From Candidatus Kuenenia stuttgartensis (GTDB lineage Bacteria > Planctomycetota > Planctomycetia > Planctomycetales > Planctomycetaceae), in the NCBI GenBank assembly GCA_945861465.1, contig CAMAVB010000061.1, positions 1 through 32,898 of the forward strand: a stretch of DNA of 32,898 nt, written 5' to 3'. Below are positions 1-32,898 of this stretch, piece after piece. The position numbers were made by a program, and so were the translations under genes. The stretch's first letter is position 1, and every line of letters begins with the position of its first letter. The notes below the pieces were generated by a model that was not told where the DNA came from, did no database searches, and was given only the letters and a program-made list of their open reading frames with translations.

Positions 1-1365
1 CGAGACAATCTGAACGTCGAGCGGTACGCGGCGATCCGAATCCGGCAGTGCCCCCATGGCGAGACACATTCCGGCCAGAATCTGTTGCCGCCGCATGCCC
101 ATCTGCAACGGCGTCGTGATCGGCTGCAAAGCGCCAGCGTCATCTCGCAGTACCATCACGTTTTCGTGATTGTAGTCTTCGGCTTTGTTCGCGACTGCCG
201 ATGGTTGGGACGTCGAGGCATCCGCCGACACTCGCAGATTTTCAAGGAGGTACAAGCCGCTGCGGTCGGGACAGATGAGATCCAGATCTCCATCACCGTC
301 GAGATCTTCCACTTTCGGATCAAGGCCCAGGCCGACGGAATCGCCCGACCAGAGCGTCTGCCGCTTCCATGTTCGGGACTCAGGCAAAAACTGATACGCA
401 CATACGACCATGGGATTGTATTCGCCGGGATCCTTGCCCTCGTGTCCCATGAAACGACTGCCGGCAATGAGTTCCGGACGTCCGTCACCATTCAGATCGG
501 CCCACAGCAAGCTGTGAGCCTGCGACCAGCTGGTATCGATCGCATGACGAACCCATTGCCGATCGCCAGCCGCGTCCTGTGTCTGTTCCATCCAACACAC
601 ACCAAACCGGTGCCCGCGTCCCCAGACCAGGTCATTGTCGCCATCGCCGTCCACATCCTGCACGAGAATGGGAATCGATGCATCCTGCCAGAGATCGAAC
701 TCCGGATGAAACTCCCAGCGTTCGTTGCGGCGATCCTGCGGTGCTTCGGCCCAGCCACGGCGCCCGACGATATCGCCGCGACCGTCACCGTTGATATCTC
801 CAAAACCGACACCATGGCCTGCAAGTTCTGCGGGCAATTCATGGCGAGTCCATTTCGGATCTTCGCCAGGCTCAACGTCCCACCATGCGGCGAACTTCGT
901 TCCGTTGGGAAGTACATCCAGCCGTCCATCGTCGTCAATATCGACAAGACGCCCGGTCTCCATCGCGCCCGGAGTTGCCGCAACATGGCGCTCCCAGGGT
1001 GCACCTGCCGCAACATCTGGGCCGGGATGCTGAACCCAGTAAATCGACTCACTGCGATAATTGACGCTGATGTAATCCAGCCATCCGTCGCCATTCACAT
1101 CAAAGGAGAGATTCGAATAGTCGTCGAATCGACCACGAATTTCTTCGACATCCCGCAGGAAGTGTTTCTCCCACGTCGGAGCGGCGTACCACCAGCCGCC
1201 GGATACGATGTCCAGCGTTCCGTCGCCGTTGACATCAAACGCCGCACAGGCTGGAAATGTCGATTCGCCGTTGATGACGTGCCGCCGAAACAAGGTTTCG
1301 TCCGCGCACGAGGTCAGGTTCAGAACGCAGAGGGCAAGACAAACGAGGGGCGTAAATTGCAACAC
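1..1365 (-). CDS. Secreted FG-GAP/VCBS-repeat lipoprotein, C-terminus beyond window
   Basis: The minus strand is open for 455 codons from a GTG at 1365 to the left edge. GGAG lies about 8 nt upstream of the GTG. The N-terminus is a lipoprotein signal, hydrophobic and ending in the lipobox LTSC (Cys20), so the protein should be exported and lipid-anchored. At least seven calcium-loop motifs of the FG-GAP/VCBS type follow, for example DVNGDGTLDIVSGG, DINGDGRGDIVG, DVDGDGDNDLVWG and DLDGDGDLDLICPD. They are spaced like the blades of a beta-propeller. The last 80 residues change character (RRQQILAGM, then PLDVQIVS at the edge). They resemble the start of the acetylxylan-esterase/dienelactone-hydrolase-like domain that planctomycetes often join to such propellers; that part is inference. 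A long open frame on the opposite strand (85-1371) is its antisense shadow. Confidence 0.85.
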   Translation of the reverse strand, partial: MLQFTPLVCLALCVLNLTSCADETLFRRHVINGESTFPACAAFDVNGDGTLDIVSGGWWYAAPTWEKHFLRDVEEIRGRFDDYSNLSFDVNGDGWLDYISVNYRSESIYWVQHPGPDVAAGAPWERHVAATPGAMETGRLVDIDDDGRLDVLPNGTKFAAWWDVEPGEDPKWTRHELPAELAGHGVGFGDINGDGRGDIVGRRGWAEAPQDRRNERWEFHPEFDLWQDASIPILVQDVDGDGDNDLVWGRGHRFGVCWMEQTQDAAGDRQWVRHAIDTSWSQAHSLLWADLNGDGRPELIAGSRFMGHEGKDPGEYNPMVVCAYQFLPESRTWKRQTLWSGDSVGLGLDPKVEDLDGDGDLDLICPDRSGLYLLENLRVSADASTSQPSAVANKAEDYNHENVMVLRDDAGALQPITTPLQMGMRRQQILAGMCLAMGALPDSDRRVPLDVQIVS

Positions 1366-1397
1366 GAATGAGTCTCCGTTTCGTTAGTGCTCGGTCA

Positions 1398-1500
1398 ACC
1401 GTGCATTGATGTGTGCCACTGGCTCCGCCAGTGTTTTCCATGGGCATGAAACACTGGCAGAGCCAGTGGCACACAACTCATCAATCTATCACAGTCAGAG
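1398..1500 (-). repeat. Dispersed double-hairpin repeat, family 1, copy 1
   Basis: Arms 1410-1436 and 1449-1475 form a 27-bp inverted repeat with one mismatch around a 12-nt loop. Each arm is itself a palindrome, CACTGGC-NNN-GCCAGTG, so the element can fold as one long hairpin or two short ones. The same element, in opposite orientation and matching well beyond the stem, lies at 29486-29588. It begins two bases after the stop of the 1503-3803 gene and ends before the start of the FG-GAP gene. Confidence 0.85.
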
Positions 1501-1502
1501 CG

Positions 1503-3803
1503 CTAGCGGCATTCGGCCAAAGCAGCTCTGGCAGATTGAATTTTGTCGGCGGCAAGTTCAACATCGTCCGGAAGGTAGCGAGCCTGTTCATAGATTTCGG
1601 CAAGTGTCTGGACGGCGTTGCCCTGTTGCGGCGATTCCACAGCGAGCCTCGTCGCCGCGGCGCGATGTGTCCACCATGATTCAACAAGTTGCTTCGGATT
1701 CAACGCCAATTCGTGAAACGCGGAGATGACATCTTCGCGCGAGCGAATTTCACGCGGTTGCAGAACTTGTGGAGAACCGCCAACTCCAGTTGCGTCGGAC
1801 ACCAGTTTCAACAGCGGACGCCGCATCAAGAACGCGACCGCTGCCAAAATTCCCAGCAGTCCCAGTCCAACCAGAACTAATGATCCGATCGCCAACGGCG
1901 CAGCTGCAAAATCGGAACCCTCACCGCCGGACGACGATCGCGATGCAGCCGGTGCCGATGGTGCCTTGCTGAGATCCGAAAGAAAATCGGACGCAGCAGC
2001 ATTCCACTTGTTCATGCGGGAATCAGAATCCCTCGGAGACTGCTGCGATGTTGAATTGCGAGGCTGCCGCGACTCGACCGTTTGCTCCTTAAACTTCGCA
2101 TCTTTGATGATCCCTTCCAGCTTGTCTCCCATACCCTCCAGCAAGTCCGTCAGCGAATTCTGCAGGCCCTTGTCAGCCGGACGCTTGACGCGGGCGTCTT
2201 GCCGGTCCGTGCTTCCAGGCTGACCGGCCTCAGTGCCGGGTTGACTCGCCACCCGACCGGGCTGACTGGAAATTGAATCCTGTTCGGCCTGCTGTTTTGC
2301 TATCCGTTGGGCTCTGGATTCTGCTTTTGCCTTTTCAATGATCTGATCGAGTGTGCCGCGGACGCCCCGCTTTTGCAACTCGCTGCGAATATCGACACCG
2401 GCTGGCTCCGTTGGTGTGGCGGCGTCCGTTCGAGTCGCCTCATCCGGATTGCCAGGTTGAGTTGAATCACGACGAACAGAATCAGCGGGTGGCGATGTTC
2501 CCGGACGATTACTCGAACCGGACGACTTTGAGTTTGCTGCGTCTTCGCTCGTGCCAGGAGCCGGAAATCCCTGGCGGAACTGCTCCTTCAGGAATTCTGC
2601 GACAGAGGGCATCGTTTTCTCGGATGAGCCTGAGTTGGAAGAATTCTGCGATTGCTGGTCGGACCGCCGATTCAAGCCGCCACGGTCTCCGACTGGCGCT
2701 GGCGGATCAACATTTGAAGGGATTTCCGCAGGGGGAAAAACTTCGCCTTGTTCCGACCTCCTCGGACCAGCGTTCATTGGCGTTTCAAGAGACTTCGCAC
2801 GATCCGGTCGCCGAATCATGCGTCTCGATGGGTTCGGTGCCAAAGCGTTTTCTTCATTCCCTGTTCGTGGCGACCGCATGCCGGGACGAACTTCGGGCAG
2901 GCGCGTATCATCGGGCTCAGGACCATTCGATCCATCGGTGGATGGCTGCTGATTTCGCTGAGAATCCTGATAACGTTTCAGCAAGTCCTGAAATGCCTGC
3001 AACGGTGGTTTCGGCGTTTCACGATTGCCAGTTCCGTCGTCCTGACGTTCGTCCTCAACACGCTGCGCGTCATTGCGATCATCGCGTGGCTGTAGTTCGC
3101 GTGGCTGTGGTTCTTGATTGCTGCCCGGCTGAGGGATGGTGCGCTGCGAGGCATCGTGATGATCCTCAGCAGTTTCGATCTCCGGACTTTTTTCATCGTT
3201 GCGCAAAGGAATTTTCTTCCCACCCTGAGCTATCTCAGCGAGTTTCTTCATAGCGTCTTTGAGCGATTCCCAGGTCTGTTCGCCAGGGCTCGTGAGTGGC
3301 GATGCCTGCCCCGACGGCGGCATCGGTGGCTGGGCCGAAAGTTGTTCCGGTCTCCGAGGAATCGCGGGCAAAGGGGATTTGCCTGCACCGCCGTCATTTT
3401 TGGGCAGCAGGCCATCCTTCGAAAATTGCTCCAGCATCTTTTTCAATTGCTGTTGCACGTGAGGATTCGACATCGCTTCATCAAGTTGCTCCTTCGGGAT
3501 CGAATCCAGATCAGGAGGCTTGATGCCTGGTGGCAGTTGCTCCTGCAACTTTTTCAACGCCTGTTGCAACTGTTCCAACTGCTTGTCGTCGATCTTCGGA
3601 GTGCCCTCAGAAGCCGCGACCAGTGAACGCAATTTCTGCAGCAGCTGCATCTGTGTCTGCACATCCGACAGCTTACCCTCAGGTAACTGTAGAATCCGCT
3701 GCGACGCAGAATCTTCTGACACAGTTTGTGCTTCGACAATGCCGGTGCTGCACGACAGCATTAAAAGCAGGCCACGAAGGCATGCAACAACAGGATTCCG
3801 CAT
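1503..3803 (-). CDS. Secreted low-complexity membrane protein with C-terminal DUF4129-like domain
   Basis: A 766-aa protein with a signal peptide (MRNPVVACLRGLLLMLSCS..., cleavage near IVEAQ). Next comes a Gln/Leu-rich, probably coiled N-terminal region of about 100 residues. A long Ser/Pro/Gln/Arg-rich low-complexity stretch follows, then one membrane segment (LAIGSLVLVGLGLLGILAAV) about 120 residues from the end. The C-terminal domain contains SREDVISAFHELAL, ESWWTHRAAA and IYEQARYLPDD, which resembles DUF4129, a domain found in membrane proteins near MoxR/DUF58/transglutaminase clusters. None of those neighbours is present here. I chose the ATG at 3803 because GGGA lies 9 nt upstream; a GTG at 3818 would add five residues and weaken the signal peptide. 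Topology is likely a large exported part, one membrane pass and a small cytoplasmic tail. The function is unknown. Confidence 0.8.
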   Translation of the reverse strand: MRNPVVACLRGLLLMLSCSTGIVEAQTVSEDSASQRILQLPEGKLSDVQTQMQLLQKLRSLVAASEGTPKIDDKQLEQLQQALKKLQEQLPPGIKPPDLDSIPKEQLDEAMSNPHVQQQLKKMLEQFSKDGLLPKNDGGAGKSPLPAIPRRPEQLSAQPPMPPSGQASPLTSPGEQTWESLKDAMKKLAEIAQGGKKIPLRNDEKSPEIETAEDHHDASQRTIPQPGSNQEPQPRELQPRDDRNDAQRVEDERQDDGTGNRETPKPPLQAFQDLLKRYQDSQRNQQPSTDGSNGPEPDDTRLPEVRPGMRSPRTGNEENALAPNPSRRMIRRPDRAKSLETPMNAGPRRSEQGEVFPPAEIPSNVDPPAPVGDRGGLNRRSDQQSQNSSNSGSSEKTMPSVAEFLKEQFRQGFPAPGTSEDAANSKSSGSSNRPGTSPPADSVRRDSTQPGNPDEATRTDAATPTEPAGVDIRSELQKRGVRGTLDQIIEKAKAESRAQRIAKQQAEQDSISSQPGRVASQPGTEAGQPGSTDRQDARVKRPADKGLQNSLTDLLEGMGDKLEGIIKDAKFKEQTVESRQPRNSTSQQSPRDSDSRMNKWNAAASDFLSDLSKAPSAPAASRSSSGGEGSDFAAAPLAIGSLVLVGLGLLGILAAVAFLMRRPLLKLVSDATGVGGSPQVLQPREIRSREDVISAFHELALNPKQLVESWWTHRAAATRLAVESPQQGNAVQTLAEIYEQARYLPDDVELAADKIQSARAALAECR

Positions 3804-3924
3804 CGCGACAATTCCCACAGGGGCTGTTCAGGTTCTGAAACGAAACACAAGGATTCTAGCCTGCATTACGTACCGCACGGTAGGCCGGACCGAGCAAACC
3901 CGGAAAATGCGGGAACGGCCATGG

Positions 3925-4034
3925 CGTGGACTTAAGGCGAGCGGGGGATGTCAATCCCCTGATGTTGCAGTTAAGAAGCGGAGAATCAGGGCACTTACGT
4001 ACCCCGCTCGCCAGTCGAACGTCTAAAGTCCACG
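3925..4034. repeat. Palindromic MITE-like element downstream of ffs
   Basis: Two nested perfect inverted repeats frame a 110-bp segment: CGTGGACTT (3925-3933) with AAGTCCACG (4026-4034), and GGCGAGCGGGG (3936-3946) with CCCCGCTCGCC (4002-4012). A weaker inner pair, CCCTGAT with ATCAGGG, lies inside. The element sits between the SRP RNA and the start of the 1503-3803 gene. No second copy is seen in this window. Apart from this element and the SRP RNA with its possible promoter, nothing else is recognised in 3804-4288. Confidence 0.65.
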
Positions 4035-4064
4035 ACATTGGAAATCGTCACCGCGCAGCAAAAA

Positions 4065-4178
4065 GGGGCAAAACGCTGCCTCCGCACGCACCCGAATACC
4101 GTGACCGCAGGGATGCTTCCTCTCGGACCTGACCCGGTTAGGCTGGATCCGCCGCGATTGGAGACAGCGTTTTGCCCC
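4065..4178 (-). ncRNA. ffs: Bacterial small signal recognition particle RNA (4.5S/SRP RNA)
   Basis: The minus strand carries the signature of the SRP RNA helix 8 apical region: GGGTCAGGTCCGAGAGGAAG followed by CATCCCT. This is the Ffh-binding motif, with a GNRA tetraloop (GAGA) where E. coli has GGAA and with the conserved asymmetric AGCA bulge. The ends pair perfectly: GGGGCAAAACGCTG at 4178-4165 with CAGCGTTTTGCCCC at 4078-4065. That gives a rod of about 114 nt, the size expected for the small bacterial SRP RNA without an Alu domain. A run of five T (4064-4060) follows the closing stem, so the end looks like an intrinsic terminator. The RNA works with Ffh and FtsY in co-translational targeting of membrane and secreted proteins. 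It lies between recQ and the DUF4129-like gene, on the same strand. Confidence 0.93.
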
Positions 4179-4201
4179 TCACTGAGCACTTCGCAAGTCC
4201 T

Positions 4202-4232
4202 GTATTATTCAGTCGGCTGCGGCGAATCTCAA
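4202..4232 (-). promoter_or_regulatory. Possible ffs promoter
   Basis: On the minus strand TTGAGA (4232-4227) and TAATAC (4207-4202) are separated by 19 nt, longer than the ideal 17. The -10 lies 23 nt before the mature 5' end, which would imply a short 5' leader removed by processing. The region lies between the recQ stop and ffs. The assignment is tentative. Confidence 0.3.
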
Positions 4233-4288
4233 GCGATCAGCATGAACTTTGAGCGACGAATGGCAATTTCTCACGACAAGTCCTGACC

Positions 4289-6493
4289 TCACTCATCATC
4301 TGTTGCGTTTGACTGCTCGATTTCCCATGCTGTGGCGACAATCCGGATTCGCGGGTAATCGACTTGTCCTTCAAGATGTTCAAAAACAGGCTTCAGGCGT
4401 TCGCAGCCCACCTGACCAATGGCCTGCTTCACCAATTTCTGCAACAATGGAGGGATCCACGGATCGATGTCGGTGATCCGATAGGCCTTGATGTATTCCC
4501 CAAGGTACTTGCTGACTGTGTCAACTGTGCGATCCAGTTGATTCGCCACCTCCTCGATCGACAGCCCCTGTTCGAACAGGTCAAAATATTCTGCTGACGC
4601 ACTTCCACTCGCCTGTGAAGAACGGCTTCTGCCGCCGGAACTCGCAACGACAGGACTTTGAATTTCGATATTCGTGGCAAGGTTATGCGACTGGCACCAT
4701 TCCTCGATCGTCTGCAGCACCGCCGCACCGAATTCTTTTTGCTTTTGCGCTCCAATCCCGTGAATCCGCGTCAGGACGCCGCCATGTGTCGGGCGCTGAC
4801 GCGCCAGATCACGCAGGGTGGCATCGCTGAAGATGATGTAAGGTGGCACTTGCTTCTGAACCGCCAGGCGATTCCGCATGGCACGCAGTTCTTCAAACAG
4901 ATCGCGATCCACTCCCTGCCACTGATCGTCCACCGGCTGCGCTGACTCTGCCACCTGCAACCGTAGAAGCATGGGTGTCGCCTGTCCTTTTAGCAGTTGA
5001 CGTCCGAGCGGCGTCACTTCCAGACAGTTGTATTCACCGACCTGACGCAGAAATCCCTGAGACAACAGCTGGTCAAACCAGTTTCGCAACTGCGGTTCCG
5101 GTTCGTCCTTGAGCAGTCCCCAGGTACTCAGTTTTTCATGGCCGTTTTCCACGATCCGTTTCGCTTTAGAACCACGGAGCACCTGAGCTGTATACGCCGC
5201 ACCGAAACGTTCGCCCTGGCGCACGACGCATGACAGGATTTTCTGCCCCAGAATCATGGGCTCATCTACTGGCTGCATTTCGTTCAGGCAAAAATCGCAC
5301 GCTCCGCAGTTGTCATTCTCCAGAGTTTGCCCAAAATGTTCTACCAACTGTCGATGGCGGCAACGCGTGCTCACGCAATACTGCTGCATTGCCGACACGG
5401 CTCGCTGACCGGCCTGACGCAAAGCGGGATCCTCAGTGTCCTTCATCAGGAATTCCCAGGTGTCCACATCCCTCGCGGCATACAGCAGACAGCATTCAGC
5501 TTCCAGACCATCGCGTCCCGCGCGACCGCTCTCCTGCTGGTAGTTTTCCAGCGACTGCGGCATCTCCGCGTGGATCACGAAACGTACGTTGCTCTTGTCG
5601 ATCCCCATGCCGAACGCGACCGTCGCGACGATGATGTTGACATCTTCGTCGATGAATGCGTCCTGATTTTTTCGCCGATCTTCGTCAGACATGCCGGCGT
5701 GATAGGGCAGCGTTTTGAAGCCGATGCGATTCAGCGAATGACTGGTACTATCAACGTTCTTGCGACTAATACAGTACACGATACCGGATTCGCCCTTATG
5801 TCGCTGCAAAATACGCTGCAGCTGACCGGTCGGATCTGTGCGGCGCTCAACGCGATACTGCAGGTTCGGACGATCAAACGAACCCACAAGAATTTCCGCA
5901 TCTGCAATCCCGAGCTGTTCCGCAATGTCCGCACGAACCTGTTCCGTCGCAGTGGCCGTATAACCGTGAACTGCAGCATTCGGAAATGCCGTTTTCAGGC
6001 ATCGCAACTGGCGGTACTCAGGACGAAAATCGTGACCCCACTGGCTGATGCAATGTGCTTCATCAATTGCGATAAACGAGACTCCCGCTCCCTGCAGGAA
6101 CTCAATCGTCTGCGGCTGCACCAGACGTTCCGGGGCAATGTACAGTAACTTGAGTTCACGCCGCCGGATCAGGGCTGCCACGTCGCGCTTGTTCTGAGCC
6201 GTCTGCATACTGTTGATACAGGCTGCGGAGACCCCAACGGCCTGCAGCGAATCGACCTGATCCTTCATCAACGAGATGAGCGGCGAAACGACCAGTGCCA
6301 TTCCGTCGCGACTGATCGCGGGCACCTGGTAACACAGGGATTTCCCGCCGCCAGTGGGAAGCACGACCAGCGAATCACGGTCACTCATGACCAGCGTCAT
6401 CGCTTCGCGCTGCAATGGCCGAAAACCGGGATATCCCCAGTACTGTTTCAGATTCGCCAGCAGACTGGCGGTGACACTTTCGTTCATTGTCAT
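4289..6493 (-). CDS. recQ: ATP-dependent DNA helicase RecQ
   Basis: A superfamily 2 3'-5' DNA helicase for recombination and repair. Residues below are counted from the ATG at 6493 (734 aa). Walker A is PTGGGKS (46-52) and the DEAH box with aromatic-rich loop is IDEAHCISQWGHDFRPEY (143-160). Helicase motif VI is QESGRAGRDG (about 320-329). The zinc site is CRHRQ...CGACDFC (Cys378, 396, 399, 402), followed by a winged-helix RQC region. An HRDC domain follows at about 520-600 (LFEELRAMRNRLA, GIGAQKQKEFG). The C-terminus has an extra helix-turn-helix-like segment (EQGLSIEEVANQLDRTVDTV), as in longer RecQ proteins. Start choice: AGAAGAGA lies just before ATGs at 6493 and 6487. An ATG at 6517 lacks a ribosome site. 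All catalytic motifs look intact. The gene follows the BFD-like gene by 35 nt and may be co-transcribed with it. Confidence 0.96.
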   Translation of the reverse strand: MTMNESVTASLLANLKQYWGYPGFRPLQREAMTLVMSDRDSLVVLPTGGGKSLCYQVPAISRDGMALVVSPLISLMKDQVDSLQAVGVSAACINSMQTAQNKRDVAALIRRRELKLLYIAPERLVQPQTIEFLQGAGVSFIAIDEAHCISQWGHDFRPEYRQLRCLKTAFPNAAVHGYTATATEQVRADIAEQLGIADAEILVGSFDRPNLQYRVERRTDPTGQLQRILQRHKGESGIVYCISRKNVDSTSHSLNRIGFKTLPYHAGMSDEDRRKNQDAFIDEDVNIIVATVAFGMGIDKSNVRFVIHAEMPQSLENYQQESGRAGRDGLEAECCLLYAARDVDTWEFLMKDTEDPALRQAGQRAVSAMQQYCVSTRCRHRQLVEHFGQTLENDNCGACDFCLNEMQPVDEPMILGQKILSCVVRQGERFGAAYTAQVLRGSKAKRIVENGHEKLSTWGLLKDEPEPQLRNWFDQLLSQGFLRQVGEYNCLEVTPLGRQLLKGQATPMLLRLQVAESAQPVDDQWQGVDRDLFEELRAMRNRLAVQKQVPPYIIFSDATLRDLARQRPTHGGVLTRIHGIGAQKQKEFGAAVLQTIEEWCQSHNLATNIEIQSPVVASSGGRSRSSQASGSASAEYFDLFEQGLSIEEVANQLDRTVDTVSKYLGEYIKAYRITDIDPWIPPLLQKLVKQAIGQVGCERLKPVFEHLEGQVDYPRIRIVATAWEIEQSNATDDE

Positions 6494-6528
6494 GAGTCTC
6501 TTCTGTAGGATGGACATTCATGTCCGTC

Positions 6529-6816
6529 TCATGGAATCGGTTCCGCCGACGCCGGAGGTTTTCCTTTGCCGCTGCGAACATACGCCGCCCGTTCTGCAGC
6601 GTACTGTTCCGCTGTCTCAACAATCAAGGCGACCTCATCGGACTTCGCCGCTTCAAACAACTTCTTCAGGAACGGCACACACCACCCGCAGCCGGTCCCC
6701 GCACCACCGCACTCGCTGATCTGACTGGGCACACGCGGGCGATGAATCCGCAAAAAGTTCTGAACCTTTCGCTGACTGACGTGAAAGCAGTAACACAATT
6801 TATCATCAGGCTGCAT
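6529..6816 (-). CDS. BFD-like [2Fe-2S] ferredoxin-type protein
   Basis: A 95-aa protein with the cysteine spacing of bacterioferritin-associated ferredoxin domains: C8-x-C10 and then C43-x2-C46, 32 residues later, in a GTGCGWC context. An extra Cys36 precedes the second pair. Such domains carry a [2Fe-2S] cluster and donate electrons, for example to release iron from bacterioferritin; they also occur as small modules in nitrite reductases and other redox enzymes. The C-terminal third is Ala/Lys/Pro-rich and charged. AGGA lies 8-10 nt upstream of the ATG. No bacterioferritin gene is in the window, so the partner is unknown. The gene is cytoplasmic and 35 nt ahead of recQ on the same strand. 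Confidence 0.85.
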   Translation of the reverse strand: MQPDDKLCYCFHVSQRKVQNFLRIHRPRVPSQISECGGAGTGCGWCVPFLKKLFEAAKSDEVALIVETAEQYAAERAAYVRSGKGKPPASAEPIP

Positions 6817-6844
6817 GGCGAAGTCCTGTCAATAAGGGCGGCGG

Positions 6845-6950
6845 TTAGGACCGACGCAGAAACAACTGTCATCTTCCGCACGTGGAGCACGTTTTTAACG
6901 TGCTCGGCACGATGGAATCGTGCCCCACTTATTTCTGTCTCAATCCTTAG
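6845..6950 (+). repeat. Dispersed structured repeat, family 2, copy 1
   Basis: A 106-bp element about 85% identical by eye to 24904-25009, in the same orientation. Two hairpins lie inside: GAGCACGTT-TTT-AACGTGCTC, and GGCACGAT-GGA-ATCGTGCC followed by an invariant CCCACTTATTTCTGTCT. The ends form an imperfect inverted repeat (TTAGGAC...CAGAA against TTCTG...TCCTTAG). The right end overlaps the stop codon of the universal stress protein gene. Confidence 0.85.
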
Positions 6951-7873
6951 GTTCGCTGCATCGTCCAGAAATCCGGTGGCAACATTGTGCGAAATCCTTC
7001 CGGCTTGAGTGCCAGAACGGAACATTGCAGCTCTGGCAGCAGTCGTTCCACAGTGCTTCCGGGCAGCAGTCCTGAGACACCCGTTTTTGATGATGTGCCA
7101 AGGATGACAAGATCTGCATTCGCTTCCCCGACTGCCTTGAGAATGCATTCATCCGCATTGCCGATGGGCACATGAACTTTCACGCCCGTGAGCAGAGTCC
7201 GATAGTCCGTTGCCGCGAGTTGTTCATGAACCTTACCTGTCAGATCGGTCACATCGGAACCCTCCTCTGCCGCATGCACGATATGCACTCGCGCGGAGAT
7301 TTTCGAGGCCATCGACACTGCCATGCAGATGACATCGGCACCGACCGGGCCGAGGTCTGTACAAGCCACAATGTCCAATGCATCATTTTCTTCAGCAGGA
7401 GGCTTGACGATCCATACGGGCCCTGGCGCAAGCCGCAGCAGTTTCAATCCCGTGCTGCCGAAGAGGACTCGTCGTAGTGATCCGAGATCGCGTGTTCCGC
7501 AAACGATCAGTGTATCCGGACGATTGCCGGCCAGGCGCATCAGTTCTTCCCATGCGTCCCCGATTCGTACAACGCAGTCCACCTGTTTTCCGGACTCTTT
7601 TTCGGGTGCATACTGCTGCCGAAGTTCGCCGAGAACCGCGTCGGCAGCTGTCCGATCCTGGATCAACTGGCGGTCAGCGTCTTCATGTGAACCAAACCAG
7701 CCTGCAGATGGTGCTGGCAGAACCGAGACCAGTGTGACGGGAATTCTGCCACCACTCGCAACCTGAAACGCCTGCCGTACCGCTAGCTGGCTCGGTCGCA
7801 TCAACTTCGACACATCCCACGGTCGTGCAGCGGGCATTTCTATGCCGACAACAATTCGTTTGACTTGAAACAT
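6947..7873 (-). CDS. Tandem-domain universal stress protein
   Basis: A 308-aa cytoplasmic protein with two UspA folds. The first begins FQVKRIVVGIEM and ends with the nucleotide-binding loop GTRDLGSLRRVLFGST plus a GPVWIVKP strand. The second begins DALDIVACTDLGP and ends GTSSKTGVSGLLPGST plus CSVLALKP. Both loops fit the G-x2-G-x9-G-S/T pattern of ATP-binding Usp proteins, although the first domain has insertions. Such proteins bind ATP and act in stress and energy-limitation responses. I chose the ATG at 7873 (MFQVKR); an upstream extension in the same frame has no Usp similarity. The stop codon (6949-6947) lies inside the family 2 repeat, so the last few residues may have changed when the element inserted. 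Confidence 0.92.
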   Translation of the reverse strand: MFQVKRIVVGIEMPAARPWDVSKLMRPSQLAVRQAFQVASGGRIPVTLVSVLPAPSAGWFGSHEDADRQLIQDRTAADAVLGELRQQYAPEKESGKQVDCVVRIGDAWEELMRLAGNRPDTLIVCGTRDLGSLRRVLFGSTGLKLLRLAPGPVWIVKPPAEENDALDIVACTDLGPVGADVICMAVSMASKISARVHIVHAAEEGSDVTDLTGKVHEQLAATDYRTLLTGVKVHVPIGNADECILKAVGEANADLVILGTSSKTGVSGLLPGSTVERLLPELQCSVLALKPEGFRTMLPPDFWTMQRT

Positions 7874-8100
7874 GGATATCGACTCTTTGGAATATGCTTG
7901 ATTTTGAATCGCAGGGTGGGACCAGCGGCTGATAAGCCGCGCGAGCCCACCATTTGCGAGTTTGCACCACATTCTACCGCAACTGGCGTGATATTCACTT
8001 CCGCCAAAAAAAATTTCACGTCAGTCCCGCTGGATGTGATTTACGGTTGGATTCGGCGCACCGGTCTCCTCAGCCTGTTCGCCTTCTGCGAACTTTGGCC
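7874..8100. other. Intergenic region between divergent USP and higBA genes
   Basis: No gene, RNA or repeat was recognised here. It must hold the USP promoter (minus strand), but no clear -10/-35 pair stands out. Confidence 0.4.
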
Positions 8101-8129
8101 TTGTTTGTTCGTGTTTCACGAACTAAAAT
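8101..8129 (+). promoter_or_regulatory. higBA promoter with operator filling the spacer
   Basis: TTGTTT (-35, 8101-8106) and TAAAAT (-10, 8124-8129) are exactly 17 nt apart. The whole spacer is the perfect dyad GTTCGTG-TTT-CACGAAC (8107-8123). That is where a HigA dimer would bind to block RNA polymerase, so the operon probably represses itself. AGGAG at 8149-8153 is the likely higB ribosome site, 9 nt before the ATG. Confidence 0.75.
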
Positions 8130-8162
8130 GAATCGGAGTGGGAAACACAGGAGCGGGAGCGG

Positions 8163-8564
8163 ATGCGGGTTATCTCAAAAACACGACTTCGAGAGTTTTG
8201 GGACACTTTCGGATACGGAGACTCCGAAGGCCCCTTGCGTGCATGGCACGCTCATGTCGGCCACAGAAGCGTGGCGTGGCATTCATGGGCGGACGTCAAG
8301 GAAGTGTTTGGATCGGCGAGCCTTGTTGGGAATTGTGTGGTGTTCAACATAGGGGGAAACAAGTACCGGCTGGCGACTCGCATTCTGTATCCGAGCCAGA
8401 AGATCTTCATCCTGAAGTGCATGACGCACGCCGAATACGACGACAACCAATGGAAAGCAGACTGCGGTTGCTTCGAGCCTCCCCCACTGAAGCCCGGCAA
8501 GACAACCATAGCTGTCACTCAAGAAACGAAAGTAGTGAAACAAAAAAAGAAAAGAGGAAACTAA
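8163..8564 (+). CDS. higB: HigB-family mRNA interferase toxin
   Basis: A 133-aa protein of the HigB subgroup of the RelE superfamily. It has the family signatures MRVISKTRLREFWDTF near the start, then WADVKEVFGSASLVG, VVFNIGGNKYRLATRI and THAEYDDNQW. HigB toxins cleave mRNA on the ribosome. The core normally ends soon after the HAEYD motif, at about 100 residues. Here about 35 more follow, including CGCFEPPP and a Lys-rich end (KQKKKRGN). The gene is followed 2 nt later by higA, the toxin-first order typical of higBA. A cognate operator overlaps the promoter upstream. The toxin core looks intact. Confidence 0.92.
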   Translation: MRVISKTRLREFWDTFGYGDSEGPLRAWHAHVGHRSVAWHSWADVKEVFGSASLVGNCVVFNIGGNKYRLATRILYPSQKIFILKCMTHAEYDDNQWKADCGCFEPPPLKPGKTTIAVTQETKVVKQKKKRGN

Positions 8565-8566
8565 CA

Positions 8567-8998
8567 ATGGCGACTAAAACACAATTCCGTCTGAAAGGGA
8601 AGAGTCGAGACTCCTACATGGAGCTTGTGCTCGATTTTCCCTTGGCGTCGATCAAGTCAGACGAGCATCTTGCCGAAGCACAGCGAGTCATGGATGGACT
8701 GCTGGCCTGTGTCTCGCTCGATGCAGGCGAAGAAACCTATCTCGATGCCCTGAGTGATCTCGCAGGTTCCTACGAAGACGAACATCATGCGATCGAACCG
8801 GCATCCGATGCCGAGATGCTTCGCCATCTGATGGAGGCTAAGGGGGTGTCTCAGATGCAATTGAGTCACGACGCATTGTTGCCGAAGTCTACAATTTCCG
8901 AAGTGCTGGCTGGAAAGAAGAGCTTCAGTCGGCAGATGATCCGCAAACTGGCCGACTACTTCCACGTTGATGTCGGTGTGTTGGCGGCGAACTTTTGA
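8567..8998 (+). CDS. higA: HigA-family antitoxin, XRE-type helix-turn-helix
   Basis: A 143-aa antitoxin in the same operon as higB. AGAGGAA lies upstream of the ATG. The N-terminal part (MATKTQFRLKGKSRDSYMEL... and EETYLDALSDLAGSYEDEH) is acidic and probably the toxin-neutralising and dimer region. The C-terminal part (about 82-143) is an XRE/Cro helix-turn-helix: LRHLMEAKGVSQMQLS, then PKSTISEVLAGKKSFSRQM and IRKLADYFHVD. The protein should neutralise HigB and repress the operon through the dyad at 8107-8123. An in-frame open extension upstream (from 8138) runs through higB in another frame and is not real. Confidence 0.93.
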   Translation: MATKTQFRLKGKSRDSYMELVLDFPLASIKSDEHLAEAQRVMDGLLACVSLDAGEETYLDALSDLAGSYEDEHHAIEPASDAEMLRHLMEAKGVSQMQLSHDALLPKSTISEVLAGKKSFSRQMIRKLADYFHVDVGVLAANF

Positions 8999-9043
8999 TA
9001 CGACATTCACTTCCGAAGTACATCTCAAAAACACAAAGGAAAA

Positions 9044-9106
9044 AACAAAGGTGTCAGAACCGAATTCGCCATTTCTAACGGAATCGGTTCTTGGAACGAA
9101 TGACAC
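9044..9106 (+). repeat. Direct repeat flanking vapBC, copy 1, with inverted arm
   Basis: The segment 9044-9075 (AACAAAGGTGTCAG-AACCGAATTCGCC...) recurs in direct orientation at 9889-9921, with 29 of 33 positions matching by eye. Here it also has a partner on its right: GTGTCA-AACCGA is followed by TCGGTT and TGACAC (to 9106), making an imperfect hairpin after higA. The rest of the gap to 9270 shows nothing else recognisable. Confidence 0.6.
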
Positions 9107-9270
9107 ATTTTCGTGTGATCCTTTTTGTGCGATCCAAAAAACGAAGTTCCTGCCCTGCCGTCGATCCGTGATTATACACTTCGATTGCGCGTTTTTGACG
9201 GATCGCCAGTTGCTCTACGTTGTGCTGTTCTGGCTTGTTTGTGTCTGAGGACATTGTTGCGAGCGGCTTT

Positions 9271-9660
9271 TTACCAATGCACGATTGAGAGTTCTTCGAC
9301 GTCATCGAAATGCGCGTCGCGTGTAACGAGCACCAGGGAATGTTGCAGTGCCGATGCCGCGATCCAGATATCGTTATCAGGAATCGGTCGCCCTTTTTGC
9401 CGTAACCGTGTCTTGACTTCACCATAAAGACGCGCCGTTGTTTCATCGCACGAAAGCAGCACAGCGTCTGCGAGCAATGACCGAATTCTCAGGACGTTCT
9501 CGTCCACGTTTGCGGAATTTAGTGCGCCGTAAAACAGTTCTCCAGCGACGGTTGCTGAGATCAAAAAATCATCGTCGTTCGCCAAATGATCGAGGACCGT
9601 CTGGTCAGCTTTCAGGATCGCAATGGCAACATTCGTGTCGAGCAGATGCCTACCATTCAT
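9271..9660 (-). CDS. vapC: VapC-family PIN-domain ribonuclease toxin
   Basis: A 129-aa PIN-domain protein with the four acidic residues of the Mg2+-dependent RNase site: Asp8 in LLDTN, Glu41 in VAGELFYGA, Asp97 in IPDNDIWIAA and Asp115 in VTRDAHF. Length and motif spacing match VapC toxins, which cleave tRNA or rRNA. I chose the ATG at 9660. It overlaps the end of the upstream antitoxin gene by 11 nt, which is standard translational coupling for vapBC. An in-frame extension to 9696 has no PIN similarity. The toxin looks intact. Confidence 0.92.
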   Translation of the reverse strand: MNGRHLLDTNVAIAILKADQTVLDHLANDDDFLISATVAGELFYGALNSANVDENVLRIRSLLADAVLLSCDETTARLYGEVKTRLRQKGRPIPDNDIWIAASALQHSLVLVTRDAHFDDVEELSIVHW

Positions 9661-9874
9661 CCGGATGCACCTGTTCGCACCCTGCCTTGATGGCATCCAT
9701 CATCGACTGAGCATCGGACTCGTTGATTGTACCTGCGTGTCGCAACAGTGCTTTGCCGCGCATACCAGGAACCGAATGCTTCAGCGATCGCACGTATTCA
9801 AGCACTCGTCGCTGCGAATCCAGTTCAAGTTCACAAACTTCAGCAGCGATCTGCAATGAGACTTGTGTTTTCAT
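9650..9874 (-). CDS. vapB: VapB-like antitoxin partner of VapC
   Basis: A 74-aa protein immediately upstream of and overlapping vapC. The N-terminus (MKTQVSLQIAAEVCELELDSQRRVLEYVRSL) looks like a small dimerising DNA-binding region. The second half (KALLRHAGTINESDAQSMMDAI) and the acidic tail EQVHPDEW match antitoxins commonly paired with PIN toxins, where the tail wraps the toxin active site. GGTGA lies close upstream of the ATG. The copy 2 repeat at 9889-9921 lies in its promoter region, so the repeat may contain the control site. The subfamily name is inferred from context and pattern. Confidence 0.85.
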   Translation of the reverse strand: MKTQVSLQIAAEVCELELDSQRRVLEYVRSLKHSVPGMRGKALLRHAGTINESDAQSMMDAIKAGCEQVHPDEW

Positions 9875-9888
9875 ACTTCACCATAATG

Positions 9889-9921
9889 AACAAAGTTGTC
9901 AGGAACCGAATACGCCATTCC
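9889..9921 (+). repeat. Direct repeat flanking vapBC, copy 2
   Basis: This matches 9044-9075 in the same orientation. It covers both the upstream region of vapB and the last codons and stop of the neighbouring minus-strand gene (stop 9901-9899). The pair brackets the vapBC cassette, about 845 bp apart. Confidence 0.6.
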
Positions 9922-10456
9922 GTTTCGTGTGCCGCAGTCTTACCACATCGGTTCCAAAGGCAGCCCACTGGGCCGCAAAATATTCTTGCTTTTGTTCAAG
10001 ATACCAGCATGGTGCCCATTCTTTAAGTCCACGTCTTTTCTCGTCAGCCAAGCGACGCTTAAGTTGCTTCGTTACCGCGTCGGACGATTCAGCAAATGCT
10101 TCAAATCGTCGTTCTTTGGGCAGATATCGAACAAATACGTAGACGTTGTTTGGGTGAACCCAGTGCTCAAACTTGGCACTCACCGGCCAGAAAGAAACTT
10201 TGCTCCTGGATGTTTTGACTTGGATGTTCGCGACCCATGAGCCCGTTGCATTCACGGCCACGATGTCAATACCTGCCGTGTTGCGTACAGTCGGCAGAGC
10301 GATCAAGCCACGCATTGACAATTCGGCTGCAACGAAATGGACGCCAGCGGCGCCAATGAGTGCTTTGTCAGTTGTTGGTTCACTGTGGGTCAACAGCGTA
10401 CTTCCTCGAGTGGTTTCAGCAAACACGGATAGCAGTACGCTACTAAATTGACGCAC
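9899..10456 (-). CDS. Predicted PD-(D/E)XK-like nuclease-fold protein
   Basis: A 185-aa protein. The motif pattern resembles the restriction-endonuclease-like fold: G35AAGVHFVAAELSMRG (helix with Glu45), then NTAGID64IVAVN, then ANIQ79VK81TSR. That is D-x14-Q-x-K, a Q variant of the E-x-K catalytic half, with the early acidic residue. The rest has aromatic strands (VSFWPVSAKFEHW, NNVYVFVRYL) and a basic helix (KQLKRRLADEKRRGLKEW). The function is unknown; related small proteins are often annotated only as hypothetical. The start is uncertain: the GTG at 10456 has no ribosome site, while a TTG at 10393 has GGAAG just upstream and would still keep the whole fold. The gene lies next to vapBC, and its C-terminal codons fall in the 9889-9921 repeat. 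Confidence 0.65.
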   Translation of the reverse strand: MRQFSSVLLSVFAETTRGSTLLTHSEPTTDKALIGAAGVHFVAAELSMRGLIALPTVRNTAGIDIVAVNATGSWVANIQVKTSRSKVSFWPVSAKFEHWVHPNNVYVFVRYLPKERRFEAFAESSDAVTKQLKRRLADEKRRGLKEWAPCWYLEQKQEYFAAQWAAFGTDVVRLRHTKRNGVFGS

Positions 10457-10767
10457 CCTGCGGCAAAATCGTTGTCACATTGCTATGCTTCAGTTTCGAC
10501 TCACTTCATTCCCTAAGGATACCTTGCGACAATTCGAAGGACAACCAAGCGCCCGGGAGTGTCTGTTTAGCAGAAGGACTGGCAAGAGTTCATGCAGTTC
10601 AATAGTTCAAAGCAGGCAATCTGGTACAAATTCGATAAAAACAAAGATGTCACGTGGTCCGAAGTCCATGGAGGCGGCCGCGGCACAAGGCCAGAGCCAT
10701 CAGTGTCAGTTCTACCTCCAGGGCATTTACCGAACATCGAACACTGAACACTGAAATGGACCCCACA
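10457..10767. other. Intergenic region before the MDR gene
   Basis: No gene was recognised. Just before the dehydrogenase start there is a short tandem GAACACT (10739-10745 and 10746-10752), with a diverged third unit upstream. Open frames here lack ribosome sites and family resemblance. Confidence 0.4.
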
Positions 10768-11790
10768 ATGAAAGCCGTGCAGTTTCAAAAGACCGGTGAG
10801 CCCTCGGCGGTTCTCCAGACAGTTGACACACAACGCCCCGCGCCAAAATCCGGCGAGGTGTTAGTGCGGATGCTGGCGACGCCAATTAATCCGTCAGATC
10901 TCATGTATATCCGCGGACGCTACACCGTTCCGGCTCAGTGTCCGACGACGCCAGGTTTTGAGGGCGTCGGCGTCGTGGAAGCATCCGGTGGCGGTTTGCG
11001 AGGCCGATTGTTCATGAAGCGCCGAGTCGTGGTGCTCAATCGGCGTGGCGGCAACTGGGCGGACTATGCGGTCGTCCCGGCGACTGAAGTGATTCCGATC
11101 AGCAGCGGATTGTCAGTCGAACAGGCCGCCACGTTCTTCGTGAATCCGGCAACAGCATGGGTGATGACGCGTGAGGTCCTGAAAGTCCCGCATGGACAAT
11201 GGCTGGTCCAGACCGCCGCCGGTTCCGCGCTGGGACGAATGATCATTCGACTGGGACAAGCGACCGGATTCAGAACATTCAATATTGTCCGGCGGGAAAG
11301 TCAGGCAGAAGAATTGCGCGGCCTTGGTGCGGACCATGTTGAAGTCTTCGACGAAGCGAAAAACACGCCGGAAGAACTCAGCGCTTCCATTCGCAGGACG
11401 ATCAGCATCGCGGGTGCCGGAGCTGGCTTTGCGATCGATGCGGTCGGCGGTGCCACGGGGTCGGCCGTCATTCAAAGTCTTGGCCATCATGGCCGGATGC
11501 TGGCTTACGGGACGCTCAGCAATGAGCCGTTAGTCTTCAGCCCGCGAGTTCTGATGACGACGAGCAGCAAAGTCGAAGGTTTCTGGCTGGGCAGCTACAT
11601 GTCGGGCGTCTCGCTGCCGTATAAGCTCAGTCTGGTTCACCGACTGACAAAACTGATCCAGGCGGGTGTTCTGGGCACCGAGATCGCTCAATCGTACACG
11701 CTCGATCAGATCCACGACGCTGTGAAGGCCGCAGAAGATACTTCAGTCCAGGGAAAAGTCCTGCTGCGGATTTCTGAGACGCCCGTGTGA
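10768..11790 (+). CDS. Medium-chain dehydrogenase/reductase, quinone/enoyl reductase-like
   Basis: A 340-aa zinc-free medium-chain dehydrogenase/reductase (MDR) that resembles NADPH:quinone oxidoreductase and trans-2-enoyl-CoA reductase proteins. The N-terminal GroES-like half has MKAVQFQKTGEP, LATPINPSDLMYIRGRY and PGFEGVGVVEASG. The Rossmann half has QTAAGSALGRMIIRLGQATG, the pattern for NAD(P) binding, and GFAIDAVGG. The cysteine and histidine ligands of zinc MDRs are absent, as expected for this branch. It should transfer hydride from NADPH to an activated double bond, but the substrate is not shown. I use the ATG at 10768 (MKAVQF); an ATG 12 nt upstream would add MDPT. Neither has a strong ribosome site. 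It stands alone on its strand, 121 nt before the next gene. Confidence 0.88.
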   Translation: MKAVQFQKTGEPSAVLQTVDTQRPAPKSGEVLVRMLATPINPSDLMYIRGRYTVPAQCPTTPGFEGVGVVEASGGGLRGRLFMKRRVVVLNRRGGNWADYAVVPATEVIPISSGLSVEQAATFFVNPATAWVMTREVLKVPHGQWLVQTAAGSALGRMIIRLGQATGFRTFNIVRRESQAEELRGLGADHVEVFDEAKNTPEELSASIRRTISIAGAGAGFAIDAVGGATGSAVIQSLGHHGRMLAYGTLSNEPLVFSPRVLMTTSSKVEGFWLGSYMSGVSLPYKLSLVHRLTKLIQAGVLGTEIAQSYTLDQIHDAVKAAEDTSVQGKVLLRISETPV

Positions 11791-11911
11791 ATTACGGAAC
11801 GCCCATCCCGACGTGCAATTCATCGCCAGACTGGACAGCAAGTCTCTGGTTGCGACAATGATGAGCGAAGACAACATCGACCGAGATTCAACTTTTTCCA
11901 GGAGAAGAATC

Positions 11912-13516
11912 ATGCTTGAAGCGTCCCCTTCGCATGAATCAATGGCGGTGTTGATTGATCACAATTCTATTCGTATTGTTTCCCTGCTCAACGACGTCGA
12001 TTCCCTGGCGCTGCAGGCGTGTTCGGCGGAAGATCCGGCAAACTGGGGCGACATCGCCATGGTGTGGCCGCGATACACGTTTCATCCCGAGAATACAGAA
12101 TTCGCCGATGGACTTTCGATTCGTGAGACGAACCTCGACGACGCGATCCGCCAGCTTCCGGATGCGCTGGCGTGGTTTGTGCTGGACCTGAAACAACGGC
12201 GAGTTCTGACGGGCGGTCAATTTCCTTTGCTGCGACTGCGTCACACGCCCATCGACGAAGATGGCCCGTTGACTCACACCACAGTCCTTCCGCCGTGGTG
12301 GGAATTACTTCAGCACGTTGCTCCTGACACCATCCGCAGCCCGCGTTCAACAACGTTGATCATTGCCGATCCACGCCGTGATGTCCTGTGGGGATCCGCG
12401 CTGACTCGCTTCTTTGCCGAGCGTATGCTGACGCTTGTTCAGAGCGGCGAGGAGTGGATCGGTAAGGGCTGGGACGACAAGCCGTGTGGTCGTCACGACC
12501 TGACGTTGACCGTTCATCGTGACTGGCTCATGACACCGCGGCCAGAACTCAATGGCGGCATCCCTCGAGATTGTCTGCATATCGGGAAAGACTGGATCTC
12601 GGACCTCGCGGATGGCCAGACGTTTCGAGTGTATCAGAATGAAGCTCTAATCCCGATTCCCGTGGAATTATCGACATTCGAATCTGCGGCGATGGGACGG
12701 CACGAAGTCGTTTTGTACTTCGATGCCTGCCGCGAAACGATTGACGCAGGGTGGATGTGGCTGATTGAGGACGAAAAGCGGATCGAAGGCGCTGACGCAT
12801 CGCAGAAACTGGCGAAGGCAATGGAGGAGTTTCTGGCCGATTGGCGAATGAGCCCGTTTGAAGACGGTGAATCACCTGAGGAAATCATCCGCTGTGAACG
12901 CATTCGGATTCCACTCGTCAGCACCGGTAGTCACATGATTGACTGTGATTGCCCGATCTGCCAGATGATGGCGAGCGAGAGTTTCGGACCGAGCATCTGT
13001 CACTTCGATGGGCATTCCCTGGATGTGGACGACGATTTCGCGTTTTCGATCCACCCCACACGCGAAGCCTGGGAAGCCCAGCAGAAAGAGTATGCAGAAA
13101 TGAACGCCCGGATTGAGGCGGATCGAAAGCGACGGGAAGAGTTGGGTGAAGACGCCGAAGATCCGTTGGGTTCCCCCTGGAAAAGTACTTTTATTGGCGA
13201 AGAGGGAATTCCCGGTGACAAATTTGGCCATCTCGGCATGGCGTTTCTGGTCGCCGAGATTGTGGGTTGGCTGAAGACAGAAAACGCAGAACAGTCTGAT
13301 ATCGACGCACTCAACGCCGGGTTTCGGGATTATCGGACGGCTTCACAACCGGACGAACGGGCCACGTTCGCCGGGAGTTTCAAGGATGTTCTGGAACAAC
13401 TGGCGGCGAAGCACCCCGACCTCGTCAGTCGTGCTGCGGATCTTCAAAGCCGAATCGATGAACGCCTGAGAGTTCCGGCACACGATGATGATCAGGACCT
13501 TGATGTGCCGTTCTAA
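11912..13516 (+). CDS. Uncharacterised 534-aa protein with CxCxxC motif
   Basis: I do not recognise the family. The start is clear: AGGAGAA lies 6 nt before the ATG at 11912, whereas a longer in-frame extension to 11813 has none. There is no signal peptide or membrane segment, so it is probably cytoplasmic. The sequence is acidic and Trp-rich (MVWPRYTFHPE, LPPWWELLQH, DAGWMWLIEDE). A cluster DCDCPICQMM (Cys345, 347, 350) followed by ICHFDGH could hold a metal ion. The C-terminal third has a charged helix (EMNARIEADRKRREELG) and ends in an Asp-rich tail. Codon use and length look like a real conserved gene, and several Asp/His pairs are present but fit no known site. Its neighbours give no clear role. 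Confidence 0.75.
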   Translation: MLEASPSHESMAVLIDHNSIRIVSLLNDVDSLALQACSAEDPANWGDIAMVWPRYTFHPENTEFADGLSIRETNLDDAIRQLPDALAWFVLDLKQRRVLTGGQFPLLRLRHTPIDEDGPLTHTTVLPPWWELLQHVAPDTIRSPRSTTLIIADPRRDVLWGSALTRFFAERMLTLVQSGEEWIGKGWDDKPCGRHDLTLTVHRDWLMTPRPELNGGIPRDCLHIGKDWISDLADGQTFRVYQNEALIPIPVELSTFESAAMGRHEVVLYFDACRETIDAGWMWLIEDEKRIEGADASQKLAKAMEEFLADWRMSPFEDGESPEEIIRCERIRIPLVSTGSHMIDCDCPICQMMASESFGPSICHFDGHSLDVDDDFAFSIHPTREAWEAQQKEYAEMNARIEADRKRREELGEDAEDPLGSPWKSTFIGEEGIPGDKFGHLGMAFLVAEIVGWLKTENAEQSDIDALNAGFRDYRTASQPDERATFAGSFKDVLEQLAAKHPDLVSRAADLQSRIDERLRVPAHDDDQDLDVPF

Positions 13517-13526
13517 ATTGCTTTGC

Positions 13527-14336
13527 TCACGAAAGTTTCACCTGCGCCAGCATCATCTCTTTGGATTCGGGAGCGCGGCGGTCGTGGGTTTGGAATTTCA
13601 CACCACACTCACCAATCTGTTCGAATCTGAGCCCGGACTGCCGGATGGCTTCGCACAGAATGGCGTCGTCGCCAGCCTTGATAAACGATGCAGGAGGCCA
13701 GTTGAGTTGTTTCAGGGCGCTCGTGCGTGCAAACCAGCTGGCACCGATCACAAAGACCCATTTGCCGGAACAATCACAGGGAATGGGTTCGCGCGAGTAC
13801 CAGGGCTGAGCACGAATCCAGGGTTCGACATCAACACCAAAATTGAATCCGGCCTGATCATTCCAGTAAAAAATCGGCCCCCACAGCACGGTTTCCGGCG
13901 GAGCCGCGTCCGCGATTTCGAGTCGCATCTGGAGCGATCGATCGCCGTCAATCCATGAATCGTCGTCAAACCACCAGACAAATTCCGTCTCGATCTGCTC
14001 GAACATTCTGCGCTGCATCGGGCACTTGTTGATATTTTCCGGCGAAACAATGAGGCGGTCGATTTGTGTGATAGATTGCAGAAACTGCAAAGTCTCGTCA
14101 CAACACGCATTGCAACCAACAACCAGATGGTATTGCGTCCGTTCGCACCTCGAAACAATCGATTCTACGACCTGACGTGCAAGTGTTGGGTAGTTTCCAT
14201 ACATTACCACGCAGATTGTAATGCGTTTATTCAATGGTCCATGTCTTTCGAAAGAATCCGGGCATCTTTCCCGTAACATCTGAGTTCTGTCTGGTCCAAT
14301 CCTGCTGCACTTGAAGTCTTCACGCAACCCGGACAT
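13527..14336 (-). CDS. Family 2-like glycosyltransferase (GT-A fold)
   Basis: A 269-aa protein with a GT-A start, ITICVVMYGNYPTLARQVVESI, and a nucleotide-sugar/metal motif WWFDDDSWIDGD in the middle. A downstream acceptor-site region follows (FIKAGDDAILCEAIRQSG, with the usual late acidic DD). GT2 enzymes transfer sugar from UDP- or GDP-sugars to surface glycans. The protein has many cysteines (CNACCDE, PCDCSG), unusual for a cytoplasmic GT2. There is no membrane segment, so it would act on the inner membrane face or in the cytoplasm. The start is uncertain: the ATG at 14336 is used, and neither it nor a GTG at 14351 has a ribosome site. It is divergent from the kinase gene with a 69-nt gap. 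Confidence 0.82.
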   Translation of the reverse strand: MSGLREDFKCSRIGPDRTQMLRERCPDSFERHGPLNKRITICVVMYGNYPTLARQVVESIVSRCERTQYHLVVGCNACCDETLQFLQSITQIDRLIVSPENINKCPMQRRMFEQIETEFVWWFDDDSWIDGDRSLQMRLEIADAAPPETVLWGPIFYWNDQAGFNFGVDVEPWIRAQPWYSREPIPCDCSGKWVFVIGASWFARTSALKQLNWPPASFIKAGDDAILCEAIRQSGLRFEQIGECGVKFQTHDRRAPESKEMMLAQVKLS

Positions 14337-14405
14337 TGTATAACGTGCCACTGAATTCCACGACCGAACAGAAGCCCGGTTCTACCAGTGAAATAGTGAA
14401 TCGCG

Positions 14406-17400
14406 ATGCCAGATCATGAACACATTTCAGATGATGACAAGAGACTGCTCGACGCCCTTTGCGAAGAGTTTGAAAGGGAACTCCACAAGAACGGCTCACA
14501 GCCTCAGATCGCCGATTTTGAGTCGCGCGTTCAGATGCCATTGAGGCAGCAATTGTCGGACAGACTGCATGAAATCAAACTCGATTTTCTCAGCCGCCGC
14601 GCGAATACGCTGTCGATATTTGAGCATGATGTCGATCACCAATTGCGGCTGACGGCGGCCGCGAGAGCGCCTCGGGGGATTCCGTCGGATCCTTCTCGAA
14701 AGACATCTGCGATTCCAGCCGAAGCCTCACATGAAACGTTGATCGTGCCGCAGATTTCGGGGCAGAACAGGAAACTTCTTTCGAACAGAGACGGAAAACA
14801 GCCCATCACGGAGCATGGAAGTTCGAGTTCCGGCTCCATGGACATCAATCTTATTCACACCATTTCGCCAGCGTATGATGATCTCCACAAGTATGCAGTC
14901 GAGGAGGAAATTGACCGCGGAGGCATGGGAGTCGTCCTGAAAGTGCGAGATCTCCGCCTTGGAAGAACCATTGCCCTGAAGCTGATTCTCGGCCAGGAAG
15001 ATCCGGAAAGCACGTTCCGCAGAACAGTTTCCGAAAGCATGCTTCACCGCTTCGTGCGTGAAGCACAGATCACTGGTCGACTTGATCATCCAGGCGTCGT
15101 GCCGATTCACGAACTGGCGACGGATGAGGAAGATCGCCTTTATTTCACGATGAAATTCGTTGAAGGAGAGACACTGAAGAGCGTCTACCGGCAACATTGG
15201 AGCGGATCCACGCACTGGACGCAGTCGCGAGTTGTGGACATCCTCATCCGCGTGTGCGAGACCCTCGCGTTTGCACATTCCAGGGGCATCATACATCGGG
15301 ATCTGAAACCCTCCAACATCATGGTCGGAAAGTACGGCGAAGTGTACGTGATGGACTGGGGACTGGCCAAAGTTCTGGGCGAAGCGGAATCGGATCTGAA
15401 CGAGTTCGCCGCGAAGCAGGACGGATCTTCGAGTCAGCAAACGATGTACGGCGCTGCCATTGGAACTCCCGGTTACATGGCCCCTGAACAGGCTGCGGGC
15501 AAGATCGACGAACTCGACTTCCGCACAGACGTGTATGCGCTTGGTACGCTGCTCTACGAACTGCTGTCGAGCCGGCGTCCGTATTCCGGTGAGTCACAAC
15601 AGACCGGCATGGAAGTCATTAAGAAGGTTCTGGCAGGCCCGCCGGTATCGATTCGCGAACTGAACAGAAAGGCGACACCGGAACTTAGTGCGATCGCGGA
15701 CAAAGCAATGCAGCGAGACAAATCCGCACGCTACGATTCGGCGTCAGATCTCGCGGAAGAGTTGCGTGCATTCGTTTCTCACCGGGTTGTGACGGCTTAC
15801 AGAACGGGGCTTGCCACGCGGCTGAAAAAATGGATTGCCAGAAATCAGAGTGTGACGATTGCCGGCATGCTGACCCTGATATCGATCATAGGAGCAATGG
15901 TCGTCCTCATGGCGATGCAGTATTCCTTCCAAAATGAGACACTCAGGACGAATGTTCAACTCGAGGAACTCGTCAAGGAAAAGGACGAGGCAATTCGGAC
16001 TGCTGTGGTCGCTCAGAATGAGTCAAATGGAATTTCCCTGATGAGCCATTCCCGCAAGCTGCGTGAAGCGGGAAATGCAACTCTGGCCGCACTCCTTGCC
16101 CTTGAAGCCGTAAAGAAATATCCCAGACCGCAGGCGACTGAGACGCTGTACGCTGCTGCTGCAGAAATGGTACCTTGCATCGAACTCAAGGGGGCATCTG
16201 GATCTCCGACGGATCTCGTCTGGAGCCCCGATGACGGCAACCTTTTGACTGTGCATGCCGATGGTCAAGGCTTCATCTGGAGGCTGGGAGATGCGCACCC
16301 TGTTGCCAAGCTTGTGAATCGTCAGAGGCGTCCGTTCGCCGCAGCATGCTATTCGAAAGATGGCGAGTTCATTGTGACCGCCGGAATGGACGGTACCCTG
16401 GCGACCTGGGATACTCAGACGGGCACTCGGATCCTGGCGATGGACGTTGGCTATTCTCGAAGCCTGACTGCTGACGACATCTCTCGTCCTGATCTTCTGG
16501 ATGCTGCGTTTTGTCTGAACGACCACAGTGTCGTGACGATGTCATATCAGACGATTCACCTGATCGATTTAAATGCCAGACGCGAGATTGCAACGCTTCC
16601 CGTTACGGAATCGACTCAGGAAGATGTTTCCCAGGGCGGAAGTCCATTTACGACGATGCGAGTCAGCCCCGACGGTCAGGTTCTGGTCGTTGGCTGTACC
16701 GATGGAACAGTGCTGATCTGGGAACTCGCTGAGCGGCGACTTGTGAAGGCATTTCGAGGCCATGCACAGGCTGTCCAATCAGTTTGTTTCGCGCCCGATG
16801 GCCTGAGCTTCGTGACGTGCGATCTGGACAGCAACGACATCAGCCTATCGACGACACATCCCGCACGATTGTGGGCAACGCAGTCAGGCGAACAACTCCG
16901 TGAAATTCTCCCGAAGGAACTTTCCGTGAGTTGTGTGGCATTTCATCCTAACAAGCCGTGCATCGCATTGGGCCTGAGAGATGGTTCAATTTGTCTCTGG
17001 AATTCCGTAACAAATTCAGCCAGCTGTTTTTCAACGCCTCAGCCCGACGATGTGCATCATATCAGGTTCTCACCAGAGGGCGATAAGTTGTCAACAGTCG
17101 CCGGTACAGCAGGACTGACTTCGTGGTTGGTTTTTGAAACGAAAGGCCAGTTGCAGCTGACCGAACTTGATCGTCTGGCAGGTCATCAGCGATCAATCGT
17201 TGCTCAGGAATTCAACGCTGCGGGCCTGGCGATGGCATCTGCTTCCCACGATTCGATTCGCATCTGGCAGACTTCGCTGCAAAGACCCGTTCCGACAATC
17301 GGAAATGTGGTACATCCTAACGCGGCTCGGATCAACGCTGCCGGCGATCGAATTTTTGCCGCGGATTCCGACGGAACAAGTGGACGACTCTGGAGCTATC

Positions 17401-19880
17401 CGGAGCTCAGAGAAGTCGCCGCGCCGGAATTCGGTGGCCAATTTAAAATGGGGGACTTCACATCGGACTCGCTGCACCTCGTCACCGTCACAACCGATGG
17501 GATCTGCCGCTTGTGGAATGTCGAAACGGGAGTTCAGGAGACGAGCCTGCCGTGTAACAGTCAGATCTGGACACATGGCTGTTCGGCAGACCGATTGTCT
17601 CTGAGTGGTCCAGCCGAAACAACCGTTTGGAACTGGCGCAGCAGAGAGCGGTTGGCCAGTATTCCCGTGGATGAGGGATGCAGGCATAGCCTTTCTCCAT
17701 CGGGACGTATCCTGCTGTCAGAGACTGCCGCTGGGGATACGAAGCGCATTGTTCGAATTGATCTGGATTCCAGAGTTGCCACCCCTGTGGAGGGAGCAGA
17801 AGTGACCACGCTTGGAGCGTTCTCGGCGAACGAGCGATACGTCTGGTGTATGAGCCGATCTCCGTCCGCCGGTGGGCCACTTTCTCCTGATGTGAAAGTG
17901 ATCGACACCGTTTCAAATCGTGTTCTTGTCACGGTCTCCGGGGAGACCGAAGGCGGCACGACGAATGTTCGCAGTGTTGCCTTTAGTTCTGATGGATCGC
18001 AGCTGCTGATTGACTATGCTGAGCATCCAGACTGTTCAGCCATTCTCTATTCGATTCCGGATGGTCGTCGATTGCAGCACCTTGGCGCACCAAAGGAGGC
18101 TGTGATTGGCTGGTCTCCTGACTTGATGCGAGTCGTAACACGCTCGCCTAAGTGGGGAACGCGGCTCTGGGATGCTGCCCAAGGGACGGTCCTGGCAAAC
18201 ATTGATTTGACGGGCGAAGCTCAACTGGCCGATTTCTCTACTGACGGCAGCCTGTGTGCAGTGCAGCTTCCTCCAGGTCCCGATGCGACGGAACATAGTG
18301 CAGGAAGCGTTGCGTTGTGGGATGCTGCCAATGGTGAGTTGATCGCGGCTTTGCCTGGCGAAAACAGACTTTTCTTCGGATCCGCATTTCTGCCGGATCT
18401 CTCTGCGTTGCTGACTATTTCGGGGCAACACACGCTGCGACTCTGGCCTGTCAATATTGCCCGCGATGCAAGAATGTATATCGATCGTGATCTCACAAGC
18501 GATGAGCAAACGATGTATGGGGTTGATGCAACCAGGAAGGCTGTTGCTGAACTGTCGATTCGGCAGAGTGACTGGAATGAGCTCAATGAGCAGATCCGCC
18601 TGTTGTTTCCGGTGACCAAAGAGCGAAGGGCGAAGGCATGGTCGCTGATGGAGGATGTGACTGAATGGCTCGACGAGAATCCAGATCCCGGTGAGGTTGA
18701 GGAATGTCTGGTTTCGGTCGATCGTCTGATCACGGGGCCATATGACACGGACCCGGGTTTGTTGGTGATGATTGCCGGAATTCATGAAAAGTACGGCGAC
18801 CTGAAGAAGGCGGCAAAGTTTATGGAATGGGCTGCATTCCATCCGCGCGCAGATTCCCGGGCTGCTGAATTGGCACGTTCAAGACGACTCATCGCGCCGG
18901 CAGTAGTCACTGATCACGCCGCTGACGAACTCGTCGACAACGCCCGCATTGACGACCAAGATACGGGTGCGGCTGAAAATCTGGAAAAAGCAAGGGCTTG
19001 GGCAGCGAAGGAATCGCCTCACTTTCATTCCTACTTTACAGCACGCGACCTACAGCTGAATGGAAAATCTGACGAGGCAGCACAGGTTTTTGCGACGCTG
19101 ATTACTGATGAGCTGGCAGGACCCGAAACGCTCCTTCATTATGCGCAATGTGAGTTGGCTCTTTCGCATTCCCAACAGGCATTCGACGCACTTCGCGCCA
19201 ACCTGAATCACGATTCCCTTGCCTCACGAGAGGTCTGGAATCTGTGGTTTCAGATCGCATTTCGAGATCTCGGGCTCACTCCGCAGCAGGTTCAGGCGAA
19301 TCTGCCAGCGCCCAGGAACCGATTGACGGCCGAGTTGTCTCATGAACAGCACCTTCGATGGCTGTTGGATCAGCTTATCAACGAAAAGCCGATTCGGATC
19401 AATTGTGGCGGCGAAAAGTACATCGCCGCTAATGGCGACGAGTGGGGCCCGGATGCCTTCTTTAAACACGGGCACGAGTATTTTGGGACGCGGGGTGACG
19501 CAGCAACTTTCAGCAAGCGCATTCGAAATACGCCGAACGCAGTTCTGTATCAAACCGAACGATACTTCAATCATGTACGAACAGATATCGTCCCCGGTTA
19601 CCGCATACCGCTGCCTAACGGGACATATTCTGTTACGCTGGGCTTTGCGGAAATCTATCAGGTCCGCCGTTCGTTTGATGTGCGAGTTGAAAATCGGGTC
19701 ATTTTGAGCGAATATGACCCACCCGTATCAGAATCCGACTGGGCCACCGCAGATTTGCATCAGGTGAAGGTTAGCATTGAAGACGGGCAGTTTGATCTGT
19801 ATCTTGTTTCCCACAATAACACTGACCCTAAAATCTCCTGCATTGAAATTTCGCCCATATCTGATACTATTGCACCTTGA
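14406..19880 (+). CDS. Giant Ser/Thr protein kinase with WD40 repeats and C-terminal malectin domain
   Basis: An 1824-aa protein. Residues 1-160 are an acidic, helical N-terminus. The Hanks-type kinase spans about 160-450: Gly-loop DRGGMGVV, catalytic loop HRDLKPSN near 296, DWG in place of DFG near 316 (VMDWGLAK), GTPGYMAPEQ near 355, and HRDL-Lys and APE intact. A single membrane helix (AGMLTLISIIGAMVVLMAM) lies at about 485-505, followed by a coiled linker. From about 600 to 1360 there are many WD40-like units (VWSPDDGNLLTVHADG, CFAPDGLSFVTCD, AFSSDGSQLL). A helical TPR-like stretch follows. The last 160 residues are a malectin-type carbohydrate-binding domain (INCGGEKYIAANGDEWGPDAF to GTYSVTLGFAEIY and FDVRVEN). 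Predicted topology is kinase inside and propeller plus malectin outside. It should phosphorylate proteins in response to a surface ligand, perhaps sugar; the ligand is inference. No ribosome site is evident. Confidence 0.93.
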   Translation: MPDHEHISDDDKRLLDALCEEFERELHKNGSQPQIADFESRVQMPLRQQLSDRLHEIKLDFLSRRANTLSIFEHDVDHQLRLTAAARAPRGIPSDPSRKTSAIPAEASHETLIVPQISGQNRKLLSNRDGKQPITEHGSSSSGSMDINLIHTISPAYDDLHKYAVEEEIDRGGMGVVLKVRDLRLGRTIALKLILGQEDPESTFRRTVSESMLHRFVREAQITGRLDHPGVVPIHELATDEEDRLYFTMKFVEGETLKSVYRQHWSGSTHWTQSRVVDILIRVCETLAFAHSRGIIHRDLKPSNIMVGKYGEVYVMDWGLAKVLGEAESDLNEFAAKQDGSSSQQTMYGAAIGTPGYMAPEQAAGKIDELDFRTDVYALGTLLYELLSSRRPYSGESQQTGMEVIKKVLAGPPVSIRELNRKATPELSAIADKAMQRDKSARYDSASDLAEELRAFVSHRVVTAYRTGLATRLKKWIARNQSVTIAGMLTLISIIGAMVVLMAMQYSFQNETLRTNVQLEELVKEKDEAIRTAVVAQNESNGISLMSHSRKLREAGNATLAALLALEAVKKYPRPQATETLYAAAAEMVPCIELKGASGSPTDLVWSPDDGNLLTVHADGQGFIWRLGDAHPVAKLVNRQRRPFAAACYSKDGEFIVTAGMDGTLATWDTQTGTRILAMDVGYSRSLTADDISRPDLLDAAFCLNDHSVVTMSYQTIHLIDLNARREIATLPVTESTQEDVSQGGSPFTTMRVSPDGQVLVVGCTDGTVLIWELAERRLVKAFRGHAQAVQSVCFAPDGLSFVTCDLDSNDISLSTTHPARLWATQSGEQLREILPKELSVSCVAFHPNKPCIALGLRDGSICLWNSVTNSASCFSTPQPDDVHHIRFSPEGDKLSTVAGTAGLTSWLVFETKGQLQLTELDRLAGHQRSIVAQEFNAAGLAMASASHDSIRIWQTSLQRPVPTIGNVVHPNAARINAAGDRIFAADSDGTSGRLWSYPELREVAAPEFGGQFKMGDFTSDSLHLVTVTTDGICRLWNVETGVQETSLPCNSQIWTHGCSADRLSLSGPAETTVWNWRSRERLASIPVDEGCRHSLSPSGRILLSETAAGDTKRIVRIDLDSRVATPVEGAEVTTLGAFSANERYVWCMSRSPSAGGPLSPDVKVIDTVSNRVLVTVSGETEGGTTNVRSVAFSSDGSQLLIDYAEHPDCSAILYSIPDGRRLQHLGAPKEAVIGWSPDLMRVVTRSPKWGTRLWDAAQGTVLANIDLTGEAQLADFSTDGSLCAVQLPPGPDATEHSAGSVALWDAANGELIAALPGENRLFFGSAFLPDLSALLTISGQHTLRLWPVNIARDARMYIDRDLTSDEQTMYGVDATRKAVAELSIRQSDWNELNEQIRLLFPVTKERRAKAWSLMEDVTEWLDENPDPGEVEECLVSVDRLITGPYDTDPGLLVMIAGIHEKYGDLKKAAKFMEWAAFHPRADSRAAELARSRRLIAPAVVTDHAADELVDNARIDDQDTGAAENLEKARAWAAKESPHFHSYFTARDLQLNGKSDEAAQVFATLITDELAGPETLLHYAQCELALSHSQQAFDALRANLNHDSLASREVWNLWFQIAFRDLGLTPQQVQANLPAPRNRLTAELSHEQHLRWLLDQLINEKPIRINCGGEKYIAANGDEWGPDAFFKHGHEYFGTRGDAATFSKRIRNTPNAVLYQTERYFNHVRTDIVPGYRIPLPNGTYSVTLGFAEIYQVRRSFDVRVENRVILSEYDPPVSESDWATADLHQVKVSIEDGQFDLYLVSHNNTDPKISCIEISPISDTIAP

Positions 19881-19930
19881 GCTACAAAAGGTATCTGGTC
19901 TTTCAATAACTTCATTCATAAGGAAACTTC

Positions 19931-20074
19931 ATGGAAACGAAATCAAGTTCCAGCAGCTCTCCCGTTCCCCCCCCCATTGAATATTTGTACGTTTATGTGG
20001 GACGGCAGCAGATTTGTACCGGGGATCAGCGACTGCGCCCCTGGAAAACTTGCTACCCCTCCTACAATTCCTAA
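19931..20074 (+). CDS. Small Ser/Pro-headed protein, 47 aa
   Basis: A short frame with a good ribosome site (AAGGA 6 nt before the ATG), 50 nt after the kinase stop. It encodes METKSSSSSSPVPPPIEYLY, then VYVGRQQICTGDQRLRPWKT and CYPSYNS. It has two Cys, no signal peptide and no recognised domain. The nine-C tract at 19967-19975 encodes PPP. It could be a real small gene co-transcribed with the kinase or an accidental frame; the ribosome site and clean ending favour a gene. The gap to the next gene (20075-20133) shows nothing else. Confidence 0.45.
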   Translation: METKSSSSSSPVPPPIEYLYVYVGRQQICTGDQRLRPWKTCYPSYNS

Positions 20075-20133
20075 CCCCGTACCAGGACTGACATACCCCG
20101 GCACGTGCGAATGATGCGAAATGTCATTGCCCG

Positions 20134-21141
20134 ATGAAAGTGTTCTTCTTTGGCTGGCCTTCGTACTACGGCGGAGCTGACACGAAAGCAGTTCATCTGC
20201 TCAAACTGCTTTCCGGGCATGTAGACATCACCGTGATTCCCAATTCTCCAGGTCAGCTTCAGGAATCCTGCTGGACACAAAGGCTGGATGAATGGGGCGT
20301 GAACTATGCCACGCTGGAATCGCTGCCCGATCGTCTCGACGGTGTCGCCCTTGCGATGTGCAATAGTCCGTTCCTTTCATCGGGCATCTATTCGACTGCG
20401 CGACGACGGGGACTGCGAATTGTCTGGTCATCGGAAATGATGTGGCATCATCCCTTCGAAGTCGATCTGATCAAGGCTGGCGCAATTGATCGGTTGTTGT
20501 ACGTGTCAGAAATCCAGAAGAAGGCGCTGAACTACGAATCCTTCTGCGATGTACCAACTCGAATCACCGGCAATTTCCTGTCAGTGGACGAGTTTCCGTT
20601 CGTCGAACGCCCACGCGATTTGCCTCTGACGATCGGGAGGCTTTCTCGAGCTGATCCGCTCAAATATCCGGAAGACTTCCCCGTGTTCTATGAAGCGCTG
20701 GCTCTGCCAGACGTTCGATTTCGGGTGATGGCGTGGAGTGAGGAATTGGCGCAGAAGTATCGATGGCATCGATTTGATCACCGCTGGGAACTGCTTGCTC
20801 CCGAGGCCGAACCCGCTGTGGAATTCCTGCAGAGTCTCGATCTGTTCGTTTATACGCTGGGGCACAGATTTACAGAGTCGTGGGGACGAAGCACGGTGGA
20901 AGCCATGCTGACCGGTGCAATTCCTCTCGTTCCGGCAGGCCATCATTTTGCCTCCCTGATCGTGCATGGCGAATCGGGATATCTCTGCAGTGATTTTCTG
21001 GAGTTTCAGTCGTACGCCCGGCAACTGGCTGAAGACCCGCTGGCACGGCAAGGTATGTCGCGCGCCTGCCGCCGCCGCGCGGAGTTGCTGAACGATCCCG
21101 AAACGCATCGCGCAGTCTGGCTGGAAGCACTGAATGTCTGA
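20134..21141 (+). CDS. Family 4-type glycosyltransferase
   Basis: A 335-aa GT-B glycosyltransferase. The N-terminal domain begins MKVFFFGWPSYYGGADTKAV, a donor/acceptor loop like the G-G of GT4 enzymes. The C-terminal domain has IGRLSRADPLKYPEDFPVF (donor-site start) and ESWGRSTVEAMLTGAIPLVP, the E-x7-E-like catalytic stretch of GT4 (Glu in ESWGRSTVEAM). GESGYL follows. It should retain configuration and use a nucleotide sugar at the membrane face. There is no signal peptide and the protein is cytoplasmic. The next gene overlaps its last 8 nt, so the two are translationally coupled. Confidence 0.87.
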   Translation: MKVFFFGWPSYYGGADTKAVHLLKLLSGHVDITVIPNSPGQLQESCWTQRLDEWGVNYATLESLPDRLDGVALAMCNSPFLSSGIYSTARRRGLRIVWSSEMMWHHPFEVDLIKAGAIDRLLYVSEIQKKALNYESFCDVPTRITGNFLSVDEFPFVERPRDLPLTIGRLSRADPLKYPEDFPVFYEALALPDVRFRVMAWSEELAQKYRWHRFDHRWELLAPEAEPAVEFLQSLDLFVYTLGHRFTESWGRSTVEAMLTGAIPLVPAGHHFASLIVHGESGYLCSDFLEFQSYARQLAEDPLARQGMSRACRRRAELLNDPETHRAVWLEALNV

Positions 21142-21934
21142 ACCGTCCATGTGTTACTGGTCTGTTGCCGACGGAAGCTATGCACAGATGATGACAACCT
21201 GCATCATGTCAGCGCGGCGAGTTGGAGTTGCAACCGACTTCCATGTCTGGACGGATCATTCCATTCCAGGTGCAGTGTGCCATCCATCGGGATCCTACGA
21301 GCACCGGAATTATCTGTTCAAGTTCGATTTCCTGCTCAAAGCGGCAGAACTGCCCTACGAATATCTTGTGTTTCTGGACGCCGACAATTTTTTCGTTCGC
21401 CATCCGGGTCGTCTTTTAGATCAGACCCGAGATGCCCCGATTCACGTCTGCCTGGAAAGTGACTGCACGCAGCCGAACAACGTTCGCCCCGACTGGTGGG
21501 GTTGTCCGTTGTCCAGGTACGTACAACTGATGCGTGACTGTGGTGTGCTGAGTCGTTCAGTTTTTAATACCAATGCCGGGTTCTGGATTGTCCATCGCGA
21601 TGTCGCGCGACGGTTTGTCGATCTCGCCATGGAATTCTGGGAATACTGCAACTGTCAGGGCTTCCCCTTTACAGAAGAGGCACCCCTCGCCTACGTCGGA
21701 CATATGCTGCTGGGAAACCCTTACGCCCATACGCTGGCAATGAATCGGGAAATCTGGGCAAGTGACTGGACCGGCGTTTTTGCCGATCGCCTGCCGGATG
21801 GATCATCGTGGAATTTCACGGACTACATGTCGGGAGATAATATCCCGGTGCAGTCAGCGATCGTGCACTGCATGCGCAGTAAGAAAGCGATGGTTGCCGC
21901 AGCGTCGCCAATACGGAAGTGGCCGACGTACTAA
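21134..21934 (+). CDS. GT-A glycosyltransferase-like protein, GT8-like
   Basis: A 266-aa protein overlapping the upstream glycosyltransferase by 8 nt. The N-terminus MCYWSVADGSYAQMMTTCIM is the usual GT-A opening for enzymes that take a nucleotide sugar. The metal-binding motif is VFLDADNFF (DxD-type, in the D-A-D form). NTNAGFWIVHRD and an AIVHC-type C-terminal histidine also fit the GT8-like or galactosyltransferase-like group. The sugar and acceptor are not shown. It has no membrane segment and probably works with the preceding GT4 on the same glycan. ATGs at 21134 and 21149 are both possible. Confidence 0.75.
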   Translation: MSEPSMCYWSVADGSYAQMMTTCIMSARRVGVATDFHVWTDHSIPGAVCHPSGSYEHRNYLFKFDFLLKAAELPYEYLVFLDADNFFVRHPGRLLDQTRDAPIHVCLESDCTQPNNVRPDWWGCPLSRYVQLMRDCGVLSRSVFNTNAGFWIVHRDVARRFVDLAMEFWEYCNCQGFPFTEEAPLAYVGHMLLGNPYAHTLAMNREIWASDWTGVFADRLPDGSSWNFTDYMSGDNIPVQSAIVHCMRSKKAMVAAASPIRKWPTY

Positions 21935-22008
21935 TTGGACAGCGTCACTTTGAGAGTCCGATTCGCCATCAGATATTGTTCAGATTAACGTTGCGTCATT
22001 CCACGTTC

Positions 22009-22037
22009 CCTTCTCCCCCCGAAATCGGGGGAGAAGG
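22009..22037. repeat. Hairpin CCTTCTCCCCC/GGGGGAGAAGG in an intergenic repeat block
   Basis: An 11-bp perfect stem is followed by GGTGGCCGACAGGCCGGATG and later runs of CCCCCTCACC and GGGGGAGAGGGGG (to about 22190). This composite resembles the C/G-rich intergenic repeat common in several bacterial phyla. The part after it is interrupted by unrelated sequence. Its function is unknown; it could end the glycosyltransferase transcript. Confidence 0.5.
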
Positions 22038-22255
22038 TGGCCGACAGGCCGGATGAGGGGCCTGTCCAGGATGTCAACTTGCGAAAAAAGCCCCCTCACC
22101 CCGCAGCCCTCACCCCCAATTTGTTTGCGACCACACTGCCAGGAAAAACCACGCAATCTCCGCATACAGATCGGGGGAGAGGGGGCAAAGTGGCGCTGCC
22201 CAACTAAGAACCCCTCCGTGGCTGCGTGGCTTTAGACCGTGACCGTTTTTTAACT

Positions 22256-22392
22256 GTAACCGTTCACGCATCAGAACGAAACCTGCGCAAACAACCACAG
22301 ATTCACACAGATAGACATCAACAATTAATCTGTGTTCATCCGCGTCCATCTGTGGTTTAAACTGCAATTCTCGAAATGTCGTGAACGGTTAC
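22256..22392. repeat. 137-bp palindromic element with CACAGAT arms
   Basis: The outer inverted repeat GTAACCGTTCACG (22256-22268) and CGTGAACGGTTAC (22380-22392) is perfect over 13 bp. Inside, AACCACAGAT (22293-22302) pairs with ATCTGTGGTT (22348-22357), and CACACAGAT matches AATCTGTGTTCATC imperfectly. The whole looks like a non-autonomous mobile element or an intergenic repeat of the CACAGAT type. Confidence 0.65.
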
Positions 22393-22513
22393 CTTTAATT
22401 GCCGACATCGAATTGATACTCCAACATCCAGGCAACCGGGCGGGACATTGTTTGAAGTGTCTCATCAGGACAGGCCGAAGTTTCCCATTGCCAGCGCGGC
22501 ACCTGCCGACGAG

Positions 22514-22660
22514 CTACGGCAGATACTTCGCGATTGCATCGCACCAGGTTTGGGCGTCGGGCGAATTCAGGTTCCACAACATCATCCCGGCCTTATTCTC
22601 CCAATCTCTTAAAACGCCAGGATTTATTTCAGAGTCAATCATCCCACTCGAACTGATCAT
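22514..22660 (-). pseudogene. Possible C-terminal remnant of a lost gene
   Basis: A 48-codon minus-strand frame ends in a protein-like tail: SEINPGVLRDWENKAGMMLW and NLNSPDAQTWCDAIAKYLP. The composition (Trp-rich, balanced, ending cleanly) looks coding, but the frame is interrupted by TGA just upstream and has no ribosome site. It may be the 3' end of an ORF destroyed by the repeats around it. The family is not recognised. The remaining stretches of 21935-22765 hold nothing recognisable apart from the repeats listed. Confidence 0.3.
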
Positions 22661-22765
22661 CAGCGTTCATGTTAGATTTTAGGTCGCGGTAACCGGTTCG
22701 TTCCGCTCCGACTGATTCTTGCAGCAACCAGCACAACTGTGGAAACGTCAATGACAGTCCGCGTC

Positions 22766-23824
22766 TTAGCGTCGCGACGTTGGCGACGAAGGAGGGCGAA
22801 CCGATGAAGGTGCGGGACAGCAATCAAGCGGACACACGTCGTGGTTAGCAGGGAATTGGCCGACGCATTCTCGATCAGCTCCGTGGATGCGTTCCTGAAT
22901 GAGTTTTCGGATCATGCTGACGAAACGCGGATGATTGCCCGGAGTGCCGGCGCGGACCATTCGAATTGCGTGTTCATCGCAGAATCGTCGCGCTTCATCG
23001 TCAAGATCGTAAAGGACCTCCATGTGGTCCGACAGGAATCCGATTGGCGAAATGACCACCTTCTCGACTCCGTGGGATTTTGCCTCCCGCAGATGATCAA
23101 GGATGTCGGGTTCCAGCCATGGATCCTGAGGACGACCGCTGCGACTTTGATAGACCAGTTTCCAGCGGGATTCCGGGAGATCAAGCTGTTCAGCGACCAG
23201 TCGGCACGATTCGCGAAGTTGCTTCTCGTAGTCTGATGTCGATGACATACTCAGCGGGATGCTGTGCGCCGTAAACGCAACGTGGACCGCGTCGCGGACG
23301 TCGACCGGGAAGTTTGCCAGAGCTATGCCAACCTGTTCGGCAAGTACGGCAATAAAGTCCGGATGATTATAGAACACGCGCAATTTGTCGATCTGCAATC
23401 CGTCAGCCTCAGGCTGCTCAAGAGCAGCGGCGATGTTCTCGCGGTACTGACGACAGCCGGAGTAGCAACTGAAGCCGGACGTGACGTACGTCAAAGCCCG
23501 CTTGACTCCATCCTGTTTCATCTGAACCATTGTGTCGTTGAGATAAGGCTTCCAGTTTCGATTGCCCCAATAGATCGGCAAGCGAATATCATGCGCGTCC
23601 AGCTCCTCTCGGAGTTCTGCGATCAGCACGCGGCACTGTTCGTTGATCGGACTGATCCCGCCAAAGTGGTAGTAATGCTCCGCGACTTCCAGCAGCCGTT
23701 CGCGTGGCACCGGTTTGCCGCGCAGGACATTTTCCAGAAACGGAATAACGTCTTCATGTTTTTCGGGACCTCCAAAGGACAGGAACAGGATCGCATCGTA
23801 ATGCACGCCGGGTGAGTTGTTCAT
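22766..23824 (-). CDS. hemH: Ferrochelatase (HemH/CpfC family)
   Basis: A 352-aa enzyme that inserts Fe2+ into a porphyrin in the late haem pathway. The active site shows AHSIP (His187) and DHMEVLYDLD (Glu269), the family pair for metal insertion. LSFGGPEKHEDVIPFLENV, FGGISPINEQ and YQSRSGRPQDPWLEPD are also conserved. The FGGPE...FLENV start and CYSGCRQYREN resemble the actinobacterial coproporphyrin-ferrochelatase branch, so the product could be coproheme; the sequence alone cannot decide. Cys120/124 plus C-terminal Cys320, 331, 335 and 336 (DVCPLDCCP) could hold a [2Fe-2S] cluster as in mycobacterial enzymes. The last 15 residues are Ser/Pro/Arg-rich and end in a repeat-like region. The regulator gene ends 10 nt upstream, suggesting an operon. 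Confidence 0.94.
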   Translation of the reverse strand: MNNSPGVHYDAILFLSFGGPEKHEDVIPFLENVLRGKPVPRERLLEVAEHYYHFGGISPINEQCRVLIAELREELDAHDIRLPIYWGNRNWKPYLNDTMVQMKQDGVKRALTYVTSGFSCYSGCRQYRENIAAALEQPEADGLQIDKLRVFYNHPDFIAVLAEQVGIALANFPVDVRDAVHVAFTAHSIPLSMSSTSDYEKQLRESCRLVAEQLDLPESRWKLVYQSRSGRPQDPWLEPDILDHLREAKSHGVEKVVISPIGFLSDHMEVLYDLDDEARRFCDEHAIRMVRAGTPGNHPRFVSMIRKLIQERIHGADRECVGQFPANHDVCPLDCCPAPSSVRPPSSPTSRR

Positions 23825-23834
23825 AAGAGGAGAT

Positions 23835-24701
23835 TCAGTCGCGGGGAATGAGAGTCGTGGAAAACGCTTCCAGGTGTCGAAAGTTGTCGCAGTACGTCGT
23901 GTAGCGGAGAAGGCGGCGAATGTCAGCCGTCAGCGCTTGACCTCCGACCGCGATTGCCGAACCAAACGTCGTTGCCGTGTCAAACAGTACATTAAAACCG
24001 GCAACGAATCGATCGACATCGCGAATGGATGCCACACTGAGCCACAGCAAACGCGGTCGATCACGTTCGAGGGCCTTGCACAGCGTCGCAAAAGGCAACA
24101 TGTTCCCCAATGAGTTCGCGCGCCAACCACAATCCCGGAGCACCAGTTCGGACATGGACGCCGCGAGCGTATACGGGTCACCATCCAGCGTGCCACCCAT
24201 GGCGAGCGGGCCGTCGATTTCCCCTGTCCCGACCGCGCGACGAAGTTCATGGATCACTCGACTGCATGTTTCACAGGCGCGGCGTTCTTCAAACACCTCC
24301 ATGCTCCCGCATTGCCACAGCTCGCCGATTTTTTGAAACGCAGGAGTGATGACCGTGTCGCAGATCGTCGCGACCGAGGTGTTGCTGAGGTACAGATCCA
24401 GCACAACTCGACGAGCAGTCATCTCGTCTCCGGAAGCCAAAGCCCCTTGAAATTCACTAATCCCACTGTCTCCATGCAGCGAAGTGGATCCCAATCCTTC
24501 AGGCAAACCAATCAGTTCCGGTCGGATGATTGATTTCCCAGCATCCCGCACGTAATGCAGAACAGAATCCAGTTGCAAACGCCGATGCCCGCCGCCCGTC
24601 TTTTCTGCCTGAATCAAGCCTTTATCGACCCAACGCTTCAGTGAAGATTCGCTCACCCCAATTGCAGCGGCAATCTCTTTTGGTGAAAAGAAAGGGCTCA
24701 T
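23835..24701 (-). CDS. CarH-like MerR-family regulator with degenerate B12-binding domain
   Basis: A 288-aa protein. The N-terminus (1-60) is a MerR-type helix-turn-helix, FSPKEIAAAIGVSESSLKRW then TGGGHRRL. A four-helix cap (about 85-155) and a Rossmann-like cobalamin-binding domain (165-285) follow, the layout of the light sensor CarH. Both metal-ligand motifs are changed: W-x9-EH reads Trp129...Glu139-Arg140, and E-x-H reads Asp175-Pro-Tyr177. The His that would bind cobalt is a Tyr and the cap His is an Arg. GALAS, GLFD-like and GSAIAVGGQAL segments suggest the fold is intact. It could regulate without B12, like myxobacterial CarA-type proteins, or bind another ligand. It precedes hemH by 10 nt, so porphyrin or haem control is plausible. 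Confidence 0.85.
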   Translation of the reverse strand: MSPFFSPKEIAAAIGVSESSLKRWVDKGLIQAEKTGGGHRRLQLDSVLHYVRDAGKSIIRPELIGLPEGLGSTSLHGDSGISEFQGALASGDEMTARRVVLDLYLSNTSVATICDTVITPAFQKIGELWQCGSMEVFEERRACETCSRVIHELRRAVGTGEIDGPLAMGGTLDGDPYTLAASMSELVLRDCGWRANSLGNMLPFATLCKALERDRPRLLWLSVASIRDVDRFVAGFNVLFDTATTFGSAIAVGGQALTADIRRLLRYTTYCDNFRHLEAFSTTLIPRD

Positions 24702-24903
24702 CGGATCTCAATCTCCAATCCGTCTGTCTCTGCTGTGCGCGTCACGAATGCACTCGTAAATTCTGTCGAAACTCCAGGCTTCGCAAGCCATTACCGGTTT
24801 TAGACAGTGTTTGATCCTCGCCCATTCTCTATCTGAACGATATGAGCGTTTTTCTGCGAAAAAACAGTGGGGCGGCCCTGAGGCGACCAATACTCCGCGC
24901 TGC

Positions 24904-25009
24904 TTAGGACCGGCGCAGAATTCACTGTCGTCTTTCGGACGTGGGGCACTTTTTTTACGTGCCCGGCACGATGGAATCGTGCCCCACTTATTTCTGTCTG
25001 AGTCCTGAA
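24904..25009 (+). repeat. Dispersed structured repeat, family 2, copy 2
   Basis: This is the second copy of the 6845-6950 element, in the same orientation. Its first stem reads GGGCAC/GTGCCC where copy 1 has GAGCAC/GTGCTC, a compensated A-T to G-C change. The second hairpin (GGCACGAT-GGA-ATCGTGCC) and CCCACTTATTTCTGTCT are identical. It lies between the regulator gene and the sialidase-like gene. Outside it, 24702-24903 shows nothing recognisable. Confidence 0.85.
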
Positions 25010-25080
25010 CGCCCGCATCGCCCGCAACCCAGAGTTGCCCGTCACTCCGTGGCGGGAAGACTCGCGTCGGAGACACGAGC

Positions 25081-25108
25081 AAAAATGATGCGCGCACGGA
25101 GCGCGCAT
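25081..25108 (-). terminator. Intrinsic terminator of the sialidase-like gene
   Basis: On the minus strand ATGCGCGC-TCCGT-GCGCGCAT is followed by CATTTTT. The stem is 8 bp and perfect, and it lies 63 nt after the stop at 25172. Confidence 0.6.
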
Positions 25109-25171
25109 AAAACAGGATACGACTCTAAAATGGTACTTTCCAGCGCGTGTTGTATATTTCATGGCGAGTCC

Positions 25172-26398
25172 TTACTGAGCGTGAGGATCTCCTCTCACTA
25201 TCCAGTCTTCGTTGAAGGTGGCGTGCTTCATTGTTTTGCCTTCGTCACAGAAATAACTGTAAACGCAGTGGATCAAACCGTCGGTCGTCTGAATTACGCA
25301 CGGGTAGTGAAACGAGCCTGCGGGCTGGTCTTCAAGACGGCGTGACGTTTTCCATGTTTGACCTTCGTCGGTCGAGAGACTTACCGCCAGCTTGTTGCGG
25401 CCCGACTGAGTATCGTTGTGGACCAGAATCCAATGGCCGTTTTTCAGGCGAATACCGTCAAGACCCGAACCGGGGTTGATGAGTTCGCTGACTCCGACAG
25501 AACCCCATGTGATGCCATCGTCTGTGGACTCGGCTAAGCGAACATGTCCGGTGAATCCGTTCTCCCGCATGTACGCGACCAATGTCCCATCGGCGCGACG
25601 CAGCACTGCGGGCTGAATCGCACCGAAGCCGAGCAGCGGTTTGCCTGCGAACCAGTTCGAACCGCCGTCGTCACTGATCGCCATGATGGAAATGGAAAAC
25701 GTATCCGTATACAGCGGCAGCAGGATGCGACCGGATGGCAGGACCGTTGGCTTGCATCGCGGCTGCCAGCCAAGGCGCTGATACAGTTTTTGACTGAGCT
25801 TCGTTTTGGCCTCCTCGATTTCTGCTTTTTCCTTTTCCGGGAGCGGAACCGGCAATTCGGCCAGCAGCTGATCGAGCGTTTTGATTAAATCGCCGGAAAA
25901 GTCAACTGGCTTGAGCAGAATCGTGTCGTCGCGATTCCACATGGGACAACCGTCACCGGATGGATCTTCGCTCACTTTCATATGCGTCAGACACGACTCC
26001 CAGCTGTTGGCAATGATGACCGGCCAGAACAGAAACAATTGTCCCTTCGCGTCGGCCATCATCGCCGTGTTGCAATCCGGAAACCCCGGTGTGTCCGTCA
26101 TCAGAAATGCTTCGCCCCAGCCTGCGGCACCCGCCTTTCGTCTGGCTCCAAACACTGCAACGTCGTCCGCCGTTCGTTCTCCACTCCCGCGATACCATGA
26201 CACGATCAGTTCACCATTTGCCAGTTCCGCAATCCCAGGGGCATGGTTGTGCTGGGCTTTGAATGGAAAGACGATCTCCGCTGAGTAGACCGGCGACAGC
26301 TCTGCCGGGCCATCTGCTGCAGGAAAAAGGCGTGTCACGCTAACGGCGGCGAAGACCACGATGCCTCGGGTAACAATGTTTGATACAGGATTGAACAT
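25172..26398 (-). CDS. Secreted BNR/Asp-box sialidase-like protein
   Basis: A 408-aa exported protein with signal peptide (FNPVSNIVTRGIVVFAAVSV to AADG). Three Asp-box motifs, SDDGGSNWFAG, STDDGITWGS and STDEGQTWKT, mark a BNR beta-propeller as in exo-alpha-sialidases. HNHAPGIAELANGELIVSWY, PVIIANSWES and RLKNGHWILVHND belong to the same planctomycete family of predicted glycoside hydrolases. The classical sialidase FRIP loop is not obvious, so activity on sialic acid is uncertain; a related exo-glycosidase or lyase is possible. AAGG lies 8 nt before the ATG. The gene is single and has its own terminator downstream. Confidence 0.82.
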   Translation of the reverse strand: MFNPVSNIVTRGIVVFAAVSVTRLFPAADGPAELSPVYSAEIVFPFKAQHNHAPGIAELANGELIVSWYRGSGERTADDVAVFGARRKAGAAGWGEAFLMTDTPGFPDCNTAMMADAKGQLFLFWPVIIANSWESCLTHMKVSEDPSGDGCPMWNRDDTILLKPVDFSGDLIKTLDQLLAELPVPLPEKEKAEIEEAKTKLSQKLYQRLGWQPRCKPTVLPSGRILLPLYTDTFSISIMAISDDGGSNWFAGKPLLGFGAIQPAVLRRADGTLVAYMRENGFTGHVRLAESTDDGITWGSVGVSELINPGSGLDGIRLKNGHWILVHNDTQSGRNKLAVSLSTDEGQTWKTSRRLEDQPAGSFHYPCVIQTTDGLIHCVYSYFCDEGKTMKHATFNEDWIVRGDPHAQ

Positions 26399-26540
26399 CG
26401 CCTAAGCCTTGGGAAAGTGAACTTGACGTTCAATCAGGAAAAAATTCGCCGTTTTCGCGTAAGATCTTAACAACTCATGTACAGAATGCCAGCGTCTTCA
26501 ACGCTGATAGTGACCTTTTTTTCTCCGGGGAGTGACTGGC

Positions 26541-27356
26541 ATGAAATCAATGAAGAGATTGAAACTCGGATTTATGTTGATTGAGCTGCTGGTGGTGATC
26601 GCCATCATCGCCATTCTGATCGCTCTGCTGCTGCCTGCCGTTTAGCAGGCTCGCGAGACTGCTCGCCGGACGCAGTGCAAGAATAACATGCGTCAGATCG
26701 GACTCGCATTCCACAACTATCACGACACACATTCTCGCTTTCCACAGCCATCCATGATCGGCTTAACAGTTTCGAGCGGCCTGATTATTCGCAGTGGCTC
26801 GAGTTGGTGTACGATGCTGCTGCCATACATGGAACAAGGGAATGTCTACAGTACCCTTGCTTATACTGGCCAGACACCGGCCGCCGCGCGAGAAGGCTGG
26901 GGAACATGGTCTTTAAGCGTCCAGGATCCCGGGATGGGTGCATTGAGTTCTGGCGGTAAAGGTGGAAGCCTGCGGGACTTCACTGATGGCACGTCCAACG
27001 CGATACTCGTCGGCGAAGTCTGTGCCCGTACAGCTCTTTACCGGAAGGGAAGGCTGATTCCAACCAGTGACCCCGTTGCAGCCGCCCAGGCGATCGTCGG
27101 CAGCGGCATGTGGGCGGATCTGTTTAAAGGGGATACGCGGGTGAGCGGAGTGCTGTTTGACGGCACTGGAACAGATGGTCCTTGCGCTATAAATTGTGCA
27201 AATTCCCGCACGGCAGGGTTGTATTCATGGCACACAGGTGGAGCTCACATCGCCCTCGCGGATGGCTCCGCCAGGTTCATCAGCGAGAATGTCTCGGCTT
27301 ACATTTTAGCCTCGCTGATTACGAAGGCCGGCGGCGAAGTGATTGGTGAATTCTGA
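26541..27356 (+). pseudogene. DUF1559 pilin-like gene with in-frame amber stop
   Basis: A planctomycete DUF1559 gene of the prepilin type. The N-terminus MKSMKRLKLGFMLIELLVVI has the prepilin peptidase site (G10-F11, Glu15) and a hydrophobic helix. At codon 35 (26643-26645) the frame reads TAG where this family has CAG (canonical PAVQQARE; here PAV-stop-QARETARRTQCKNN). A single C to T change explains it. Downstream the same frame runs on intact for 237 codons: MRQIGLAFHNYHDTHSRFPQ, the SW-box region, HTGGAHIALADGSARF and a KAGGEVIGEF end. GGGGAG is 9 nt before the ATG. A late ATG at 26688 would give a protein without its export signal. A hairpin CAGCGT-CTTCA-ACGCTG (26490-26506) and a T run lie just upstream. 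This is either a real nonsense mutation or a base-call error. Confidence 0.85.
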
Positions 27357-27703
27357 AGTCTCGCCGACTTGCCTCCAATGGCCGATGATCAAGGGGATTC
27401 CTGTCGTCGCGGATGATGGCATCCTCAGTTGAATTCGGTGAACTTCGCCGCGAAACTGCGGATCTTCCGGCAATTGGCCGACATGCCGGAACGGCGCTCC
27501 GCTTGGTTCGGCCTACAACTTTAACCCCAATTCGTTGGTTTGACAGAGCACTTGCCACCGGTAACTGTTCCGGAACACATTGGAAAAAACGGCGGCTAGC
27601 GCCGTGCCGCTCACAGAGAAATGGCTTTCGTCCACGCCGATGGACACGACGCGATGACGATACTTCCGCCAATTCGTTTCAATCACTCATCAATTGAAGA
27701 ACA
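27357..27703. other. Intergenic region upstream of lysA
   Basis: No gene was recognised. TTGACA (27540-27545) and TAACTG (27562-27567), 16 nt apart, are a weak lysA promoter candidate. A hairpin ACGGCG-GCTAG-CGCCGT (27589-27605), bordered by A6 on its left, follows. On the minus strand it reads as a stem with a T run, but no minus-strand gene uses it. The block including GGCTAGCGCCGTGCCGCT resembles dispersed planctomycete repeats. Confidence 0.4.
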
Positions 27704-28966
27704 ATGCAAAAGCCCCTTCCATTCGACGCTGCGACCGTTCGCCGTATCGCTGAAAAATATCCAACCCCGTTCTATCTGTACCACGAACAGGGAATGCGGG
27801 AGACCGCTCGCAAACTCAACGCAGCGTTTGCGTGGTGTCCCGGATTTCGAGAGTACTTTGCGGTTAAGGCATTGCCAAATCCGTACGTCCTGGAAGTGCT
27901 GAAGGACGAAGGCCTTGGCGCGGACTGTTCCAGTCTTGCAGAACTGGAACTCTCGGAACGCATCGGCCTGGGCGGCGAGGATCTGATGTTCACATCGAAT
28001 AACACTCAGGCCCACGAGTATCAGAGAGCAGCGAATCTGGGGGCCATTATTAATCTGGATGATTTGTCACACATCGATTATCTGCGGGAATATGTTGGTC
28101 TGCCGGATCTGCTCTGTTTTCGCTACAACCCCGGATCGGCGCGCGAGGGCAATGTGATTATCGGCAAGCCGGAAGAAGCCAAGTACGGTTTCACCGAAGC
28201 ACAACTCTTCGAAGGATATGCCATCCTGAAAGCCGCAGGAGTCAAGCGATTTGGCTTGCACACGATGGTGGCCTCGAATGAACTTAACGGCGACTTCTTT
28301 GTCGAAACCGCTCGCATGGTGTTTGATCTGGCCGTGCGCATTCATCAGCAACTCGGTGTGCGGATGGAATTCGTCAATCTTGGCGGAGGCATCGGAATTC
28401 CTTATCGCCCGGAACACAAGCCTGTCGATTTGCAGGCCGTCGGGCAGGGCGTTAAAAAGGCTTACGATGCGATGATCGTTGGCACGCCTCTCGACCCGCT
28501 CAAAGTCATCATGGAAAACGGCCGCGTGATCACCGGACCACATGGATTTCTTGTGACGACCGCCATTCATCACAAGCACATCTACCGCGATTACGTCGGC
28601 GTCGATGCCTGCATGTCGAACCTGATGCGTCCTGGAATGTACGGGGCCTACCATCACATCACAGTCCTGGGAAAGGAACATGCCCCGCATGATCGCATTG
28701 TCGATGTGGTCGGATCACTGTGTGAAAACAATGACAAGTTCGCCATCAACCGCTCCCTGCCAGTCGTCGAACGCGGCGACCTGCTTGTCATTCACGACGC
28801 AGGCGCCCACGGCCATGCGATGGGGTTTCAATACAACGGTAAGCTGCGCTGTGCTGAACTGCTGATGAAGCCGGATGGATCAGTGAAAATGATCCGCCGC
28901 GCTGAAACGCACGACGACTATTTTGCCACCCTCGATTTTTCAGGTCTGGCGTGTACTAAATCTTAA
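27704..28966 (+). CDS. lysA: Diaminopimelate decarboxylase (PLP-dependent)
   Basis: A 420-aa fold-III PLP enzyme that turns meso-diaminopimelate into lysine. The PLP lysine is Lys55 in YFAVKALPNP. GGGIGIPY (227-234) is the phosphate-binding loop, and GSLCENND (Cys340) is the C-E-x-x-D substrate motif region. The usual EPGR is ENGR (271-274) and the tyrosine of G-A-Y-G is His (HDAGAHGHAMGF, 364-375), variants of one clade of these enzymes. Because of them, activity on another D- or L-amino acid is possible. GAAG lies 5 nt before the ATG. Its stop codon is part of a short tandem repeat, and a cupin gene follows by 116 nt. Confidence 0.9.
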   Translation: MQKPLPFDAATVRRIAEKYPTPFYLYHEQGMRETARKLNAAFAWCPGFREYFAVKALPNPYVLEVLKDEGLGADCSSLAELELSERIGLGGEDLMFTSNNTQAHEYQRAANLGAIINLDDLSHIDYLREYVGLPDLLCFRYNPGSAREGNVIIGKPEEAKYGFTEAQLFEGYAILKAAGVKRFGLHTMVASNELNGDFFVETARMVFDLAVRIHQQLGVRMEFVNLGGGIGIPYRPEHKPVDLQAVGQGVKKAYDAMIVGTPLDPLKVIMENGRVITGPHGFLVTTAIHHKHIYRDYVGVDACMSNLMRPGMYGAYHHITVLGKEHAPHDRIVDVVGSLCENNDKFAINRSLPVVERGDLLVIHDAGAHGHAMGFQYNGKLRCAELLMKPDGSVKMIRRAETHDDYFATLDFSGLACTKS

Positions 28967-29032
28967 TCCTACTCTTAATCCTACTCTTAATCTCTTCGAC
29001 TGCCGTCGTGGCGACGAGTGATTAGGATTAAG
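28962..29032. repeat. 12-bp tandem repeat and inverted arm after lysA
   Basis: CTTAATCCTACT occurs twice (28962-28973, 28974-28985) with a partial third unit. TAGGATTAAG (29023-29032) is the inverted arm of CTTAATCCTA. The lysA stop codon is inside the first unit. The segment can fold as a hairpin and could end transcription or be a mobile repeat scar. Confidence 0.6.
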
Positions 29033-29082
29033 ATTAAAAGCAGGGAAACGCTGTCAGTAAGTCGTCATTCAGGAAACTCCAC

Positions 29083-29439
29083 ATGCCGTTCATCGATCTG
29101 ACCACGCTGCCGTACATCGAACCGGTCCCCGGATGCCGCATGAGGACTCCGCACGGGCAGAATCTGATGTTGTCGTACCTTGAAATGGACGACGGTGCCG
29201 AAGTCCCCATGCACCACCATCCGCATGAACAAGGCGGTATCCTGCTTCAGGGAAAAGTTCAGTTGACGATCGGCGAGGATACACGCATCGTCGAAGCCGG
29301 TTCACTCTTCATCATCCCACCCAATGTCCCGCATCGGGCCGTTGCCGTCGATGGTCCGGCGGTCGTGCTGGACGTCTTCAGTCCGGTCAGGGAAGACTAC
29401 GCAGAACTTGCGAATCGCTACATCCCGAAGTTGAGTTAA
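29083..29439 (+). CDS. Cupin-fold protein, probable metal-binding
   Basis: A 118-aa single-domain cupin. The first motif is MHHHPHEQ (His44-46, His48, Glu49) and the second is IPPNVPHRAV (His84), the usual metal ligands. G-x-VQLTIGED and GSLFIIPP are the conserved strands. Small cupins of this kind are often sugar or phenolic dioxygenases or isomerases, or act as sensors; the substrate is not visible. AGGA lies 9 nt before the ATG. It follows lysA on the same strand and may be in the same transcript. Confidence 0.88.
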   Translation: MPFIDLTTLPYIEPVPGCRMRTPHGQNLMLSYLEMDDGAEVPMHHHPHEQGGILLQGKVQLTIGEDTRIVEAGSLFIIPPNVPHRAVAVDGPAVVLDVFSPVREDYAELANRYIPKLS

Positions 29440-29485
29440 TCGTTCATCGAAAACATTGAGGCAGTCCCGGCACAAAGGCCAGTGG

Positions 29486-29588
29486 CTCTGTCTGTGATGA
29501 GCTGATGGGTTGTGTGCCACTGGCTCTGCCAGTGTTTCATGCAGGTCGCGAACACTGGCAGAGCCAGTGGCACACATCAAAGCACGAA
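29486..29588 (+). repeat. Dispersed double-hairpin repeat, family 1, copy 2
   Basis: The arms 29511-29536 and 29551-29576 form a perfect 26-bp inverted repeat with a 14-nt loop. Each arm is a CACTGGC-NNN-GCCAGTG palindrome. It matches 1398-1500 over its full length in the other orientation. It sits between the convergent cupin and YXWGXW genes, where it could act as a two-way terminator. Confidence 0.85.
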
Positions 29589-29603
29589 CGACAAAGCACC
29601 ACG

Positions 29604-32045
29604 CTACTTCTTCTTACGACGCTCGCCACTTCCTGCACCCGGATTTGTCTGCTCACGCGATGGCCGTGATGCCGGAGACGACTCCGTCCTGCGAGGTCTT
29701 TCTGCAGCGGGTCTTGACTCAGCGGGTGTTGACGGAGGTGCAGGCCGAGTCTGTTGTTGCGGTCTGACTGAATCAATCCTCCTTTGTCCCGCGTCGCCAC
29801 CTGCCCTGCCGACCGCTGGAGGACGCGGTTCGCGTTCCACTCGTGTCGGCGGACTCGTGACTGAAGGACGAGCATTGGATCGCTCAGTGCGACTCCGTTC
29901 AACGTCGTTCGCTCTGGCCTTAGGGACATTCACCGCATTCTCGGGCTGTGATCCCGGAATCCGTTCAACGTCGTTCGCTCTGGCCCTGGGAACTTTCACC
30001 GCATTACCGGCCTGTGGCTCTGGGCTCTGTTCAGCGCCCCTTGCTCTGGCCTTCGGGGCATCCGCCGCATTACCGCCCTCTGCTTTTGAGCTCGGGGCGC
30101 TACGTCGCAATGTTCCTGTGTCCGGCAAAGATTCCACACCGTCGTTCGAACGTCTCAGCACTCCGGGCGGGTGGTCAACGTCAAGTCGATGATCCACAAG
30201 CGGTTTGAGGTCCTGTTCTTTTTGCGGCTTACCTACTCCTGGTGACTTGTCTGGTTGTGCCCCGGATCGCGCGGCACGGTCTCGAATATTGTTCTTAGAG
30301 TTACCCTTTTGAGAGCCAGCTGAATTCGAATTCGCTGGAGTTCTTTCACGATTCAAAACGGGATCCACTCCGCGCGGCCGTTCACCACGTGTGACTGGCG
30401 AACCGGGCGTTCTGGACTCCGATGCCTTCAAGTTCGCCGATGGACCCGTGTCTGACAGTCCTTTGTCGTCGTTGCCGTGTCGTATCACTGGCGGAAGTCT
30501 CAGACGGTCGCTGCGTTCTCTCGCTCTTGAAAGCGGTGGGGTGAACGATTTCGCAACATCGCTCTGGTTTTCGTCGCGTCGAGTTTCAGGGCCGGCAGGC
30601 CGGTCTTGTCGTTCCGTGTCGTGCTGGTCCGCATTTTTGGTGCGTTCCGTGGAAGCATTGGCGTGGTGATCCATCCGAGTCGATTCCAGACGCCCGCGGT
30701 TTTCCACCTCCCGTCGTTGATCCACAAGTTGGCGCAACGATTTGCTGTCCGTCTGAAGGCGGATCCGCTGGTCCTCCTGGAGTTTTACAAATCGCGTATT
30801 GCCCGCTGCCTTGACGTGTTGCTGAAGCGTGGTGCCAAGGAAAGGCGATTGGTCGTCAGTGATGTTGAGTCGTGATAGATCGCGCCCATCGTGATGGTTG
30901 AAAGTGCGCGCCGGTCTGCGGTCGGCGTGGCTTGTCAGGAGGTTAAATCGACCGTTGACCTGATCGTAGAAGTTCACATTCCCGACACCAGCACTGCGGC
31001 TGAAATGAGAATACAATGGATCAAACTGGTGTCTCTGCCGATTGAATTGATGCCATGGGAAAAAACCGGCACTGGCATATCGCGGTCCGTAGTAATCACC
31101 GAAGTAATAGTGCCCGGATCGGGGACGGACCCACAAATTCCAGGGCAGCAGATTCGCCGCAATGATCACTCGTGGCGTGAACCCACGAGATCGATTCCAG
31201 ATTGCGGCACGCCGAAAACGATATGGGGCGAACAGCAGACCACGACGGTTCAGAGGATAATCCCAGTATCCATTGCAGTTAAGATAACCACGCGGAGTCC
31301 AGACGTGGCGGGCGGGAACCCAGAGCCAGTTGCTGTAACCCGTGCTCCAGTATCCCGGACGCCACGCATAGCGAAGGTTATTCCAGTTCCAGCAACCGGG
31401 GATCCAGATGTGCTCCGGTGACGGCCCAACACCCACCGGACCCAGTTCCAGCGATTCCGGAGGTGCCGTCTCTACGTATTGAATTTCTTCGGTCTGTTCA
31501 GGAATCCATGTCCCCGAAACCCATTGATAACCAGTGTCAGCTTTCGTCCAATATCCCGGGAGCCAGCGAAAACCCTGCGGAACTTCGCGCCAGATTCCGC
31601 TGACCCAAAAGAAGTCCTGGTCATCATCGTCCCAGGCCCAGTAGCCAGAGATCCATTCCACCTGGCGACCGTCAGGACGCACATCCGGTGGAAGCTCTTC
31701 AATGGATTCCGGGGGCTGTTGTGGAACAATCTGCCCCTCGACAGGATCCTGATTGAATTGTTCAGCGAAGGCCTCATGCACCGGACCGCGGAGCATCGGT
31801 TCTGCCTCATCATCAACCCCCTCAGCATCGACGCCAAGGAGCGCCCCTGGGACGGGTGGCAAAATCGGGATACTGCCAGGAACGACCTTGTTCTCCGGCC
31901 CGAGCTGGTACGGACCCTGCTGATTTGACAGAGGAACAACGGGCAACGCCTGCATGCCCATGCCCCGGGCATTCAGTGGAGGGAGAATTCCCACTGCTGC
32001 CGCAGCAACTAAAATTAAAAACGTATGGCAGTGAAATTTTCGCAT
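29604..32045 (-). CDS. Secreted YXWGXW-repeat protein with low-complexity C-terminus
   Basis: An 813-aa exported protein. The signal peptide is MRKFHCHTFLILVAAAAVGI and the chain continues LPPLNARG. The middle (about 120-390) is full of Trp-rich units such as WISGYWAWDD, FWVSGIWREV, WLPGYWTKAD, HIWIPGCWNWNN and WRPGYWSTG. These belong to the YXWGXW/WXXGXW family common in planctomycetes. The rest is Arg/Ser/Pro/Gln-rich, with three exact-length 22-residue repeats near the end and a basic tail (GERRKKK). The role is unknown; cell-envelope attachment is plausible. I chose the ATG at 32045 because AGGA is 10 nt upstream; a longer frame to 32315 runs through a hairpin repeat and has no signal peptide. 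Confidence 0.85.
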   Translation of the reverse strand: MRKFHCHTFLILVAAAAVGILPPLNARGMGMQALPVVPLSNQQGPYQLGPENKVVPGSIPILPPVPGALLGVDAEGVDDEAEPMLRGPVHEAFAEQFNQDPVEGQIVPQQPPESIEELPPDVRPDGRQVEWISGYWAWDDDDQDFFWVSGIWREVPQGFRWLPGYWTKADTGYQWVSGTWIPEQTEEIQYVETAPPESLELGPVGVGPSPEHIWIPGCWNWNNLRYAWRPGYWSTGYSNWLWVPARHVWTPRGYLNCNGYWDYPLNRRGLLFAPYRFRRAAIWNRSRGFTPRVIIAANLLPWNLWVRPRSGHYYFGDYYGPRYASAGFFPWHQFNRQRHQFDPLYSHFSRSAGVGNVNFYDQVNGRFNLLTSHADRRPARTFNHHDGRDLSRLNITDDQSPFLGTTLQQHVKAAGNTRFVKLQEDQRIRLQTDSKSLRQLVDQRREVENRGRLESTRMDHHANASTERTKNADQHDTERQDRPAGPETRRDENQSDVAKSFTPPLSRARERSDRLRLPPVIRHGNDDKGLSDTGPSANLKASESRTPGSPVTRGERPRGVDPVLNRERTPANSNSAGSQKGNSKNNIRDRAARSGAQPDKSPGVGKPQKEQDLKPLVDHRLDVDHPPGVLRRSNDGVESLPDTGTLRRSAPSSKAEGGNAADAPKARARGAEQSPEPQAGNAVKVPRARANDVERIPGSQPENAVNVPKARANDVERSRTERSNARPSVTSPPTRVEREPRPPAVGRAGGDAGQRRIDSVRPQQQTRPAPPSTPAESRPAAERPRRTESSPASRPSREQTNPGAGSGERRKKK
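29874..30071 (-). repeat. Three 66-bp tandem repeats inside the YXWGXW gene
   Basis: Units at 30071-30006, 30005-29940 and 29939-29874 encode NAADAPKARARGAEQSPEPQ, NAVKVPRARANDVERIPGSQ and NAVNVPKARANDVERSRTER (each plus two residues). Equal lengths and high similarity of the last two units point to recent duplication by slippage or recombination. Confidence 0.8.
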
Positions 32046-32232
32046 GATGTGTATGTCCTGATATTCCGTCGGAAATCCAGATGTCCGCGTCAAACGCGCC
32101 AGAGGAATCTCTGATACACATCTTGACGAACGACACGAACGACGTTGCCCTTCCCCGAAACGGCCTTCGTACTCCAGCAGCAAAAACTGCGCCATGGTGG
32201 ACTCCACGCGGGACAGAATGAGGTCCTGCTTT

Positions 32233-32308
32233 ATCAGCCGGTACGCATTAGCGTCCGGTGACATCGGAATTCCCCAAAAAAACCGGGTGCTAACGCACTC
32301 CGGCTGAT
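32233..32308. repeat. Nested inverted repeat, family 3, upstream of YXWGXW gene
   Basis: Arms 32233-32259 and 32282-32308 are imperfect inverted copies of ATCAGCCGG...TTAGC...CCGGT (21 of 27 match). Each arm is itself a small palindrome (CCGG-ACGC/GCGT-CCGG type). A further ATCAGCCG fragment lies at 32317. The layout parallels the family 1 repeat. Nothing else is recognised in 32309-32657. Confidence 0.65.
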
Positions 32309-32657
32309 ACCTCATTATCAGCCGTGTGAAGTATCACAAGCCCCGGGGGGACGTACCGGCTGCATGGTCGTGAGTGGCGTCGAATTGACGACAAATCGTC
32401 CCGTTTTGATGGCGCATTTGAGTGCGACGTACTGCGGAAAGTCACCGAAAGTGGACGAACCTATTGATTGCCGATTGGCAGCCGTTCAGATGAAATCGGA
32501 AAAAGGACATCCGCTATGATGCGGCGGTCATTCAGGTTGTGAATTTTTGTCAATCAATTTGAACAATCGCGGCCCGCCGGGCACGCGGGGAGTCCTTCAG
32601 AATGTTCTTGACCTTCGTCACAGGTTGACCAACCTGCTCAGTACAGTTGCCGTCACG

Positions 32658-32780
32658 ATGAGCGAATCCAAATCTCTGATACGTCAATGGCGGCTTCTGC
32701 GGCAACTCCCAGATGAAATCGAAGTTGCGAACGTCCAGCAGACAGCCAAACCCTGGCCTGATGCAATGGCCGGAATTTAG
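32658..32780 (+). CDS. Short frame with WYL-regulator-like N-terminus, possibly a remnant
   Basis: A 40-aa frame from ATG 32658: MSESKSLIRQWRLLRQL then a tail ending in KPWPDAMAGI. The first 17 residues resemble the N-terminal helix of WYL-domain transcription regulators (SLIRQWRLL), but the helix-turn-helix that should follow is missing. It looks like a gene cut short. No ribosome site is clear. Confidence 0.3.
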   Translation: MSESKSLIRQWRLLRQLPDEIEVANVQQTAKPWPDAMAGI

Positions 32781-32810
32781 GAGGATTGGGTTTGCGGGGA
32801 AAATGAAAAT

Positions 32811-32868
32811 CTGTTGCGCTCCCCCGTATCAGTCCTGAGTACACACTCAAAGCGAAGGAGCGCAACAG
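32811..32868. repeat. Inverted repeat before the right-edge gene
   Basis: CTGTTGCGCTCC (32811-32822) and GGAGCGCAACAG (32857-32868) are a perfect 12-bp inverted repeat around a 34-nt loop. The right arm contains the AAGGAG ribosome site of the next gene, so folding could hide it. It could also be a terminal repeat of a mobile element. Confidence 0.55.
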
Positions 32869-32898
32869 TGGGTTTATCATCGTTCATTCGGGTCCGTG
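32868..32898 (+). CDS. Start of a gene cut by the right edge
   Basis: GTG at 32868 is preceded by AAGGAG 7-8 nt upstream and begins MGLSSFIRVR. Only ten codons are visible. The inverted repeat and a broken regulator nearby would suit a transposase, but the sequence shown does not prove it. Confidence 0.4.
   Translation, partial: MGLSSFIRVR

Follow-up and report, generated by a model that had tools for sequence, protein, structure and literature searches.

A CarH-like regulator with tyrosine at the axial-histidine position, encoded next to hemH in a planctomycete

CarH proteins carry a W-x9-EH motif, and the pattern ExHx2G-x41-SxV/T-x22-27-GG has been quoted as the CarH signature (PMC8156234). 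In TtCarH the cobalt ligands are His177 on the lower side and, after illumination, His132 (PMC10442372). According to work on photocobilins, the Glu-His pair is part of a polar network around the adenosine (PMC10979010). The photoreceptor CtMerR binds AdoCbl and responds to green light (PMC11796333). A cobalamin domain can do without an axial histidine: Mmp10 binds five-coordinate cobalamin over a leucine (PMC8828468), and the cobalamin domain of HaAI-2E, which has arginine at the axial-histidine position, is reported to bind OHCbl as its sole cobalamin (PMC11796333). The SCHIC domain was described as differing from the AerR cobalamin domain by a longer beta3-alpha3 loop, the loss of the cap tryptophan and a shifted histidine (PMC9144470). 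The light-inducible genes of the class II LitR system in Pseudomonas putida include PhrB, UfaM, FolE and CryB (PMC9758184).

The window analysed here is a stretch of 32,898 nucleotides from Candidatus Kuenenia stuttgartensis, in which a CarH-like regulator is encoded together with hemH (Table 1). A literature search, with subscription papers mostly outside its reach, found no work joining CarH or B12-binding MerR proteins with planctomycetes, and a prior mention is possible. The window also encodes a Ser/Thr kinase of 1824 aa (14406-19880), which combines WD40 propellers with a malectin domain at its C terminus.

Table 1. Features of the regulator locus (positions in the window; residues of the regulator where marked).
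Feature	Position	Strand	Details
CarH-like regulator ORF	23835-24701	-	288 aa
MerR HTH	residues ~5-52 of the regulator		PF00376, 29.6 bits (cut-off 28.2)
Four-helix B12-binding_2 domain	residues 84-153 of the regulator		Pfam, 38.1 bits, E 1.8e-9
B12-binding Rossmann domain	residues ~163-287 of the regulator		PF02310, 18.4 bits, below cut-off 32.1
hemH (ferrochelatase)	22766-23824	-	NF000689, 445 bits (cut-off 408)
Operator-like tandem 9-bp repeat	24835-24852	+	GAACGATAT-GAGCGTTTT (GAACGATATGAGCGTTTT); 2 mismatches to GAACGWTTTGAACGWTTT
Putative -35 element	24819-24824	-	TGGGCG; genus consensus TGGCCA; inferred
Putative -10 element	24797-24803	-	CTAAAAC; genus consensus CTARAAC; 15 nt after -35; inferred

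Cofactor site of the regulator and its conservation

The W-x9-EH motif of CarH was found in the regulator as W-x9-ER (W129, E139, R140), and a D175-P176-Y177 sequence placed Tyr177 at the position of the axial histidine. Cys143 was also noted. Along the longer CarH signature the regulator read D-P-Y-T-L-A, x41, S222-V-A224, x28 and GG at 253-254. The x41 spacing, the Ser and the GG were thus retained, while the Glu, His, Gly and V/T were replaced and the final spacing of 28 was one above the quoted 22-27. The earlier note had stated that neither ligand histidine was present; this was correct for the axial position, but the histidine of the EH pair lies on the adenosine side and is no cobalt ligand. 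Hence, the regulator has one ligand histidine (position 177) replaced, plus one histidine of the upper pocket. The position of TtCarH His132 is occupied by Gln130, which follows the tryptophan, and it was also other than His in all 30 aligned CarH-like proteins of the phylum (Ala in 23). A literature search for tyrosine-ligated cobalamin, in the parts of the papers that were accessible, found no example.

The AF2 model of the regulator had a mean pLDDT of 92.3 and was built from an input alignment of 39 of the 45 homologue rows (G035_2, G044, G048b, G042, G030 and G024 were omitted). The PF02310 domain was degenerate and below threshold in Pfam, and the Rossmann part (residues ~163-287) was modelled at high pLDDT. 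The closest solved structure was the cobalamin photoreceptor CtMerR, with Z 26.6 over 219 residues, followed by photocobilins (Z ~24) and CarH (Z ~20); the haem-binding AppA SCHIC domain gave Z 19.9 at 12% identity. This comparison covered the families in the match lists. On the NCBIfam CarH equivalog the regulator scored 41.2 bits against a cut-off of 400, a value reached in none of 246 genomes of the phylum and therefore uninformative here. The same genome encodes cobalamin-domain proteins, with two matches above the PF02310 cut-off, one of them in a 1269-aa frame.

A homologue was present in 42 of 59 genomes, its own included; the set consisted of 18 genomes of the genus (17 with a homologue), 25 others with a homologue and 16 without. 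ER and DPY did not vary among the 15 close orthologues of full length in the genus, a count that includes the regulator itself, and this agreement was taken to exceed chance. The motifs reported in the earlier note were borne out, orthologues with intact histidines, sought as refuting cases, were found in 0/15, and a loss of both histidines confined to the strain itself was rejected. Over 45 aligned planctomycete homologues (a fragment, G001, and a weak, partial match, G052_2, were excluded) residue 177 was Tyr in 37, Asp in 5, Ser in 2 and His in 1, and residue 140 was Arg in 30 (29 ER, one DR), His in 13 and another residue in 2. Cys143 accompanied Arg140 in 29 of 30 rows and His140 in 1 of 13, which indicates a coordinated rebuilding of the upper face. 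A distant homologue, G044b, had D-F-H together with EH. In other lineages of the phylum, both EH and E-x-H were present in 30/30 CarH-like proteins, namely the 30 best-scoring CarH-model loci rather than all matches. The tree divided the planctomycete homologues from these 30 proteins at 100/100, the two sets having been found with different queries, so that intermediates were possibly missed.

All 37 proteins with Tyr177 kept G126, W129, E139, D175, G199, P203, S222, G253 and G254. Among the eight homologues lacking this tyrosine, W129 and E139 were kept in 3 and G253 in 4, and the first Gly of the GG pair was lost solely in this group (4/8; Fisher 5e-4, uncorrected for relatedness). The decay of the pocket where the tyrosine was lost suggests that Tyr177 and the nucleotide-tail pocket serve one ligand, and the strict retention of Trp, Glu, Ser and GG in the Tyr proteins argues for a bound ligand. 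In four homologues with a decayed B12 pocket (L071, L074, L069 and L068 of G030, G024, G044 and G048b, respectively) the Trp, the Glu, the Tyr and the first Gly were all gone; these proteins are possible apo-regulators.

Neighbouring genes and the shared tandem repeat

The hemH gene started 10 nt beyond the regulator stop on the same strand, and the distance given in the earlier note was confirmed by the coordinates, as was the identity of hemH by the NF000689 match. Of the 17 genomes of the genus that carry a homologue, 13, its own among them, had hemH directly downstream of the regulator. As to the exceptions, G003 and G015 have a different gene at this place, the homologue of G012 is a distant one, and in G001 the contig ends. 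Outside the genus the two genes were directly adjoining in 0/25 homologue-bearing genomes. In G027 hemH was ~2 kb from the regulator on the opposite strand, and G033 yielded no ferrochelatase. Conservation of the pair, a check proposed in the earlier note, was hence found within the genus and not beyond it, and the pairing appears to be a feature of the genus, not of the family. The hemH gene of G003 had no repeat site (described below) at up to two mismatches.

Protoporphyrin IX is an endogenous photosensitiser, and control of hemH plausibly limits it. A hemH double mutant of Shewanella oneidensis did not grow in light and the hemH1 mutant of Shewanella loihica was not light-sensitive (PMC6664582); the reference list of the same paper names E. 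coli visA as a light-sensitive ferrochelatase mutant. In M. xanthus, a light response driven by PPIX was boosted by hemH deletion (PMC8156234). The gene appears better explained as a target of the regulator, at the level of the genus, than as a supplier of its ligand.

An operon of FAD oxidoreductase, DUF1365 and CFA synthase genes adjoined the regulator in G003, G012, G017 and G048, as found by BLAST clusters with Pfam on representatives. It was located within 3 kb of the regulator in G035, and in G015 its first gene only was present before the contig end. DUF1365 is the domain found in UfaO, which belongs to the furan-fatty-acid pathway (PMC7380195). The G017 regulator neighboured both the furan-fatty-acid-type operon and hemH. 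Further, a UvdE gene was found 1.3 kb downstream in G048 (Pfam) and a UvdE homologue near the regulator-operon pair in G035 (cluster). SRPBCC-type genes (Pfam Polyketide_cyc) were near the regulator in G012 and G033, and by cluster in G027; a sigma-70 gene was near it in G027 and G054 (Pfam) and in G019 and others (cluster).

A tandem 9-bp direct repeat, GAACGWTTTGAACGWTTT (GAACGWTTT units), was observed in promoters of the regulators and of the furan-fatty-acid operons. The consensus came from reading 16 regulator promoters of the genus and 24 promoters of furan-fatty-acid operons by eye, and the repeat scores of these promoters are therefore not independent. At least 15 of 18 positions matched in 4/16 genus and 11/31 other regulator promoters, as well as in 9/14 genus furan-fatty-acid promoters, which had been read for the consensus, and in 1/10 others. 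Among the regulator promoters independent of the derivation the count was 10/30; R_G048 was excluded from it because its intergenic stretch is common to U_G048. No repeat was found within 300 bp at the regulator's own promoter in G020, G021, G028, G033 and G034.

Sites with at most one mismatch numbered 16 in 12 of the 18 genus genomes, including G004, in which the regulator was not found. Outside the genus, 15 such sites were recorded in 13 of 25 homologue-bearing genomes and none in the 16 genomes without a homologue (Fisher 4e-4 for 13/25 against 0/16, uncorrected for relatedness); two of the 13 (G024 and G030) carried solely pocket-decayed homologues. In G019, G045, G052 and G054 a site of this quality was immediately upstream of the regulator gene. 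At up to two mismatches, 54 sites were counted in the 18 genus genomes, 61 in the 25 other bearing genomes and 19 in the 16 non-bearing ones, against 16, 17 and 2, respectively, for a reversed-pattern control. Since 19 sites stood against a control of 2 in the non-bearing genomes, the reversed control gives too low a background for the forward pattern, and the contrast between genomes was modest at this threshold. At up to one mismatch the reversed pattern was absent from 12 chosen genomes, many of which had been picked because they already showed a repeat site.

In the window, the operator-like repeat was 134 nt upstream of the regulator ATG. None of 200 shuffles of the 300-bp regulator promoter scored as high as this site, this promoter being among those read for the consensus, and 16 of 100 whole-window shuffles had a repeat match at up to three mismatches. 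The own genome had four sites at up to two mismatches against two for the reversed control, and its furan-fatty-acid operon (C88) had a half site only (12/18, p 0.28). The window site would thus be weak alone, and its weight comes from its position and from recurrence in relatives. The element TGGCCA-N15-CTARAAC, drawn by eye from the same promoters, recurred in the regulator and furan-fatty-acid promoters of the genus. This points tentatively to a single sigma factor acting on both groups, possibly the one often encoded near the regulator. A generic sigma-70 promoter scan gave nothing near the regulator gene start. A dispersed intergenic repeat of ~103 bp was also noted at 24904-25006 and 6845-6947 of the window (87% alike), and one copy precedes the operator-like repeat by ~50 bp; further copies occur elsewhere in this genome, for example at L151, L086, L133 and L134. 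A second pair of ~103-bp repeats, inverted and 87% alike, was at 1400-1501 and 29485-29586.

The genes found at repeat sites included a sigma-70 factor at sites with 0-2 mismatches in G048, G020, G030 and G035 (Pfam); the G035 site sat between this gene and a divergent photolyase gene (Pfam). In G027 the site lay between SRPBCC-type and sigma genes. Fasciclin and folE genes were at the site in G000, and fasciclin in G011, G021 and G028 (Pfam), while folE or fasciclin at sites in G002, G003, G008, G012, G014 and G017, and an SDR gene in G004 and G015, were assigned from sequence only. An SDR/DUF2867 gene was at the G003 site, with DUF2805 and photolyase genes nearby. Further sites with at most one mismatch were in G024, G033:C88 and G017:C98, and PQQ-propeller-like genes were near sites in G002:C313, G006:C238, G007:C139, G010:C302 and G016:C324. 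By analogy with known light-inducible genes, the repeat-linked genes, apart from those at these further sites, would be a light-defence set. The light-related role suggested in the earlier note likewise gained support, as the repeat appears common to photolyase, folE, furan-fatty-acid and sigma-factor genes.

Two sites with up to two mismatches, at G000:C72 and C435, looked like chance matches and were rejected. Their loci (L110 and L112) lie on two contigs of this assembly and carry the same succession of near-identical genes, which suggests strain mixture or duplication. At another own-genome locus (L151, G000:C75, 8295-9450) two operator-like sites with three and two mismatches were 435 bp apart, between the fasciclin-folE pair and an FAD-oxidoreductase gene.

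Proposed mechanism and alternative explanations

It was proposed that the protein is a CarH/LitR-like regulator of a Tyr type, which controls a photo-oxidative-stress regulon via the repeats, holds a corrinoid over Tyr177 and induces hemH; on balance we think this probable, if by a small measure. The sequence, the predicted fold, the clade-wide substitutions, the gene pair and the recurrence of the repeat were observed, and from them we infer binding to the repeat, repression, a light cue and a cobalamin ligand. By analogy, the regulator is most likely a repressor. In the dark it would sit on the GAACGWTTT units of its promoter and keep transcription low, as CarH does. It would thus regulate itself, with hemH co-transcribed, and would also bind the repeats at other light-defence genes. 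The corrinoid would be base-off over Tyr177, with the tyrosine either ligating cobalt or facing a five-coordinate cobalt, and its upper face would be reshaped by Arg140 and Cys143. Light, or a redox or reactive-oxygen state made by light (e.g., singlet oxygen), would alter the bound corrinoid, upon which the regulator would release the DNA and the levels of regulator and hemH would rise. Fatty-acid modification, pterin and photolyase genes would be induced alongside elsewhere, and the extra ferrochelatase would drain protoporphyrin IX. The wider claim, that the clade consists of cobalamin photoreceptors or redox sensors with Tyr at the lower side of cobalt, an Arg/Cys upper face (the ligand perhaps being non-adenosyl) and a light-stress regulon in planctomycetes with haem synthesis as one of its parts, is tentative and less likely than not.

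The same regulon might also be controlled without any cofactor. In that case the B12 domain would serve for oligomerisation or docking only, and another protein would relay light, as happens with CarA/CarS of Myxococcus and, in Pseudomonas, with class II LitR and a short LOV protein. The regulator indeed has neither CarH signature motif intact, the missing W-x9-EH largely explains the B12-independence of CarA (PMC8156234), class II LitR is the effector of a LOV receptor (PMC9758184), and most of the pocket was lost in some paralogues of the clade (G024, G030, G044, G048b and G035_2). However, every one of the 37 Tyr proteins retained the Trp, Glu, Ser and GG, the first Gly was lost only where the tyrosine was absent (4/8), and an untargeted reading of the regulator's neighbours showed no antirepressor or LOV gene; this explanation was considered rather unlikely. 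Sensing of haem or porphyrin, with Tyr177 as the iron ligand or PPIX as the chromophore and with feedback on hemH, was judged improbable. It would agree with hemH being next door in 13 of 17 bearing genomes of the genus and with the existence of a haem binder of the B12 fold (AppA SCHIC, Z 19.9), but the corresponding stretch of the regulator (residues 195-258) aligned without gaps to the cobalamin-binding CtMerR, the cap Trp was present in 37/37 Tyr proteins, and residues 175-180 (DPYTLA) contained no His. Haem, moreover, has no nucleotide tail for the Ser/GG pocket, and beyond the genus no homologue directly adjoined hemH. The suggestion of the earlier note that haem or a porphyrin is bound instead of B12 was therefore not upheld, as the residues for the corrin and the nucleotide tail were kept in 37/37 and the SCHIC changes were absent.

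It is likewise doubtful, at a similarly low probability, that the repeat belongs to another factor, either co-inherited or part of the circuit of the sigma factor, and that the regulator-hemH pair is ordinary genus synteny. Synteny within a genus requires no functional cause, the sigma-70 gene has a repeat site in several genomes, and the common TGGCCA-N15-CTARAAC promoter points to one sigma factor; a site without a regulator was found in G004, and 19 sites with up to two mismatches occurred in regulator-free genomes. Against this stand the sites with at most one mismatch directly upstream of the regulator in G019, G045, G052 and G054, and the finding of such sites in 0/16 regulator-free genomes. 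Taken together, an altered cobalamin site or control driven by a partner would explain the locus better than haem or porphyrin. The altered cobalamin site is favoured because of the kept pocket, the CtMerR-like fold without SCHIC marks and the precedents of Mmp10 and HaAI-2E.

Relation to described regulators

What could be taken for a CarH with a broken motif becomes a clade of its own, marked by the conserved tyrosine and linked to an operator and a regulon that are both predicted. Two questions are thereby made testable: whether a B12 photoreceptor functions without an axial histidine, and whether ferrochelatase is raised in bacterial light defence under a CarH-like switch.

CtMerR of Chloracidobacterium thermophilum (PDB 8JBS/8JBT) was the closest structure both by sequence (E 4e-30) and by fold; it has EEH and D-L-H where the regulator has ER and D-P-Y. 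The photocobilins have a C-terminal bilin-binding domain, which is missing here, as the regulator ends at residue 288 and its model consists of HTH, cap and Rossmann parts. The AppA SCHIC domain shares the overall fold and an unusual axial residue, whereas the regulator keeps the cap Trp and has neither a nearby His nor a longer loop, the loop having been judged against CtMerR. In the cobalamin domain of HaAI-2E the axial histidine is replaced too, by Arg, but the architecture differs (PMC11796333).

The class II LitR proteins PplR and PmlR of Pseudomonas resemble the regulator in a probable regulon with a furan fatty acid gene, folE and photolyase (PMC9758184). They keep the four-helix bundle only, whereas the regulator also has a Rossmann domain and hence is not of class II. 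CarA of M. xanthus, by its published description, lacks an intact W-x9-EH as the regulator does (PMC8156234); the regulator in addition lacks the axial histidine. With CarH itself (class I LitR; T. thermophilus, M. xanthus) it shares the domain order of MerR HTH, four-helix cap and B12 Rossmann domain, the Trp and Glu of W-x9-EH, the GxxxP, the Ser and the GG, with light-defence genes as likely targets. It differs from CarH in the change of the axial His to Tyr, of the preceding Glu to Asp, of EH to ER with Cys143, and of Gly180 to Ala, and in having hemH as a likely target. Both CarH sequence signatures failed on the regulator, and it was therefore placed in a Tyr-type sister group of CarH rather than filed as CarH.
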